Assembly (NCBI GenBank): GCA_021732785.1
Contig: JAKFUG010000012.1
Location: 1 to 64,000 of the forward strand
Length of the DNA stretch: 64,000 bases
Direction: 5' to 3'
Origin: Planctomycetaceae bacterium
GTDB lineage: Bacteria; Planctomycetota; Planctomycetia; Planctomycetales; Planctomycetaceae
The notes under the pieces are model-generated. The model was not told the DNA's origin. It was given only the letters and a program-made list of their open reading frames with translations, and did not search any database. The position numbers and the translations under genes are program-made. Shown here piece after piece: positions 1-64,000 of this stretch (position 1 is the stretch's first letter; every line of letters begins with the position of its first letter).

Positions 1-14
1 AAAAGTTCAGAGCG

Positions 15-45
15 GACGCCCAGGGATTCTGATCCCTGGGGCTCA
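15..45 (-). terminator. Intrinsic terminator hairpin of the CCCAGGGAT family
   Basis: Arms CCCAGGGAT (19-27) and ATCCCTGGG (32-40) lie just past the stop codon of the minus-strand PQQ-repeat gene. The same hairpin recurs 3' of genes at about 2.35, 4.23, 46.6 and 60.9 kb, with a variant at 30.68 kb, which supports a terminator role. The T-tract of this copy is weak. Confidence 0.6.
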
Positions 46-55
46 TCATTTCCCA

Positions 56-1348
56 TTACTTCGCAGCGATGTCGTACACCATCAGATGGTTCTGCTCGCG
101 GAGATAGAGCTTACCATCCACCACAACCGGATGCGCCCAGCCTTCGCGTTCGATGATCTCCGGCTTGAACGACCCTTTGAGATGGAAGCCGTTCGGCGTG
201 GCTTCGATCAGCGCGACCTGGCCGCTCTGATAACGAAAGATGAGATGACCGTCGACATACGTGACCCCCGCGGAGCCGTTGCCGATATCGCGGCTTTCAC
301 TCGCGGCTTCCCACACCGTTTTGCCCGTCGCCATGTCGACGCAGACCGGAAAACCCTTGTTGTGGCCGTGTCCGAAGTAGATGTGATCGCCGACGAGCAC
401 CATCCCGCCGTGATGATTTTGCAATTCGTTGCTGCGGTGGTAATAGACTTCTTCCGCCTTCACACCGACGCCATCGCGGGAGAGTTTCAGCAGTGCGGAA
501 CCGCCGTCGTTGTAACCGCTCGAAGTGAAGACGTAATCGCCTTTGACGATACACGTCGGGATGTTCGCAGTCCCGTTGGCGACCTTGTTGTACGTCCAGA
601 GGTGCTTGCCATCGCGGGCCCGGACGCCGATTGCCCCCCGGCCCGCCAGGGTGACATACTGCTTCACTCCCGCGGCTTCGCTGATGACAATCGATGAATA
701 ACCGGCACCGGCCTTGCCCGCGCCTCCTTCATCGGGAACCGCGGAGGCCCAGACTTCCTTACCGTCCAGCTTGTTCAGACAGACAATCATCGCGCCATCG
801 CCGCCCGGCGTGCAGAGAACGTGATCGCCGTCCACGAGCGGGGATTCCGAGAAGCCCCAGCCGGACATCATCTTCCCGCCCCATTCCTTGAAATTGTGCT
901 GCCACACGACTTCGCCGGTCTCAGCCTTCAGGCTGGAAATCCCGCCGTTCGATGACACGGCATACAAGCGGTCGCCATCAATCGTCGGCGTGCAACGAGA
1001 ACCGTCGTAGCCGTGCTTGGGAACCTGATCGGTGATCGGTTTCGTCCAAACGATCTGATGCGATTTGAGATCGACCGCGATCACATTTTGCCCGTCGGGA
1101 AGATTGCCGGTGGTGTAGAGCCGGTCCCCTTGAATCGACACGCTGGCAAAACCGCCGCCGAAGCCATCGAGCTTCCATAACAGCTTGGGGGGAGACGCGG
1201 TCCAGTCGGCGTTGATGCCCTTGAAATCGCTGCGGTTTTCACGGCCGGGACCCCGCCATTGCGGCCAGTCGCCGCTGGGAGCCGCCGCCATCGCAGTGAC
1301 GGTGGGAGCAAGGAAACACACCGTGAGCAGGAGGCTCCATCGACGCAT
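56..1348 (-). CDS. Exported PQQ-binding-like beta-propeller repeat protein
   Basis: About 430 residues. The ATG at 1348 is chosen because it starts a clean signal peptide (MRRWSLLLTVCFLAP... ending near AMAAA); an upstream in-frame extension has no such logic. The mature part opens with WPQWRGPGRENRS, the typical start of planctomycete outer-membrane-assembly-like PQQ propellers, and continues with repeated blades carrying VWxxxF or LLWK-type strands and G-D-x-[LV]-Y turns. Proteins of this family fold as seven- or eight-bladed propellers. Some bind PQQ, but many are structural or ligand-binding, and no quinoprotein catalytic set can be asserted here. It stands alone with a hairpin terminator after it. 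Exported location is well supported; substrate is unknown. Confidence 0.85.
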   Translation of the reverse strand: MRRWSLLLTVCFLAPTVTAMAAAPSGDWPQWRGPGRENRSDFKGINADWTASPPKLLWKLDGFGGGFASVSIQGDRLYTTGNLPDGQNVIAVDLKSHQIVWTKPITDQVPKHGYDGSRCTPTIDGDRLYAVSSNGGISSLKAETGEVVWQHNFKEWGGKMMSGWGFSESPLVDGDHVLCTPGGDGAMIVCLNKLDGKEVWASAVPDEGGAGKAGAGYSSIVISEAAGVKQYVTLAGRGAIGVRARDGKHLWTYNKVANGTANIPTCIVKGDYVFTSSGYNDGGSALLKLSRDGVGVKAEEVYYHRSNELQNHHGGMVLVGDHIYFGHGHNKGFPVCVDMATGKTVWEAASESRDIGNGSAGVTYVDGHLIFRYQSGQVALIEATPNGFHLKGSFKPEIIEREGWAHPVVVDGKLYLREQNHLMVYDIAAK

Positions 1349-1648
1349 GGCAAGAACTTTCCAACAGGCACGAGGATCGGCGGGCGGGACAATTGGCAGG
1401 CAGGATTCCCGCAAGGAAATCCGTCGTCAAAGACAAATTGGCAAGCGGAGATTATACGGCTTGTACGGAAACGGCGGCAATGGTGCGGAGGGCGGGACGC
1501 GGATGGGGTCGTGGTACAGTTTTGCGGACAGGGAGTCGGGGCAGGGGCCCCGACCTATGATGCTGTCGAAGGGTCATCATTTCGTAGGACGGGGCCCCCG
1601 CCCCGTCTCTTCAAACTGGACCACGGCTGCGAATGACGGGTGAACGTT
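1349..1648. other. Intergenic gap with G/C-rich inverted repeat
   Basis: No gene is seen in these 300 bases. They hold the 5' region of the minus-strand PQQ-repeat gene and, at 1535-1608, an inverted repeat also found near 42.65 kb. Confidence 0.5.
1535..1608. repeat. Dispersed G/C-rich inverted repeat, copy A
   Basis: GTCGGGGCAGGGGCCCCGAC at 1535-1554 pairs with GACGGGGCCCCCGCCCCGTC at about 1588-1607 around a roughly 33-base centre. A close relative, with the same GGGCCCCGA-CTATG core and the same arrangement, is at 42654-42725. Both lie 3' of or between genes. The repeat is probably a REP-like intergenic element. Confidence 0.6.
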
Positions 1649-2308
1649 TCAGACGCGACGCCAGCGGCCGCGGAATGTCGGTGCCCCGGCTTGCGTGCGG
1701 CGACGATGGAAACTGGTGAGGTAGTCCATGTCGTGCTGCGGCGTGTGCCCTTCCGGCGGCGCAAGGGGCGTGAACCATTCCGCGTGGTTCATCAACCCGG
1801 CAATCACGTGGAAATAATCTTCGACATCGGTCCACGAATGGACTTCACCGCCGGGCTTCACGACGTTGGCGAGCATGACGACAAATTCATCGGTGAAGAG
1901 CCGGCGTTTGCGATGTTTTCGCTTCCACCACGGATCGGGAAAGTAGACGTGGGCCTTCGATACCGAATGCGGTTGAATCCGCTTCTGCAAAATCTCGCGG
2001 GCATCACCACCAATGACGCGGCCATTCGGTAGTTGGCGTTTCTGCAACCGCCGCGCTCCCCGACGGCCCTCTTTGTAATCGAGTTCCAACCCGAGAAAAT
2101 TGACATCCGGCTGCGTGGTCACCGCATTGAACAGATACATCCCGCGACCACAGCCGATGTCGAGTTCCACCGGGTGATCGTTGCCGAAGAACTCGGTCCA
2201 CTCGATCACCCCCGACACATCGGTCACCGTGCGGAAGTAGGGAAAGAGATCCCGCCGCGGATCGGGCGAATCGTCAGTTTCATCATCAGTCACTGCGGAA
2301 GTCATCAT
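1649..2308 (-). CDS. trmB: tRNA (guanine-N7-)-methyltransferase
   Basis: 219 residues, normal for the family. It should methylate N7 of G46 in the tRNA variable loop using S-adenosylmethionine, in the cytoplasm. The SAM-binding motif ELDIGCGRGMYL follows a short N-terminal segment, LGLELD is the second nucleotide-contacting strand, and VYFPDPWWKRKHRKRR is the diagnostic TrmB signature, with W and K instead of the commoner P-x-K-x-R/H pattern. The C-terminus (TSFHRRRTQAG...RGRWRRV) resembles the T-x-x-E/R-R-x-R substrate loop of the family. Its start lies about 60 bases beyond the beta-helix gene stop, with a hairpin terminator between, so it may be transcribed separately. Confidence 0.93.
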   Translation of the reverse strand: MMTSAVTDDETDDSPDPRRDLFPYFRTVTDVSGVIEWTEFFGNDHPVELDIGCGRGMYLFNAVTTQPDVNFLGLELDYKEGRRGARRLQKRQLPNGRVIGGDAREILQKRIQPHSVSKAHVYFPDPWWKRKHRKRRLFTDEFVVMLANVVKPGGEVHSWTDVEDYFHVIAGLMNHAEWFTPLAPPEGHTPQHDMDYLTSFHRRRTQAGAPTFRGRWRRV

Positions 2309-2340
2309 CGGAACATCAACAATATCAAGTTATTAGCGGA

Positions 2341-2367
2341 AGCCCAGGGAAGGCCTTCCCTGGGATG
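2341..2367 (-). terminator. Intrinsic terminator hairpin of the CCCAGGGA family
   Basis: CCCAGGGA-AGGCCT-TCCCTGGG at 2343-2364 lies directly after the stop of the beta-helix gene (2369) and before the trmB start. It is a perfect 22-base palindrome, and a copy of the hairpin seen 3' of other genes in the window. Confidence 0.6.
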
Positions 2368-2368
2368 A

Positions 2369-3685
2369 TTATGCTTTCGGTAATTGGACGACGGTCTGGG
2401 CGAACCCGGCGATTTGATTGTCGGCAAGCTGCATGTCTTTCGTGTCCGCACCGAGGCGAATGCCGATGCGCTGCTCGGCCGCGCGGGTTTCCTTCAGCTC
2501 ATTACGACGAATGGTGACGGATTCCGTTCCACCCTGCACGTCAATCGCGATGCCCGTCGCTCCGCCGCTGTTGATGACGATGTTGTCCTCGATCACATTG
2601 CGATGGGCGCAGAACGACGGACCACGTTCCGGACGGAAAAGGATGCCCACCTGCGTGCTGTTGGTGATGGTGTTGCGGCGAATCAGATTGTCGGTATCGC
2701 GATGGCCGATGGATAAGCCGGTCACGTTGCCATCGATCAGGTTGTCTTCCGCGAGGCCGTACTTGACGCCCCAGCAGAAGAAGAGGCCAATGTTGTTTTT
2801 TTCGAGGCGATTGCGGCGGATGATGGGCCGCTGCGATCCCGAACCGGGGTGCAAGCCGAGCCCCGCGTGACCGTGGCTGTGGCAGTCTTCGACGAGCACG
2901 TCGTGACAAATCTGCCAGCTCAAACCATCGCCGTTGTAGCTTCGGGCGGTCACCTTGCGGAACGTGATGTCCCGGCAATCCTGCAGGAAGACACAACCGG
3001 CGTAGTTGCCGTCGAGGTTTTCGTTGTTCGTGCGGTCGCCATCGAGTGTGATGTCTTCGATGGCGATCGATTCGATTTCCTCGCCGGTGAAGAGCGGGAA
3101 GAGCGCCGACGCCGTCGGTTCGCCGTTCTGCCAGTAGTTCACCTTGAGCGGTTTATCGAGCTTGAAGCGATCGCCACTCCGCGCGATCAAGCGGCGTTTG
3201 AGCACTTCCGGATGACCGTAGTGGGCGTTCTTTACCCGCAGGCAGACGCTGTCGCCAATCTCAAAGCCATGTCCCGGTGACAGCGTGATTTCCTGATCGT
3301 ACCAGTCGGAATCGACCAGCAACTTCGAGGTGCGCGATGGGATCTTGGTGACGATCGAATCTTCACCACTGCCGAGAATCCGCACGCCCGACTTCAGATG
3401 GACTGCCCCGCGGAGAACATACTTGCCGGGCAGGACCTTCACCGTCCCGCCGCCGAGGTTGGCGACGTAATCGACCGCGGCCTGCAACACGCGATGGCTG
3501 TTGCCGACGAGATCGCCGGTCTTCTCGCCGACGGAAACCGTCAGCCGTTCGTCCCAGTTCGGTTCCACCGCGCGGTCAAACGAAGTCGCCCGCGGCTGCG
3601 TCACCGGCGGACGATCTTCCGCCCGCAACGCCATCGCAGAAAGCAATCCCCCCGAGAACGCCAGAAACGACCGTCGCGTGTGCAT
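2369..3685 (-). CDS. Tat-exported right-handed parallel beta-helix protein
   Basis: 438 residues. The N-terminus MHTRRSFLAFSGGLLSAMA is a twin-arginine signal. The body has a pectate-lyase-like entry (AVDYVANLGGGTVKVLPGKY) and then a ladder of beta-helix coils with repeated N-x-[IV]-x-x-N and IRRN-type turns (for example IRRNRLEKNNIGLFF, IRRNTITNSTQVGILF), as in NosD/pectin-lyase-fold proteins. Such proteins act on or bind polysaccharides in the periplasm or outside. No catalytic set can be assigned by eye, so a lyase, an epimerase or a binding role are all possible. An SD-like CGGAG precedes the ATG. A hairpin terminator follows. Confidence 0.8.
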   Translation of the reverse strand: MHTRRSFLAFSGGLLSAMALRAEDRPPVTQPRATSFDRAVEPNWDERLTVSVGEKTGDLVGNSHRVLQAAVDYVANLGGGTVKVLPGKYVLRGAVHLKSGVRILGSGEDSIVTKIPSRTSKLLVDSDWYDQEITLSPGHGFEIGDSVCLRVKNAHYGHPEVLKRRLIARSGDRFKLDKPLKVNYWQNGEPTASALFPLFTGEEIESIAIEDITLDGDRTNNENLDGNYAGCVFLQDCRDITFRKVTARSYNGDGLSWQICHDVLVEDCHSHGHAGLGLHPGSGSQRPIIRRNRLEKNNIGLFFCWGVKYGLAEDNLIDGNVTGLSIGHRDTDNLIRRNTITNSTQVGILFRPERGPSFCAHRNVIEDNIVINSGGATGIAIDVQGGTESVTIRRNELKETRAAEQRIGIRLGADTKDMQLADNQIAGFAQTVVQLPKA

Positions 3686-3783
3686 GGGAAACTCCGAAGA
3701 GTCGAGAGCGGAGAGACGAGAGTCAAGAGCCAGAGAGATGTCGTTTCTCTGACCCTCAACCTTCGACCATCAACCCTCAACCG

Positions 3784-4200
3784 TTACTTGCCCCAACTGT
3801 CGAAGACGCGGACGCTGGCCCACGTTTCTTTGTTTTCGGCGATGAACTGCAGATGACGCGGATGCGTCTGGTACTGATCGTGCGAGGCTTTGTCTTTGAA
3901 GACGGTGCAGAGTGCGATGTGGAAATCGCGTTGATTCACCGGCCGGGCGAGTTCTTCCACCAGCGGACCGGCACCGAAGCAGATCAGGCCGTCGTGGCCA
4001 TCGAGATACTTGTGGCACGCGGCATTGAGCGCCGCAATGTTCGCCGGCGTTGGATCTTTCAGGCTGAAGTAGACATTGTGAACGAGCGGCTTGGACGGGG
4101 GCGTATCGGCGGCCATGATGCGAAATCCTACAGTAGTGAGCAGCGCGGCGCAGACCATTGCACACGGCAGCAAGGGAAGCAGGCGTGAGTTGTGAGACAT
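3784..4200 (-). CDS. Exported Dabb (stress-responsive A/B barrel) family protein
   Basis: About 138 residues. The ATG at 4200 is preferred over a GTG nine bases upstream. A signal peptide (LLPLLPCAMVCAALLTTVG) precedes a ferredoxin-like barrel: VHNVYFSLKDPTPANIAAL opens the domain, followed by FHIALCTVFKDKASHDQYQ and HPRHLQFI, the usual Dabb pattern. Family members are small dimeric proteins, several of unknown function. Secreted Dabb proteins are common in planctomycetes. It sits between two other exported proteins and lacks an obvious own terminator. Confidence 0.75.
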   Translation of the reverse strand: MSHNSRLLPLLPCAMVCAALLTTVGFRIMAADTPPSKPLVHNVYFSLKDPTPANIAALNAACHKYLDGHDGLICFGAGPLVEELARPVNQRDFHIALCTVFKDKASHDQYQTHPRHLQFIAENKETWASVRVFDSWGK

Positions 4201-4213
4201 GGAGGTCACTCTT

Positions 4214-4246
4214 GAAAGAGACCCAGGGATCGCAGTCCCTGGGCTT
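4214..4246 (-). terminator. Intrinsic terminator hairpin of the CCCAGGGA family
   Basis: Arms CCCAGGGA (4222-4229) and TCCCTGGG (4236-4243). On the minus strand the stem is followed by GTCTCTTTC, a short T-rich tail. It lies right after the stop of the sugar dehydrogenase gene (4259). Confidence 0.7.
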
Positions 4247-4258
4247 CATGGGGATACG

Positions 4259-5506
4259 TTACTTCGTGACGAATTTGTAAAGGCCCTGGCCCGTCGGCGA
4301 CACGACGTTGAAGTAGACTTCACCTTCCGCGTCTTCACCATAGCTGATGACCTGCAGCGGATTGCCTTCATAGGCGATGCTGCGGTTCTCGGTGACCGTC
4401 TTCGTCTTCGCGTCGTACTTCAGTGCCCAGAGTTTGCTGCTGACGTAATCGCCATACAGGTAATACCCGGCGAGTTCCGGCACTTTCTTGCCGCGGTAGA
4501 CGTGGCCGCCGGTGATCGATTTGCCGATGTCGTGATGGTATTCCCAGATCGGTTCAATGAGCGAGGAATTCGTGCCGGCACCGTTGGGGGCGAAGACATG
4601 TTTGCCTTCGCGGAGGTTCCAGCCGTAGTTGCCCCCCTTTTCGATGATGTTGATTTCCTCCCACACGTTCTGACCCACATCGGCCGCCCACAGATCGCCG
4701 GTGGTCCGATCGAACGACATCCGCCACACATTGCGTAGACCCAGGGCATACACTTCCGGCCGCGCGATTTCCTGCTTGCCCCCCGCGGCGATCACGTTGA
4801 CGTACGGGTTGTCCTTGGGGATGCTGTACGCCAAGCCCTTGTCCTGCTTGTCGACATCGATCCGCAGGATCTTGCCCAGCGGCGTTTGCAGGTTCTGCGC
4901 GTTGTTGAGCGGATCGTTCCCCGCGCCGCCATCGCCGAGAGCCACGTACAAGTAACCATCCGGACCGAAGCAGATGGTGCCCCCTTTGTGATTCCAGAAG
5001 GGGTGCGTCAGACGGAAGAGTTCCTTTTCCGATGCCGGATCGGCCTTGTTCGGGTCGTCCTTCGAGACGGTGAACCGCGAGATGACGGTCGTTAGCAGCG
5101 GCTCTTTCGTCGAGTAGAAGACGAAGAACTGGCCGTTCTCCTTGTACTTCGGATGGAACGCCATCCCGAGCAGACCCTGTTCGTTTTCGTTGTCCTTGTA
5201 GAGCACTTTCTTCGAGATGTCGAGGAAGATCGACGTCGACTGGGCTCCGACCTTGTTCGTGAAAACGTGGACTTGCCCCTGCTGCTGCGGAACGAACAGC
5301 CGGTTCGAACCATCCCCCGCGTGGGTGAGCAGGATCGGCCGCAACGGCGATGGCTTCCCATTGTCGTCCGGTTCCCAGTTCGCGAACTTCAATTCCGGAA
5401 ACGCCAGCACCGGCTTCACCGGCAACGGCGACGTATTCACCTCCGCCGCCATCGCAGTGAGACTCACGAGGCACAGCGCAACCAACCCGTATCCCAGACG
5501 CATCAT
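4259..5506 (-). CDS. Exported PQQ-dependent sugar dehydrogenase (glucose/sorbosone dehydrogenase family)
   Basis: 415 residues. It starts at 5506 with an ATGATG that overlaps the TGA of the upstream Uma2 gene (ATGA), and an SD-like AGAAAGAAG lies before it. A signal peptide (MMRLGYGLVALCLVSLTAMA) precedes a six-bladed propeller. Recognisable family elements are FVPQQQGQVHVF, EQGLLGMAFHPKY, HKGGTICFGPDGYLYVALGDG, RPEVYALGLRNVWRMSFDR, DVGQNVWEEINIIEKGGNYGW and SITGGHVYRGKKVPELAGYY. Soluble glucose dehydrogenase and related aldose dehydrogenases oxidise sugars with PQQ and calcium in the periplasm. Substrate here is not predictable. Coupling to the Uma2 gene suggests co-transcription rather than shared function. 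Confidence 0.85.
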   Translation of the reverse strand: MMRLGYGLVALCLVSLTAMAAEVNTSPLPVKPVLAFPELKFANWEPDDNGKPSPLRPILLTHAGDGSNRLFVPQQQGQVHVFTNKVGAQSTSIFLDISKKVLYKDNENEQGLLGMAFHPKYKENGQFFVFYSTKEPLLTTVISRFTVSKDDPNKADPASEKELFRLTHPFWNHKGGTICFGPDGYLYVALGDGGAGNDPLNNAQNLQTPLGKILRIDVDKQDKGLAYSIPKDNPYVNVIAAGGKQEIARPEVYALGLRNVWRMSFDRTTGDLWAADVGQNVWEEINIIEKGGNYGWNLREGKHVFAPNGAGTNSSLIEPIWEYHHDIGKSITGGHVYRGKKVPELAGYYLYGDYVSSKLWALKYDAKTKTVTENRSIAYEGNPLQVISYGEDAEGEVYFNVVSPTGQGLYKFVTK

Positions 5507-6231
5507 CGTGACTTCTTTCTCTTGGCGGAATCGGACTCTGTTTTCGGTTTGCATTCCAAACGGTATCGATCATACCCATGCGAGGAGCGCATTCGGGTCA
5601 TTTTCACGTGACAGGTAAAGACGGTGGATTTCATCCACCCTTCGGCGTCGACACGGCGCGCCACGAAGCCGGTTCGACCGCGGCCATAGACTTGAAAGCG
5701 CAAGTCTTCTCCCAGTGCGTCAACCAGCCAGAACTCGGTAACACCTGCCGCGAAGTATGCCTTTGGTAGCTTCAAGGTATCTTTCTTGATTGAACCCCGA
5801 CTCAAGATTTCCGCGACCATGTCGACGCCGCCGACCAATTCGATACCGGAATCCTTCCGTCTTTTCTTCGCAGGCGTGATTGTAACCTGACCGGATTCGA
5901 TGCGACGATGCGACACGAAGACGACGTCCGGTTCGGCGGACAGTCCGGCCTCGACAGAAGAAACGCGGGTGCTATCACCGAGAACGATTCCCATATCGTC
6001 CTCAAGAAGACGGTTGGCGATAACACGCAAAATCTCCACCTTGGGAGTTCCGTGGGTAAAGATTTCTTCTGGCGACATGTCGATCTCGATACGGCCTTGA
6101 ACGAAGTCGATCCGACACGATTCAGGAAATTCTGGTGAGAAGGCCCAGCGACGGAACGACCTCAAGCTCCCGATTCCCTCGGGAATCTCGATATCGGTCT
6201 CCGTTTCAGAATTGAGCACATGCGCATACAT
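5503..6231 (-). CDS. Uma2 family endonuclease (DUF820), first copy
   Basis: 242 residues. The Uma2 fold is a PD-(D/E)XK nuclease. Visible elements are GRIEIDMSPEE near residue 47, the catalytic-type SAEPDVVFV, MVAEILSRGS with K and the downstream YFAAGVTEFWLVD. The C-terminal tail is basic (KRKKSR). It is a paralogue of the gene at 7172-7876, sharing the opening SLxxFRRWAFSxxFP and the IEIDMSPE motif. Uma2 genes are hugely expanded in cyanobacteria and planctomycetes, and their biological role is unsettled. The stop overlaps the next gene's start by four bases (ATGA). Confidence 0.85.
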   Translation of the reverse strand: MYAHVLNSETETDIEIPEGIGSLRSFRRWAFSPEFPESCRIDFVQGRIEIDMSPEEIFTHGTPKVEILRVIANRLLEDDMGIVLGDSTRVSSVEAGLSAEPDVVFVSHRRIESGQVTITPAKKRRKDSGIELVGGVDMVAEILSRGSIKKDTLKLPKAYFAAGVTEFWLVDALGEDLRFQVYGRGRTGFVARRVDAEGWMKSTVFTCHVKMTRMRSSHGYDRYRLECKPKTESDSAKRKKSR

Positions 6232-6347
6232 CGCTACAAATCTTTCACATGGCGTCTAGATCGACCGGTAGTTTAGTCATACCGCTGAGCGGCGAAAACT
6301 CTGGCGGACGGTTCACGGAACCTCGAATTGATCGCGAACTGGCTGAG

Positions 6348-7142
6348 CTACTTAACGGACCGCTTCTTCGTTCTGTCCGGTTCAATCTTCAAGAGTGCTT
6401 TGATGAGGCTCTTATTAAATTTGGAAGCGTCGTCGGCAAAGTGCGCGCGGCGGTGACAATTCGGACAAAGCGCGATCACGTGTGCGGGATGATCTGGACC
6501 CTCATCGGAGAGTTGATGAGTGTGGTGTGGTTCCAAATAGGGACTTCCATCTGCCTTGTCGAAAGGAGCGTGGACATCGCAGCCTTCACAAATCCCGCCA
6601 GCACGCAATAGCACATATCGCTTAATTGCAGTGGAACGAACGCGAAAAATAGTCTCCCGCACACTCGCTGGAGCCGAGGGCTTTTCAGCCAGAAGAGCCG
6701 CGGCTCGAAGCTCGTCCATGTTTGCCTCCAACAAGGCTTCGTCGTCCAAGTCGGACAAACCCCTCTTTCGACGATCATTGATCAGCTTCCGAATTTGTTC
6801 AGAAACTTCCGCACCAGGTGTCGTGATGCTGCGGGGGTAATTCGCCCATGTGAGAAATGGAATGTGACGACAGATTATCCCGAGCGAAATTGCTGGCTGA
6901 ATTCGTGCGAAATTCGTGATTTGCGCACCATATCTGTTAGGCCGATCTTTTCGCAGTTTTGTCCGAGAATTTACGACCGCAGTAGCGTAGAAGCCATAGC
7001 CGGCAATGTAGATAACGACTTCGTCGTCTGGAACAGCCCCTTTCGGTACAGTCCATAGTGTTGCGTCACCTCGCGACGCTTTGTCGAGAAAGGCCTTATC
7101 GCGGTTGCTAACGCCACCTTGAATGACATGCAGATTTGACAT
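6348..7142 (-). CDS. HNH endonuclease with N-terminal EVE/PUA-like domain
   Basis: About 264 residues from the ATG at 7142; a GTG at 7217 would add 25 residues and overlap the upstream Uma2 gene. The N-terminal third (ATLWTVPKGAVPDDEVVIYI then GFYATAVV, then LTWANYPRSITTPGAEV) resembles EVE-like modified-base-binding domains. The C-terminal half is a clear HNH module: CEGC, LEPHHTHQLSDEG, VIALCPNCHRRAHF, with two CxxC zinc-knuckle pairs and the HH/H/H catalytic pattern. EVE-HNH fusions include modification-dependent restriction enzymes; assignment to that group is an inference. It is flanked on both sides by Uma2 genes on the same strand. No clear ribosome binding site was seen. Confidence 0.8.
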   Translation of the reverse strand: MSNLHVIQGGVSNRDKAFLDKASRGDATLWTVPKGAVPDDEVVIYIAGYGFYATAVVNSRTKLRKDRPNRYGAQITNFARIQPAISLGIICRHIPFLTWANYPRSITTPGAEVSEQIRKLINDRRKRGLSDLDDEALLEANMDELRAAALLAEKPSAPASVRETIFRVRSTAIKRYVLLRAGGICEGCDVHAPFDKADGSPYLEPHHTHQLSDEGPDHPAHVIALCPNCHRRAHFADDASKFNKSLIKALLKIEPDRTKKRSVK

Positions 7143-7171
7143 GATGACAAAATCGATACTTGATCGATCCT

Positions 7172-7876
7172 TCAAAGCTGATGTGAAAATCCCCGCATTT
7201 CCAGCGAATAGTCCCACATCGGCTTGCGGATTCGTTTCCTCGTCAGACGCAAGCGGGCCTGCATGACCGAGGATTCGCGGAAGCCTTCGGCGTCGGGCAC
7301 CGTCGGCACAAATGCTGCTTCACCCCGTGAGTAGATGTCGAATTGCAGATTTCGTCCGCGACCGTCGACCAGCCAGTATTCACGGACCCCGGCGGCGAAA
7401 TAACGTTCGGGGAGCACGACCGTGTCTTTCTGCACCGAGGAATCACTGACGAACTCCACTACCACATCGGGAGGGCCGACGATTTCGATCATCCCGTCAT
7501 CGCTTTTAGACTTCGATGGTCGAAACTTGACGCGGCCACTTTCCACGGAAGCCCGCGAAACAAACACGGCATCCGGTTCCACCGACAGACCGGCTTTCGC
7601 ACAATGCACGCGGCTGCGATCGCTGAAGACCCAACCGAGCCGGTGCTGCTTCACCCAGTGATGCAGCACCGACGTCAACTCCGTCTTCGGGAAGTTGTGA
7701 TTGAACAGGTCTTCGGGTGACATGTCGATCTCGATTGCGTCCCGAACGTAATCGATCCGCCCGGTGGTTGGGAAACGATCGGAAAACGCCCACCGCCGAA
7801 ACCGCGCGAGCGAGTCGATCCTCTCGGGGATTGCCACCGTCGGTGTTTCTAGCGCGTTGAATTGAATGGTAGACAT
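7172..7876 (-). CDS. Uma2 family endonuclease (DUF820), second copy
   Basis: 234 residues. Same fold as the copy at 5503-6231: SLARFRRWAFSDRFP, AIEIDMSPEDLF, the catalytic-type SVEPDAVFVSR, DVVVEFVSDSS, then YFAAGVREYWLVD. All expected PD-(D/E)XK positions appear intact. It is followed 29 bases later by the HNH gene, so the three genes may be one transcript. The two Uma2 copies are clearly related but diverged throughout, so the duplication is not recent. Confidence 0.85.
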   Translation of the reverse strand: MSTIQFNALETPTVAIPERIDSLARFRRWAFSDRFPTTGRIDYVRDAIEIDMSPEDLFNHNFPKTELTSVLHHWVKQHRLGWVFSDRSRVHCAKAGLSVEPDAVFVSRASVESGRVKFRPSKSKSDDGMIEIVGPPDVVVEFVSDSSVQKDTVVLPERYFAAGVREYWLVDGRGRNLQFDIYSRGEAAFVPTVPDAEGFRESSVMQARLRLTRKRIRKPMWDYSLEMRGFSHQL

Positions 7877-7909
7877 TTCTCGAACTCGTCTCTGTGAACC
7901 ACCGGCTCG

Positions 7910-8824
7910 TTACGCCAACTCGGCGCGCACGGTTTCCAGCAGCTTCTTGGTCGCCTTGATGCCTTCCGGTTCGCTGAGTTTGCTGCCTTCGTATTCGATA
8001 CCAACGTAGCCGCGGTAGCCGAACGAGAGGACGAGGGGGAGCATCTTGCGGTAGTCGGTGTGGATTTCGTTCCCGGCGTCGTCGAAATCGTGCGACTTCG
8101 CGGAAACGCCCTTGGCAAACGGCATCAGATCGGCGACGCCCTGATATCGGTCGTACTGAATCTTCTGCCCGATGACGCGGAAGTTGCCGAAGTCGGGCAG
8201 TGTGCCGCAACCGGGGTGATTGACCTTGCGCATCACTTCGGCAAGCCAGGCTCCATTCGATGACAACCCGCCGTGGTTTTCGACGATCACGCCGATGTTG
8301 TGCGTCGCACCGAACTCGCTGAGCTTCCGGAGTCCATCGGCCGCGCGGGCGACTTGCTCCCAATACGTACCGCTGCTTTGAGCATTCACGCGAATGGAGT
8401 GGCAACCGAGGAACTTGGCCCACTCGATCCAGCGGTAATGATTTTCGACGGCTTGCTGCCGCTTCTTTTCATCGGCGTCGCCGAGCGCTCCTTCGCCATC
8501 GCACATGATGAGGACACTCTTCACGCCGACGTCATCGGCCCGCTTCTTGAGTTCCTTCATGGCCGCGTCGTCGGCTTTCTTGTCCTTGTAGAACTGATTG
8601 ACGTACTCGACCGCTTCGATGCCATACTCTTCCTTCGCAATTTTGGCGAAGTCCATCGGGTCGGCCTGCTTGGCAAAGAAGGCCTTGTGCAGCGACCACT
8701 GGGCAATCGAAATGTCGAACAACGGAGCCTTCTGCTGCGCGAACACGGCGCGCGGCAACAGTGCTGCTCCCGCCAAGGCGGCGGACGCGGACAGAAACTC
8801 TCGGCGGCGCATCGGGGTCGACAT
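7910..8824 (-). CDS. Tat-exported sugar phosphate isomerase/epimerase-like TIM-barrel protein
   Basis: 304 residues. The N-terminus [19 protein letters not shown] (from the second in-frame ATG) is a Tat signal, ending AVFAQ. The rest matches the xylose-isomerase-like TIM barrel (AP endonuclease 2 superfamily): [53 protein letters not shown] and the late metal-site element [17 protein letters not shown]. Members isomerise or epimerise sugars with a divalent metal bound by E, D and H. Exported versions are numerous in planctomycetes and their substrates are mostly unknown. It ends 33 bases before the Uma2 gene. Confidence 0.8.
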
Positions 8825-8910
8825 CGGTCAGCTTTCTATTCCAGAAGATGTGGGCAGAGGGATGCGATATTCTACGGCGAACCGCGATGCGACAAAAGGA
8901 TGCGCATTCG

Positions 8911-8962
8911 GCACGTTCCAGCACCCCGGCTGCTGCGGAGCAGCCGGGGTGCTGGAACGTGC
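8911..8962. repeat. Perfect 24-bp-arm palindrome
   Basis: A 52-base perfect inverted repeat: arms at 8911-8934 and 8939-8962 around the loop GCGG, beginning GCACGTTCCAGCACCCCGG. It begins one base beyond the stop codon of the minus-strand membrane gene (8964). It may serve as a terminator or be a REP-like element; there is no T-tract on the minus strand. Confidence 0.75.
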
Positions 8963-8963
8963 G

Positions 8964-9662
8964 TCAATCTTTGTCCGATCCCAGATACGAACGATCCAAT
9001 CCGAGAATAATCCGCAAGGAAATGGCGGCGATTCCCAGTGCGATTCCCAGCATGATCGCCCGTTGCCCGGCGGTGGTGAAGACCGCCATGATCACGCCCG
9101 TCATCCCCGGAAAGGTGAGCGCGGACATCGATTCCGGCACCCACGAGGTCAACACGGTTCCCGCATAAGTCCGCCCGAGGAGCACGATGAAAGCCGTTAC
9201 GAGCAACAGCATGGCTTCGACATTCTTCGCCCGGAATGCCCGGAATGCTGCCGACGCCACGTAGAACGCCAGCAGGGAAAACATCGTCGCGATAATCGGC
9301 GACATGATGTACTCGTACAGCCACCACAGGCCGCCTCCTTCTTCCAGATAGTTTCCCGACCACGCGTAATCGGGAAACTTCTCGGCCGCGGGGACGCCCC
9401 ATTTCGTCATCCCTACGAACACGGTGACCAGAAACGCCACTAGCGTAACCGCCGAGAATCCCCAGCCCGCCTGTTGATGAGCGACCTTTTTCAAATGGTG
9501 CAGGCACAGGTTCGTGCCGCCGATGAGAAACGCGATGGCGGCGAGAATCGTAAACCAGATCTCGGCGGTCTGCTGCCACTTCTGCGCGGGCGGAATGAAG
9601 AACGCGATGATCATCACCGTGCCGCTGACCCCGGCAATCACGGCGGGAATGGTTCGTTTCAT
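8964..9662 (-). CDS. Multi-pass membrane protein, third gene of an uncharacterised cassette
   Basis: 232 residues from the ATG at 9662, whose A is shared with the TGA of the upstream gene (TGATG), so translation is probably coupled. Hydrophobic segments are visible at about 7-23 (VIAGVSGTVMIIAFFI), 31-50, 62-82, 112-134, 143-163 and 187-215, giving six or so membrane spans. A loop GVPAAEKFPDYAWSG...GGGLWWLYEYIMSP lies between spans 3 and 4. No known family is recognised. It is the last gene of three with almost no spacing, so it is likely a subunit of one membrane complex with the two proteins encoded upstream. Confidence 0.75.
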   Translation of the reverse strand: MKRTIPAVIAGVSGTVMIIAFFIPPAQKWQQTAEIWFTILAAIAFLIGGTNLCLHHLKKVAHQQAGWGFSAVTLVAFLVTVFVGMTKWGVPAAEKFPDYAWSGNYLEEGGGLWWLYEYIMSPIIATMFSLLAFYVASAAFRAFRAKNVEAMLLLVTAFIVLLGRTYAGTVLTSWVPESMSALTFPGMTGVIMAVFTTAGQRAIMLGIALGIAAISLRIILGLDRSYLGSDKD

Positions 9663-10957
9663 CACGCGCCCCCTTTGTTGAGAATCACTTCGCGGAAGTA
9701 GTGGTACGCCTCGGCCGCCACTCCTTGCGGCTGAAACACCGTCCAAGTTGCCAGGAGGCAACCGCCCAGCAGCAGCACCGTGGCGAGGACTTTGCCCGCG
9801 TCCTGTCCCTTCAGCGTGCCGAGCTGCTGCGGTTCGCGCGACAGATATGCCGACGCTGCGAAGAGTTCTTCACCGAGCAAGGTGTAATCACACGCGGCGA
9901 CGAAGAACGGCAACTGCGACGCTTCGGCGGTCCCGGCGATCTGAATCGCACCGACGCCATTACCGGTTTCGGCCAACAGCAATGATTCTGCGAAGAACTT
10001 GCCGAGGAAGAAACACGCGGCCGGTTTTTCGCGCGTCATCCAGCCGCACACATAGGCGACGTAACCGAATTGCTCGTCGGTAACATAGTAGATGCGGTCG
10101 GGATTGAAGCTCTCGGGGCGACCGGCTTCGAGGCATGCCGCTTCGCAACTTTCCTGAGCGGCCGTCATCACCAGCGACCGCGACGTCGGCACTTCGAGCG
10201 CCGCATCGTATTCGGCCGCCGTCTTGGCCACCTTCGACAACACCGTCAGCCCGGCGACCGTTTCGATTTGATCGAGATCCATAATCCCCGGCACGAACAA
10301 CATCGGCCGGCCCATTTCGGTCGCGCGACCAACGGCTTCATCGAGCGCGGTGAGCGCGGCAATCGGCCGGACATAAATCGACGCCCCCCGCTTGGCAAGC
10401 TCGGTGCAGACGATCACCGAACCGCACACAAACGCCACAATCGCCCCGAACCACAACCGCCGAGTGTCGACCCATTGCATGATCGGTTGGAATGGCTCCG
10501 CGGTCTCCGCCAATGGGGATGTCGCTCCCTCGGGACCGAGCGCGACCACACGGTAGCGATACTTCTTGCCGGGTTCGCAATTGGTATCTTCGAACGTTTC
10601 ATTCTTTGCGGAAACCTTCGCAATCGACGACCATTCGCCCCCGTCGACCTGTCGAAAAATCTCACACTGAATCGCGCGTTCCGGTTGATCGTCCGGTGAT
10701 AACGACCAAGTGACAATCAGCCCATTCGCGGCATCGTTCGGACGGTCTTTCACGACGAGGTTCGTCGGCGGAGCAACTTCGGTGGCAGAGGCTGATGAGG
10801 TCGAGAACGCAGTCCAACAGAGAAATCCGAAGCACGAAATCCGAAATCCGAAGGAAATCCAAACTGGTAAATTCGAAACATGCGGAATCCACATTTTCCC
10901 CTTGGGATTTCGTGCTTTCTTCGGATTTCGGATTTCGGATTTCGGACTTCTCATCAT
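9662..10957 (-). CDS. Membrane protein with fibronectin type III domain (DUF6754-like), second gene of the cassette
   Basis: 431 residues. The start ATGATG follows the TAG of the upstream gene with no gap, and an SD-like AAGGA sits in the end of that gene. Residues about 1-52 are largely encoded by a dispersed repeat (10822-10950) that supplies the hydrophobic signal-like stretch VWISFGFRISCFGFLCW. An FnIII domain follows (APPTNLVVKDRPND to about 155), then a membrane span (LWFGAIVAFVCGSVIVC), a long cytoplasmic-type domain (ALTALDEAVGRATEMGRPML, SRSLVMTAAQESCEAACLEAG) and a C-terminal span (KVLATVLLLGGCLLATW). The middle domain resembles DUF6754; function unknown. An internal ATG at 10894 with AAGGGG before it is an alternative start. 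Confidence 0.7.
   Translation of the reverse strand: MMRSPKSEIRNPKKARNPKGKMWIPHVSNLPVWISFGFRISCFGFLCWTAFSTSSASATEVAPPTNLVVKDRPNDAANGLIVTWSLSPDDQPERAIQCEIFRQVDGGEWSSIAKVSAKNETFEDTNCEPGKKYRYRVVALGPEGATSPLAETAEPFQPIMQWVDTRRLWFGAIVAFVCGSVIVCTELAKRGASIYVRPIAALTALDEAVGRATEMGRPMLFVPGIMDLDQIETVAGLTVLSKVAKTAAEYDAALEVPTSRSLVMTAAQESCEAACLEAGRPESFNPDRIYYVTDEQFGYVAYVCGWMTREKPAACFFLGKFFAESLLLAETGNGVGAIQIAGTAEASQLPFFVAACDYTLLGEELFAASAYLSREPQQLGTLKGQDAGKVLATVLLLGGCLLATWTVFQPQGVAAEAYHYFREVILNKGGA
10822..10950. repeat. Dispersed ATCCGAAAT inverted repeat inside a gene
   Basis: Left arm 10822-10860 contains tandem GAAATCCGAA units. Right arm 10905-10950 contains TTTCGGATTTCGGATTTCGG. The same family lies intergenically at 35099-35252. 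Here it overlaps the first codons of the FnIII membrane gene. Confidence 0.75.
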
Positions 10958-12082
10958 CTATCCTTCGATGAGTTCCACGTTGGCTCGGGGGACCGTGACC
11001 GTTTCGCCGCGCGCGAGCGTGACGGTCACCACGCGGGCTTTGGATTCGGACGCTAACACCGCGGGTTCGGAGGGCATCGTCGCGACGGTCCCAAGGGAGC
11101 CGAACTCGGGTTCACGGATCACGCGCACTGGAGCGCCAATGACGAGTTGGCCTTCTTCGCGATCCTTAATGGCCGTCTTTGCCACCGGCGCATCGACGGG
11201 AATGAGAATTTCCGGCCGCAACACACCCGCGCGAATCTGTGTAGTGCCGTTGACCGAAGCGTGATGTCCCGCATGGCTGCGCAGGAGATCGAAGGTGCGG
11301 TGGGCCATCGCGATGTCGCCGAAGCCTTCGGTGATGATGATCGACAGACCGATGGCTTCGTTGCCGGTGATGGCGACGCCGAGATCGTAACCGAGAATCT
11401 CGCGGAGGTCCTGGTCATCGATTCCCCCTGTCACCACCGCAGCGACGCCGAGTTGCTGGGCTTTCCGGATCGCCGCCTGGGTCACCCGTCGGCCGCCGAT
11501 GATGATCTTGCCGCGGAGATCACCGGTCAGCTTGTCTTCGTGCAGGTCTTCGTCGTGTTTCGCACACACCGGATGAATGACGCCATACGCTTCACCGCCG
11601 ATGCCGAAGATCCCTTGAATCACCGCGGCGTCGGCTTCGATCACGGCTCCCTCGTTCGGCAGCACCTCGACCACCGTCCCCGTGAGATAGGCCCGCACCT
11701 GCACCCGCAGCGGCTCACCGCGGACGATCATCATGCCGGTGACTGTGGAAATCGATTCCACGGTGCCACCAACGGACGATTTCACTTCCGAGGAGAAGAG
11801 TCCGAACAGCCCTTTCGATTGCGCAACGATCTGTCCGACAGAGACAACATCTCCGGCTTTGATCAGCAGATGTTTCGCCAGTTCCCCCGCTGGGACACCG
11901 AGCAGTTTGGCGACATTCACCGGCGTCGCATCCCCCGGCATCGCGGCCTCGGCGATCACCTCTTCGGCCCGCACCTTCACGCCGACCTTGACGCGCACGT
12001 CCCCCGGAATGGGCAACACCCGGCGACAACGCCAGCGCGTCCACGGGGTGACCTTCAATCCGGGGGTGTAGCCTTGTGCCAT
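10958..12082 (-). CDS. Barrel-sandwich/hybrid-domain protein, first gene of the cassette
   Basis: 374 residues, no signal peptide and no membrane span. The N-terminal half reads like a duplicated biotinyl/barrel-sandwich hybrid domain of the RnfC or KOW type: RRVLPIPGDVRVKVGVKVRAE, LLIKAGDVVSVGQIVAQSKG, SSVGGTVESISTVTGMMIVRG, YLTGTVVEVLPNEGAVIEAD. A middle domain (GKIIIGGRRVTQAAIRKAQQLG, AAVVTGGIDDQDLREILGYD, LSIIITEGFGDIAMAHRTFDLL) looks Rossmann-like. The C-terminus has another beta-barrel (GQLVIGAPVRVIREPEFGSL) ending in an IEG tail. No named family is recognised. The stop abuts the start of the FnIII membrane gene, so the two are almost certainly co-translated. Confidence 0.75.
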   Translation of the reverse strand: MAQGYTPGLKVTPWTRWRCRRVLPIPGDVRVKVGVKVRAEEVIAEAAMPGDATPVNVAKLLGVPAGELAKHLLIKAGDVVSVGQIVAQSKGLFGLFSSEVKSSVGGTVESISTVTGMMIVRGEPLRVQVRAYLTGTVVEVLPNEGAVIEADAAVIQGIFGIGGEAYGVIHPVCAKHDEDLHEDKLTGDLRGKIIIGGRRVTQAAIRKAQQLGVAAVVTGGIDDQDLREILGYDLGVAITGNEAIGLSIIITEGFGDIAMAHRTFDLLRSHAGHHASVNGTTQIRAGVLRPEILIPVDAPVAKTAIKDREEGQLVIGAPVRVIREPEFGSLGTVATMPSEPAVLASESKARVVTVTLARGETVTVPRANVELIEG

Positions 12083-12147
12083 CGAGGGGAAATCCGAAAT
12101 TCGATTGTCGAAGATTTATCGTTTCGCCACTTCACACGACGGTATTC

Positions 12148-12795
12148 TCAGTTTGCATTGGAAGAGAGGACCTTGATCAATATTTTCCGAAAGCGGACGC
12201 CGCTGTGGGATTGTAAGAGAATCGGGCCTGGTTGATCTTCATCCCGGTCGATGGCACCCGCTGTGGGCTCTTTGAGTTTGGCAGTACGGATAACAGCGAT
12301 GCGGTTGATCATGACACTGACACGATCACCTTTGATTCGTACGGAAAGTTCATTCCAAGTGTTCGCGCCTTTGTAGGTGTTCACAACGCGATCAACGGGG
12401 ATTTGCCCCCAGATGGCTCCCGTTTTCCGCAACAGACTCGATTCCGAGCCATCGAGCAATTGCACTTCATACCGGCCCCGCAAATAGACTCCCGAATTGC
12501 CCTCTTTCGGCAAGTTAAACTCGAGGCTCAAATCGAAGTCTCGGTACTTATCCTTGGTCATCAAATTTGCCCCGCGCTGGCCGTTCGCCAATACTCCCCC
12601 TAGTGCTTTCCAATTGGTTATTTCGCGACCATCTTCAGATTGCCACAAGTCCAATTTGTCTTTGAGCAAATCTACGGACTCACTATCTTTGGGATCAATT
12701 GAAGGAAGTCCGATATCGTCCTCAGCGAAGGCTGACGAATTTAGACACGCGAGGAATAGGAACACAGTGAACGGTTTCAGACAGTTTGTTTTCAC
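12148..12795 (-). CDS. Exported DUF1080 (3-keto-disaccharide hydrolase-like) protein
   Basis: 215 residues from a GTG at 12795; an ATG at 12846 would put 17 charged residues before the signal peptide. The signal is LKPFTVFLFLACLNSSAFA. The rest is a concanavalin-like DUF1080 domain: WQSEDGREITNWKALGGVLA, YRDFDLSLEFNLPKEGNSGVYLRG-type strand, YEVQLLDG, GAIWGQIPV, WNELSVRIKGDRVSVMINR and GPILLQSHSGVRFRKI. Family members bind or hydrolyse oxidised disaccharides outside the cytoplasm; many paralogues exist per planctomycete genome. It is separated from the cassette downstream by 65 bases. Confidence 0.8.
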   Translation of the reverse strand: MKTNCLKPFTVFLFLACLNSSAFAEDDIGLPSIDPKDSESVDLLKDKLDLWQSEDGREITNWKALGGVLANGQRGANLMTKDKYRDFDLSLEFNLPKEGNSGVYLRGRYEVQLLDGSESSLLRKTGAIWGQIPVDRVVNTYKGANTWNELSVRIKGDRVSVMINRIAVIRTAKLKEPTAGAIDRDEDQPGPILLQSHSGVRFRKILIKVLSSNAN

Positions 12796-12875
12796 GATGG
12801 CTTTCGACTTTCTCTTGTCGCTGTGAGGTGGAACTCGCGGACTCATTCCACCCTACAATGATTCTGGTTGAAAGC

Positions 12876-12903
12876 ACCCGTCGCTTGCGCTTCGGGCTCG
12901 TCA
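12876..12903. repeat. Half-copy of the GCGCTTCGGGCTCG repeat
   Basis: The run CGCTTGCGCTTCGGGCTCGT matches one arm of the inverted repeat at 40139-40214. It lies just beyond the glmL-like stop codon. Confidence 0.45.
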
Positions 12904-14724
12904 CGGATACATCTCCACGACGCGGTTCCATTGCTGCACCTGTTGTTGACACGCGCGGCGGTCCTCGGGCAATGTAAGCGATCTTCCACGCGCGTCGAAG
13001 ATCACGCCGACGGTGCCGCCGTGGATGATCGCTTCGTGACGTTTGCCGGGGCCGCTGCCGACGTCGAAACCGCGAGACGGTTCCAGCACGACAGTGGCAG
13101 TTTCACCGATACCGAGCGGCCAGTACAGGAGTTCGCCAAACTTCGCTTCGCCCAGGGCCTGAATACCGCCGGTGAATTGATATTTGCAGCACGGTTGCCC
13201 CGGCTTACCGGTTCCTTTCGGGGCGATGCACGTGCCGAGGTAGATGAGGCAGTCGCGCTGGAAGACTTCCATTGCCGCCCGGGGGTGGACCTGCGCGAGG
13301 ACGCCGAGGTGGGGCATCATGAAGATGCTGTCCTTGGCGAGTCGCGTGATCCCTTCCGGCTCGAAGGCGTCGATGAGCATCATCGCCGTCTGCACCATCC
13401 GCGGGGCGTGCGACAACACGCCGCCGGACGCGACCAACAGGTCGAGCCGCATGTTGTCGATGAGCGAGGATTGCCCGGTCTGCTGCGCGAACGCATCGCC
13501 GACCGTGCGCTGCTTCTGCACGCCGGACAGTCCCACCGCGAACTGCCGGTGCTGCACGTACGCCAGCCGCAGGGCTTCGCGCGAGACCGCCTGTTCGAAC
13601 ATCAGGGCATCGAGCGTCTGCGGGATCGTCGTCGGGCGGATCATCTTGTTCTTCACGCGATTCCGCAGCTCGCGCTCGTCGCAATCAAACGGCACCCATC
13701 GCAAAATCTTTGGCAGCGTCGCTTCCGCACAGACATTCGAGATCGAATAACTCATGCCGAGATTCGCGCTCACCGTCCGGTTGAAGGCCCCGTCGAACAC
13801 GCTGAAGACGTCGGTCGTCGCGCCGCCGATGTCGACACCGACAACGTTGATGTTGTCCTGTTTCGCGATCGTTTGCAGAATCTCGCCCACCGCACCGGGC
13901 GTCGGCATGATTGGGGCATCGGCCCAGGCGATCAGCTTTTCATAACCCGGCGCGTGAGCCATCACGTGTTCGAGGAACAGGTCGTGAATGGCATCCCGCG
14001 CGGGGCCGAGGTTTTCCCGCTCCATCGTTGGCCGCAGGTTGGGGACGATCGACAGTTCGACTTCGTGCTTGAAGACGTCGGCCACAAGATTGGCCGCGTC
14101 TTTGTTCCCCGCATAAATCACCGGCATGCGGTATTGCCCGCCGAACCGTGGCTGCGGCTTCGCGGGGGCGATGAGTTCCGCAATCTGGACGACATGCGAA
14201 GTCGTGCCGCCGTCGGTGCCACCGGAGACGAGAATCATATCGGGCCGCAGATCGCGGATGCGCTGAATCTGTTCGTGCGGCTTGCGCTTGTCGTTCGAGG
14301 CGAGCACATCCATCACGATCGCCCCGGCCCCGAGCGCGGCACGCTGCGCGCTCGCGCCGGTCATCTCGCGGACGACCCCGGCGACGAGCATCTGCAACCC
14401 GCCACCGGCGCTGGAGGTCGAAATGTAGATGTCGCAGCCATCTTTACCATTGCTGGGACGAATCAGCACGCCGTTTTCGTCAACCAGTTTTCGACCCGCG
14501 AGTTCGCCGACTTCGGTGGCCGCGTTGATGACGCCGACGGTCACGTCCGCGGCGGGTTCTTCGACAGTGGTCGGAGCTTCCCCACGATAAGTTTGCCGAT
14601 AGGTCCCATCGATCTTTTCAATGAGAATGGCTTTGGTCGTCGTGCTGCCGCAGTCGGTGGCGAGAATCACGTTGAGCGATTCCGGATCGATGGGCTTCTT
14701 CGGCGTCGCGGGCGGGGTGGTCAT
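12901..14724 (-). CDS. glmL: Glutamate mutase L (GlmL/MutL-like) ATPase
   Basis: 607 residues. The protein belongs to the acetate/sugar kinase-Hsp70-actin superfamily: phosphate-1 motif LATDCGSTTTKAILIEK near residue 22, CDIYISTSSAGGGLQMLVAG, LVSGGTDGGTTSHVVQIAEL, and a second phosphate motif VVGVDIGGATTDVFSVF near 290. GlmL is found with B12-dependent glutamate mutase genes and is thought to act as an assembly or reactivation factor, but no mutase subunit is in this window. Start: ATG overlapping the upstream TGA (ATGA) with GGGAGG nine bases before. It is co-translated with the 140-residue protein upstream. A distinct cellular role in planctomycetes is possible. Confidence 0.85.
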   Translation of the reverse strand: MTTPPATPKKPIDPESLNVILATDCGSTTTKAILIEKIDGTYRQTYRGEAPTTVEEPAADVTVGVINAATEVGELAGRKLVDENGVLIRPSNGKDGCDIYISTSSAGGGLQMLVAGVVREMTGASAQRAALGAGAIVMDVLASNDKRKPHEQIQRIRDLRPDMILVSGGTDGGTTSHVVQIAELIAPAKPQPRFGGQYRMPVIYAGNKDAANLVADVFKHEVELSIVPNLRPTMERENLGPARDAIHDLFLEHVMAHAPGYEKLIAWADAPIMPTPGAVGEILQTIAKQDNINVVGVDIGGATTDVFSVFDGAFNRTVSANLGMSYSISNVCAEATLPKILRWVPFDCDERELRNRVKNKMIRPTTIPQTLDALMFEQAVSREALRLAYVQHRQFAVGLSGVQKQRTVGDAFAQQTGQSSLIDNMRLDLLVASGGVLSHAPRMVQTAMMLIDAFEPEGITRLAKDSIFMMPHLGVLAQVHPRAAMEVFQRDCLIYLGTCIAPKGTGKPGQPCCKYQFTGGIQALGEAKFGELLYWPLGIGETATVVLEPSRGFDVGSGPGKRHEAIIHGGTVGVIFDARGRSLTLPEDRRACQQQVQQWNRVVEMYP

Positions 14725-15143
14725 GCGCGTTCGCCTCCCACCACCGGTTCGCGGGCTTCATTCGCGGCTTGCAGACTCGACACGACGAACTCCACGCCGC
14801 CGGGTCTTTCCAGCAAATCGGCGAGGATCTTTAATCCCGCCGCATTCGTGACCGCTGCGAACCACGGTTCCACAAACCGCAGGGCCTGCCCGCCGAGACC
14901 ACCGAGCGGCCGCGTCGATTCGAGCATCACCAGCGCAGGTAGCGTCATCCCCCGCCGGGCAATTTCTTTGGCCACACGTTCGACCAGTTCGCGCTCGTCG
15001 ATCGTCGGCGAAAAGCTCTCCGCTGACTCCACTGCAAACGCATGCCGCAGCCAGTTCCGCAATCCGCCCGCCTCGACAGGAACGACATTCTCACGACACC
15101 GCAGAATACCAACTCGCCCAGCGAATGGCGATGAAACGGACAT
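14721..15143 (-). CDS. Small hypothetical protein coupled to glmL
   Basis: 140 residues, no signal or strong membrane span. The central stretch LPALVMLESTRPLGGLGGQA followed by LRFVEPWFAAVTNAAGLK is amphipathic and might lie on a membrane or protein surface. It shares ATGA with glmL, which implies a partner protein. The ATG lies directly at the edge of a 106-base palindrome (15144-15249), so there is no ordinary Shine-Dalgarno site. No family was recognised. A role as regulator or adaptor of the GlmL-like ATPase is an inference from coupling only. Confidence 0.65.
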   Translation of the reverse strand: MSVSSPFAGRVGILRCRENVVPVEAGGLRNWLRHAFAVESAESFSPTIDERELVERVAKEIARRGMTLPALVMLESTRPLGGLGGQALRFVEPWFAAVTNAAGLKILADLLERPGGVEFVVSSLQAANEAREPVVGGERA

Positions 15144-15249
15144 CGTTTAGCCGCGACCCGGAGTCCGCGGAGGGAAGCGATCGCGTGGAGCACGCGGCGC
15201 GTGTTGTGCGCTCCACACGAGCGCTCCCCTACCGGGTCGCGGCTAAACG
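15144..15249. repeat. 106-base palindromic element abutting a start codon
   Basis: Terminal arms of 18 perfectly paired bases (CGTTTAGCCGCGACCCGG at 15144-15161; its complement at 15232-15249), with further internal pairing between GTGGAGCAC at about 15185 and GTGCGCTCCAC near 15206. It separates the TatD gene stop from the start of the small glmL partner. It has the look of a non-autonomous REP/MITE-like element. Confidence 0.8.
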
Positions 15250-15262
15250 GCGTTCTCACCGT

Positions 15263-16057
15263 TTATGTCAATACGCTGTCGGATGCGGGCAACCGAAACA
15301 CGCGACGGGCGTTCGCCGACGTCATGCGGGCGAGTTCGTCTTTCTCGACGTGGCGGACATCGGCCAGGAAGTCGCATGTGTGGCGGACGTATGCCGGTTC
15401 GTTCCGCTTGCCGCGATGGGGTGCCGGGGCGAGATACGGGGCATCGGTCTCGACGAGCAAGCGGTCGGCTGGCACGGTTGCCGCGACTTTGCGCAGGTCG
15501 TCGTTTCGCTTGAACGTGAGCATCCCGGCGAAAGAAAGAGACATGCCGAGCTTCAGGCATTCGTCCGCGGTGGCTTGATCGCCACAGAAACTGTGCATGA
15601 CACCATTCAGCGGCCCCTCTGCCGCATGCCGCCGCAGCACGGCGACGACATCGGCTTCCGCATCACGGCAGTGAACGACAAAGGGCAGGTTGAGCTTCTG
15701 CGATAAGGCAATATGTCGATCGAAGAACTCGATTTGCTGCTCGATCGGAACGTAATCCCAATAGCGGTCGAGGCCGGTTTCCCCGATGCCGACGACTTTG
15801 GGCTGCTGGGCGAGCACTGCAATTTCCTCGAAATCGGTCGGGGCGGCCGTTTGTACGTAATTCGGCTGGATGCCCACGACGGCGAACAGCGACGCATGCT
15901 TGTGCGCGAGTTCGACCGCCCGGCGGCTGGACTCGAGCGTGATCCCGACGACCAGCATCTGGCGGACACCTGCGGCGACGGCGCGGGTGATGGCATCATT
16001 CTGATCGGACGTAAAAGCGTCCTCGTTCAGATGGCAGTGCGTGTCGACCCAATCCAT
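15263..16057 (-). CDS. TatD family metal-dependent hydrolase
   Basis: 264 residues, typical length. The TIM-barrel metal ligands are present: H7 and H9 in DTHCH, E93 in GIGETGLD, H129 in VVHCRDA, H155 in MHSFCG and D205 in LLVETDAPYL. Family members are 3'-5' exonucleases or other phosphodiesterase-type hydrolases that are active on DNA. The start MDWVDTHCHLN is the family-like one; an in-frame GTG-type start four codons upstream exists. It lies downstream of the complex I genes on the same strand, with 59 bases between it and the preceding small gene. Confidence 0.9.
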   Translation of the reverse strand: MDWVDTHCHLNEDAFTSDQNDAITRAVAAGVRQMLVVGITLESSRRAVELAHKHASLFAVVGIQPNYVQTAAPTDFEEIAVLAQQPKVVGIGETGLDRYWDYVPIEQQIEFFDRHIALSQKLNLPFVVHCRDAEADVVAVLRRHAAEGPLNGVMHSFCGDQATADECLKLGMSLSFAGMLTFKRNDDLRKVAATVPADRLLVETDAPYLAPAPHRGKRNEPAYVRHTCDFLADVRHVEKDELARMTSANARRVFRLPASDSVLT

Positions 16058-16116
16058 GCGGATGACCAATACGGTAAGAGGATCCCCGCGACTATGGGTC
16101 GCCGGGCAGTCCCATC

Positions 16117-16569
16117 CTACCGCGCGGCGGTCGCCGGAATCGACGGTGAGAGAAGCGCCGTCAGCGCTGAGGCCACCTGTTGCTCTTCCGCCAGAACTTC
16201 GCGCAGCACCGTCACGGCTTCCGCGTCATCGATGCAGGTGTGAACGGCTTCATCGAGTTCCGCGACGAGCGCGGCCTGCGATTCGCGGAGCTTGGGAACG
16301 AAGTAGTTCCACCCGAGAAAATGGAGATCGCCATAATCGGTGGGGTAAACGCCGAAGTCGATGGGCCAGTTGCGGACGACCAGCAGGTCCACGAGCTTGC
16401 CGACCGACTCCCGTTGACGGGCCGCGAGTCGTGCCATTTCATCGCCGAGCGCACCGGTCTTGGCCCACGGTGAGACTTCCGCCGCATATTGCAGCAGGCT
16501 GCGACCGAGGTCGACGACCACTTCATTGAGCTTCGCGTTGTGCGCAATCACCGCCACCGGAGAACCCAA
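16117..16569 (-). CDS. Hypothetical all-helical protein after nuoN
   Basis: 150 residues. No ATG fits; TTG at 16569 or GTG at 16557 are the candidate starts, two or fourteen bases past the nuoN stop, so it is likely read on the complex I transcript. The sequence looks like a four-helix bundle (LNEVVVDLGRSLLQYAAEVS, LAARQRESVGKLVDLLVVR, LRESQAALVAELDEAVHTC, AEAVTVLREVLAEEQQVAS) with a central aromatic loop YPTDYGDLHFLGWNYFVPK. It is reminiscent of ferritin-like or iron-binding bundles but no metal motif is clear. Function unknown. Confidence 0.6.
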   Translation of the reverse strand: MGSPVAVIAHNAKLNEVVVDLGRSLLQYAAEVSPWAKTGALGDEMARLAARQRESVGKLVDLLVVRNWPIDFGVYPTDYGDLHFLGWNYFVPKLRESQAALVAELDEAVHTCIDDAEAVTVLREVLAEEQQVASALTALLSPSIPATAAR

Positions 16570-16571
16570 GC

Positions 16572-18209
16572 TTAAGGAAAGAGGACTTCCGCCGCACGTC
16601 GCGCGGCGTTACTGACCAGACTCACGTCAATCCCCAGCCAAAGAATGGGGGCCGACACGAGGATGACATACAGGCCGGCCGACGACAACGCCGGGAAGGT
16701 CACGGTCGTCGCTCCCGTCGGGCGCTCGCTGAGGTACATGGTCTTCAGCACATTCAGGTAATAGAACAGGCTGAGAACGGTGTTCAATCCGCCGATGGCA
16801 AGAATGGCCCACATCGACCAGTGGACGTATCCCGCATCGAACAGCGAGGCAAAGATCAACAGTTTACCGATAAACCCACCCAACGGCGGCAACCCGACCA
16901 GACTAAAAAGACAGATCCCCATGCCGACGCAGAGGATGGGTGCCTGAAAGCCGAGTCCGCGGTAATCCTCGATTTCCTCGCTGAAGATTTCGTTGCGAAT
17001 GAGGGCCGTGATTGAGAACGCGCCGAGATTCATGAAGAGATAAACCGCGAGATAGTACAGCAGGCCTTCCACGGCATGGGACGACCGTTCACCGAGGGCC
17101 GCGTCGCCGCCGATACGGCCCGATTGCAAGACGATCATTGCGGCGAGTGCCATCAACATATAACCCGCATGGGCAATGGTGGAATACGCCAGCAGACGCT
17201 TCATGTTGGTCTGGCTGTACGCCGCGAGATTGCCGAACGTGGCCGTGATGGCCGCGATGACCCCCACGGCAATTCCGAGCGTCAGGTAAACATCCTGCAG
17301 GGCTGTCGTTCCGGCAGCCATCAGGGCGAGCACTAACCGTGTCAGCAGGGCAAACGCCGCCGCTTTGGACGCCACACTCAAAAAACCGCCGACTTCGGCC
17401 GGAGCCCCCTGGAACACATCCGGCGTCCAGAAATGAAACGGCACGACGGAGAGCTTGAACGCAAAACCCACGAACACCATCACGACGGCGAGAATCAGTG
17501 TGCGAATTGCCGTCGCGCGAACCGGGTCCGTCAACGCCCCTTCACCGTTGCCGAACAGCACCGCCATCCGGATACCGATTTCCTGAAAGTCGCCCGTCCC
17601 CAACATCCCTGCGAGCAAACTGATGCCATAGAGCATCACCCCGGCGGCACCGGCCCCGAACACCACGAACTTCAGTGCCGCTTCACTCCCTTGCTTCCGG
17701 CCCTTCAGAAAGCCCGCCATGGCATAGCTGGGAACGCTCGCCATTTCGATCCCAAGAAACACCATCAGCAAATTGTTCGCGCCGCACATCAGCAGCATGC
17801 CGATGGAGGCCCCCAGCAGCAGCGTGTAGAAATCGGGACCATCGTCGCGATCGGGAATACCACTCAACACGGTCAATGCGAGCACAAACACCAGGAACAG
17901 CAACAGAAACAGACGGACCAATGCCGTGAATTTGTCGAACGCCATCAGTCCAGAGAAATAGGTAAACGAATGGTTCGAGAATTCGGGGTCAGAGCGGTTG
18001 GCGTCGTAAAACACCGCCAGAGATAGGCCAAACGCGGCCATCGTGGCGATTAGTGCAATCCAGTGTGGCGGCACGAACCGATCAAAGCTGAGCAGCCGCC
18101 CCAGCAGCAAAAGCACGATCCCGGCGGTGAGCGCCAGTTCCGGCCCGGCGAGCCGCAGCGAGTGCTGAGCCGTTTCATCGAGCAGCTTCGATAACAATTC
18201 CTGAAACAC
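16572..18209 (-). CDS. nuoN: NADH-quinone oxidoreductase subunit N
   Basis: 545 residues with about 14 membrane spans. NuoN is one of three antiporter-like proton-pumping subunits of complex I in the membrane arm. Visible family elements: GIEMASVPSYAMAGFLKGRK with the conserved Glu on TM5, KFVVFGAGAAGVMLYGISLL, FAFKLSVVPFHFWTPDVFQG with the TM7-8 lysine, TNMKRLLAYSTIAHAGYMLM and GLPPLGGFIGKLLIF. The C-terminal region carries the usual span before LVSNAARRAAEVLFP. It is the last nuo gene of this block and lies 56 bases after nuoM. Confidence 0.95.
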   Translation of the reverse strand: MFQELLSKLLDETAQHSLRLAGPELALTAGIVLLLLGRLLSFDRFVPPHWIALIATMAAFGLSLAVFYDANRSDPEFSNHSFTYFSGLMAFDKFTALVRLFLLLFLVFVLALTVLSGIPDRDDGPDFYTLLLGASIGMLLMCGANNLLMVFLGIEMASVPSYAMAGFLKGRKQGSEAALKFVVFGAGAAGVMLYGISLLAGMLGTGDFQEIGIRMAVLFGNGEGALTDPVRATAIRTLILAVVMVFVGFAFKLSVVPFHFWTPDVFQGAPAEVGGFLSVASKAAAFALLTRLVLALMAAGTTALQDVYLTLGIAVGVIAAITATFGNLAAYSQTNMKRLLAYSTIAHAGYMLMALAAMIVLQSGRIGGDAALGERSSHAVEGLLYYLAVYLFMNLGAFSITALIRNEIFSEEIEDYRGLGFQAPILCVGMGICLFSLVGLPPLGGFIGKLLIFASLFDAGYVHWSMWAILAIGGLNTVLSLFYYLNVLKTMYLSERPTGATTVTFPALSSAGLYVILVSAPILWLGIDVSLVSNAARRAAEVLFP

Positions 18210-18265
18210 GTTTCACGATCCTTGCGGGCCGACGGCAATGTCCCCCGGGTGGTTGACGAAGCCGT

Positions 18266-19861
18266 TTATTGCACCAAAGTCGCTGCCGTTTCGATGACCT
18301 GCGGATGCACGGACGCATCCAGATTCTCAACCAGCGTCTTCACGCTCGGGTCCATGTACTGGAACAACGCATTCGGAAACACGCCGAGAGCGATGGCGAA
18401 AGCGAGCAGAACATAAGCGACAAACTTTTCACGACCGAGCAGTGGCACGAGGGCTTCCCCATGCGGACCCTTGTAAGCCGGGCCGAAGTAAACCCGCTGC
18501 ATCGTCCACAGGATATAACCGGCGGTCAGGATCACCCCCGAGGCGGCAATGATCGCGAGAGTCTTGTCGAAGCTCCAGCAACTCAGCACGGAGAAGATTT
18601 CGCCGATGAATCCGCACAGACCGGGCAACCCGAGACCGGCGAAGAAGATCCCCGCGGCGAGACCCGTATAGTGCGGCATCAGCCCGGCAATGCCGCCGAA
18701 CTGGTTGAGATCGCGATGATGCACGCGGTCGTACAGGATGCCGACCATAAAGAACATGCCCGTCGAGGAAATGCCGTGGGCGATCATCTGGAACATCGCG
18801 GCATTCACACCCATCCGCCAGTAATGCAGATTCGGATCCCCGGCCTTTTCGCCGACTTTCCACACGGCCAAACCCAGGAGGACATAGCCCATGTGGCTGA
18901 CCGAACTGTAAGCCACGAGGCGTTTGAAGTCGGTTTGAGCGAGTGCCGCAAAGGCACCGTAGATGATGCTGAAGACCCCGAGCGCCACCATGCCGTAGGC
19001 ACAGTATTGGGCCCCGAGCGGACAGATCGGGAAAGCGAGACGGATGAGGCCGTAGCCCCCCATCTTCAGCAGCACGCCCGCCAGAATCATGCTGATCGGC
19101 GTCGGCGCTTCCACGTGGGCATCGGGCAACCAGGTATGGAACGGGAACGACGGCAACTTGATCGCAAAGCCGATGAAGAGGAGCAGAAACGCTGTGATCT
19201 GGAATTCTTTGGTGAATGCAAAGCCCTTTACCTGACCTTGGCCGACTTGCGCGAGATGGAGCAGATCGAAACTGTTGCCGCTGGCGAAGTAGAGCATCAG
19301 CATGGCGATGAGCATCAGCACACCGCCGGCGAGAGTGTAGAGGAAGAACTTGATGGCCGCATATTCGCGCCGCGGCCCGCCCCACACACCGATGAGGAAG
19401 TACATCGGCAGCAGCATCACTTCCCAGAAGACGTAGAACAACAGGAAGTCGAGCGACAGGAAGACGCCCATCATCCCCGTTTCGAGGATGAGGAACAGCA
19501 TCACGTAACCCTTGAGATGCTTTTCGATGCTCCAACTGGCGATCATCGCCAGCAGACTGACGAGCCCTGTGAGCAGAACCAGCGGTAGACTGATGCCGTC
19601 GACACCCAGCGAATAATGCACATTCCAGTTGGGGATCCAGTCCCATGAAAAATAGAACTGCATGCCATCGTGCAATTGCTCCGGAGCGGGCGTGAGGTCG
19701 TACTGACTCAACAGTTGCAACGTCAGTCCAAACGTCAGCGCCGTGCCAATCAATCCGAAGTAACGGATGGCATCGGCATTCTTCCCGTCAAACGCCAGCA
19801 ACAGCAACGACCATGCTGCGGGCAGGAAGACGATCAACGACAGCAGATTTTCCGAACTCAT
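18266..19861 (-). CDS. nuoM: NADH-quinone oxidoreductase subunit M
   Basis: 531 residues from the ATG at 19861 (MSSENLLSLIVFLPA), which is the family-like start. Antiporter-like subunit of complex I with about 14 spans. Key elements: YSLGVDGISLPLVLLTGLVS, YVFWEVMLLPMYFLIGVWGG with the essential Glu in TM5, FAIKLPSFPFHTWLPDAHVE with the Lys, DFKRLVAYSSVSHMGYVLLG and GLPGLCGFIGEIF. It follows nuoL by 44 bases. Confidence 0.95.
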   Translation of the reverse strand: MSSENLLSLIVFLPAAWSLLLLAFDGKNADAIRYFGLIGTALTFGLTLQLLSQYDLTPAPEQLHDGMQFYFSWDWIPNWNVHYSLGVDGISLPLVLLTGLVSLLAMIASWSIEKHLKGYVMLFLILETGMMGVFLSLDFLLFYVFWEVMLLPMYFLIGVWGGPRREYAAIKFFLYTLAGGVLMLIAMLMLYFASGNSFDLLHLAQVGQGQVKGFAFTKEFQITAFLLLFIGFAIKLPSFPFHTWLPDAHVEAPTPISMILAGVLLKMGGYGLIRLAFPICPLGAQYCAYGMVALGVFSIIYGAFAALAQTDFKRLVAYSSVSHMGYVLLGLAVWKVGEKAGDPNLHYWRMGVNAAMFQMIAHGISSTGMFFMVGILYDRVHHRDLNQFGGIAGLMPHYTGLAAGIFFAGLGLPGLCGFIGEIFSVLSCWSFDKTLAIIAASGVILTAGYILWTMQRVYFGPAYKGPHGEALVPLLGREKFVAYVLLAFAIALGVFPNALFQYMDPSVKTLVENLDASVHPQVIETAATLVQ

Positions 19862-19905
19862 GGGAGACTCAACCTTGGGCCTGGCCCCGGGGATTTCGCA
19901 AAAAA

Positions 19906-22353
19906 TTACTTCGGCAACGCCGTGAACAAGGCGACGAACAGCACGACCACGCCAACGGCGATCCACATGACATATTGACGCAGTCGCCCGGTCTGGATGA
20001 CCCGCAGCGATCGACCAAAATTCGTCGTGGAAGTGCCGACGAGATTTACCAGACCATCGACCATGCCTTCATCGAACGTCCGTTCCCACTTGGAAACAAC
20101 CACCGTGATGGCCGCGGAGGTATGCAGGACGACGTCGAGCACTTTCTGATCGAAGCCCTGACACCAACTCGCCACGATGTGACACGGACGGACAAAGGCC
20201 ACATCGTACAATGTGTCAAACCGCCATTTGTCGACGAGGAAGTCGTACACGCCCCCCGCCTGGCGACGGATATCATCCGGGTTCACCACCTTGCGGCAGT
20301 ACAGCAGATACGCTACCGCAGTGCCCGCAAATGCGGCCAGCAACGCCATCCCACCCGCGGTGCCGTGGACATCGTGAACGTCGTGATGACTCGGCAGCAC
20401 AATCGTCGCCACCCGTGCGGAAGTCGCGCGTTCGACCGCCGGAACGGTTTCACTGAACGCCAACAGACGATACAGCCATCCGTCTTCGCCACCGATGGCA
20501 CAACCGGCCGCCAGCAACGACAACACCAGCAGCGGCACGGTCATGATGGCGGGATTTTCGTGGGCATGCTCGTAGACATGTTCGTCCTGCGGTTGACCGG
20601 CGAACGTCATGAACCACAGCCGGAACATGTAGAACGCCGTGATCCCCGCGGTCACCAATGGCGTAATGAACAGAATGTTGTGCAGCGGGTTGGGATTCAG
20701 TTCGCTGAACGCCAACGCGGACGCCACAATCGCATCCTTCGAATGGTACCCCGAGAACGCCAGGGCTTGACCGAAGAGGGCATTCCCCACACCCGGGATC
20801 GCCAAGCCGGCAATCGCGATGACGCCGACGAGCATGGTGTACGCCGTGAGTGGCATCTTGTGGCGCAGGCCGCCCATTTTCCGCATGTCCTGCTCGTGAT
20901 GGCAGCCCGCGATCACGCTGCCCGAGCAGAGGAACATCAGCGACTTGAAGAACGCGTGCGTCACCAGGTGAAACAAGCCCGCGGCCCAGCCGCCGACGCC
21001 GATCGCCAGCATCATGTAACCGAGCTGGCTGATGGTGGAGTAGGCCAGCACCTTCTTGATATCCGTTGCCACCACGGCAATCGTCGCCGCAATGAACAGC
21101 GTGATGCAGCCGATGTACGCGATCCCCAACAGCACTTCCGGTGGGAACATCGGATAGAACCGCCCGGCGAGATACACCCCGGCGGCGACCATCGTGGCCG
21201 AGTGGACCAAAGCCGAAACCGGCGTCGGGCCTTCCATTGCGTCGGGCAACCATGTCTGCAACGGGAACTGAGCACTTTTGCCGATACTACCCGCGAAGAC
21301 ACCCAATCCGGCGGCGATTAGCAACAGGTAGCTGATGGTCCGCGGCGTGGTCCCGTCGGCCAATCGATGACCGTGTGAATCACGCAAGTAGACGACGGAC
21401 TTCGTCACGGACGGATCGTCAGAAACATCGAGCTTGCCATCATCGCCGCGAATGAGCGAGAACAAACCGGTTTGTTCCACGCCGTCGTTTTCGACGTCGA
21501 AGAAGCGGAAGGTGCCGAGCGAGGTGATCAGAATCATCAAACCGATAAGGAAGCCGAAGTCCCCCACGCGGTTCATGATGAACGCTTTGTTCGCGGCGGT
21601 GCTGGCCGAGTGCCGTTCGACATAGAAGCCGATTAGCAGGTAACTGCAGATGCCGACGAGTTCCCAGAAGATGAAAACCTGGAAAATGTTACCGGCGAGG
21701 ACCAGCCCGAGCATCGAGAAGCAGAACAGCGACAGGAACGCAAAGAACCGATGGAAACGCCCCGGCCGGGTGAAGTGATGACCACCGGGGAGATGGACTT
21801 GGTGGTCCTCGTACTCCTCGGTCAGTTCGTCTTTCATGTAACCCATCGCGAAGAGATGGATACAGGTGGCGATGAACGTGACCATCGTAAACATGACGAG
21901 CGTCAGGCTGTCGATGTACCAGTCGAGGGTGATTTCCAGCGGGCCGAACTGAGCGAGCTTATAGAACGTCCCGGCGTAGAACTTCGGTACGGGAGCGGCA
22001 TGTGCTACGGCAGTGTGCTCGGCGTCGGCAGCGGCTTCCGGTTCCGCCGGATGCAGGGCATCAACCGGAGACATCTCTGCTTCCGCGTGCTCGGCACCCG
22101 CATGTTCTTCGGCGTGATGGCCATGCTCGGCGGGTTTGAGAGCAGCCCATTCGGTGGCATTGCCCCAGTAGAGGAGCGCGGACAGACTACAAAGGAATCC
22201 GGCACCGATGCAGGCCACGGCAAGCTGGGCCGGAGCTTTGCTCAGCCGATGGCTCCACCGCAATTGCAGGGCGTAAATCTCCGCCACGAACCCGGCGAGC
22301 GGCAGGAGCCACGCCAGAGTGAGCAGGTTGCGGAGTACGGTGCCAGTATCCAT
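19906..22353 (-). CDS. nuoL: NADH-quinone oxidoreductase subunit L with charged insert
   Basis: 815 residues, longer than the usual 610-700. It is the distal antiporter-like pump of complex I with the C-terminal lateral helix. Family motifs include FIFWELVGICSYLLIGFYVE, NKAFIMNRVGDFGFLIG, FPLQTWLPDAMEGPTPVSAL, HSATMVAAGVYLAGRFYPMF and DIKKVLAYSTISQLGYMMLA. Between TM2 and TM3 a His/Glu/Ala-rich insert of about 55 residues begins at EHGHHAEEHAGAEHAEAE. Another His-containing loop lies near residue 205 (HQVHLPGGHHFTRPGR). The C-terminus ends in the span WIAVGVVVLFVALFTALP. Gap to nuoK is 55 bases. Confidence 0.95.
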   Translation of the reverse strand: MDTGTVLRNLLTLAWLLPLAGFVAEIYALQLRWSHRLSKAPAQLAVACIGAGFLCSLSALLYWGNATEWAALKPAEHGHHAEEHAGAEHAEAEMSPVDALHPAEPEAAADAEHTAVAHAAPVPKFYAGTFYKLAQFGPLEITLDWYIDSLTLVMFTMVTFIATCIHLFAMGYMKDELTEEYEDHQVHLPGGHHFTRPGRFHRFFAFLSLFCFSMLGLVLAGNIFQVFIFWELVGICSYLLIGFYVERHSASTAANKAFIMNRVGDFGFLIGLMILITSLGTFRFFDVENDGVEQTGLFSLIRGDDGKLDVSDDPSVTKSVVYLRDSHGHRLADGTTPRTISYLLLIAAGLGVFAGSIGKSAQFPLQTWLPDAMEGPTPVSALVHSATMVAAGVYLAGRFYPMFPPEVLLGIAYIGCITLFIAATIAVVATDIKKVLAYSTISQLGYMMLAIGVGGWAAGLFHLVTHAFFKSLMFLCSGSVIAGCHHEQDMRKMGGLRHKMPLTAYTMLVGVIAIAGLAIPGVGNALFGQALAFSGYHSKDAIVASALAFSELNPNPLHNILFITPLVTAGITAFYMFRLWFMTFAGQPQDEHVYEHAHENPAIMTVPLLVLSLLAAGCAIGGEDGWLYRLLAFSETVPAVERATSARVATIVLPSHHDVHDVHGTAGGMALLAAFAGTAVAYLLYCRKVVNPDDIRRQAGGVYDFLVDKWRFDTLYDVAFVRPCHIVASWCQGFDQKVLDVVLHTSAAITVVVSKWERTFDEGMVDGLVNLVGTSTTNFGRSLRVIQTGRLRQYVMWIAVGVVVLFVALFTALPK

Positions 22354-22408
22354 GTCGGCGGATTTCCCCGAATTTCACTTGTGACGCGCGAAACACCGTG
22401 GTCGGCGG

Positions 22409-22720
22409 TTAACCCTGCAATTCGTTGCCGCGATCCACGTCGATCGTGAGATGATTGTTGTAAAAGTTCAGGGCGATCGCCAAGGCCACCGCCGCTTCCG
22501 CAGCCGCCAGCACAATCACGAACAAGGCAATGACCTGACCATCCAGACCGAGCGGAGTGTAGTGTGCGAAGGCCACAAAATTCAAATTGGCACCGTTCAG
22601 AACCAGCTCGACCCCCATCAGCACGCCAATGCCGTTGCGCTTGATCGCCATGCAGACAATCCCGCAGACAAACAGCACGGCACCCACGAACAGGTAGGCG
22701 TTGAGTCCGACAGATTCCAT
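22409..22720 (-). CDS. nuoK: NADH-quinone oxidoreductase subunit K
   Basis: 103 residues and three membrane spans, the standard NuoK size. It carries the two conserved membrane glutamates, one in GVLMGVELVLNGANLNFVAF and one in VLAAAEAAVALAIALNFYN. It contributes to the central hydrophilic axis of the membrane arm. It follows nuoJ by 21 bases. Confidence 0.95.
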   Translation of the reverse strand: MESVGLNAYLFVGAVLFVCGIVCMAIKRNGIGVLMGVELVLNGANLNFVAFAHYTPLGLDGQVIALFVIVLAAAEAAVALAIALNFYNNHLTIDVDRGNELQG

Positions 22721-22741
22721 GAACTTCGATTCCTTGACGGC

Positions 22742-23344
22742 TCAGGCTGACAACGAATCATCCGACGCATGCGTGCGGCGCTTCGCCCGCGCGAGATACG
22801 CCGCACCGACCAGCACCACCAGCAAATGGACCGACACAATTTCAAACGGCAACAAATATCCTGGAGCCGGCTTCACCGAGAAACCATCACCGGGACGATC
22901 GGGCCGCAATCCGAGGAATGCCAACCCCAGCGGCCGGATCGTATTCCCCTCCGGACGCTCCGTAAAGGCGATGGATTCCGCCCCCGCAGGATGTAATTGC
23001 GACCAGTCCATCGCGGAAATGGTGGAGACCAGCACCAGCAGCAACAGCCCGCCCACACACGCCCCGAGCAGCCCATCAGCCGCCGACGTCTTGATCTGCA
23101 TATACGGGCCGCTCGCGGTAAGCATCACGCCGAACACCAGCAGCACCACGGTTCCGCCGACGTAAATCAGCAACTGGGCCGCACCGAGGAAGTCCGCGTG
23201 CAGCAGGAAAAACAACGCCGAAACGGAACCCAGCGACAGGATCAGCCAGAACGCCATCCGCACGACGTTTTGCGTCACCACAACGCCGAGGGCACCCCCG
23301 CACACCAACGCCGCAAAGAGCCAGAACAGCATGTCGGTCGTCAT
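22742..23344 (-). CDS. nuoJ: NADH-quinone oxidoreductase subunit J
   Basis: 200 residues with five predicted spans. Conserved features are GVVVTQNVVRMAFWLILSLG (the NxxR/AxxxL first helix region), ALFFLLHADFLGAAQLLIYV followed by GGTVVLLVFGVMLT (the pi-bulge helix 3). The C-terminal region is family-like (PFEIVSVHLLVVLVGAAYLA). ATGA overlap with nuoH shows co-translation. In most nuo operons nuoI stands between H and J; here it is absent. Confidence 0.93.
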   Translation of the reverse strand: MTTDMLFWLFAALVCGGALGVVVTQNVVRMAFWLILSLGSVSALFFLLHADFLGAAQLLIYVGGTVVLLVFGVMLTASGPYMQIKTSAADGLLGACVGGLLLLVLVSTISAMDWSQLHPAGAESIAFTERPEGNTIRPLGLAFLGLRPDRPGDGFSVKPAPGYLLPFEIVSVHLLVVLVGAAYLARAKRRTHASDDSLSA

Positions 23345-24615
23345 TCTGCGGCCTCCCGCTGCGGACTGGATGCCACCACCGGCAATGCGGGGCGGGCTCG
23401 TGCGGCATCACCCACAATCACGCGACCGAGCGGCGGAGCCTGTTCGAGAATCGTCGTCCGCTTCAAAGTCGAGGCGAGTAACAACGGCCACAAAATCGCC
23501 CCGAGGAACAGCACGCAACTGATCGGCACCAGATATTTCAGGCAGGTCGTCATCACCTGATCGATGCGCAACCGCGGCAACGTCCACCGCACCCAAATCT
23601 GCACGAACACCAGAACACAGGCTTTCAGCACGAAGACCTTCGCGCCAAAGAGATTGACGACATAGTTACCGAGCGTAAACCCGGGCACCATAAAGTTGGG
23701 CATCCAGCCGCGGAAACTCGTCAGTCCCGCCTCGGCATCCACCCCGGTGTACCAGCCGCCCAGGAACAGCAGCACCGCAATGCCGCTGACCGCGAACATG
23801 CTGGCGTATTCCGCCATGAAGAAGAACGACCAGCGCAGACCGCTGTATTCTGTATGGAAACCGGCGACCAGTTCGCTTTCGGCTTCCGCCAGGTCGAACG
23901 GAGCCCGCTTCACACTCGCCGTCGCGACGGTGAAGTAGGCGAAAAACGCGATGAAGGTGAACGGGTCATGGAAGATCAGCCAGTTGGACGCCAGTCCCGC
24001 TTGCATCCGTCCGATCTCACCAAAATTCAGCGTCCCTGCCGTGACGAGAGGGACCAGGGCACAGAGTGCCATCGGAATTTCGTAGCTCACCATCTGGGCG
24101 GCTTCACGCATGGCACCAAAGAGCGCCCACTTGGAACCGCTGGAATACCCGGCAAAAATGATCCCCAGGACTTCCAGCGACATCAGCGCCAAGATAATGA
24201 ACACACCGACATCGAGAGAAACCGCGACCCAGCCGTCCGCAAACGGCAGCACGATAAACGCAGCGAATGAAGCGATCACTGCCAGATACGGGGCAATCCG
24301 AAAGATCCACCGATCGGCGGCTCCGGGGGCGAGGTCTTCCTTCTGAATCAGCTTGATGCCGTCGGCGAGCGTTTGCAGCCAGCCGAACTTGCCGCCGACC
24401 CGCGTTGGGCCAAGGCGGTCCTGAATGCGACCCGCGACTTTGCGTTCCAGCCAGATGTAAAAGAGCGGCAGGATCGCAAAGATATTGATCAGAATCACGG
24501 CGTGAATGAGTGCCGCCGTCAGCAGCACCCACAGCGGCGACAACTTCCCCGCGAACGGGAGCGTCAACCCGCTGAGAAACTCGCTGAGACTCGTGGCGGC
24601 GAACAGTCCGTTCAT
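23341..24615 (-). CDS. nuoH: NADH-quinone oxidoreductase subunit H
   Basis: 424 residues from the ATG at 24615 (a GTG nine bases upstream is an alternative). NuoH forms the quinone-binding junction with the peripheral arm. Diagnostic segments are WLERKVAGRIQDRLGPTRVG, GWLQTLADGIKLIQKED, FDLAEAESELVAGFHTEYSG and RWTLPRLRIDQVM. The C-terminal tail after the last span (about 35 residues, Pro/Ala-rich) is longer than in the E. coli protein. First gene of the block; a 30-base dyad lies 76 bases upstream. Confidence 0.95.
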   Translation of the reverse strand: MNGLFAATSLSEFLSGLTLPFAGKLSPLWVLLTAALIHAVILINIFAILPLFYIWLERKVAGRIQDRLGPTRVGGKFGWLQTLADGIKLIQKEDLAPGAADRWIFRIAPYLAVIASFAAFIVLPFADGWVAVSLDVGVFIILALMSLEVLGIIFAGYSSGSKWALFGAMREAAQMVSYEIPMALCALVPLVTAGTLNFGEIGRMQAGLASNWLIFHDPFTFIAFFAYFTVATASVKRAPFDLAEAESELVAGFHTEYSGLRWSFFFMAEYASMFAVSGIAVLLFLGGWYTGVDAEAGLTSFRGWMPNFMVPGFTLGNYVVNLFGAKVFVLKACVLVFVQIWVRWTLPRLRIDQVMTTCLKYLVPISCVLFLGAILWPLLLASTLKRTTILEQAPPLGRVIVGDAARARPALPVVASSPQREAAE

Positions 24616-25042
24616 CCGGAGCACCGACGCCTTCCCTTAAATTTGCCGGCAGGAATCGTTCCCGCCGATGGGGTGAACACAGTCAACATCTTTCAGTTGG
24701 CTCGATCGAGACAACTGAAACAAAGCGAGCACACAACGCCGTTTACAGGATGACAATCGTCCAATCGCCAGCAACCGAGCGATTCGGAGGGGAACCATCA
24801 ATGGAACGGTGTCGGAAGCCGAGGAACTATGACGCGCGGCGATGTGTGATTCAAGTGAGGCGGCAGTCCTTTCATTTCATTCCCATGTTTGAGAACGCAT
24901 ACCACTCCGGTTCCGTCACATTTCCTTAATCTCAACTCGTGGCGATGCTTCGCCCACGATCCGGCATCGCTGGACGATCCCGGTTGCAGTTGTCACGCTG
25001 ATGACAACGATCCTACACACTCATCAGGAAAGGGAGCCCAGC
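24616..25042. other. Divergent intergenic region between nuoH and the M20 amidohydrolase
   Basis: No gene is seen in these 427 bases. The region should hold the promoters of the leftward nuo block and the rightward amidohydrolase. A 30-base dyad at 24691-24720 is the only strong structure seen. Confidence 0.5.
24691..24720. promoter_or_regulatory. 30-base dyad upstream of nuoH, candidate operator
   Basis: TTTCAGTTG-G-CTCGATCGAG-A-CAACTGAAA reads as a dyad with only one mismatched pair. Its length and near-perfect symmetry fit a dimeric regulator binding site, although a hairpin RNA is also possible. It is not a copy of the dispersed palindromes found elsewhere in the window. Confidence 0.45.
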
Positions 25043-26242
25043 ATGACGGCCGCCACAACGTTGAAGGAAGCTCAGGCCATTTCCTCGTGGATTGTGGACG
25101 TCCGTCGCCAGTTGCATCGCATTCCGGAACTCAAATACGAAGAAGTGAAGACGAGTGCCCTCGTGCAGGCCACGCTGAAAGAGTTGGGGATTTCGTTTCA
25201 GACGGGACTCGCGGAAACCGGGGTGGTTGCCACCGTTGGTCCGAAAGAAGGCCCCTGTGTTGCCTTGCGGGCGGACATGGACGCGCTGCCCATTGAAGAA
25301 GCCGTGGCGAGCGACTTCCGCAGCACCCACGCGGGGCGGATGCACGCTTGTGGACACGATTGCCACACGGCCATGCTGCTGGGTGCCGCGAAGCTGCTGA
25401 AACAACGGGAATCGACCTTGGCCGGTCCGGTGAAGCTGATCTTCCAACCGGCCGAGGAAGGGGGCGCGGGAGCCGAGCGGATGTGCCAGGCGGGCGTGCT
25501 CGATTCGCCCCGTGTGCAGCGGATTTTCGGGTTGCACGTCTGGTCGCTGATTCCCACGGGCACCATTGGCGGCAAAGCGGGGACATTTCTCGCCGCCGCG
25601 GGCGAATTGGACATCGTTATTCGCGGAAAAGGAGGCCACGCGGCGATGCCTCATCTGGCGCGCGATCCCGTCACTACCGCCGCACAGGTCATTACCGCCT
25701 TGCAGACGATCATTTCTCGCGAACTCGATCCACTCAGTGCCGGAGTGATCAGCATCACGATGGTGCATGGCGGCGCGGCCTACAACGTGATCCCGGAAGA
25801 AGTTCGCCTGCATGGCACGATTCGGTCCCTTACATTGACGGGACTCAAAGCGCTGCAAGCGCGTGTGACCGAAGTCGCGACCAATGTCGCGGCCGCGCAA
25901 CGTTGTGCGGCGGAAGTCTCCTTCCCCGGCAACGATTACCCACCGACCGACAACGATCCGCAGGCGTGGGAACTGTCGCAGCAAATCGGGCGCGACCTGC
26001 TGGGTGCCACCTCCGTGAAAACGCTGGAACCGGTGATGGGAGGGGAAGACTTCGCCTACTATGTGCAGAACGGCGTCCCCGGTTGCTTCGTGGCTTTGGG
26101 GATCCGCAACGAATCCCTCGGTTCCGTTCATTCGGTTCACACGCCGCAATTTCTGGTCGACGAATCCGCGCTCCCGATTGGCACCGCGCTGCACGTGGAG
26201 TTCGCCATCCGGTCGCAGGCGGAATTGGCCGCGAAGACATAA
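25043..26242 (+). CDS. M20D family amidohydrolase
   Basis: 399 residues from the ATG at 25043, preceded by AAAGGGAG. The M20 peptidase/aminoacylase features are clear: VALRADMDALPI, MHACGHDCHTAMLLGAA (metal-binding C/H/H), FQPAEEGGAGAERM (catalytic/metal Glu pair), GGHAAMPHLARDP in the dimerisation domain, and GGEDFAYYVQNGVPGCF. Relatives hydrolyse N-acyl-amino acids such as hippurate or IAA conjugates. No signal peptide. It stands alone, divergent from nuoH and far upstream of dnaG. Confidence 0.9.
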   Translation: MTAATTLKEAQAISSWIVDVRRQLHRIPELKYEEVKTSALVQATLKELGISFQTGLAETGVVATVGPKEGPCVALRADMDALPIEEAVASDFRSTHAGRMHACGHDCHTAMLLGAAKLLKQRESTLAGPVKLIFQPAEEGGAGAERMCQAGVLDSPRVQRIFGLHVWSLIPTGTIGGKAGTFLAAAGELDIVIRGKGGHAAMPHLARDPVTTAAQVITALQTIISRELDPLSAGVISITMVHGGAAYNVIPEEVRLHGTIRSLTLTGLKALQARVTEVATNVAAAQRCAAEVSFPGNDYPPTDNDPQAWELSQQIGRDLLGATSVKTLEPVMGGEDFAYYVQNGVPGCFVALGIRNESLGSVHSVHTPQFLVDESALPIGTALHVEFAIRSQAELAAKT

Positions 26243-26800
26243 CATTGTTGCCGCTCGAATGAAATCCCGGCGAACTTCCAGCCGCATGGTACGATCACAT
26301 GGGATGGACTCTCCACAATCTGCGGAGCGCGAATTTGGACTGCCGCGTCGCAAGTCGTTCTGGCGTTTGGTGGAAGTGAAGCCGTCGCGGTGTGGTCTGC
26401 CGGCGTATTGTGGCCGTCAGTGTCTCGGCGAGCACGATATCCGCCACAAACAGCGTCAGCGCGAAGTGTCCCTGAACTTTGTTCAGAAGAAACATTCCAC
26501 TCACGGCCCGTCGATCACCCGCGGCACGACCGGATCAGGGCTCTGATTCCCCACGGGATCAAATCCAAAGACAGAGAGGGCTCAGGGGTCGAATGAAAAC
26601 ACAGATTCTCCTGAAAACCAACTGTCTCTCTTGACGTGATTTTCGTAGTCCGTCGAAAAGGAAAGCTCAAGATTAGGGTGCGGACAGTCGAGGCGAATCG
26701 TCTACAAAACCGACGAAGAGGGGCGTTGGAAACACCGTAACGTCCTAACCTGCCAATGACTAACACTCCGAATTCAAAAAACGAGTCTTGGTCGGGCAAC
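26243..26800. other. Intergenic region without a confident gene
   Basis: Beyond the amidohydrolase stop there is no supported gene before the dnaG promoter. A 95-codon open frame (26259-26546, plus) and a 69-codon frame on the opposite strand (26295-26504) overlap. Neither has a ribosome binding site or a recognised domain, so neither is annotated as a gene. Confidence 0.4.
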
Positions 26801-26828
26801 TTGACCGGGAGGAGGGATTGGTTACAAT
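26801..26828 (+). promoter_or_regulatory. Sigma-70-type promoter for dnaG-rpoD
   Basis: TTGACC at 26801-26806 and TACAAT at 26823-26828 with a 16-base spacer. Both hexamers are one base from the bacterial consensus. Transcription would begin near 26836, giving a leader of about 185 bases before the GTG start of dnaG. Confidence 0.55.
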
Positions 26829-27020
26829 CGGAACAGGAACGAACGCTGCTCCGAGGACGCCAAGGCGTACCTGAGTCGCGAATTGTCAAGACCACCCAAC
26901 ATCCCGGATTGCTGGCCGTCCGTTCCGTAATCGCCTTGCAGTTTTGCAGGGCGTACTTTTTTGGCGACTCCTTTGCCGCGTCGGCTGACGGCGGGTGAAG
27001 TTTATGGTGGGGCTTGCACG

Positions 27021-28958
27021 GTGACCGGACTTCCGTCCGACATCAAAGAGTTGGTTCGTTCGCACACGGATCTCGTGGCGCTCGTCGGCGAAAGCGTTGC
27101 GCTGCATTCCCAGCGCGGCGGTCGCCAGTTCAAAGCCATCTGTCCCTTCCATGATGACCATAATCCGTCGATGGAAGTGAATCCCGAGCGGCAGACGTAC
27201 CGCTGTTGGGTCTGTAACAAAGGCGGGGACTGTTTCAGTTGGGTGATGGAATACGAAGGGGTGAACTTTCGCGAAGCCCTGGTGTCCTTAGCCAACCGGG
27301 CAGGGATCGAAATCCCCAAGTACTCTGGTCATCAGGACAATGGCCCGACGGTCAACGATAAGGCGTCACTCTATGAAGTGCTGGCGTGGGCCGAGACCGA
27401 GTTTCATCGCTATCTGCTGCAAGCGGCTCAGGCGGAACGAGCCCGCGAGTATTTGAAATCGCGGCGGTTCTCGAAGGAAACGATTGAGCTTTATCGCCTC
27501 GGTTACCACCCGGACAGTTGGGAATGGATTCAGGAACGGGGTCGGGACAAGTTTTCGCTCGAACGGTTGATTGCTGCGCGGCTCATCAAGGAACGCGACG
27601 AAGGGGGTGGGCATTACGACCTCTTCGTCGATCGGGTGCTCTTCCCGATTCATGACGAACGGGGCCGCACGGTCGCTTTCGGGGGTCGTGTCCTTCCCGA
27701 CTCGCGCTACAATTCCGGTGGTAAGTATTTCAATAGTCCGGAGAGCACGGTCTTCCAGAAGAGCAAGCTGATTTTCGGGTTGGATAAGGCCCGCGACGCA
27801 ATTCGCAAGACCGGCACCGTGGTTGTGATGGAAGGGTACGTCGATTGCATTAAGGCGCATCAGGCCGGTGTTCTCAATGCCGTGGCTACGTTGGGAACAG
27901 CACTGACGGAACAGCATGTGGCGTTTTTGAAACGGTTAGCCGAACGGGTGGTCCTCGTCTATGACGGTGATGACGCTGGTAAGAATGCCGCCGTTCGTGC
28001 CGTGGAGAAGTTCATCGCGCAGGATGTTGATCTACGGGTGTTAACGTTGCCGGAAAGCCTCGACCCTGACGAATTCCTCGATGCGCACGGCGCGGACAAA
28101 TTTGAATCACTGATTTCGCAAGCTCCGGAAGCTTGGGACGTCCGCTACCGACATTGTGTGTCACACTTTGGTACGAGCACGGTGACCGCACGGTTGAAAG
28201 TGCTCGACGAGATGCTGGGACTGCTGGCGAACAGTCCCGGGTTAAATGGTACGACTAAGGAAAATGTGCTGGTGGCACAGCTTGCACAACGTCTGGCGAT
28301 CACAGAAAGCGACGCACGTCGACAATTGCGCGAACTGCGCGGACGGACCGCTTCTGCCAACGCGATGCGTAAAGTCACCGCAGGTGAATCGACCGAGAGC
28401 GCGGAGGTGATCGCCCGCCGCGCAGCCGTGGTTTCGGTACAGCAACGTCAGCAGACAGACGATCTGCTGGAGTGCGAATTATTGCAACTCCTCTTTACCG
28501 CGCCCTCTATCATTGGATGGGTTCGCCAGGAGATCGGCGTTGATGACCTGCAAAACACGGCGCTGCGCGACTTGCTCGGCGTCTGTTTCGACTTGGCAGA
28601 TCAAGGGGACCTTCCCGAGTTCTCACAGGTACTGGCGCAACTGGAATGCCCGCACCTGAAAAGTCTCGCAGTGTGGATTGACGTTCAAGCGGCGGCACGG
28701 GATGTCGCCGGCAAACTCGCGCAGGACGCCGCGACAGCTTCGCAGGCCGAGGGGAGCACGACCGCTCCTTCGAGCCTGGTTCGGAATGTGGTGGATGGAT
28801 TGAAGTGGCGTCGCCAGCAGGCGACCCATGCCGCCGTCCAGGGTGTTCTTGCACAGCGGATCGAGCCCGGCACGCAACTTGATCCGGAATTACGTGAATT
28901 GCTTCAGCGGGCAGCGAGTTTTCATCAGCAGCGGGCCACGCGCAAGCTGCCGTCCTGA
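27021..28958 (+). CDS. dnaG: DNA primase
   Basis: 645 residues from the GTG at 27021 (VTGLPSDIKELVRSHTDLVA), which matches how the family begins; a TTG at 26961 would add 20 residues. Primase makes RNA primers for replication. The CHC2 zinc domain is C41-x2-H44 and C62-x2-C65 (CPFHDDHNPS, CWVCNKGGDCF). The RNA polymerase core has FVDRVLFPIHDERGRTVAFGGR, then TOPRIM elements VVMEGYVDC near 271 and VYDGDDAGKNA near 316. The C-terminal helicase-binding part is present but divergent. It is followed 27 bases later by rpoD, the conserved macromolecular-synthesis arrangement; rpsU is not here. Confidence 0.95.
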   Translation: MTGLPSDIKELVRSHTDLVALVGESVALHSQRGGRQFKAICPFHDDHNPSMEVNPERQTYRCWVCNKGGDCFSWVMEYEGVNFREALVSLANRAGIEIPKYSGHQDNGPTVNDKASLYEVLAWAETEFHRYLLQAAQAERAREYLKSRRFSKETIELYRLGYHPDSWEWIQERGRDKFSLERLIAARLIKERDEGGGHYDLFVDRVLFPIHDERGRTVAFGGRVLPDSRYNSGGKYFNSPESTVFQKSKLIFGLDKARDAIRKTGTVVVMEGYVDCIKAHQAGVLNAVATLGTALTEQHVAFLKRLAERVVLVYDGDDAGKNAAVRAVEKFIAQDVDLRVLTLPESLDPDEFLDAHGADKFESLISQAPEAWDVRYRHCVSHFGTSTVTARLKVLDEMLGLLANSPGLNGTTKENVLVAQLAQRLAITESDARRQLRELRGRTASANAMRKVTAGESTESAEVIARRAAVVSVQQRQQTDDLLECELLQLLFTAPSIIGWVRQEIGVDDLQNTALRDLLGVCFDLADQGDLPEFSQVLAQLECPHLKSLAVWIDVQAAARDVAGKLAQDAATASQAEGSTTAPSSLVRNVVDGLKWRRQQATHAAVQGVLAQRIEPGTQLDPELRELLQRAASFHQQRATRKLPS

Positions 28959-28985
28959 AGCAGAAATTTTGTAGAGGAGTATCCA

Positions 28986-30635
28986 GTGCATCGACTCGAC
29001 GACGCTTTGTCCCAACTGATTGAGCTGGGCAAACAACAGAAATGTTTGACGTTCTCGCAGGTCAATTCGTACCTGCCCGATGAAGCTGTCAGCCCGGAGA
29101 AGCTCGACAACCTGTTGATGGCGCTCGACGAACTGGGGCTCGAGATTGTCGCCGATGAAAAGGTGAAGCTCGCGATCCCGTTGCCGCCGAAGGGCAAGTC
29201 CCGCGTCTCCAAGCCGAAAGATCCCACGCACGACGAGAAGTCGAAAAAGATCGACGACCCCGTGCGGATGTATCTCACGCAGATGGGTGAAATTCCGCTC
29301 CTCACGCGCGAGCAGGAAATCTCGCTCGCGAAGAAGATCGAAATCACCCGCAAGCGTTTCCGTCGGCATCTGCTCGAAAGCGATTATGCCCTGAAGATGG
29401 CGATCGACATTCTCACGAAAGTGCATGTCGGCGAATTGCCGTTCGACCGCACGATCAAGGTGTCGGTGACCGAAGGTCTGGAAAAAAACCAGATCCTCGG
29501 CCGCATGCCGCACAACCTGCGGACGCTCGAACAACTGCGCAAGAAGTCGCAGTCCGACTTCGAAACGATGATCGCGCCGGAAAGCACGCCCGCTGAGAAG
29601 AAGGCCGCGGAGGACAATCTCAAGAAGCGCCGTCGCAAGATGGTCACGCTGCTGGAAGAGCTCAGCGTCCGGACGCAGCGTCTGCAGCCGACGATGAAGC
29701 GGCTTGAACAGATTTCCCGCCGGATGACCGAACTGCAACGGCAGTACGACAGCCTGAAGAATCTGAAGTCGGCGAAGGACGAGCGCGCCAACCTGCAGAA
29801 AGAACTGCGGGACATGATGACGATGACGCTGGAGACGCCGGAAACGTTGCGTCTTCGCATGGAAGCCGTGGAAGAACGCTTCGGTGCCTACGAACAGGCA
29901 ATGCGTGACCTCTCCGGCGGCAACCTGCGGCTCGTCGTGTCGATCGCCAAGAAGTATCGCAATCGTGGTCTCAGCTTCCTCGACCTGATTCAGGAAGGGA
30001 ACACCGGCCTGATGCGGGCGGTCGATAAGTACGAGTATCGCCGCGGTTACAAGTTCAGCACGTATGCCACATGGTGGATTCGCCAGGCGATCACCCGCGC
30101 TATTGCCGACCAGGCCCGCACGATTCGTATCCCGGTCCATATGATCGAGACGATGTCGAAGTTGCGGAAGGTCAGCAAGAAGCTGCTGCAAGAGAAGGGC
30201 CGCGAACCGACGCTGGAAGAAACCGCCGAAGCCGCGGGCGTTTCACTGGAAGAAACCCGCCGCGTGATGAAGATCTCGCGGCATCCGATCAGCCTTGATC
30301 GCCCCGTGGGTGAAAGCGAAGACAGCTACTTCGGCGACTTCATCGAAGATGATGCCACCGAAAGCCCGGTCAACGCCGCGACCTCGGAGATGCTCAAGGA
30401 CAAGATCGAATCGGTCCTGAAGACGCTGACGTACCGCGAACGGGAAATCATCAAGCTGCGTTACGGCCTGGGGGACGGTTACACCTACACCCTCGAAGAA
30501 GTCGGCCGCATCTTCAAGGTGACCCGCGAACGTGTCCGGCAGATCGAAGCCAAGGCCGTTCGCAAGCTGCAGCACCCGGTCCGCAGCAAGCAACTGAAAG
30601 GCTTCCTCGACCAGCTCGCCGCCGCGATGAAGTAA
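28986..30635 (+). CDS. rpoD: RNA polymerase primary sigma factor
   Basis: 549 residues from a GTG at 28986 with GAGGAG upstream. Region 1.1 is at the N-terminus ([20 protein letters not shown]). Region 1.2 follows ([20 protein letters not shown]). A helical non-conserved insert occupies about 110-300. Region 2 begins near 312 ([20 protein letters not shown], then [20 protein letters not shown] for -10 melting). Region 3 has [20 protein letters not shown]. Region 4 begins near 484 ([35 protein letters not shown]) for -35 recognition. This is a housekeeping sigma factor. A strong terminator follows. Confidence 0.96.
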
Positions 30636-30664
30636 TCCTTCGCGACGACAACATAACGCCCGCA

Positions 30665-30698
30665 GAAGCCCACGGATTCTTATCCGTGGGTCTTTTGC
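30665..30698 (+). terminator. Rho-independent terminator after rpoD
   Basis: Stem CCCACGGAT (30669-30677) with ATCCGTGGG (30682-30690), then TCTTTTGCTTT. It is a variant of the CCCAGGGAT hairpin found 3' of other genes, with a compensatory G-to-C change in both arms. Confidence 0.85.
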
Positions 30699-30926
30699 TT
30701 TGATGGTGCCCCGTTAATCATGGGCGAATTCTTCCGCACGCGAAGGATTTTTCTCCATCCATCCTCACGGCGATGAAAATGGCTTTGCGAAAAACACCTG
30801 AAAATGAGATGAAAATCGCTGACCGACCACAATTTCTAACAAAAACGTAATGGACTGCTGTTTGCGTTGTTGCTTCTGGTAGCGGTCCCGAATTCTGGGA
30901 TCATGATTGTTATCAGAGGTGGGCCA
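30699..30926. other. Leader region of a DUF1559 gene
   Basis: About 230 bases between the rpoD terminator and the DUF1559 start. It probably contains the promoter, but no confident hexamer pair could be picked. No gene seen. Confidence 0.35.
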
Positions 30927-32072
30927 ATGCAGAAGCAGACATGGAAATCGCAGAACGGATCGACTCGAAACGGCTTCACACTCATCGAACTGCTGGTCGT
31001 GATCGCAATCATCGCGATTCTTATCGCCCTGCTGTTGCCAGCGGTACAGCAAGCCCGTGAGGCCGCCCGGCGGACGCAGTGCCGCAACAACATCAAGCAG
31101 ATCGGACTGGCCCTCCACAACCATCATGACACGTTCGGGTTTCTTCCCGGCCTGGCTCTCTGCGGAGCCGGTGTCGAAGACTACAACCCCGGCATGCAGA
31201 ACATCTGGTTCCAGTTCCGCCATACTCCGCCCTCGGTCTATCTGTTGCCTTACGTCGAACAGACGGCGATGTTTCAGCAGATCAACATCAACAAAGGCGG
31301 GAACGATAACGTCACGCCGGGCGTACCGGGGGGCCTGACGAACCTGAATCTGATGAACCGGCCGCTGTCGGTCTTTCTCTGCCCGTCGATGCCCCCTCCG
31401 GTGAACCCGGTCTATGCGTGCTATTCCAGCTATGGATGGAGCCGCGGCAGCTACGATATCCATGTGCCCCGGCAATCATCGGACCTCGGCGGCGATATTA
31501 CCGGTGGCAGCTATGGCTGGACCTACAGCGATGGTGTCTTCGCGACGGCCTGGGACGGCGGTTTGTCACCCGAGCAGGCGACGGCTTATATCGCCCGGCA
31601 TGCCGCGGACACCACCTGGTGGAATGCCCATAAGGAATGCAAATTTAACTTCAAAGACATCACGGATGGCCTGTCGAATACCATCGCCGTCGGCGAATCG
31701 CATCACATCATCAAGGGCTACACGTCGACCATCGTGAATGGAGTCACCGTGCCCGCAGCGCAAGATTCTTCCGGACCGGCTGCATGGGGAGCCGATGGCG
31801 GCGATTACTACGGCGAAGGGACGATGAATGTCCGCATCAACGTTACATCGGGGCCGTATTACAGCCGTACGATGACGACCGGCAGAGACACCGCCGGTTT
31901 GCGGAATGTCATGAACAACAGCCCGCTCTTCTCGTTCCGCAGCAGCCACACGGGGGGAGCCACCTTCCTCCTGTGCGACGGGTCGGTGCGATTCCTCAGC
32001 GAGAACATCGATGTGCCCCTCTATAAATCGCTTGGCAGCCGCGCGAAGAGCGAAGTGGTGGGCGAGTTCTAA
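30927..32072 (+). CDS. DUF1559 type II pseudopilin-like protein, first copy
   Basis: 381 residues from the ATG at 30927, with AGAGGTGGG before it. The N-terminus carries the prepilin methylation motif [20 protein letters not shown] with G/F cleavage, then [20 protein letters not shown], the hallmark of the family. The DUF1559 body follows ([43 protein letters not shown]) and it ends with the typical [23 protein letters not shown]1559 proteins are massively expanded in planctomycetes and are probably exported pilus- or matrix-like subunits; no single function is proven. It is followed by two small lipoproteins. Confidence 0.93.
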
Positions 32073-32132
32073 GACAAGAATCACGCCTGCCTTATCAACT
32101 CGCCACGTTTGCTGTCAGGACTGAGCTCCCTC

Positions 32133-32558
32133 ATGTGTGTTCGATACCGTCTGGTTGCTATCCTCGCGCTGGTCGCCCCTGGATGCAGTTCGCAAGTCAA
32201 GCCGCCTGCGTCAGTGCCGGTCATAGGGTCTGTGAGTCAGAAAGGAAGACCGGCGGCGGGCATCGTCGTGAAGTTTCACCCGCAGTTTGACATCGGCCGC
32301 CTCAAGTACATCCCTTCGGGAGAGACCGGTCCGAACGGCCAATTCATCCTTAGCACGGGCGCAGCCGGGAATGGCGCGCCGCGGGGGGATTACATTGTCA
32401 CACTTGAAAAGCCCAAAGTCGTCAGCGATCGTGAACACAGCGGCATCGAGATGGAAATCGACGAGTTCAAAGGCAAATACAGCGACCCCACCAAGAGCCA
32501 ATGGAAGGTCACCGTTAAAAGTGGCGACAACGTTCTGGAACCGTTCGACATCGATTAG
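32133..32558 (+). CDS. Small lipoprotein with transthyretin/carboxypeptidase-regulatory-like fold, first after DUF1559
   Basis: About 141 residues from the ATG at 32133 (alternative TTG at 32109). Signal peptide with lipobox LVAPGC. The mature part is a single beta-sandwich domain: PVIGSVSQKGRPAAGIVVKF, then GPNGQFILSTGAAGNGAPRG followed by DYIVTLEKPK. This pattern is shared by the small lipoproteins that accompany DUF1559 genes. It lies 60 bases after the DUF1559 stop. Confidence 0.75.
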   Translation: MCVRYRLVAILALVAPGCSSQVKPPASVPVIGSVSQKGRPAAGIVVKFHPQFDIGRLKYIPSGETGPNGQFILSTGAAGNGAPRGDYIVTLEKPKVVSDREHSGIEMEIDEFKGKYSDPTKSQWKVTVKSGDNVLEPFDID

Positions 32559-33072
32559 GACGGGCTCGCTCTGGTGTGGCCTCGCGCTGTTGATGGTGGG
32601 GTGCGGCCCGCCGTCACACGGTGTCTATCCGGTGGAGGGAACACTGCTGGTGGATGACCAGCCGGCGGTCCGCGCTTCGATGGCGTTTCATTCCACGAAT
32701 CCCGCAATCGTCGTCTGTCCGGTCGGTGTCACGGACGCGGATGGGACGTACAAGCTGACCACTTTCGCGGCCAATGATGGGGCTCCCGCGGGGGAATACG
32801 TGGTGACGTTGCTCTGGCCCGATGAGACCGTTCCCATTGATGAATGCGAGCGGCCCGGTGTCACTGAGAACGACCGTTTCGGCAGGCGGTACGCGAACCC
32901 GCGCACATCGCCGCTGCGTGTCACGGTTCGGCCGGAAACGAACCCGATTGTGCTGCACGCTGAGGAAGATCCCCGCTGGCGGCGGCAACCCGGCGCGAAA
33001 AGCCCGACAGTGCGTGCGATTCTTGAGTCGGCGCAGAGGAAAGAGTCGTTGGCAACGCCGCCGACGGAGTGA
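32521..33072 (+). CDS. Small lipoprotein with transthyretin-like domain, overlapping start
   Basis: About 183 residues. In this frame the only credible start near the lipoprotein signal is GTG at 32521 (VATTFWNRSTSIRTGSLWCG then LALLMVGC), overlapping the preceding gene by 38 bases. The lipobox is LMVGC. The domain has the same logic as its neighbour: VYPVEGTLLVDDQPAVRASM, VGVTDADGTYKLTTFAAN, DGAPAGEYVVTLLWPDE and RYANPRTSPLRVTVRPE. The long C-terminal tail is charged. The start is uncertain, the gene is not. Confidence 0.65.
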   Translation: MATTFWNRSTSIRTGSLWCGLALLMVGCGPPSHGVYPVEGTLLVDDQPAVRASMAFHSTNPAIVVCPVGVTDADGTYKLTTFAANDGAPAGEYVVTLLWPDETVPIDECERPGVTENDRFGRRYANPRTSPLRVTVRPETNPIVLHAEEDPRWRRQPGAKSPTVRAILESAQRKESLATPPTE

Positions 33073-33089
33073 TCCGCGAAGCGCAAGCG

Positions 33090-35000
33090 TTACACATCGA
33101 GATCATCCACGAGATTCGCTTCACTCATGATGATCCGATACCGCTCCGACGCATCTTTGCCGAGGAGTTGCGAGAACATCTGGTCGGCTTCGACGAGGCT
33201 TTCCACATCGACACGCAACAGAGTGCGTTTCTTCGGATCGAGAGTCGTTTCTTTCAAGTGAGCGGCGGTCATTTCGCCCAGCCCTTTGAAACGGGTGATT
33301 TCCACCTTGCGGTTCGCCGGGAGGGCCGCGAGGACTTCTTCCTTGTGGACATCATCGCGGGCATAGTGCGATTCGGTGCCCACCACGATGCGATACAACG
33401 GCGGCTGCGCGAGAAACACGCGGCCGGTTGTGATCATCTCCCGCATGTGCCGGAAAAAGAAGACCAGCAGCAGCGTGCTGATGTGGTAGCCGTCGCTGTC
33501 GGCGTCCATCATCAGGATCACGCGGCCGTAACGCAGGTGGCGAATGTCGAAACTGGGGCCAATGCCTGTACCGAGCGTTTCGACGAGATCCTTGATTTCC
33601 TGGCTTTCGAGAATCTTGCTGGTCGAGAGCGCTTCGGTGTTCAGGATCTTCCCGCGCAGTGGCAGGATCGCCTGGATGCGGCTGTCGCGACCCATGCCCG
33701 CGGTCCCACCGGCGGACTGACCTTCAACGATGAAGAGTTCCGATTCATTCGGATCGGTCGACCGACAATCGAGCAGTTTCCCCGGCAGACTCAACCGGCG
33801 TGATGTCGGCGTCTTTCGACGCACTTCCGTTGCCGCTTCCCGACTGGCTTGCCGCGCACGGGCCGCCAGCACAATCCGTCCGATCACCGCATCGGCGACC
33901 GTCGGGTTATTATTGATCCACGTTTCGAGCGCCGGGCGGATCAGGCTTTCGACCGCGGCGGCCATCTCGGGGTTGTTGAGCTTTTCCTTCGTCTGCCCCT
34001 GGAACATCGGGTCACCGAGGAAGACCGAGAGAATGCCGACCACGCCTTCGCGGATGTCGCTGTTCTCGATCGTCACCCCTTTGATCTTGATGTCGTGGAC
34101 ATCGAGATAATTGCGGACGGCCTTGCCGATCGCCGAGCGGAAGCCCGATTCATGCGTCCCGCCGGCATGGGTGCGGATGCCGTTCACGTAGCTGCGGATG
34201 GCTTCGTCGGTGGCTTCCGTCCATCGCAGCACGGCTTCGATTTTCAACTGGCCATCGTCGCGACTGATGCTAAACGATTGCTCGTGCGTCGGCTTTCTTT
34301 CCCCTTCCCGAATCAGTTTGTCGAGGTACGCCGCGATCCCATCTGGGTGGAAATACTCGATCGTTTCCTTCTTCGCCTCATCGACAAAGGTGATCTTCAA
34401 CCCGCCGTGGATGTAGGAAATATCTTCGAGATGCTGCTTGATCGTGTCCGCGTGAAAATGCGTCTTCGAAAAAATTTCTTCATCGGGCCGGAAGAAGATC
34501 GCCGTCCCGTGACCGCGAAACGGCTTCACTTTTTTGAGGGGCGTTGTCGGCTTGCCCCGCTTGAACCGTTGCGACCATTCGTGCTCATCACGATGAATCG
34601 TCGCTTCCAGCTCGACCGAGAGCGCATTCACCACCGACGAACCAACACCGTGCAAACCGCCGCTACGAGCATAGACTTTGTTCGAGAATTTCCCGCCGGA
34701 GTGCAGCGTCGTCAGGATCGTTTCCAGCGCCGATTTTTTCGTCTTGGTGTGCGTGTCGACCGGAATGCCGCGACCGTTGTCGTGGACCGTCGCCGAGCAG
34801 CCGTCCTTATGCAGCGTGATATGAATGGCGGACGCGAATCCAGCGATATGTTCGTCGACAGCGTTATCGACAATTTCCCACAGCAGGTGATGCAGCCCGC
34901 GGATATCGACGCCGCCAATGTACATCGATGGCCGCCGCCGCACGGCTTCGAGGCCCTCAATGACTTCAATATCGTCAGCGGTGTAACTCGCGTTGCTCAT
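33090..35000 (-). CDS. DNA gyrase/topoisomerase IV subunit B
   Basis: 636 residues. Type IIA topoisomerase ATPase subunit. GHKL domain: IEVIEGLEAVRRRPSMYIGG, HHLLWEIVDNAVDEHIAG, VHDNGRGIPVDTH, GLHGVGSSVVNALS. Transducer domain: RTHAGGTHESGFRSAIGKAV. TOPRIM: ESELFIVEGQSAGGTAGMGR, where the usual EGDSAGG is EGQSAGG, then LPLRGKILNTEAL and ILMMDADSDGYHISTLLL. C-terminal: RFKGLGEMTAAHLKETTLDP. GyrB and ParE cannot be separated by eye, and no A subunit is adjacent. The gene ends 17 bases from the convergent lipoprotein gene. Confidence 0.9.
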   Translation of the reverse strand: MSNASYTADDIEVIEGLEAVRRRPSMYIGGVDIRGLHHLLWEIVDNAVDEHIAGFASAIHITLHKDGCSATVHDNGRGIPVDTHTKTKKSALETILTTLHSGGKFSNKVYARSGGLHGVGSSVVNALSVELEATIHRDEHEWSQRFKRGKPTTPLKKVKPFRGHGTAIFFRPDEEIFSKTHFHADTIKQHLEDISYIHGGLKITFVDEAKKETIEYFHPDGIAAYLDKLIREGERKPTHEQSFSISRDDGQLKIEAVLRWTEATDEAIRSYVNGIRTHAGGTHESGFRSAIGKAVRNYLDVHDIKIKGVTIENSDIREGVVGILSVFLGDPMFQGQTKEKLNNPEMAAAVESLIRPALETWINNNPTVADAVIGRIVLAARARQASREAATEVRRKTPTSRRLSLPGKLLDCRSTDPNESELFIVEGQSAGGTAGMGRDSRIQAILPLRGKILNTEALSTSKILESQEIKDLVETLGTGIGPSFDIRHLRYGRVILMMDADSDGYHISTLLLVFFFRHMREMITTGRVFLAQPPLYRIVVGTESHYARDDVHKEEVLAALPANRKVEITRFKGLGEMTAAHLKETTLDPKKRTLLRVDVESLVEADQMFSQLLGKDASERYRIIMSEANLVDDLDV

Positions 35001-35315
35001 CGGCAGTCGTTTCTCAGGAGACGGTGTTCAACCCCGCAGCGTCCGTGGCGGGGGAACTCACTGTTCTACACGGTGGACGGTTGGGAGGAAACCTTGCGAG
35101 AAATCCGAAATCCGAAACTCGAAATCCGAAGGAAATTTCAAATCCATAAGAAGCAAACATCGTGTGGCGATACCGATGTTTGATGATATTCGTCTTTTCC
35201 ATTTTTCCATTTCGAGCTTCCTTCGGATTTCGGATTTCGAGTTTCGGATTTTCTCCCCGACTGTTACTCTCCGTGCGATGCCGGAGTTGCGGCAATTTGA
35301 GGAGGCTGGGGCGGC
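35001..35315. other. Divergent intergenic region with ATCCGAAAT repeat
   Basis: About 315 bases between the gyrB/parE start and the symporter start. It carries the repeat at 35099-35252. No gene seen. A strong Shine-Dalgarno (TTGAGGAGG) precedes the symporter. Confidence 0.5.
35099..35252. repeat. Dispersed ATCCGAAAT inverted repeat, intergenic copy
   Basis: Left arm 35099-35137 (GAAATCCGAAATCCGAAACT and on) and right arm 35211-35252 (CTTCGGATTTCGGATTTCGA and on) flank a roughly 70-base centre. It is the same family as 10822-10950. Confidence 0.75.
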
Positions 35316-36911
35316 ATGGGTGTCCTTTCGTGGTTCGACTATGCGATCGTCGGACTGTATCTCGTGGCGACGATGGCCATCGGGATGTATGTCAGTGCGT
35401 ACATTCAGACCGGCCGCGAGTTCTTTCTCGCCGGGCGGACGTTGCCGTGGTGGGCCGTCGGGTTGTCGCTGGTGGCGACGGACATCGGCGGGACCGATCT
35501 CATCGGCGTCGGCGGGGCGGCGTATCGCTATGGGTTCGCGGTCGGGAATTTCGAGTGGATCGGCTGCATCCCGGCGATGATCGTCGCTGCGTTTGTCTTC
35601 ATTCCGCATTTCTGGCGATGCGGGATCACCACAATTCCCGAATACCTGGAAAAGCGATTTAACGTCGGCATCCGGACCGCCGTCGCCGCCTGCTGGGTGG
35701 CGTTCATGGCGTGCAACATCGGCGTGATGCTGCTGGCGTCGGCGAAGTTAATGCTGGTGCTCGCCGGGTGGCCGGTGCTGTGGACCATCGGCCTTGTCGC
35801 CGCGATGGTGCTGTTCTACACGTGGTCCGGCGGACTGGCCGCGGTCGTCTACACTGACGTGCTGCAAGGGATCATCATGATCGCCGGATGTGCCGCGGTC
35901 GTTGTGATCGGAGTATATCAATGCGGTGGTATCGAACCGCTGAAGCAGCAGGTGGAACAATCGCTGGCGATCCAACGGGCCACGGTCGAACTGGATGCCA
36001 TTGAATCCGCCGCTCCGGTCCCACCGCCGCGGAACGAACATTTCACGCTGGTCCTACCGGTGGATACGCCGTCGCCCTATCCGTGGACGGGGATTCTGTT
36101 CGGTCTCGCGTTCATCATCAGTCCATCCTATTGGATCGGCAACCAGGCGATCGTGCAGCGGGCGCTCGGGGCGAGATCGGCGTATGAAGCCAAAGCGTCT
36201 TACGTTTGGGGGGCGCTGTTGAAGAACATCATCCCGATTGTAATTGTCATTCCGGGATTGCTCGCGCTGGCCCGCTTTCCGTCATTGTCGGACCCTGATC
36301 AAGCCCTGCCGAAAGTGATCGGTGCGATGATGCCCAGCGGAATGAAGGGCGTCTTTCTCGCGGCTTTTCTGGCAGCGTTGATGTCGTCGGTGGATTCCTA
36401 TCTCAACTCCGCGGCAACGATTGTCGCGAACGATTTCTACCTGCGATTCGTGCGACCGAATGCGGATGAACGCCGCATGCTGCAGATCGGTCGGCTGGTG
36501 ACCATCGTCCTTATGATGTGGGGCGTCGCGTTCGCGATCTGGTTTCAGGCGAGTGATGCCGGAGTCTACGCCGTCTTTCAAACGTTGATGTCATTCTTCA
36601 ACGGCCCGGCGCTGGCGGTGTTGCTCGCGGGATTGCTGACGAAGCAGGCGACCGGCCGCGGCGCACTCATCGGTTTCTGCGGCGGCGTGGCGACTTCGGT
36701 CACGCTGTACCTGTTGAATCATGAAGTCGTGCGGACGGCGTTCCGATGGGAACCGTTATTCCAGATTGAAGACCCGTTCCTCTACTGCTCGATCTGGTCG
36801 TTCCTGATGACAGTGTTGCTGACCGCGCTGGTGAGTTACGGTTCGGCGGCGGAATCGCCAGAGAAGCAACGCTACGCTCTGGGTGGCTTCAAGGAAGGAA
36901 CGCCATCATGA
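35316..36911 (+). CDS. Sodium:solute symporter (SSS/SLC5) family transporter
   Basis: 531 residues, about 13-14 membrane spans of the LeuT-like fold. Family elements: REFFLAGRTLPWWAVGLSLV, ATDIGGTDLIGVGGAAYRYG, TTIPEYLEKRFN, YTWSGGLAAVVYTDVLQGII and the sodium-site region AAFLAALMSSVDSYLNSAAT. A hydrophilic insert near 205-245 (VEQSLAIQRATVELDAIESA) is longer than usual. Substrates in this family include sugars, nucleosides and carboxylates; none can be assigned, though a sugar-acid dehydrogenase gene follows. ATGA overlap with the small gene downstream suggests a two-protein unit. Confidence 0.92.
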   Translation: MGVLSWFDYAIVGLYLVATMAIGMYVSAYIQTGREFFLAGRTLPWWAVGLSLVATDIGGTDLIGVGGAAYRYGFAVGNFEWIGCIPAMIVAAFVFIPHFWRCGITTIPEYLEKRFNVGIRTAVAACWVAFMACNIGVMLLASAKLMLVLAGWPVLWTIGLVAAMVLFYTWSGGLAAVVYTDVLQGIIMIAGCAAVVVIGVYQCGGIEPLKQQVEQSLAIQRATVELDAIESAAPVPPPRNEHFTLVLPVDTPSPYPWTGILFGLAFIISPSYWIGNQAIVQRALGARSAYEAKASYVWGALLKNIIPIVIVIPGLLALARFPSLSDPDQALPKVIGAMMPSGMKGVFLAAFLAALMSSVDSYLNSAATIVANDFYLRFVRPNADERRMLQIGRLVTIVLMMWGVAFAIWFQASDAGVYAVFQTLMSFFNGPALAVLLAGLLTKQATGRGALIGFCGGVATSVTLYLLNHEVVRTAFRWEPLFQIEDPFLYCSIWSFLMTVLLTALVSYGSAAESPEKQRYALGGFKEGTPS

Positions 36912-37144
36912 GCGGGCCATTGCACTGGATGGGCACCTTCTTGCGGGACATGTTCGGGCAGATCCCGCTCACCGGTGCGCGCGCTTTGTTTGTCGCGATT
37001 CCCCTGATTCTAATGGTGTGGGTGATGCGTCTCCCCGACGCGGAAACCACGCCGGAAGACCGCGATTGCCACTGGTCCGAAGATCTCAAAGTCTGGGCCT
37101 GGCTGGCGCTGTCAATTCAGGTCGTCATCTATTGCGTCGTGTGA
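36908..37144 (+). CDS. Small membrane partner of the SSS transporter
   Basis: 78 residues with two predicted spans (ARALFVAIPLILMVWVM and VWAWLALSIQVVIYCVV) joined by an acidic loop DAETTPEDRDCHWSEDLK. ATGA overlap with the transporter gene implies co-translation and likely association in the membrane. No recognised family. It could be a regulatory or stabilising subunit. Confidence 0.75.
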   Translation: MSGPLHWMGTFLRDMFGQIPLTGARALFVAIPLILMVWVMRLPDAETTPEDRDCHWSEDLKVWAWLALSIQVVIYCVV

Positions 37145-37262
37145 CTCGCACCTGCGCAACGAAAGTCTTGTGCAACGACCAAGGACTGCTTGCCACAGTC
37201 ACGACGAACCGCGATGATACGGATTCGGCACGGTTTTCTTCTTTCGCGAAAGACGGTTCATC

Positions 37263-38846
37263 ATGGCGGCGCAACGGGTCCTCATCGGCGGGGAATGGCA
37301 GGATTCACAGGGAACGAAGACGTTCACGGCCTTTGATCCAAAGACTCGGACCGCGCTCGACGAGAACTATCCCGTCAGTCCGTGGAGCGAAATCGAAACC
37401 GCCCTGCAGCATGCCACCGCGGCCAGTCGTATGATGCGCAACTGGCCCGCGGAACGGTTCGCGGCGTTCCTGGAAAACTATGCGGCCCGCATTGAAGCCC
37501 ACTCGGCAGACCTCGTGGCGATGGCGAACCGCGAAACCGCACTCCCCGCGGCCCCCCGGTTGAAGGATGTCGAACTGCCGCGGACGTTCAATCAATTGAA
37601 GCTCGCCGCGCAGTGGGCGCGGGAAGGATCATGGAAGACGGCGACGATCGACACGGCGGCCGGCATTCGTTCCCAGTTGGAACCGATCGGTCCCGTCGCG
37701 GTCTTTGGCCCGAATAATTTTCCCTTTGCGTTCAATAGCGCCGCTGGTGGAGATTTTGCCGCCGCTGTCGCCGCGGGTAACCCCGTCATCGCCAAGGGAC
37801 ATTCTTCTCATCCGGGAACGACGCGGTTGTTTGCGGAATTGGCTCACGCCGCCGCACAGGAAACCGGCATGCCGCCGGGGTTCATCCAACTGATCTACCG
37901 CACCAGTCATGCCGACGGGACGAAGCTCGCGGCTCATCCGCAACTGGGAGCCATCGGTTACACCGGTTCGCGGTCCGCCGGGACGCAACTCAAAACCGCT
38001 GCGGACGCCGTGGGGAAACCGATTTATCTCGAACTGTCAAGCATCAATCCGGTCATCTTCCTGCCGGGAGCGGTGGCTCAGCGGTCTGCCGAACTCGCCG
38101 AGCAATTCGCTTCCAGCAGCACAATGGGTGCCGGCCAGATGTGTACCAATCCCGGCTTGATTCTCACGATCGCCGGCGAAGCGACCGAGAAACTGGTCGA
38201 AGACATTGCCGCTCGCCTGACCGCCGCACCGGTGGGGACGCTGCTGGGAGAAGGAGTCCTCGACAATCTTTCCAAGGGCGTGCAAACCCTCATTCAGCAT
38301 GGTGCCCAGGTGATGGCGGGCGGGCAACCCGGCGGCGGAACGGGCGTGTGCTATCAGAACACGTTGTTATGGGTGGCGGGCCGCGATTTTCTCGCCGCGC
38401 CGGAAGCCTTGCAGACGGAAGCCTTCGGAGCCGCGTCGCTGGTGGTCGTGGCCCAGGACGCCGGGGAACTGGTGCAGGTTCTCGAACATCTGGAAGGAAA
38501 CCTCACGGGCTGCGTCTACTCCGCGACGGACGGAAGCGACGACGTACTGTACGATCGCGTGGTGACGGTCCTGCGTCCGAAAGTCGGCCGGTTGCTCAAC
38601 GACAAGATGCCGACGGGCGTCGCGGTTTCCTCGGCGATGAACCACGGCGGCCCGTTCCCGGCGACCGGTCACCCCGGCTTCACGGCGGTCGGACTTCCCG
38701 CCGCGATCAAGCGGTTTGCCCGCCTCGCCTGCTACGACGGCGTCCGTCCGGCCCGTCTGCCTGCAACATTGCAGGACAAAAACACTACCGGTACGCTCCG
38801 GCTCGTCGATGGAAAATGGGCTACGGCCGATGTCGCCGCGAAGTAA
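37263..38846 (+). CDS. Aldehyde dehydrogenase, alpha-ketoglutaric semialdehyde dehydrogenase-like
   Basis: 527 residues, cytoplasmic. The NAD(P)-binding and catalytic parts of the KGSADH class are visible: PIGPVAVFGPNNFPFAFNSA, GGDFAAAVAAGNPVIAKGHS, GYTGSRSAGTQL, LELSSINPVIFLPGA and the catalytic Cys294 in MGAGQMCTNPG. These enzymes oxidise 2,5-dioxopentanoate to 2-oxoglutarate at the end of several sugar-acid and hydroxyproline pathways. The C-terminal part (NDKMPTGVAVSSAMNHGGPF) is typical. It lies 118 bases after the SSS pair, which may import a pathway substrate. No good ribosome binding site was seen. Confidence 0.88.
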   Translation: MAAQRVLIGGEWQDSQGTKTFTAFDPKTRTALDENYPVSPWSEIETALQHATAASRMMRNWPAERFAAFLENYAARIEAHSADLVAMANRETALPAAPRLKDVELPRTFNQLKLAAQWAREGSWKTATIDTAAGIRSQLEPIGPVAVFGPNNFPFAFNSAAGGDFAAAVAAGNPVIAKGHSSHPGTTRLFAELAHAAAQETGMPPGFIQLIYRTSHADGTKLAAHPQLGAIGYTGSRSAGTQLKTAADAVGKPIYLELSSINPVIFLPGAVAQRSAELAEQFASSSTMGAGQMCTNPGLILTIAGEATEKLVEDIAARLTAAPVGTLLGEGVLDNLSKGVQTLIQHGAQVMAGGQPGGGTGVCYQNTLLWVAGRDFLAAPEALQTEAFGAASLVVVAQDAGELVQVLEHLEGNLTGCVYSATDGSDDVLYDRVVTVLRPKVGRLLNDKMPTGVAVSSAMNHGGPFPATGHPGFTAVGLPAAIKRFARLACYDGVRPARLPATLQDKNTTGTLRLVDGKWATADVAAK

Positions 38847-38858
38847 CTGGACAATTTG

Positions 38859-39143
38859 ATGGGAATCTGGAGCGACTTCAAAATCAAGTCGCGACGAAAA
38901 CATCCGTGGTTATTTGCAACCTATACCGAGTTTCCGTCCGAACGCCAGGATGGGCTTTGGTACGAGGCGTTCTTGTTCAGAAACGAGGATCGCACGACGT
39001 TCGGCCTCCATGAATTCAACGGTGATCTTCCACAACGGAACGTTGTGCCTTCAATGGCGAAAAGATGCGTCACTGATGAGCAGTATCGTCAGTCGATGAT
39101 TTCTGAGGATAAAGAGATCAAGAAGTGGTGGAAGAAGCACTAA
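38859..39143 (+). CDS. Small hypothetical protein
   Basis: 94 residues from the ATG at 38859, twelve bases after the dehydrogenase stop. It is rich in aromatic and charged residues (HPWLFATYTEFPSERQDG, LWYEAFLFRNEDRTTFGLHE, KEIKKWWKKH). No signal, no span, no recognised family. Codon use is more A/T-rich than its neighbours, which may indicate acquisition. Confidence 0.5.
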   Translation: MGIWSDFKIKSRRKHPWLFATYTEFPSERQDGLWYEAFLFRNEDRTTFGLHEFNGDLPQRNVVPSMAKRCVTDEQYRQSMISEDKEIKKWWKKH

Positions 39144-39298
39144 ATATTCGCTTTGGTGATTTTCTATCGCCAATAGGATTCCCCTAGTCGGTGATGGTGG
39201 ACACCCGGCAAATACGCTACAATTTCCCCTTCGCTCAGAGCGGGCCGGCGTTTCGGCTCGGACAGTCCGCGTGCTAATTCAAGATGAGTCCGGAGTTT

Positions 39299-39517
39299 AT
39301 GGCGAAGGAAGAAGCGATCGAAGTCGATGGCAACGTCGTTGAGGCGTTGGCCAACACTCAGTTCCGGGTCGTGCTCGACAACGGACATACCGTCCTCGCG
39401 CACGTCGCAGGGAAGATGCGGAAACACTTCATCCGTATCGTTCCGGGCGACCGCGTGACCGTGGAAGTCTCGCCCTACGACCTCAACCGCGGCCGGATTA
39501 TCTTCCGCGAACGTTAA
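39299..39517 (+). CDS. infA: Translation initiation factor IF-1
   Basis: 72 residues from the ATG at 39299 ([18 protein letters not shown]), the exact family length; an upstream in-frame start is not needed. The OB-fold is complete: [51 protein letters not shown]. It binds the A site of the 30S subunit during initiation. It stands outside any ribosomal-protein operon here. Confidence 0.97.
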
Positions 39518-39539
39518 ATCGCTCTCGTAGCCGCCTCGC

Positions 39540-39616
39540 TCTGCGAGACGAAAGCTGAACTGCTCGCAAATCGCTGTTGCTTGTACGGCTTTCCTGCCGC
39601 GGAGCGACAGGGCTAC
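39540..39616. repeat. GGAGCGACAGGGCTACT intergenic repeat, copy A
   Basis: Ends in CGGAGCGACAGGGCTACTTT (39599-39618), which is also found at 58758-58777. The upstream part (CTCTGCGAGACGAAAGCTGA) is a diverged partner arm. It lies between infA and rnhA. Confidence 0.55.
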
Positions 39617-39634
39617 TTTGGAGAAGTCGCCGCC

Positions 39635-40135
39635 ATGTCGATGCCGCAGGATGAAACCGCGGCGACCCGGCAACGTGCTTTCGTACAACTCTTTACCGAC
39701 GGTGCCTGCCGCGGAAATCCCGGTCCCGGCGGCTGGGGTTACATTCTGCGTCACCCCAAGACCGGCACCGAAAAGGAAGCCGCCGGCGGCGAAGTGTTGA
39801 CGACGAACAACCAGATGGAACTGATGGCGGTCATCGCCGGGTTGGAAGCGTTGAAGTCCGCAACGGACGTCGAAGTCATCACCGACAGTTCTTACGTCGC
39901 CAAGGGAAGCATCGAGTGGCTGCCCGGCTGGAAGAGGAACGGCTGGCGTCGCCGTGAAGGGACGCAGTGGAAGCCGGTGAAGAACGTGGAGCTCTGGCAA
40001 CGCCTCGACGGTTTGCTCGCGAAGCACACCGTGCGGTTCACGCTCATCAAAGGCCACGCCGGGCATGCCGAAAACGAACGGTGCGATGAACTCGCCGTCG
40101 CCGCCGCATTGCGATGCCAGAACGGTCTTGCGTGA
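39635..40135 (+). CDS. rnhA: Ribonuclease HI
   Basis: 166 residues from the ATG at 39635 with GGAG upstream. The four acidic active-site residues are in place: D in [21 protein letters not shown] in [19 protein letters not shown] in [13 protein letters not shown], and D in [20 protein letters not shown]. It also has the basic handle region [19 protein letters not shown]. It degrades the RNA strand of RNA-DNA hybrids. Confidence 0.96.
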
Positions 40136-40138
40136 TGA

Positions 40139-40214
40139 CGTTCAAACGAGCCCGAAGCGCGAGCGCCGGGTGTATTTGAAGAAACCCGGCGCTTGCGCTT
40201 CGGGCTCGTTTGAA
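40139..40214. repeat. GCGCTTCGGGCTCG inverted repeat
   Basis: Left arm 40139-40170 (CGTTCAAACGAGCCCGAAGC and on) and right arm 40185-40214 (GCGCTTCGGGCTCGTTTGAA at its end) pair almost throughout. A half copy lies at 12876-12903. It is located between the convergent rnhA and nif3 genes, where it could stop transcription both ways. Confidence 0.7.
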
Positions 40215-40216
40215 GT

Positions 40217-41008
40217 TCACGCGGATTGCAGCGGATCTCGCTCCACGCGACTCGCCCACGTTTCGACATCGGGGAACGCGGCGGTCAATAACCGGGCAAG
40301 ATATTCCATCCCCGGGCGTTCGGTCGCGTAATGACCCGCAAGCAGTATGGGGAAATCGGCATCACGGGCTTCGAGGGCACCATGAAACCGCGTTTCACCG
40401 GTGAGCAACGCATCGCATCCACAACGGCGGGCGTCCTTCCAGAACTCGGCCGCGGAACCGCACGCGATCGCCAGGCGCGAGATCGAGCGCGTCGGATCGC
40501 CGACGAACTCCAGCCGCGGTGATCCGAGTTTCCGGCCCACCTCGCCGGCCAGTTCCGCCAGTGTCATCGGCTGCGGCAATGTCCCCCAGCGACCGGCTCC
40601 TTGGGTGCTGTCGCCCCCATGACCGAACGGTCGCATCGGTTGAATCTCGTTCAGACCGAAGAGTCGCGCGAGTCCCTGATTGATGCCGTCCGGGGCGTTG
40701 TCCCACGCGGTGTGCGGGCAGTAAACGGCGACGCCGGCACGAGCCAGATTCCACAGTGTCCGGCCTTCAACGGTCTCCGTGGTGATGCATTGCACCGCTT
40801 TGAAGAGCAGCGGGTGATGGGTCACCACCAGTTGTGCGCCGTCCGAAACGGCCTCTTTGGCAACGTCCGGCGTGAGTGTCAGACACGTCATGATCTTCGA
40901 GACATCCGCCGATCGGTCACCGAGCAGTAAGCCAACATTGTCCCAGGCTTCCGCGGTGGCGAGCGGGGCGAGTTGTTCCAGATGATGCAAAATGGCAGAG
41001 AGTTTCAC
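40217..41008 (-). CDS. Nif3-like dinuclear metal centre protein
   Basis: 263 residues from a GTG at 41008 (VKLSAILHHLEQLAPLATAE), which matches the family N-terminus; ATG at 41044 would add 12 residues. Metal ligands of the hexameric Nif3 fold are visible: H64/H65 in LVVTHHPLLF, D103 in HTAWDNAPDGIN, and H and E in LLAGHYATERPGMEYL. Members (GTP cyclohydrolase I type 2-like) are widespread with no firmly established reaction in most organisms. Confidence 0.88.
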   Translation of the reverse strand: MKLSAILHHLEQLAPLATAEAWDNVGLLLGDRSADVSKIMTCLTLTPDVAKEAVSDGAQLVVTHHPLLFKAVQCITTETVEGRTLWNLARAGVAVYCPHTAWDNAPDGINQGLARLFGLNEIQPMRPFGHGGDSTQGAGRWGTLPQPMTLAELAGEVGRKLGSPRLEFVGDPTRSISRLAIACGSAAEFWKDARRCGCDALLTGETRFHGALEARDADFPILLAGHYATERPGMEYLARLLTAAFPDVETWASRVERDPLQSA

Positions 41009-41439
41009 GATGGGTCTCGATGGTAACGAGGATTCGCTTCTCATCCACGATAAAGCGGAATCATCCCGATTCAAAGTTGATCTCGATCTTCGCTTCGCGG
41101 TTTCGCGCCCCGCGATCAATGTTGCCCGGTGTATTCGACGGCACTGGGAAACGATCCTTGCGGGCCGCGAAACCGCGAAGCGAAAACCATCCCGGTTGAC
41201 CGGTGGGGGCGGGGTGACGTAGAATCGAGTCACCCGCTCTTTGTCCTGCAGGATTCCTGCGGGCTCTCCGAGTGGATACGGCGGATGTGTCGATAGTTCA
41301 CATCCGTTGCGACTCCGTAATGCCCGGAGTTCGCAGACGCCCGAGTGTTCGTTTTTGTGTCACCGTCGCGACAGAGGACGCATCTCGGGAAGCCGCGGCT
41401 GGGGCGACAGTGTCGTGCCTTTGCGAGAAATGGGGACCC
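41009..41439. other. Divergent region between nif3 and tatC with palindrome
   Basis: About 430 bases. It holds the inverted repeat at 41089-41184 and presumably promoters for both genes. An open frame runs into tatC from 41272 but has no signature upstream of the tatC start at 41440. Confidence 0.4.
41089..41184. repeat. Inverted repeat with 19-bp perfect arms
   Basis: TTCGCTTCGCGGTTTCGCG at 41089-41107 and its exact complement at 41166-41184, around 58 bases. It lies between the divergent nif3 and tatC genes. Confidence 0.7.
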
Positions 41440-42549
41440 ATGGTCACCGCCAAAATCAGTACCAAGAAAGATCTGTTCGACGATTCCGTGATGTCGTTCG
41501 GCGAGCACCTCGAAGTGCTGCGGACGCATCTCATTCGCGCTTTGATCGGGTTGTCGCTCGGCGTGGTCATCACCATGGCGTACGGCGAATCGGTGATGTC
41601 GATCATTCGCTATCCGATCGACAAAGCCCTCGATCGCCATTCCGTCCGCGAAAAACGGGACATCAAGGTTCAGGATAACGTCAAAGGCTTCGACTTCGCC
41701 GGCACCGTCAGCACGTGGCTGAAGGAGCAGTTCTGGGGGCCGCAAATGACGGATCAGGAAAAGGAAGCCGCGGCGTTGGCGGGCACCACTGTCGAGGAAG
41801 CCTTGCAGCGGATTGTGACGCTGAACGTGCCGGCTTATGAACTGCTGGAGCAACTCCACGAAATTGATCCGGAGAATTACCCCGCCCCGGCGGAAGCCGT
41901 GAAGGAAAAGCGGCTGACGATCAACGCGCTCTCCGACGAAATCGGCAGCCTTCGCAAGAAAGTGAAGACGATCGACGACCCGATTACGCTGAATGTGCAG
42001 GAAGCCTTCATGACATACCTGAAGGTGTCGTTCATTGCGGGGTTGATCTTCAGCAGTCCGTGGGTGCTGTATCAACTCTGGCTCTTCGTCGCCGCGGGGC
42101 TGTATCCGCACGAACGGAAGTATGTTTACACCTATCTGCCGATGAGCATCGTGCTGTTTCTCGGCGGGGCGGTCTTCTGCTTCTACGGTGTCTTTCCGAC
42201 GGTGCTCGATTTTCTGCTGGGATTCAACGAGCGGATGCACATCACCGCGCAGATTCGCATTTCCGAGTGGATCAACTTCGCGGTGATGATGCCGTTGATG
42301 TTCGGGGTCAGTTTCCAGTTGCCGCTGGTGATGCTGTTCCTGCAGAAGATCTCGATTTTCCAGGTTTCCGATTATCGCGAAAAGCGGCGGATGGCGATTC
42401 TGGTGATCGCGTTCGTGTCGATGATGCTCACGCCGACCCCGGACCCGTTGAGCATGATGATGATGATGTTCCCGCTGCTGGCCCTTTACGAACTGGGCAT
42501 CGTGATGTGCGTGGTGACGCACCCGAAAGACGAATCGGCAACCGTGTAA
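41440..42549 (+). CDS. tatC: Sec-independent protein translocase TatC with a large periplasmic insert
   Basis: 369 residues from the ATG at 41440, versus about 250 for E. coli TatC. The N-terminal FGEHLEVLRTHLIRALIGLS has the Glu and charged face that bind the twin-arginine signal. After TM1 a hydrophilic, largely helical insert of roughly 125 residues (about 55-180) precedes TM2 (AFMTYLKVSFIAGLIFSSPW). Later TatC hallmarks are FLGGAVFCFYGVFP, GVSFQLPLVMLFLQ and MMLTPTPDPLSMMMMMFPLL, then LYELGI. It forms the receptor for Tat substrates, several of which are encoded in this window. No tatA/B is adjacent. A terminator follows. Confidence 0.95.
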   Translation: MVTAKISTKKDLFDDSVMSFGEHLEVLRTHLIRALIGLSLGVVITMAYGESVMSIIRYPIDKALDRHSVREKRDIKVQDNVKGFDFAGTVSTWLKEQFWGPQMTDQEKEAAALAGTTVEEALQRIVTLNVPAYELLEQLHEIDPENYPAPAEAVKEKRLTINALSDEIGSLRKKVKTIDDPITLNVQEAFMTYLKVSFIAGLIFSSPWVLYQLWLFVAAGLYPHERKYVYTYLPMSIVLFLGGAVFCFYGVFPTVLDFLLGFNERMHITAQIRISEWINFAVMMPLMFGVSFQLPLVMLFLQKISIFQVSDYREKRRMAILVIAFVSMMLTPTPDPLSMMMMMFPLLALYELGIVMCVVTHPKDESATV

Positions 42550-42575
42550 GCGGCAGCGAATCAGAGCGAGCGAAA

Positions 42576-42618
42576 AGACGCCCGGCATTGAAACGACAAT
42601 GCCGGGCGTCTCGTTTTG
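42576..42618 (+). terminator. Rho-independent terminator after tatC
   Basis: A 15-base perfect stem (AGACGCCCGGCATTG, 42576-42590) with its complement at 42597-42611 around AAACGA, then CGTTTT. Confidence 0.85.
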
Positions 42619-42653
42619 ATGGACTCGATGGTCGTGGGTCAGTTGGAAGAATC

Positions 42654-42725
42654 GGGGCGGGGGCCCCGATCTATGGATGAGAAATTAACCTCAAATCATC
42701 GGTCGGGGCCCCTGCCCCCACGCCT
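42654..42725. repeat. Dispersed G/C-rich inverted repeat, copy B
   Basis: TCGGGGCGGGGGCCCCGATC near 42652-42671 and GGTCGGGGCCCCTGCCCCCA near 42699-42719 flank a 30-base centre. It is related to the element at 1535-1608, and lies between the convergent tatC and lipoprotein genes. Confidence 0.6.
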
Positions 42726-42770
42726 TTGGATTCAAACGGGTCCACGACCGACGCGCTCGATGACCGCGGG

Positions 42771-43991
42771 CTATTGATACTTCGGATAGATCAACGGAAT
42801 TTTCCGCCTGGTCAGTTCCTGCACGAAGGCATCGCGGCTGGCCTGATTGTTGCCCCGGCGAACGGTGTAGAACTGTTTCTGCATCAGTTCAAAGAAGCCA
42901 GCGGGCCCCGGTGTGAAGCCCCCGGCGGCAAACTGCGGCGCGTAATCCGTGACGTGGGCCTGCAGAGAGTAGTCCGCGCGGTGATAGATGTAGCGGTCGC
43001 CTTTCTGGCGGAGGAACTGATAACGCGGATCTTGAAGCTGGTAGGTGGAACCGACGAAATCGCGATCGGCATTGGAACCTTGTACGATCTCGACCGTCGC
43101 GAATTGCCCCAGCAACTCAAGATCCATCACTTCGAACAAGCCCAGCGGCGCGCCGGTTTCAACGGTGGCGCAGCGAAAGTTCAGTTTGGGATCGAATTGA
43201 TAGAAGGTCCATGTTCCATCGCCGAGCTGCTCGGGAACGACGACCGACATGTGTGTCAGCCCGGTCGCGGGGTCGCCGAAATCGACGATCACAGCGTCGA
43301 CGTCGAAGTACAACAGCAGCTTCTGCAACATCACCGCGAATCCGGCGCACACGACCGCGCCTTTGTCCGGCTTGAAGAGCTCATAGTACGACTGTACCAC
43401 CGGATTCTTGACGACCAGTGGCAACGTGATCGCGGAGTCGTTCGACGAGAGCGCATCGTCGACATGGTTCGCGGCCCAGTTCAGCAAAACCTCGGCGGCA
43501 GTAAAGTGGTCTTGCGTCTCGAGCGCCCGCTTCAAAGCCGGATTTCGTGCGAGCAGCTCATTGCGAAAGTCCGCGTCTTCCAGCGGCGGCAAGACGGCAA
43601 GTTCCAGAAAATTCTGGGCGTTCAAAGTCACGACGCAAGTGGAACTTTTAGGCAGAAACGCTTCCTCGATTTGACCGTTGCCCGCGTCGAATCGAAGCAG
43701 CGAATACAGATTGCCGGGTTCCGACAGGGCGAACGGCGGGGCGATGAACTGACGCGTGCTCGATTCATTCGGATCGAGCTCCGCTTTCCCACCGGCAACG
43801 GTGATTCCTGGAGGAACGCCTTCTTCGCCCCATTGAGAAGAGACGCGAATCACAGCCGGACCGGGGCTTTGATTCACAATCAAAGCGGAATCGCACCCGC
43901 TCAGGAAAACGGCGGTAACAACCGCGCAGGCGAAGCGTGGAAGTCGGTCGCGAGATGAAGCGTCCACTCGGGTCGGCCTCTCAAATCCCAT
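42771..43991 (-). CDS. Lipoprotein with transglutaminase-like fold
   Basis: 406 residues from the ATG at 43991, preceded by GAGGT at about 8 bases. A basic N-terminus (RDRLPRFACAVVTAVFLSGC) ends in lipobox LSGC. The middle contains a possible transglutaminase triad: Cys in KGAVVCAGFAVMLQKLLLYF, His in GLTHMSVVVPEQLGDG, and Asp in FYQFDPKLNF, in the right order and spacing for the papain-like fold. Planctomycete relatives of this type are unstudied. It would be anchored to a membrane on the periplasmic side. The triad is an inference from spacing only. Confidence 0.6.
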   Translation of the reverse strand: MGFERPTRVDASSRDRLPRFACAVVTAVFLSGCDSALIVNQSPGPAVIRVSSQWGEEGVPPGITVAGGKAELDPNESSTRQFIAPPFALSEPGNLYSLLRFDAGNGQIEEAFLPKSSTCVVTLNAQNFLELAVLPPLEDADFRNELLARNPALKRALETQDHFTAAEVLLNWAANHVDDALSSNDSAITLPLVVKNPVVQSYYELFKPDKGAVVCAGFAVMLQKLLLYFDVDAVIVDFGDPATGLTHMSVVVPEQLGDGTWTFYQFDPKLNFRCATVETGAPLGLFEVMDLELLGQFATVEIVQGSNADRDFVGSTYQLQDPRYQFLRQKGDRYIYHRADYSLQAHVTDYAPQFAAGGFTPGPAGFFELMQKQFYTVRRGNNQASRDAFVQELTRRKIPLIYPKYQ

Positions 43992-44254
43992 TATTAAACC
44001 TCGGCAATCATGCGGCTCCCCTTCACTCTTGGCGCAGTCGATGAAACGACGTCGGAAGGGCTTCGTCCTATCAAAACCGCCGCGGGAGAGCGATGTCACG
44101 CGCCGAGAGGGGGAAAATGTCGGGATGCGGAAGAAAGGGGCCGCTTTCCGGGCGGATGCGGCGACGATGTGGCGAATGCGCAACGCGCGGAATCGGTCAA
44201 ATACACCGTAGAATGCGCGATGATGCCGAAACGCCACGGGGAATCGATCAGTCG
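43992..44254. other. Intergenic region between the transglutaminase-like gene and xerD-like gene
   Basis: About 260 bases without a supported gene. A long open frame upstream of the lipoprotein start lacks a start or domain and is not annotated. Confidence 0.35.
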
Positions 44255-45202
44255 CTACCCGCGCGGATGACACCGCTCGTGGATCGCTTTAATGCGGCTG
44301 TGGTCGACCTGCGTATAAATTTGCGTGGTTCGGATGCTCGCGTGGCCAAGCAGTTCCTGCAATGCGCGAATCTCCGCCCCCCCGGCGAGCATGTGCGTCG
44401 CGAAACTGTGACGCAGCGTATGCGGACTCACTTCCCGACTGGCACCAATCCGCGCGGCATACCGTTTCACCAGCTTCCACACGGTGATGCGTGACAACGG
44501 CAAGCCCCGGCGTGAAACCAGCAGCGGGGCCGACGGATCATTCGTGCCGACCACCAGCCGTTCGTTTTGCAGGTACGCTTCCAATGCCGCCCGCGCGACC
44601 GGGTTGAGCGACACGATCCGCTCTTTGTTTCCCTTGCCGATGCACCGGCAATATCCCTCGGCAAGGAACACGTCCCGCAACGTCAGATTGCAGACTTCCG
44701 AAGCCCGGCAACCCGTCGCATACAGCAGCGCCAGCAAGGCGCGATCGCGGCGCGGCCAGGCATCGTGATTCGTCGGCGCGGCGAGAAGTTCATCCACTTT
44801 ATCCGGGCTGAGAACTTTGGGAAGGTACTGCCACAGCTTCGGCGAATTCACCAGATCGACAATGCTGGCTTCGATGACGCCTTCGAGCATCAGAAAGCGA
44901 AAGAACATTTTGATCGACACCAGATTGCGGGCGATCGAGGTCGCTGCCAGCCCGCGATCATGCAGGGTTTCCAGGTAGTCGGTGAAGAGATTGACGGTCA
45001 GTTCGCGGAAGGTCGCCGGACCGTGTTCGCTGTACCATTCGCAGAAACGGGTGAGATCGCGGGAATAAGCGACGACCGTATTTTCCGCGAGCCCGCATTC
45101 CGCCCGCAGATACTGCGCGAAGAGCGCGACATACTGACCGGGATCCATCGGCCGCCGCGGACCGGCCGAATCCGTCGCTACCGGCCGTCGTCGCGGTGGC
45201 AT
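44255..45202 (-). CDS. xerD: Tyrosine recombinase XerC/XerD
   Basis: 315 residues from the ATG at 45202. The SAM-like N-terminal domain (QYVALFAQYLRAECGLAENT) is followed by the catalytic domain with the full set R166 in GCRASEVCNL, K190 in GKGNKER, H261-x2-R264 in HTLRHSFATHML, H287 in LLGHASIRTTQ and Tyr296 in IYTQVDHSRIKAIH. The extent (no prophage or integron nearby) and sequence fit a chromosome dimer resolution recombinase, closer to XerD than to phage integrases. It is monocistronic with divergent neighbours' spacing. Confidence 0.9.
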   Translation of the reverse strand: MPPRRRPVATDSAGPRRPMDPGQYVALFAQYLRAECGLAENTVVAYSRDLTRFCEWYSEHGPATFRELTVNLFTDYLETLHDRGLAATSIARNLVSIKMFFRFLMLEGVIEASIVDLVNSPKLWQYLPKVLSPDKVDELLAAPTNHDAWPRRDRALLALLYATGCRASEVCNLTLRDVFLAEGYCRCIGKGNKERIVSLNPVARAALEAYLQNERLVVGTNDPSAPLLVSRRGLPLSRITVWKLVKRYAARIGASREVSPHTLRHSFATHMLAGGAEIRALQELLGHASIRTTQIYTQVDHSRIKAIHERCHPRG

Positions 45203-45293
45203 ATTGACAACTCCACAAGAACTCCCGTTCCGTGGCGCATCGACCATTTCATGATCGGGCTTGAGTCAAATTTCGATTTCTTCCCGATTCCTG

Positions 45294-45313
45294 TGTGCCA
45301 CGGCCGTGGCACA
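45294..45313. repeat. 20-base perfect palindrome
   Basis: TGTGCCACGGCCGTGGCACA. It lies between the EEP gene stop (45324) and the xerD start (45202). It may be a small REP core or a terminator stem, but no T-tract is seen. Confidence 0.5.
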
Positions 45314-45323
45314 TGGATAACGG

Positions 45324-46505
45324 TTACGGTTTCGCATCGACGCGAACGTCTATCCACACCAGCCGATGATCGCTCGCGGTTTTCACGATGTCCGCATCGG
45401 CGTCTTGCGGGCCCGGCCAGTAAACGCCGGTTGCGGTGAACGACAGATTCTTCGATGGCAGCACATAATCGAGCCGGCCGAAGCGCGCCGTCTTCAATTT
45501 CGCCGTGTCCGGGAAGCGATCCCGCGTTCCCGCATCGGCGACACTTCCCGCACTCTCCGGTTGCGGGTCAACCAGCCGCGGATGTTTCAGTACGCCTTCA
45601 ATGGGACGAACACCGGCCACGGTGTCGCCACGCTGCATGTCGGCATTGAGATCGCCCAGAATCACAAACGTCGCATCGGCTGCAAACGGGGCGGCATGGC
45701 CCGCGTCATCGTGAATCCACTTCGCCGCCTCGCCCCCGGTGAGGTAATCGCACCAGAAACGGAGTTCGTCATGATTGCGGCGTCCGTGGGCATCTTCCGG
45801 ACCATCAAACACCGGCGGCGTGGGATGCGAGCAGAGCAAATGCACCGTCTTGTCCCCCATCATCACGGGGACATCCCAATGGCTCTTGCTCGACAAACGA
45901 AACACATTGAGTTGCTTCGCCGTATAAAACGCCGGTCGGTCGCCAGTCCCATCGGGGATCAGGTGACTGGGCATGTCCTTCCACAGCAGCTTGCGGAATG
46001 TGCGGGCCTTCGCTTCATCAATGGGGAACCGGCTGAAGAGCGCCATCCCATATTCGCCCGGATATTTCCCGAAGCCGTAGGCATCGTTGGGGCCATTCGC
46101 ATCACCGTCGTTGTTGAGATCGATCCCCGTCGGCATGCCGGTATTGGTGGCGCGATAAAACAGGTGCGGGTAGTCTATGCCCTGGCTGGTTTCATTATCG
46201 TCTTTGAGATAGCGATCGAGGAACAACCACGCGGCATTTCGTTCGAGCGGGCCATCGGCATCGACCGGGCCGGTGTAATCGATTTCGTTGAGCAACAGCA
46301 CATCCGGCCGGACTTGGCGAATGACCGCGGCGGCGGCTTGCAGTTGGGCATTGTTTCCCTTGCCGTTGGCGTCGATGTCCTGCAGCTTCTTCCAACTCAG
46401 TTCCTGCACGTTGAACGTGGCGATGCGAACGGTTCCCTCGGCGGCGGAAAGTTCTCCGCAAAAACCAGCCACGATCAGCAACAGTGCGGTCCAACAGCGG
46501 ATCAT
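45324..46505 (-). CDS. Exported endonuclease/exonuclease/phosphatase family protein
   Basis: 393 residues from the ATG at 46505. Signal peptide CWTALLLIVAGFCGELSAA. The EEP fold is clear: VRIATFNVQELSWKKLQDID, RPDVLLLNEIDYTG with the catalytic Glu, YGMALFSRFPIDE, LLCSHPTPPVFDGPEDAHGR, FVILGDLNADMQRGD, RLDYVLPSKNLSF and TASDHRLVWIDV ending the active site. Extracellular members hydrolyse nucleic acids, phosphoesters or sphingomyelin; specificity unknown. Terminator hairpin of the DUF1501 gene lies between them. Confidence 0.88.
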   Translation of the reverse strand: MIRCWTALLLIVAGFCGELSAAEGTVRIATFNVQELSWKKLQDIDANGKGNNAQLQAAAAVIRQVRPDVLLLNEIDYTGPVDADGPLERNAAWLFLDRYLKDDNETSQGIDYPHLFYRATNTGMPTGIDLNNDGDANGPNDAYGFGKYPGEYGMALFSRFPIDEAKARTFRKLLWKDMPSHLIPDGTGDRPAFYTAKQLNVFRLSSKSHWDVPVMMGDKTVHLLCSHPTPPVFDGPEDAHGRRNHDELRFWCDYLTGGEAAKWIHDDAGHAAPFAADATFVILGDLNADMQRGDTVAGVRPIEGVLKHPRLVDPQPESAGSVADAGTRDRFPDTAKLKTARFGRLDYVLPSKNLSFTATGVYWPGPQDADADIVKTASDHRLVWIDVRVDAKP

Positions 46506-46581
46506 CTTTTTCCTTATCACGATTATGCCGACATCGGGGTGATTGTCCGCGGGAATGTGAATTCCTGATGTGGGAACCCGG

Positions 46582-46621
46582 CAAAAAAGAGACCCAGGGA
46601 TCGGAATCCCTGGGCTTCTTT
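46582..46621 (-). terminator. Intrinsic terminator after DUF1501 gene
   Basis: CCCAGGGATCGGAATCCCTGGG at 46593-46614; on the minus strand it is followed by TCTCTTTTTTG, so it is the best example of the recurring terminator family. Confidence 0.85.
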
Positions 46622-46650
46622 TGGACATCCTTTTCGATCGTCGATCGGCG

Positions 46651-48114
46651 TTAGCTGAGAATCCCCTGCACGGCGTCGGCGTTCACCATTTCACGCGGCT
46701 GGTTGAGATGGTTGTAGATCGTCTTCCGCGGATTCATCCCCACGCTGTGGTAAATGGTGGCGAGAAGCTCAATCGGATGGACCGGATTCTCGACGGGGGA
46801 CGAACCGGTGAGGTCCGACTTGCCGTAGACGAAGCCGCGCTTCACCCCGGCCCCGGCGATGAGGCCGGTGTAGCAGTACGGCCAGTGATCGCGACCGTCG
46901 TCGCTGTTGCCGTTGCCGGACGTGCTGACGCCGCGCTTCGGGCTGCGGCCGAACTCACCGATCGCGAGGACCAGCGTGTCTTTCAGCAACCCGCGATCGT
47001 CGAGGTCGGCAATGAGGGCCGACAGACCGCCGTCGAGCATCGGTGCCGACTGCGTTTTCATGCGGGTCGACAGTCCGGTGTGGACGTCCCAAGAGTGATT
47101 ATCGCTGTTGGCGACCTTCGGCCAGTTCACTTGCACGACCCGCGTGCCGGCTTCAATCAACCGGCGGGCGAGCAGGCAGCTTTGACCGAACGTGTTGTTG
47201 CCGTACTGCTCGCGGAGTTCCTTCGACTCGGCGTTCAGGTTGAATGCTTCGCGCGCCTTGCCGGAGAGCACCAGCGACAACGCCTTACCGTAGTATTCAT
47301 CGAGCGCGTACTTGCTGACGGCCTTTTCGAGATCGTCGAGGCTCGCATTCACGGTCTCGCGGAGTTCCGCACGGCGGGCGAGCCGTTCCTGCGAGACTTC
47401 CGGACGCAATTGCAGATCGTCGACGCGGATGCGGTCCATCTTGGCGAGATCCATGTCATCGCCTGTGGGATAGAGCGTGTAGGGATCGAACGCTTTCCCC
47501 ATGAACCCGGCGGTGCCCCCTTTGCCGATGACACCGCTTTCCTGTAGCGGACGGGGCATCATCACGTAGGGCAGCATCGGCACTTCGGGCGGCTTCGCCT
47601 TGATGATATGGCAGCCGTAGTTCGGGAAATCCTTCGGGCTCGGCGGTTCCAACTGACCCGACGCGCTCACTTTATCGGCGGTGTAGCCGGTCATCATCTG
47701 ATAGATGGCGGCGGTGTGGTTGAACAGCCCGTTCGGCGTATAGCTGACGGCCCGCAACAGCGTGGTGCGGTCGATCACCTTCGCCAGCTTCGGCAACAGT
47801 TCGGTGAACTGCACGCCCGGCAGCGCGGTGTCGATCGGCTTGAACACGCTCTTTACATTGTCGGGCACGTCGACCTTCGGATCCCACAGATCGAGATGAC
47901 TCGGCCCCCCTTGCAGGTAGACGAGAATGACATGCTTCGCCTTGCCGAACCCCGGTCCGCCGTAGCGGGCATCTTCCGCGGCATGAGCGGCTTCGTTTCG
48001 CAGCATCGCCGGAAGCGACAGCCCCAGCAGCGAGGCCCCGCCGATCCGCAACAGGTCGCGACGACCAACGCCATCGCACAGGTCTCGACCAGATTGACCG
48101 GGAATGACCAGCAT
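46651..48114 (-). CDS. DUF1501 domain-containing exported protein
   Basis: 487 residues from the ATG at 48114 with an SD-like GGAGCGG. The N-terminus ([20 protein letters not shown]) is a Tat signal. The DUF1501 alkaline-phosphatase-like fold shows in [80 protein letters not shown] and [11 protein letters not shown], then [21 protein letters not shown]. Planctomycete DUF1501 proteins usually pair with DUF1549/DUF1553 cytochrome-type proteins, but none is adjacent here. Function unknown; sulfatase-superfamily relatives suggest hydrolase activity. Confidence 0.92.
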
Positions 48115-48494
48115 AAAACCGCTCCTGATTGCAGATCGATACGCGAGTGAAACGCCGTGGACGCCGCCAGGAAAGCGACAGATCACATCAAACTTGGATT
48201 ATATCGGCGAAAAATCACGGCTGTCAATTGCGAGGTTCGTCCGATCGGCAAGGTCTCCGGAAAGTCAATATTCGTCAGTTCGGGCTAATCAGGTTTTGCC
48301 AACCATGTTGCTTCATTGACATGACTGACTATGAAACCCCACCCTTACATGCTATTGCGAAAGCCTTTACGAAAAATGGGCACGCGAACCATTCTCGCAT
48401 GCCGATACGAACAATCGTTAAATACGGTTAAATCGCTTAAACAATCTCAGAATAAGTTTGACGATTCAGAAAACGCGACTAAAGTGAAGACCGG
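48115..48494. other. A+T-richer intergenic region
   Basis: About 380 bases, visibly poorer in G+C than its surroundings (for example ATTATATCGGCGAAAAATCA). No supported gene; it precedes the frameshifted exported gene and together with it may mark an acquired segment. Confidence 0.4.
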
Positions 48495-48539
48495 CTATAA
48501 CAGTGATCTCACTCAAAGTCTACTTGAGTGCTGTTATAG
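48495..48539 (+). promoter_or_regulatory. Hairpin just upstream of a start codon
   Basis: CTATAACAG (48495-48503) and CTGTTATAG (48531-48539) with an inner pair CACTCAA/TTGAGTG and a bulge between. It ends 13 bases before the ATG of the frameshifted exported gene and next to its GAGAG ribosome binding site, so it could affect translation or be a relic element. Confidence 0.4.
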
Positions 48540-48552
48540 GCTGAGAGAACAC

Positions 48553-49335
48553 ATGCGGAGTTCTGTCATGGGTCGTCTGCGCTCACTCGCTACCCTGGCC
48601 GTGATCTGTGTCTGTGGTGCTCAATCCTCAATCGCTGGAGATTTTGTCTGGAACCGTGTTGACGCGAGTTTTTTCACAATCTCCGCTGGCATTGACCCAT
48701 TGACAGACGGTGATCAGGAGTCGGACTGGTCATCCACCGGCGATGCCCATGCAGTCAAGACTCTCAATCGGACGATTCCCGGGCTTGGGACGAGTTATGT
48801 AGTTGCTCAATCTTGGCTCGAACCGAATACCGACGGACAAGCTGAAGCGGCTCTGCTCGCAACGATTGACAATCAGTGTCTCGCTACAGGTGATGTGGGC
48901 AATGACGGGTGGGGATATCAAGAGTTCTCATCCCGAATATCAGCTTGAACAATTGGGAGCGAGCGGTGGTTCCACGGACGGCCATGCGGAAATTCATATC
49001 AATTGGGGTTCAAATGCAGGTGCATCATCCGTGGGCGTCAATATCTATTTGCAATTGCCAGGTGGTGCATTTATGAAGGCGTATGTCGATGGAAATGGGT
49101 TTGTACGCATCGAACATTGGACGGATGATCTAACGATGTTTAGCAGCACTACTTCAGATCCATTTACAAATCTCGACGCATCCGGCGGAATCTCCCTTGC
49201 TGCAAATTTCGAGACATCCACGATGGTGACTCGGTGTTCCTCGATGGGACGACCGGTGCACAAGCAGCAACATTCGGCGGTGTTGCACAGAACACATTAA
49301 TCGTTGATATTCAGTTGTCAGCTGCAGTTGACTAA
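48553..49335 (+). pseudogene. Exported hypothetical protein interrupted by two frameshifts
   Basis: A clean signal peptide (GRLRSLATLAVICVCGAQSS) and mature start (AGDFVWNRVDASFFTIS) run in one frame to about 48900-48945, then the reading continues in the next frame (PEYQLEQLGASGGSTDGHAE, GVNIYLQLPGGAFMKAYVDG, GFVRIEHWTDDLTMFSS) and returns to the first near 49210 (HDGDSVFLDGTTGAQAATFG to the TAA at 49333-49335). One base gain and one base loss would restore one 260-residue protein, so it is either a young pseudogene or contains two sequencing errors. No family recognised; it looks like a secreted beta-sandwich. A hairpin terminator follows. Confidence 0.6.
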
Positions 49336-49370
49336 TATCGGATTTTATAAATGACGCCAAGCAGCCAATG

Positions 49371-49408
49371 GCCGACAGTCGGGCTCGATTCGACTGTCGG
49401 CATCTTTA
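49371..49408 (+). terminator. Rho-independent terminator after the frameshifted gene
   Basis: Stem CCGACAGTCG (49372-49381) and CGACTGTCGG (49391-49400) then CATCTTTATG. It lies 36 bases past the restored stop codon. Confidence 0.65.
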
Positions 49409-49569
49409 TGGTGTGGGCTGCGAAGAAACTGTGATGCTTGAGGAGAAGCACCATCTGTTGCGAAGTCATCCAGCTCGTTTGATGGGGTCAACTAATTGAA
49501 AACCGGTTCGTAATAAGAGTTCACTCCCTTGACGACTTCTGACCAATTGAGGAACTTCCCCGTCGTAAA

Positions 49570-50028
49570 TCAAGGATCGTTCGCTGCGGGTTTCTTGATG
49601 GCCTGCTTGAAAATATCGAAGCCGCGAGCGGATTCCGGAACATCGAAATCCTGCTGGGCCAGAAATCCATCTACGTTGACAGTGTAGCCAATAAACAGCG
49701 GCGGCTTCGATGTAGAAGCGACCGTTTCGTCCGCCGATCCCACGGGCTTTTCCGCATAGCCCGTAATCCGGACGATGTGCGGTCCGGCGATCACGCCCCG
49801 GCCGTTCTGTTTGCGGGTGTCGAACTCGCCATTGATAATTTCCGCCGCCCCTGCTGGTCCCTTAGTATCGCGGGCAGTGTCGGGCACGAAATCAATTGTG
49901 CCATAGGCAATTGGTTTTCCGGCAAATGTGGCCTTGCCGGACACCTGCTGGAGCTTCAGCCCGCTACCGCCGCAGCCGGATGCCATGCAAGAGGACGTGC
50001 CGACCAAGAACATCACCAAACATCGCAT
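49570..50028 (-). CDS. Small lipoprotein of the DUF1559-associated type
   Basis: 152 residues from the ATG at 50028 (AAGGAG at nine bases); a TTG two codons upstream is an alternative. Signal with lipobox MASGC. One transthyretin-like beta-sandwich: VSGKATFAGKPIAYGTIDFV, GEFDTRKQNGRGVIAGPHIV and RITGYAEKP. It lies 130 bases after the stop of the DUF1559 gene at 50159 with a hairpin between. Confidence 0.75.
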   Translation of the reverse strand: MRCLVMFLVGTSSCMASGCGGSGLKLQQVSGKATFAGKPIAYGTIDFVPDTARDTKGPAGAAEIINGEFDTRKQNGRGVIAGPHIVRITGYAEKPVGSADETVASTSKPPLFIGYTVNVDGFLAQQDFDVPESARGFDIFKQAIKKPAANDP

Positions 50029-50095
50029 CAGCAATCACTCCTTGATACCGCGATCAGATTTCTCGCCGGTTGAGAAAACATCCACTCAGGAATGA

Positions 50096-50128
50096 CAATC
50101 CCGGCGACCGCCAAATCGCCGGGATTGT
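50096..50128 (-). terminator. Terminator-like hairpin after DUF1559 gene
   Basis: CAATCCCGGCGA (50096-50107) with TCGCCGGGATTG (50116-50127), 12 paired bases. On the minus strand it follows the stop of the DUF1559 gene at 50159; the T-tract is poor. Confidence 0.55.
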
Positions 50129-50158
50129 GTGCCATCTTACTCGGACGGTGAAAAGCAA

Positions 50159-51100
<942 letters not shown>

Positions 51101-51195
51101 CAGGGTTGTCCTTCTTCACAAGTCACGGTCAAAACTTCGCCGGATGACTATCAGTCCGGCTGAAAAAAAGTTCGTCAGCGGAATTATAATTTCGA

Positions 51196-51705
51196 CTAGG
51201 GTTCATTGGCCCGTTTCTGTGGCCCGGTCAACTCGATTTCCGGTTGATCGGCCGATTTCAGTTCGATCACGTCCGGTTTCATGCCGGAGGATGTCACTTC
51301 AACCGTGATCCCTGACGAATCGGGCTGAGCGGCGGACATCGGCGTGATCCATTTGTACTTCAGGTTATACTTGCCGGGGTTCTCGGAGTCGAAATCCTTG
51401 GGCAACTGTCCTATGAGTTCCCGCTTTTGAACCCCGACCTTGTATTTTCCGACCGGCAAACCGTCATCTTTTCCATAGGTTTGCGGGGTAAACCGGCCTT
51501 GCGCATCGGTGATCGCCGACGAGGGCCGCTGATATTTGCTTTTGGCCTCCGCGATCATCACCAGCGCGACCTGTGCGCCTTCCAGCGGCTTGCCGTCGAG
51601 GTGCACCGTCCCGGCCGCTTTCGTCAGACGGGGGCGACCACTGCCGCCGCATCCGAGTAACGACAATGCCACACAAATAGCGATGAACGAACCAATGCGA
51701 TTCAC
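51196..51705 (-). CDS. Small lipoprotein with carboxypeptidase-regulatory-like domain
   Basis: 169 residues with GAGG before the ATG. Lipobox LLGC, then GGSGRPRLTKAAGTVHLDG. The single beta-sandwich domain (KPLEGAQVALVMIAEAKSKY, AITDAQGRFTPQTYGKDDGL, PVGKYKVGVQKRELIGQLPK) ends in an acidic/polar tail. It is between two DUF1559 genes; the spacing is 61 bases after one and 95 before the next, so it could be read with either. Confidence 0.8.
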   Translation of the reverse strand: MNRIGSFIAICVALSLLGCGGSGRPRLTKAAGTVHLDGKPLEGAQVALVMIAEAKSKYQRPSSAITDAQGRFTPQTYGKDDGLPVGKYKVGVQKRELIGQLPKDFDSENPGKYNLKYKWITPMSAAQPDSSGITVEVTSSGMKPDVIELKSADQPEIELTGPQKRANEP

Positions 51706-51766
51706 AGCAGCCTCAGAAGCGATTCAGAGGAAATGAATGGAGATAGTGACACTCGGCGAAAGTCGC

Positions 51767-52732
<966 letters not shown>

Positions 52733-53001
52733 GACGGTCTCCTTAGAAACAGAAGGGAGTCAATCAATTGATGGAACAAACGGAGACGACGCACGAGGAC
52801 GTGCATCAAGATTCTTTAAACTGTATCGCGTTCATGGGAGCGACGCAATCGTATAACGAATTCGATACTTGTGATTTCAGAATGCCCCAACTTCCGACAC
52901 TGCCAAGGATTCCGTCACGCGACCGGTTGACAATCGGTCCCTGAACAGCCTTTACTGATGCCGCCGCAAGAGCGGCTTTCGCTTTGGGATGAGATTCGCA
53001 G
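52733..53001. other. Divergent region between DUF1559 and SGNH genes
   Basis: About 270 bases; promoters of both flanking genes are expected here. No gene or strong repeat was seen. Confidence 0.35.
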
Positions 53002-53892
53002 ATGAAATTTTCAGTCGGTCTGTCTGTTTTCCTGCTGAGTTGCGTCGCCGGCCTCCCGGTGACGGCCGCTGATCCGCCGGCGGAACTGCGGGATGGTGAC
53101 CGCGTGGTGGTGCTCGGCGGGACCTTTGTCGAGCGCGAAGGACAGTCCGGCTACATCGAAACGGCCATCACCGCCGCCTATCCCGACCGTAAGATCCTCT
53201 TCCGCAATCTCGGCTGGAGCGGCGACACCGTCTGGGCGGAATCGCGCGGGATCTTCGATCAACCCGCCGCGGGGTATCAGCGGATGATCGAGATGGTGAA
53301 GGAGCAGAAGCCGACGGTCATTGTGTTCGCCTACGGTCAGAACGAATCGTTCGCGGGGGAAGCGGGACTCGCATCATTCGTGCAGCAGTTCGAGAAACTG
53401 TGCGACGACGTCCAACCGACGGGAGCACGGCTGGCGTTCCTGACGCCGCATCTCTTCGAGAAAGCCCCGCCGCCGTTACCGGATGCGAGCCAGCACAACA
53501 GCAATCTTCGGATGTATGCGGACGCCATCCGTCAACTGGCAGCACGACGTGACGGCGCGGTGATCGATCTGACCACCGCATTGGCAAGCGTCGGCGGTCG
53601 CACGGAAAACGGCGCGCATTTGTCGCCGCTCGGTTACCGGGCCGCGGGAGAAGCGATTGTCCGCGGAATGGGCTGCTCACCGGGCCGCCTCACGTCGGAT
53701 CAGGAAGCCGCACTGCGGGCGAAGATCGTGTCGAAGAACACGTGGTTTTTTCACCGCTGGCGGCCGGAAAACGTGACGTACCTGTTTCTCTTCCGCAAAC
53801 ACGAACAAGGCAACAACGCGGTGGAGATTCCGCAGTTCGATCCGTTGATTGAAGCGGATGAAAAAGAGATCGAGCGGTTGAAAAAAGGTTGA
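53002..53892 (+). CDS. Exported SGNH-hydrolase-like protein, PVC-type
   Basis: 296 residues. Signal peptide SVGLSVFLLSCVAGLPVTAA. SGNH blocks: block I reads VVVLGGTFVERE (G39-G40-T41), where a classical enzyme has GDS, so the nucleophile would be Thr41 or missing; block II NLGWSGDTV; block III YGQNESF (N114); block V NGAHLSPLGY (N203, H206). The C-terminus (FFHRWRPENVTYLFLFRKHE, QGNNAVEIPQFDPLIEADEK) is the module that in many planctomycetes precedes a PVC heme-binding protein. That partner is encoded 1.3 kb downstream on the same strand. Confidence 0.82.
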   Translation: MKFSVGLSVFLLSCVAGLPVTAADPPAELRDGDRVVVLGGTFVEREGQSGYIETAITAAYPDRKILFRNLGWSGDTVWAESRGIFDQPAAGYQRMIEMVKEQKPTVIVFAYGQNESFAGEAGLASFVQQFEKLCDDVQPTGARLAFLTPHLFEKAPPPLPDASQHNSNLRMYADAIRQLAARRDGAVIDLTTALASVGGRTENGAHLSPLGYRAAGEAIVRGMGCSPGRLTSDQEAALRAKIVSKNTWFFHRWRPENVTYLFLFRKHEQGNNAVEIPQFDPLIEADEKEIERLKKG

Positions 53893-54049
53893 GGCCGGAC
53901 TGGTTTTTGCGGATTTTGATGAGCCGATTTTGCAGAGTGAACGTTTTGGCAATCGATGTGTTGGAGATTGGTTGTCTCTGACCGTGATAAGAGTGCGGTA
54001 CGGGGGTTCCGTGTCCGCGGTTCAATTTCAATTGTGAAGGATGACGCCG

Positions 54050-54469
54050 ATGAACTGGTTCCCGACATTGGTACTGGCGCAAGATGGTGGCGGTGGAGAC
54101 GACGCAGCCGCGGCTGCCGCCGCTGCAATGGCGATGGTCATCCTCCTAGTTGAGCTGGTTCTCGCGATCATCATGATCGTGGGGATGTGGAAGGTCTTCA
54201 CGAAGGCGGGAAAACCCGGCTGGGCGGCCATTGTTCCGATCTACAACATCATTGTGATTCTGGAAATCGCTGGGAAACCGGTCTGGTGGATCATCCTGTT
54301 CCTCATTCCGTGCGTGAATCTGATCATGGCGATTCTGACGTACATGGGGCTCGCCAAGAATTTCGGCAAGAGCGAAGCGTACGGTTTAGGGCTCGCGTTC
54401 CTGCCGTTCATTTTCTTCCCGTTGCTGGGCTTCAGCGACGCGAAGTACCAACCGGTCGCGCAGAAGTAA
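54050..54469 (+). CDS. DUF5684-family small membrane protein
   Basis: 139 residues from the second ATG at 54050, with AAGGA eight bases ahead. Ala/Gly/Asp-rich start, then spans at about 27-49 (MVILLVELVLAIIMIVGMW) and later. The DUF5684 signature is plain: WKVFTKAGKPGWAAIVPIYN, IIVILEIAGKPVWWIILFLI, GLAKNFGKSEAYGLGLAFLP, GFSDAKYQP. Function unknown; members are often found beside signal-peptidase or export genes. Confidence 0.8.
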   Translation: MNWFPTLVLAQDGGGGDDAAAAAAAAMAMVILLVELVLAIIMIVGMWKVFTKAGKPGWAAIVPIYNIIVILEIAGKPVWWIILFLIPCVNLIMAILTYMGLAKNFGKSEAYGLGLAFLPFIFFPLLGFSDAKYQPVAQK

Positions 54470-54558
54470 TAGAATGCGTCAATCCATCTCTCTTCGAGGA
54501 CCAACTCGGGGAGAGATGAGGTTGTCTGTTTCCATTGAAGTCATTTTGAGGTGACGTG

Positions 54559-54795
54559 ATGACGGCATCGCTCATCAACGCGGACCCGAAAGTCATGATG
54601 GGGAAACCCGTCATTGCCGGCACACGGATTACGGTGGAGCTAGTCCTCGAAAAGTTAGCGGCAGGCGACTCCATTGAAGACATTCAACAGGCACATCCTC
54701 ATCTGTCGCGTGAAGGGATTCTCGCGGCGATTCAATATGCTTCGGACGTGTTACGATCAGACGTGATCTATCCGGCTGCGAAACAGAACGCATGA
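54559..54795 (+). CDS. DUF433 antitoxin-like protein
   Basis: 78 residues from the ATG at 54559. The DUF433 winged-helix pattern is clear: DPKVMMGKPVIAGTRITVEL, VLEKLAAGDSIEDIQQAHPH and LSREGILAAIQYASDVLRSD. DUF433 genes sit upstream of DUF5615 PIN-like genes as a toxin-antitoxin-type pair. The stop overlaps the next start (ATGA). Confidence 0.88.
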   Translation: MTASLINADPKVMMGKPVIAGTRITVELVLEKLAAGDSIEDIQQAHPHLSREGILAAIQYASDVLRSDVIYPAAKQNA

Positions 54796-55139
54796 ATCTC
54801 GTTGCTGACGAAAGCGTTGACCTGCCCATCGTGCTCAGATTGCGTGCGGATGGGCATGATGTTTTCGCCATCGCGGAGCAGTCTCCCGGAGTGAGCGACG
54901 ATATCGTGCTTGGGGAAGCGAATTCGCGCGGGGCGGTCGTCATTACGGCAGACAAAGATTTCGGGGAATTGGTTTACCGTCTGCATCAAAACCATTGCGG
55001 TGTCGTTCTCGTTCGACTGAGCGGGTTGCACCCCGACGCGAAAGCGGAAATTGTGTCCGACGCCTTCGCGCTGCATGCTCAAGAGTTCGTGGGGGCGTTT
55101 ACCGTCGTCACTTCCGGAGTCATCCGGATTCGACGGTAA
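54792..55139 (+). CDS. DUF5615 PIN-like protein, toxin candidate
   Basis: 115 residues. The PIN-like fold has MNLVADESVDLPIVLRLRAD (Asp6/Glu7), HDVFAIAEQSPGVSDDIVL, and VVITADKDFGELVY with Asp54 and Asp57 in the acidic site. Paired by ATGA overlap with DUF433. Such pairs are predicted RNases, rarely tested. The pair is inserted between an SGNH gene and its likely cytochrome-type partner. Confidence 0.88.
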   Translation: MNLVADESVDLPIVLRLRADGHDVFAIAEQSPGVSDDIVLGEANSRGAVVITADKDFGELVYRLHQNHCGVVLVRLSGLHPDAKAEIVSDAFALHAQEFVGAFTVVTSGVIRIRR

Positions 55140-55193
55140 CGACCGCTTAGAAAACTAATTGCACTTGGCTGGGTTGATTTGGAATTGCCGCTC

Positions 55194-58682
<3,489 letters not shown>

Positions 58683-58685
58683 TTG

Positions 58686-58776
58686 ATGTAGCCTTGTCGC
58701 TCCGCGACAGGAAAGCCGCTGAGCAGAAAGCGTGATTGTGCAATCGGCGATTCCTGTCGCGGAGCGACAGGGCTAC
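58686..58776. repeat. GGAGCGACAGGGCTACT repeat, copy B
   Basis: GTAGCCTTGTCGCTCCGCGA at 58688 and TCGCGGAGCGACAGGGCTAC at about 58755-58774 form an inverted pair around 50 bases. The right arm matches 39599-39617. It is between convergent genes and could end transcription of both. Confidence 0.65.
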
Positions 58777-59837
58777 TTGAGCAACGCCACAATCGCATCA
58801 CCCACTTGCGTGGTCTGCGCTGTCCCACCGAGATCGGGTGTGCGCGGGCCATGATTCGCCAGAAGCGATTTCACCGCCGCATCCAACGCTTCGGCCGCAT
58901 GCCGCAGATGCAAATGTTCGAGCATCATCGCTGCGGACAAAATCGCCGCGAGCGGATTGGCGAGCCCTTTACCGGTGATGTCCGGTGCCGAGCCGTGGAC
59001 CGGTTCAAACATGCTCGGATGTTTGCGGGTCGGGTCGATGTTCCCGCTGGCAGCGAGGCCCATGCTGCCGACGATGATCGCCGCAAGGTCGGTGAGAATG
59101 TCGCCGAAGAGATTGCTGGCGACGACGACATCGAAGCTTTCCGGCCGGCGGACGAACTCCATCACACTACGGTCGACCAGCAGCGATTCCGTCGCAATCT
59201 GCGGGTATTCCTTCGCAACTTTGGCGAAGACTTCGTCCCACAACACCATGCCGAAACCTTGAGCGTTGCTCTTGGTAATGGACGCCACACGCTTGCGTGG
59301 CCGTGTGGCGGCGGATTCAAACGCGGCGCGGATGATGCGCTCGCAACCGCGGCGGGTGAAGACGGCCGTCTGAATGGCAATGTCGTCATCGCTTTGGGCA
59401 TACACCCGCCCGCCAACGTTGACGTATTCCCCTTCCGTATTCTCGCGGAACACGAGCAGATCAATCGAACCGGGAGCCTTATTTCGCAGTGGACTTTCCA
59501 CACCGGGGTAAAGGTACGCTGGTCGCAAGCAAACGTACTGTTCAAACCGTCGCCGAATCGGCAGCAACAGTCCGTTCAGCGTGACGTGATCCTGCACCGC
59601 GGGATGCCCGACCGCCCCCAGCAGAATCGCATCGAACGGCGCGAGTTGATCGAGGTAATCTGCCGGGGCCATGCGGCCGTGATCGAAAAAATAGTCCGTC
59701 CCCCACGGAAAATGCGTCCATTCGATCTTTGCCTGTTCGCGCGACATTGCTGCATCGGTGGCCCTGATCGCCTCGCGCGTCACTTCCGGGCCAATGCCGT
59801 CGCCTTCGAGAACCGCGATGTGGAACGTGGGATTCAT
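58773..59837 (-). CDS. Isocitrate/isopropylmalate dehydrogenase family enzyme, tartrate-dehydrogenase-like
   Basis: 354 residues from the ATG at 59837 (FHIAVLEGDGIGPEVTREAI). NAD-dependent decarboxylating beta-hydroxyacid dehydrogenase. FDAILLGAVGHPAVQDHVTL, LLLPIRRRFEQYVCLRPAYL, LLVFRENTEGEYVNVGGR and RKHPSMFEPVHGSAPDITGK mark it. The ENTEGEYxxxGGR and H-V-T-L-x-G-L-L-L-P-I-R-R pattern is closer to tartrate/D-malate dehydrogenases than to LeuB, which would usually stand in a leu operon. Substrate is therefore unsettled: D-malate, tartrate, 3-isopropylmalate or a homologue. Stop lies inside the repeat copy B. Confidence 0.85.
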   Translation of the reverse strand: MNPTFHIAVLEGDGIGPEVTREAIRATDAAMSREQAKIEWTHFPWGTDYFFDHGRMAPADYLDQLAPFDAILLGAVGHPAVQDHVTLNGLLLPIRRRFEQYVCLRPAYLYPGVESPLRNKAPGSIDLLVFRENTEGEYVNVGGRVYAQSDDDIAIQTAVFTRRGCERIIRAAFESAATRPRKRVASITKSNAQGFGMVLWDEVFAKVAKEYPQIATESLLVDRSVMEFVRRPESFDVVVASNLFGDILTDLAAIIVGSMGLAASGNIDPTRKHPSMFEPVHGSAPDITGKGLANPLAAILSAAMMLEHLHLRHAAEALDAAVKSLLANHGPRTPDLGGTAQTTQVGDAIVALLK

Positions 59838-59849
59838 GGCGGAATTCCA

Positions 59850-59945
59850 GGTGGTGGGTGGTCGGTGATGGGTGGCAGGAAGAGAAGAGGCGGTGTTATC
59901 GTCTGCCGACCACCTACCACCTACCACCGATCACCCGCCACCTAC
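59850..59945. repeat. GGTGGT-rich imperfect inverted repeat
   Basis: GGTGGTGGGTGGTCGGTGAT (from 59850) and its diverged complement 59908-59945 (GACCACCTACCACCTACCAC and on). A shorter relative is seen near 60847-60869. It lies between the UbiA gene stop and the dehydrogenase start. Confidence 0.5.
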
Positions 59946-59947
59946 TC

Positions 59948-60838
59948 TCACGTCATCGCAATCACACGGCTGATGATCAGCGGCGGGATCACCAGGCACG
60001 CAGTCAGCATCGCCGCGATGCCGTTGCCGGTGTGCCAGTAAACCATCACCGCACAGAGCATCACGTAATTCAGCAGGAACAGCTTGATCATGATTTGCAC
60101 CGCAGCCGGAGTGGCGACGTGAATCGCACTGAGAGCCCGTGAGTTTACGGTCACCGCGACGACGGCCAGCAGGAACAACGAACGTTGCACATCGCCCTTG
60201 TTCGGCCAAGTCAGCATCAGCCCCAACAGGAGGGCGACGCCGAGATTCACCACCACCAGCGCTCCCGTCAATTGCCGGCTGGAACTCGCCTTCGCTTCCG
60301 TGCGGGCGAACCACGTCACGCCGACGATGTAAACGCCAAGGCCGATCGCGACGATCAAGTGCGGCATGTCGAACAGTTTCGGCAAGCTCCCCGTGGAAGC
60401 CGACGCACCGAGCAGCACGTTCAGAAACCGGCACGAACCCATCGCCAGCGGACCCAGCGGTGTCCGCTTCAGATAACTGTCGTAGCCAAGAATCATCGCC
60501 GCCAGCGCGATCGCAACCACCAGCGTTGGCAGCGACAACGTTGTCGCGGTGCCTATCCCCGCCAACATCAACACCATACCGAGAATGGTGGCGTTGCGTC
60601 GGGATACACGACCCGAGGGAATCGGCCGTGACGGACGTTCCGCGGTGTCCTGCACGACATCAAAGACATCGTTGAAGACCATCCCGCTGAAGTACAACGC
60701 ACACGACGCCGCGAGAACGATCAGAAACTCGGGATACGGCTCCAGCGTGCGGCCGTTGAGCAGCATCCGTCCCAGTACGATATCCGCCATCGCAGTGAAG
60801 ACGGTCGGCAATCGCAGCAGTTGCAGGTAGGGGAACAT
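59948..60838 (-). CDS. UbiA family prenyltransferase (EboC-like)
   Basis: 296 residues with about eight spans. The first Asp-rich motif is complete (N56-D57-x2-D60-x3-D64, NDVFDVVQDTAERPSRPIPS), and the second region is GYDSYLKRTPLGPLAMGSCR. It transfers a prenyl chain to an aromatic or other acceptor, in the membrane. It is next to inositol-3-phosphate synthase; UbiA proteins of the EboC type occur in ebo-like clusters in other phyla, but the remaining ebo genes are not in this window. A terminator-like hairpin is between the two genes. Confidence 0.82.
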   Translation of the reverse strand: MFPYLQLLRLPTVFTAMADIVLGRMLLNGRTLEPYPEFLIVLAASCALYFSGMVFNDVFDVVQDTAERPSRPIPSGRVSRRNATILGMVLMLAGIGTATTLSLPTLVVAIALAAMILGYDSYLKRTPLGPLAMGSCRFLNVLLGASASTGSLPKLFDMPHLIVAIGLGVYIVGVTWFARTEAKASSSRQLTGALVVVNLGVALLLGLMLTWPNKGDVQRSLFLLAVVAVTVNSRALSAIHVATPAAVQIMIKLFLLNYVMLCAVMVYWHTGNGIAAMLTACLVIPPLIISRVIAMT

Positions 60839-60869
60839 GCGGTCGATCGTTGGTGGTTGGTCGTGGGTA

Positions 60870-60912
60870 GAAAAGACCGCAGACGCCCAGGGACTGCTGT
60901 CCCTGGGATGTT
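60870..60912 (-). terminator. Intrinsic terminator hairpin after ino1
   Basis: CCCAGGGA (60886-60893) with TCCCTGGG (60900-60907), following the inositol-3-phosphate synthase stop (60913) on the minus strand; downstream TTTTCT lies about 30 bases on. Member of the recurrent family. Confidence 0.6.
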
Positions 60913-62127
60913 CTATTTCTCAGCGCGCACAACCTCCGCCCATTCCAGCAACTGCTGAAACTGCAGCGCGAACTGCGGCTCATCGCACCCCATCGGGCTC
61001 TTGAAGAATGACCCGAGATGCGTCATCAACCCGGACTTGCCGCGGCGGGTTTCACGCTCCGTGAGCCGCACGAGATCAATCACCAGCGGTGCGGCGAGCA
61101 GCGAATCGCAGCCTTCCCAGATGAACTGCAGCACCATCGGCGTGCCCAGGAATCCCTGGAAGTGTATGTGATCCCACGCGGTTTTCCAGTCGCCCATCGA
61201 TTCGATGTACTCGATCGACACCAGCGTCTGCGGCTTGTAACCGAGGATTTCGGTGAGCAGATGATCCTTCGACCGGACTTTGTTCGCCTTGTTGACCGGA
61301 TCGTCGAGCACCTTGCCATCGAGGTTGCCGAAAATGTTGTGGCCGACCCAGCTCATCACTTTCAGATTGCGGGCGGCGAACATCGGGGCGAGGACCGACT
61401 TCATCAGCGTCTCGCCGGTCTTGCCATCGCGGCCGACGTGGACCGCACCTTGTTTCCTCGCGAATTCGTCCAGCGCCGGCAGATCGGTGCCGATGGACGG
61501 CGTGAAGTTCACATACGCGGCGTGTTCCCGGAAGGCGGCGATGGCGTACAACGTACTCGCCGGTAATGGACACGCGGCGTTCGTCGTGAGTTGCTTGTCA
61601 ATCGCGGCCCACGTCAATTCCTTGACGGCCGGTTCGACGGGCGGTTCCGTCGAAGACACGTTGACGACGATCACGCAATCCAAACCGTTACGATCACGGA
61701 ATGATTTGATATCCGCAGCGAGCCGTGTCACCGCTTGCCCGGCGGATTCCCCCCGGAACGCGGCGGTTTTCGGCCCGGCGAGCGAATCAATCGTCGCCCC
61801 GACGTTGTGCAGCGTCCCCGGTCGCACCTCGGCATCGGCGGCGGCGAGATCGGCCTCAATGTGCGGCCACCATTCGGGAGCAAAGACCCGCGACTTCTTG
61901 TGGAGCACGTCGGCTTCGGCCCGGTAATTCGTCTCACGGATTTCGTGCCCGCCGATGACGAGTTCATCCCATCCGGCGAGATCGAGCCCCGCCAGCGGCG
62001 GCAGCGCGGAGACCAACGCCGTCGGCTCCGTCAATTTGTGACGGAGTGCCATGATCCCGACGACGACAGTGGTGGCCACGCCGCCCCACGCTCCCACCAA
62101 CCACACGCCCACTTTCCGCTGTGCCAT
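60913..62127 (-). CDS. ino1: Inositol-3-phosphate synthase
   Basis: 404 residues from the ATG at 62127 (MAQRKVGVWLVGAWGGVATT). NAD-binding loop VWLVGAWGGVATTVVVGI. Later: FVNVSSTEPPVEP-type loop (VVNVSSTEPPVEPAVKELTW), YVNFTPSIGTDLPALDEFAR, GRDGKTGETLMKSVLAPMFA, VMSWVGHNIFGNLDGKVLDD, and VRSKDHLLTEILGYKPQTLV with catalytic lysines. It makes 1D-myo-inositol 3-phosphate from glucose 6-phosphate and could supply head groups for lipids; the adjacent UbiA prenyltransferase fits a lipid-related role by inference. Confidence 0.92.
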   Translation of the reverse strand: MAQRKVGVWLVGAWGGVATTVVVGIMALRHKLTEPTALVSALPPLAGLDLAGWDELVIGGHEIRETNYRAEADVLHKKSRVFAPEWWPHIEADLAAADAEVRPGTLHNVGATIDSLAGPKTAAFRGESAGQAVTRLAADIKSFRDRNGLDCVIVVNVSSTEPPVEPAVKELTWAAIDKQLTTNAACPLPASTLYAIAAFREHAAYVNFTPSIGTDLPALDEFARKQGAVHVGRDGKTGETLMKSVLAPMFAARNLKVMSWVGHNIFGNLDGKVLDDPVNKANKVRSKDHLLTEILGYKPQTLVSIEYIESMGDWKTAWDHIHFQGFLGTPMVLQFIWEGCDSLLAAPLVIDLVRLTERETRRGKSGLMTHLGSFFKSPMGCDEPQFALQFQQLLEWAEVVRAEK

Positions 62128-62294
62128 CGTTGCCGCTCGTGTTGACTGACCGATTGTGCTGCCCGCCGTGGCCATTCGTCCGGGAACCGCCCATCGGAAC
62201 CGCCGAATACGTCAGTTTACCCGCGAGAACGACCCACCGCGAGGGAGCGCGAAAATGGTCGCAATCTTACCGACAGGGGTGCTTAACCGACAGG

Positions 62295-62336
62295 GGTGGC
62301 CCAGACGCCGTACTCGGCGTCTGGGTTCACAAGAGG
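62295..62336. repeat. REP palindrome downstream of the RAYT gene
   Basis: CCCAGACGCCG-TACT-CGGCGTCTGGG (62300-62325) preceded by GGTGG and followed by TTCACAAGAGG. Same element as 62914-62954, and inverted at 62984-63026. Confidence 0.85.
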
Positions 62337-62341
62337 AAATC

Positions 62342-62854
62342 TCAGTCAACCCATTCAATCGGAATCCCCACGGTCCGACGTTCCGCATACCACCGCGCCG
62401 AACTCCACCGCCAGTCGACAGCCCGCTCCACCAACCCCGCCCGCACCGGATTCATGTGCATGTACGCCAGCTTCTCTTCCAACTTCGCTGACGAGTAAAT
62501 CTCGAACGAATGAAACCGGACTTGCCACACAGGATCATCCAACGAGACGTGTGCAGCATACTCCGTCATGTCATCGCGCAGAAATTGTTTGATCTGCGTG
62601 GAACTGCGTCCTTTCAATTGCTGGACGAAGCGACTGAGTTGCCCCGCCGTCGGGAACCAGATCAGAAGATGCACATGATCCGGCATCAGCACGAACCCGA
62701 CGACCTTCGCCGCGAACTTTTCGCGTACGTCGTCCAGGACACCGAGAAAAATTCGCTTGGGCTGATCGTGGTCGAGCAGACGCCGCCGATGGTAGCAGGA
62801 GAACGTAATGAAGTGCGTGTAGAGGGCGTCATCGATGCGACGAGGATGAGGCAT
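62342..62854 (-). CDS. REP-associated tyrosine transposase (RAYT)
   Basis: 170 residues from the ATG at 62854 (MPHPRRIDDALYTHFITFSC). Single-domain HUH/Y1 family. HUH motif is H60-V-H62 in GFVLMPDHVHLLIW; the C-terminal YMHMNPVRAGLVERAVDWRW is the RAYT signature with candidate nucleophile Tyr131. RAYTs are domesticated transposases that move REP palindromes. Its own palindromes flank it on both sides (one downstream, two upstream plus a decayed copy), strong support for a living RAYT/REP system. All key residues appear intact. Confidence 0.92.
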   Translation of the reverse strand: MPHPRRIDDALYTHFITFSCYHRRRLLDHDQPKRIFLGVLDDVREKFAAKVVGFVLMPDHVHLLIWFPTAGQLSRFVQQLKGRSSTQIKQFLRDDMTEYAAHVSLDDPVWQVRFHSFEIYSSAKLEEKLAYMHMNPVRAGLVERAVDWRWSSARWYAERRTVGIPIEWVD

Positions 62855-62873
62855 GGTGCCGCGAATTGTAACG

Positions 62874-63026
62874 CCTCTTGTGACCCCAGAAACGCCGAAG
62901 ACGATCCGCGTTGGGTGGCCCAGACGCCGTACTCGGCGTCTGGGTTTACAAGAGGGCCATTCATTTGAGGCCGACTCGCTCGACCTCTTGTGAACCCAGA
63001 CGCTGCGGACAGCGTCTGGGCCACCC
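62874..63026. repeat. REP pair and decayed REP copy upstream of RAYT
   Basis: A decayed copy from CCTCTTGTGA at 62874, a direct copy 62914-62954 (CCCAGACGCCGTACTCGGCG), and an inverted copy 62984-63026 (CCTCTTGTGAACCCAGACGC to GGGCCACCC). Direct and inverted copies facing each other form the REP/iREP pair typical of RAYT-mobilised units. Confidence 0.85.
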
Positions 63027-63661
63027 GTCAAAGAACCCTTGCCCTGTCAGCCATCCTGCCGCGCAGAGGGTGTCCCCCGGTGGTGTGATGCAAACAGGTG
63101 CCTTCAACCTATCTGGGGGGGATGCGCGCGACGGCGCGGAATTCCCATGTGTGGGAACTGGCAACCCAACGGCCTGTGTGCCACCGCTTCGTCCGCGAAT
63201 CAGAGTCGAGCGCTTCTGGAAGCATCCAAAGACACTGCTCCTCCGCAGTGGCACGGCGCTGGTTCAGGCGGTGCTATCCCGCCCGCGCGGTGGGTCGCTG
63301 GTGTCGGAGTCCGCGACGACCCAGCATGCCGTCCATGCTGTTCTCTGGGGCGGCGAAGACTTCGCCCCAGCCACCCGTCGCTCGACCGGGGCTTCCGTCG
63401 GTCGAAGGGGTGGCCGGGGTTGGAGCGTACCTTGTCATGACCCACAATTTTACAAAATTGGTGGTTTGTCGGCGCTGGGTTGGGCGGGATGGGAGTTGGC
63501 GGATGTCTTGTGAGCGCGGGTGGTTGCGTGGAATCGTGTTCTCGTTGGCGGGTTTGGTATCGCGATTGCGGGGAAGGTGTGAGACGCCAGGGACGGGTTC
63601 GGCGTCAGACCCCTGCGCCCAGGACGAGCGAAGTGTTTTCGCAGCTTGGGCGGTGTCTCAC
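63027..63661. other. Intergenic stretch before the IS4-like transposase
   Basis: About 635 bases without a supported gene. It has short inverted stretches such as GGCGGCGAAGACTTCGCC-type runs near 63350. TGTGAGACGCC (63578-63588) is partly mirrored by GGCGGTGTCTCACA (63650-63663), just before the transposase start, which might mark the terminal region of an insertion sequence. Confidence 0.4.
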
Positions 63662-64000
63662 ATGCGTTCGATTCAAACGGCTTCGGAGTGGGCGATGACC
63701 AATTTCGGCACGTGTGACCTGGGTGATGCGCGGCGGACGCAGCGGGCCGTGCAGGTCGCCGTGCGGATGGCGGATCATCCCGGCGGTTCGTCGCCGCAGC
63801 AAATGACGGACTGGGCGGAACTCAAAGCCTGCTACCGCTTCTTCCACAACCCCGCGGTGACCTTCGATGCGCTCGCGCGGCCGCACTGGGAACAGACCTG
63901 TGCGGCGGCGAAGGGTCGGGTGTTAATCCTCAATGATACGACGACGATCAGTTACAAAGAACGACGGGAAGTGAAAGGCTTCACCCGCGGCGGCAAGGGG
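63662..64000 (+). mobile_element. IS4 family (Tn5-like) transposase, N-terminal part only
   Basis: 113 codons open to the edge of the window. The start MRSIQTASEWAMTNFGTCDL leads into the Tn5/IS50-type DNA-binding N-terminus (LGDARRTQRAVQVAVRMADH, PGGSSPQQMTDWAELKACYR, FFHNPAVTFDALARPHWEQT) and into the first catalytic Asp of the DDE fold in RVLILNDTTTISYKERR. The rest lies outside. It may be an intact insertion sequence; its right end is not visible. Confidence 0.85.

Follow-up and report, generated by a model that had tools for sequence, protein, structure and literature searches.

Three genes that abut on one strand and whose products have no obvious function raise the question of whether these products work together and, if so, with what. 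The case treated here lies in a 64,000-nucleotide stretch of planctomycete DNA (the window), where a sequence-only reading had proposed that three minus-strand genes at 8964-12082, joined by stop/start junctions, form a gapless cassette for one complex. The three open reading frames and their junctions (GGATAG directly followed by ATGATG, and GCGTGATGAAACG) were recovered as described. The features of the region are:

8911..8962, minus strand: perfect 24-bp hairpin, directly 3' of the P3 stop
8964..9662, minus strand: P3, six-span membrane protein of 232 aa, counted from an internal ATG
9662..10957, minus strand: P2, 431 aa as read, FnIII-span-DUF6754-span, true start uncertain
10818..10957, no strand assigned: palindromic genome repeat overlapping the 5' end of P2
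10958..12082, minus strand: P1, soluble protein of 374 aa, N-terminal part barrel-sandwich-like, with a C-terminal hint of KOW
12148..12846, minus strand: 3-keto-disaccharide hydrolase-like gene between MutL and P1 (PF06439, 114.9 bits)
12901..14724, minus strand: MutL, an ASKHA (actin-fold) ATPase related to GlmL and extended at its C terminus
14721..15143, minus strand: c6, a small protein mostly found directly upstream of MutL, start uncertain

The ORF listed for P3 is longer (265 aa, from a TTG start). c6 was assigned through blastp clustering with its counterparts at other loci. The hairpin (-55.1 kcal/mol, z -10.61) possibly marks the end of the transcription unit. The claim of a gapless arrangement stands for the junctions, with the qualification that the P1/P2 junction abuts the palindromic repeat, which has 45 matches genome-wide on both strands (E up to 0.001, self included). 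In P2 as read, this repeat supplies about the first 47 residues, the model has low confidence for residues 1-57, and codon usage, as scored by a home-made caller, favours a GTG start at 10753; the P2 start is therefore uncertain.

The cassette is larger than three genes. The conserved set comprises at least six, with c6 and MutL upstream of P1-P2-P3 on the same strand, and the window carries only part of it, c2 and c4 lying together on another contig. The recurrent order is [c7]-c6-MutL-P1-P2-P3-c2-c4. It was read from 79 named loci that span about ten bacterial lineages and come from the 80 best of at least 576 matches. Here, P1 is followed by P2 in 42/47 cases and P2 by P3 in 102/110, which supports the proposal that the three genes belong to one conserved unit; the other adjacencies are c6 to MutL (23/30), MutL to P1 (37/40), P3 to c2 (99/104) and c2 to c4 (98/100). 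No title from the Chloroflexi, a group that the sequence-only reading had proposed to search, occurs among these 79 loci, some of which are titled only "bacterium".

These counts are of six-frame profile hits, since the home-made gene calling fails in some loci (e.g. L054, L055, L058, L071, L075, L076, L081, L098, L105, L114, L131, L142 and L151); it also missed the window gene at 12148-12846. As the profiles were built from 40 Planctomycetota loci plus the window, a second set of order counts is on training loci. The two sets overlap, L043 and L116 being apparently one contig, as judged from their lengths and the positions of their genes. Because P1 directly follows MutL in 37/40 named cases, the hydrolase-like gene is placed outside the conserved unit. 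A MutL/P1 gap of gene size is present in nine other loci.

The genes also tend to be present in the same genomes. Among 199 genomes of the phylum, P2 is found in 50, c2 in 51, P1 in 48 and MutL in 49, and c2 is present in all 50 P2 genomes. P2 and P1 share 45 genomes (5 and 3 discordant), P2 and MutL share 45 (5 and 4 discordant) and P1 and MutL share 47 (1 and 2 discordant); the Fisher tests of co-occurrence take no account of shared ancestry. A match to P1 is missing from 5/50 P2 genomes and one to MutL likewise from 5/50, with four genomes lacking both (G014, G037, G050 and G145, which are 76, 95, 90 and 89% complete). Conversely, G153 (99% complete) has P1 and MutL and lacks P2 and c2. Of 12 close genomes, nine have P2, P3, c2, c4, P1 and MutL, and three have none of the six. 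In G024 (genus g2), MutL, P1-P2, P3, c2 and c4 are scattered over five places with the c2 frame intact, so that all six are kept although the operon is broken up. The sequence-only reading had named homologues found mostly apart as evidence against a complex; neighbours are instead kept and genomes largely shared.

Within this set, two units are separable, one of MutL with P1 and one made up of the P2-P3-c2-c4 quartet. In the WOR-3 and Cloacimonadota loci the quartet is present and MutL-P1 absent from the stretch covered, and some MutL-P1 relatives have no adjoining P2. This separability is what one would expect if the envelope proteins of a conserved operon acted separately rather than as a single complex. 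We consider that unlikely, since genomes in which the members are no longer linked still keep them, and in view of the fusion of MutL and P1 into one protein in three Neomarinimicrobiota loci (L090, L091 and L094).

MutL scores 422.6 bits against PF13941 (cut-off 27), which places it in the MutL/GlmL superfamily, and its alignment has 68% mean column identity over 22 rows. The stretches ATDCGSTTTKA, VDIGGATTD and SGGVLSHAP, which we take to have ATPase roles, are little changed across this alignment, and three Cys and five His are conserved at 90% identity. A search against solved-structure sequences returned no relative at E up to 0.01. The family name, together with matches to PF13941 and the GlmL models, would suggest a reactivating chaperone of a B12-dependent mutase, with the membrane genes incidental. 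This is highly improbable: MutL scores under the cut-offs of all three GlmL-type NCBIfam models (218 vs 475, 197.7 vs 600 and 155.5 vs 204.05 bits), the first and last of these scores setting it outside the GlmL accessory families NF040745/TIGR01319. In addition, the glutamate mutase E family PF06368 was found in none of the 43 cassette-bearing genomes covered, out of 50, with a weak control for this search (1/14 genomes, Haloferax volcanii, below cut-off). A search for lysine/ornithine aminomutase was silent everywhere, including the controls, and carries no weight. MutL shares the actin-fold ATPase domain of the accessory ATPases of B12 mutases and differs from them in an extra C-terminal stretch and in being tied to membrane genes.

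P2 is a full member of DUF6754 (PF20539, 384.7 bits, cut-off 27, 2.1e-115), a family with no assigned function from which no difference was found, and among the membrane subunits scanned it alone has a DUF number. The layout that had been read for it, an FnIII region and a DUF6754-like domain with two spans, is borne out: FnIII at about 60-160, a span at 165-189, the alpha/beta DUF6754 domain at 200-373 and a second span at 376-408 (model pLDDT 88.3). Residues 58-160 match titin FnIII 3lpw_B (Z 13.7, rmsd 2.1, 97 aligned), identifying an FnIII beta-sandwich; the score against Pfam fn3 is 14.3 bits, under the cut-off of 25. Fold searches with P2 returned FnIII matches throughout, and its matches to solved-structure sequences at E under 0.01 are FnIII proteins. 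Weaker matches include two glycosidase-type chains (E 0.33-0.39). The DUF6754 domain is predicted to lie on the cytosolic side.

P3 has the six hydrophobic segments expected of a six-span protein, and a Pfam scan gave no match. c4 is polytopic and c2 has a span-Rossmann-like-span organization with a model pLDDT of 96.0. Fold searches with c2 gave generic Rossmann-type matches. Foldseek returned three at E up to 0.001; by Z score the best is 1kjn (Z 9.8, 142 residues aligned at 3.6 A), followed closely by numerous others at about 8-9, and all the listed families stay candidates. In searches of solved-structure sequences the best E values were 0.1 for P1, 0.29 for P3 and 0.93 for c2, with none for c4, and no match was significant. 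The P2 and c2 models have the same element order (span, helix, six-stranded alpha/beta domain, long C-terminal span), suggesting that the two are of one architecture. Paralogy by profile comparison was unsupported for P2 and c2 (1.3% with small alignments, 2.8% with large) and for P3 and c4 (0.2% and 0.9%), so the P2/c2 likeness is one of predicted-element order only. The Rossmann-type order of elements is common among proteins.

P1 is predicted to be the cytosolic partner of MutL. Its alignment has 63% mean column identity over 35 rows. The length of 374 aa given for it holds, and the multi-barrel fold once proposed is represented by barrel-sandwich Pfam matches below cut-off (RnfC_N, 22.9 bits, cut-off 25.6). 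Neither SPT5 (E 0.13) nor RNA polymerase beta' (E 0.43) was matched significantly. The weak likeness, at about 70-115, is to the N-terminal barrel-sandwich domain of RnfC/NqrA, and the top match of P1 among solved structures, at a non-significant E of 0.1, is RnfC. Moreover, nuo-type genes adjoin the cassette at three loci (the window, L078 and L083), and in L197 they are neighbours of a lone P1. An RnfC-like P1 could then belong to a redox or ion-translocating respiratory complex that works with complex I. RnfC is defined by conserved cysteines for iron-sulfur clusters, whereas the 35 P1 rows have no Cys column at 90% identity, and no other Rnf or Nqr subunit occurs in the conserved order. 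At the same identity, P1 and P3 (64 rows) have neither Cys nor His conserved, P2 (83 rows) has one Cys, and c2 (73 rows) and c4 (70 rows) have one His each. Iron-sulfur clusters or bis-His haems would need more conserved ligands than these, which disfavours a metal-centre redox complex; flavin or quinone could still bind at sites that lack Cys/His. With P1 at 16.6 bits against the rnfC model (cut-off 245.95) and nuo neighbours in 3/120 loci (a lower bound from gene-called proteins), the respiratory alternative is quite improbable. None of the scanned P1, P2 and P3 exceeded the curated cut-off of a known transporter or respiratory subunit; a confident match of that kind was the other outcome that the sequence-only reading had named as counter-evidence.

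Our preferred reading, held with slightly more belief than doubt, is that P1, P2 and P3 form, together with MutL, c2 and c4, a single complex of the inner membrane driven by ATP. What the sequences show in its favour is that gene order is conserved, that the genes co-occur, that MutL and P1 can be fused and that a split operon still keeps all six. The complex would contain at least these six proteins, usually c6 and sometimes c7. From the positive-inside rule, the P2 domain would be cytoplasmic and the c2 domain periplasmic, giving a core with a similar domain on each face; sidedness was read from K/R counts near the spans, and the two sides of c2 differ only modestly. P3 and c4 may form a polytopic channel or scaffold, with MutL and its adaptor P1 docking at the cytosolic face of the P2/P3/c2/c4 core. 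ATP binding and hydrolysis in the actin fold of MutL would switch P1 together with the P2 domain, and the spans would relay the change to c2 and the external FnIII domain. The most likely use would be the movement of a substrate across the cell envelope, or work on it; envelope transport is perhaps the job of the complex.

An envelope machine could also be powered by the proton-motive force through ExbB-ExbD-TonB, with MutL merely regulatory. An ExbB gene is present in 10/79 named loci vs 0.8 expected (gene-called proteins, a lower bound): Gimesia L077, WOR-3/Stahlbacteria L119, L136, L148 and L154, Fermentibacteria/Aegiribacteria L123, L144 and L153, Zixibacteria L130 and the "bacterium" record L104. 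However, these cases span about four lineages only (Poisson P of 4 or more = 0.0099), the expectation comes from 26 genomes picked to include nine of the ten cases, and the gene-called proteins of the other 69 loci include no ExbB in the stretch covered. Such a machine is distinctly unlikely.

A parallel to an ATP-driven complex around MutL comes by analogy. In PilM-PilN-PilO and GspL-GspM, an actin-fold cytosolic protein is docked on bitopic inner-membrane proteins. The conserved set would differ from these in its two polytopic subunits and FnIII/DUF6754 core; relatedness to PilN/O and GspM was covered by Pfam scans, and the likeness is one of analogy. In the literature searched, no account of a system so composed turned up, in agreement with the sequence-only reading, nor did a paper for DUF6754, PF20539 or PF13941 or a description of DUF6754 gene context. 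The abstract and text passages covered of the essential-gene paper on Planctopirus limnophila (PMC10632474) do not mention the gene set.

In many poorly studied bacterial lineages, at least six genes thus stay together as a set for which no description was found. The conservation of order across about ten lineages and the high identity suggest that the six- to eight-gene set is probably costly to lose. Roughly one in four of the Planctomycetota genomes sampled has it (P2 in 50/199), and at least P1 and P2 are carried by the named strain Thalassoglobus neptunius (L116), making knock-outs and pull-downs feasible. To our knowledge, actin-fold proteins in membrane machines are known only as scaffolds. 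A broader proposal, which we regard as possible and still doubtful, is that an actin-fold ATPase, and not an ABC, P-type or AAA+ one, drives an ancient class of membrane machine with a pseudo-symmetric core of matching Rossmann-type domains, that of P2 inside and that of c2 outside. Should MutL drive the complex, a protein of the actin fold would here serve as the engine of a membrane machine.

The three adjoining minus-strand genes that a sequence-only reading had singled out as a cassette are present where it placed them, as the ORFs P1, P2 and P3. They do not form a unit of three: among 79 loci, P1-P2-P3 recurs as part of the larger set [c7]-c6-MutL-P1-P2-P3-c2-c4. Here, MutL is a GlmL-related actin-fold (ASKHA) ATPase, c2 a span-Rossmann-like-span protein, c4 a polytopic protein, c6 a small protein and c7 a gene sometimes found at the head. 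Features in the window are:

14721-15143, minus, c6, upstream of P1-P3 on the same strand
12901-14724, minus, MutL, upstream of P1-P3 on the same strand
10958-12082, minus, P1, 374 aa
9662-10957, minus, P2, 431 aa
10818-10957, palindromic repeat, ATCCGAAATC-type, overlapping the P2 start (genome repeat search)
8964-9662, minus, P3, 232 aa counted from an internal ATG
8911-8962, perfect 24-bp inverted repeat (hairpin) with a 4-base loop, directly 3' of the P3 stop (z -10.61), no T run
5503-6231 and 7172-7876, two mutually related ORFs, presumably Uma2-type nuclease look-alikes
6348-7217, ORF between these two, presumably HNH-like

P2 clearly belongs to Pfam DUF6754 (384.7 bits against a cut-off of 27), in line with the DUF6754-like domain proposed for it; the family has no known function. 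Its model (pLDDT 88.3) contains the expected FnIII domain (residues ~60-160) and two spans (165-189 and a long one at 376-408) flanking an alpha/beta domain (200-373); the FnIII domain matches that of titin (3lpw_B; Z 13.7, 2.1 A, 97 residues). P3 has six hydrophobic segments, in agreement with the six spans described, and no match in a Pfam scan. The Pfam matches of P1, to the barrel-sandwich families RnfC_N and Biotin_lipoyl, are all sub-threshold. A KOW domain at its C-terminus is hinted at by the alignment, through a non-significant match to SPT5 (E 0.13). The gene junctions read as originally described, although that between P1 and P2 adjoins the palindromic repeat, which has 45 matches in the genome on both strands, itself counted. 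The start of P2 is uncertain because its first ~47 residues as read derive from this repeat and residues 1-57 have no confident model; part of the P2 signal peptide may be repeat-supplied.

Of 199 genomes from the phylum, 50 contain DUF6754, versus 0 of 14 control genomes. Two sets of loci were compared. One consists of stretches from 40 of the 50 DUF6754-bearing genomes; the other comprises 79 named loci drawn from 84,980 species genomes, the scan of which gave at least 582 pattern matches, at least 576 of them confirmed and the best 80 retained. Within these best 80 of at least 576, record titles cover Planctomycetota groups, Neomarinimicrobiota, Acidobacteria, Zixibacteria, Latescibacteria, Gemmatimonadota, WOR-3/Stahlbacteria, Fermentibacteria/Aegiribacteria, Cloacimonadota and one Deltaproteobacterium; since most loci are MAGs, an individual assignment could be mistaken. 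A single order, [c7] through c4, emerged from six-frame profile searches. In the 79 loci, adjacency was 23/30 for c6>MutL, 37/40 for MutL>P1, 42/47 for P1>P2, 102/110 for P2>P3, 99/104 for P3>c2 and 98/100 for c2>c4; these loci were selected via P2, so that P2 itself carries no weight there and its neighbours do. The training set of the profiles, made up of the window and 40 Planctomycetota loci, gave 19/25, 25/25, 27/30, 42/52, 39/42 and 38/40, respectively. The non-adjacent remainder includes both contig ends and genuine exceptions. Ten loci carry three or more c2 copies and 14 carry two, mostly as tandem P2-P3-c2-c4 quartets. In addition, a second c4-MutL-P1 set lies on another contig of genome G039 (L199 8577-12418).

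In the window, a 3-keto-disaccharide-hydrolase-like gene separates MutL from P1, and c2 and c4 are absent downstream of P3. They adjoin each other on another contig as single copies (c2, G000:C14:81315-82163; c4, G000:C14:80440-81114); therefore, MutL, P1-P3, c2 and c4 are all present but split. The suggested search for co-occurrence of the three families was run over the 199 genomes for P2 and P1, and over 12 close genomes (own, same family, same class) for P3, as for c4. Totals among the 199 are 50 for P2, 51 for c2, 48 for P1 and 49 for MutL (counted at E up to 1e-100). Every P2 genome has c2, and only G067 has c2 without P2. P2 and P1 share 45 genomes (five P2-only; three P1-only, the match in one, G053, being a 28-residue edge fragment), P2 and MutL share 45 (discordant, 5 and 4) and P1 and MutL 47 (discordant, 1 and 2); Fisher P is < 1e-33 for the pairings, with shared ancestry left out of the test. 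Nine of the 12 close genomes have all six genes and three have none. Genus g2 has a dispersed operon: one contig of G024 carries MutL, P1-P2, P3, c2 and c4 at five separate sites, with every gene retained. Such retention without close linkage is the strongest argument for joint function. Conserved order, co-occurrence and G024 favour the idea of one complex. Several genomes are discordant: P1 and MutL are both missing from G014, G037, G050 and G145, which do have P2 and c2, whereas G153 (99% complete) carries P1 and MutL but neither P2 nor c2.

MutL-P1 forms a separate module, since divergent relatives occur without P2 beside them, fused in L191 and L192 and adjacent in L194 and L195. The L192 fusion (9310-11817) lies directly upstream of a cell-wall-type cluster, presumably mraZ-rsmH-ftsL-penicillin-binding-protein-murE. 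MutL and P1 are also one protein in three loci whose titles read Neomarinimicrobiota: L090, L094 and L091, the last truncated where its contig ends. A secreted-looking conserved protein of ~250 aa separates the two in L104, L106, L112 and L130, three of them titled Zixibacteria. In alignment, MutL retains its ATPase-type motif stretches. As MutL keeps these and P1 follows it in order and in fusions, we read MutL-P1 as the putative cytosolic engine and P2/P3/c2/c4 as the membrane core. The evidence speaks against MutL serving a glutamate mutase: it misses all three GlmL-type cut-offs, and PF06368 (glutamate mutase E) occurs in 0 of the 43 genomes searched among the 50 cassette-bearing ones, a comparison with a weak control. 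An aminomutase search matched nothing anywhere and is uninformative.

The c2 model (L083 sequence, pLDDT 96.0) has a span (16-33), an alpha/beta domain (43-250) and a long span (256-289). Short extra helices aside, the P2 and c2 domains run through one succession of elements: a helix, six strand-helix units and the long span. This is a likeness in models, not proof, because sequence profiles detected no homology and the Rossmann order is common. In P2, K/R residues cluster where the spans meet the domain (5-9 there, 0-1 after the last span); in c2 their density is higher at the outer ends than beside the domain, a more modest difference. By the positive-inside rule, this distribution would make the P2 domain cytoplasmic and place that of c2 outside, and the putative core would then hold the P2 domain inside and c2 with the FnIII domain outside. 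In two genera, P3 has an additional ~375-390 residues between spans three and four (open frames 608-661 aa; L186 5580-7403, L189 10512-12326), a stretch predicted to lie outside the membrane.

Genes of the nuo type lie next to the set in the window and in L078 and L083, and next to a solitary P1 in L197, as might be expected of a redox complex. This reading is disfavoured: at 90% identity P1 and P3 have no conserved Cys/His, and P2 keeps one Cys, c2 one His and c4 one His. MutL conserves three Cys and five His at that level. A link to the proton-motive-force partners ExbB-ExbD is suggestive. ExbB is found in 10 of the 79 loci (best 80 of at least 576) versus 0.8 expected, a rate taken from 26 genomes picked to include nine of those ten cases, and about four lineages account for them (P 0.0099). 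In L119, L136, L148 and L154 (WOR-3/Stahlbacteria), a conserved series of genes comes after the quartet, presumably DUF4388, roadblock-type, small membrane genes, ExbB, ExbD and TonB.

In the literature searched, which excludes preprints and most subscription papers, no paper mentions DUF6754, and a query combining the features of the system likewise found none, in keeping with the earlier failure to recognise a described system. Among the members scanned, no membrane subunit other than P2 reached a Pfam cut-off. The make-up of the system appears to be new, with complex and mechanism predicted; for its use, our best guess is either transport or some mechanical action on the envelope.
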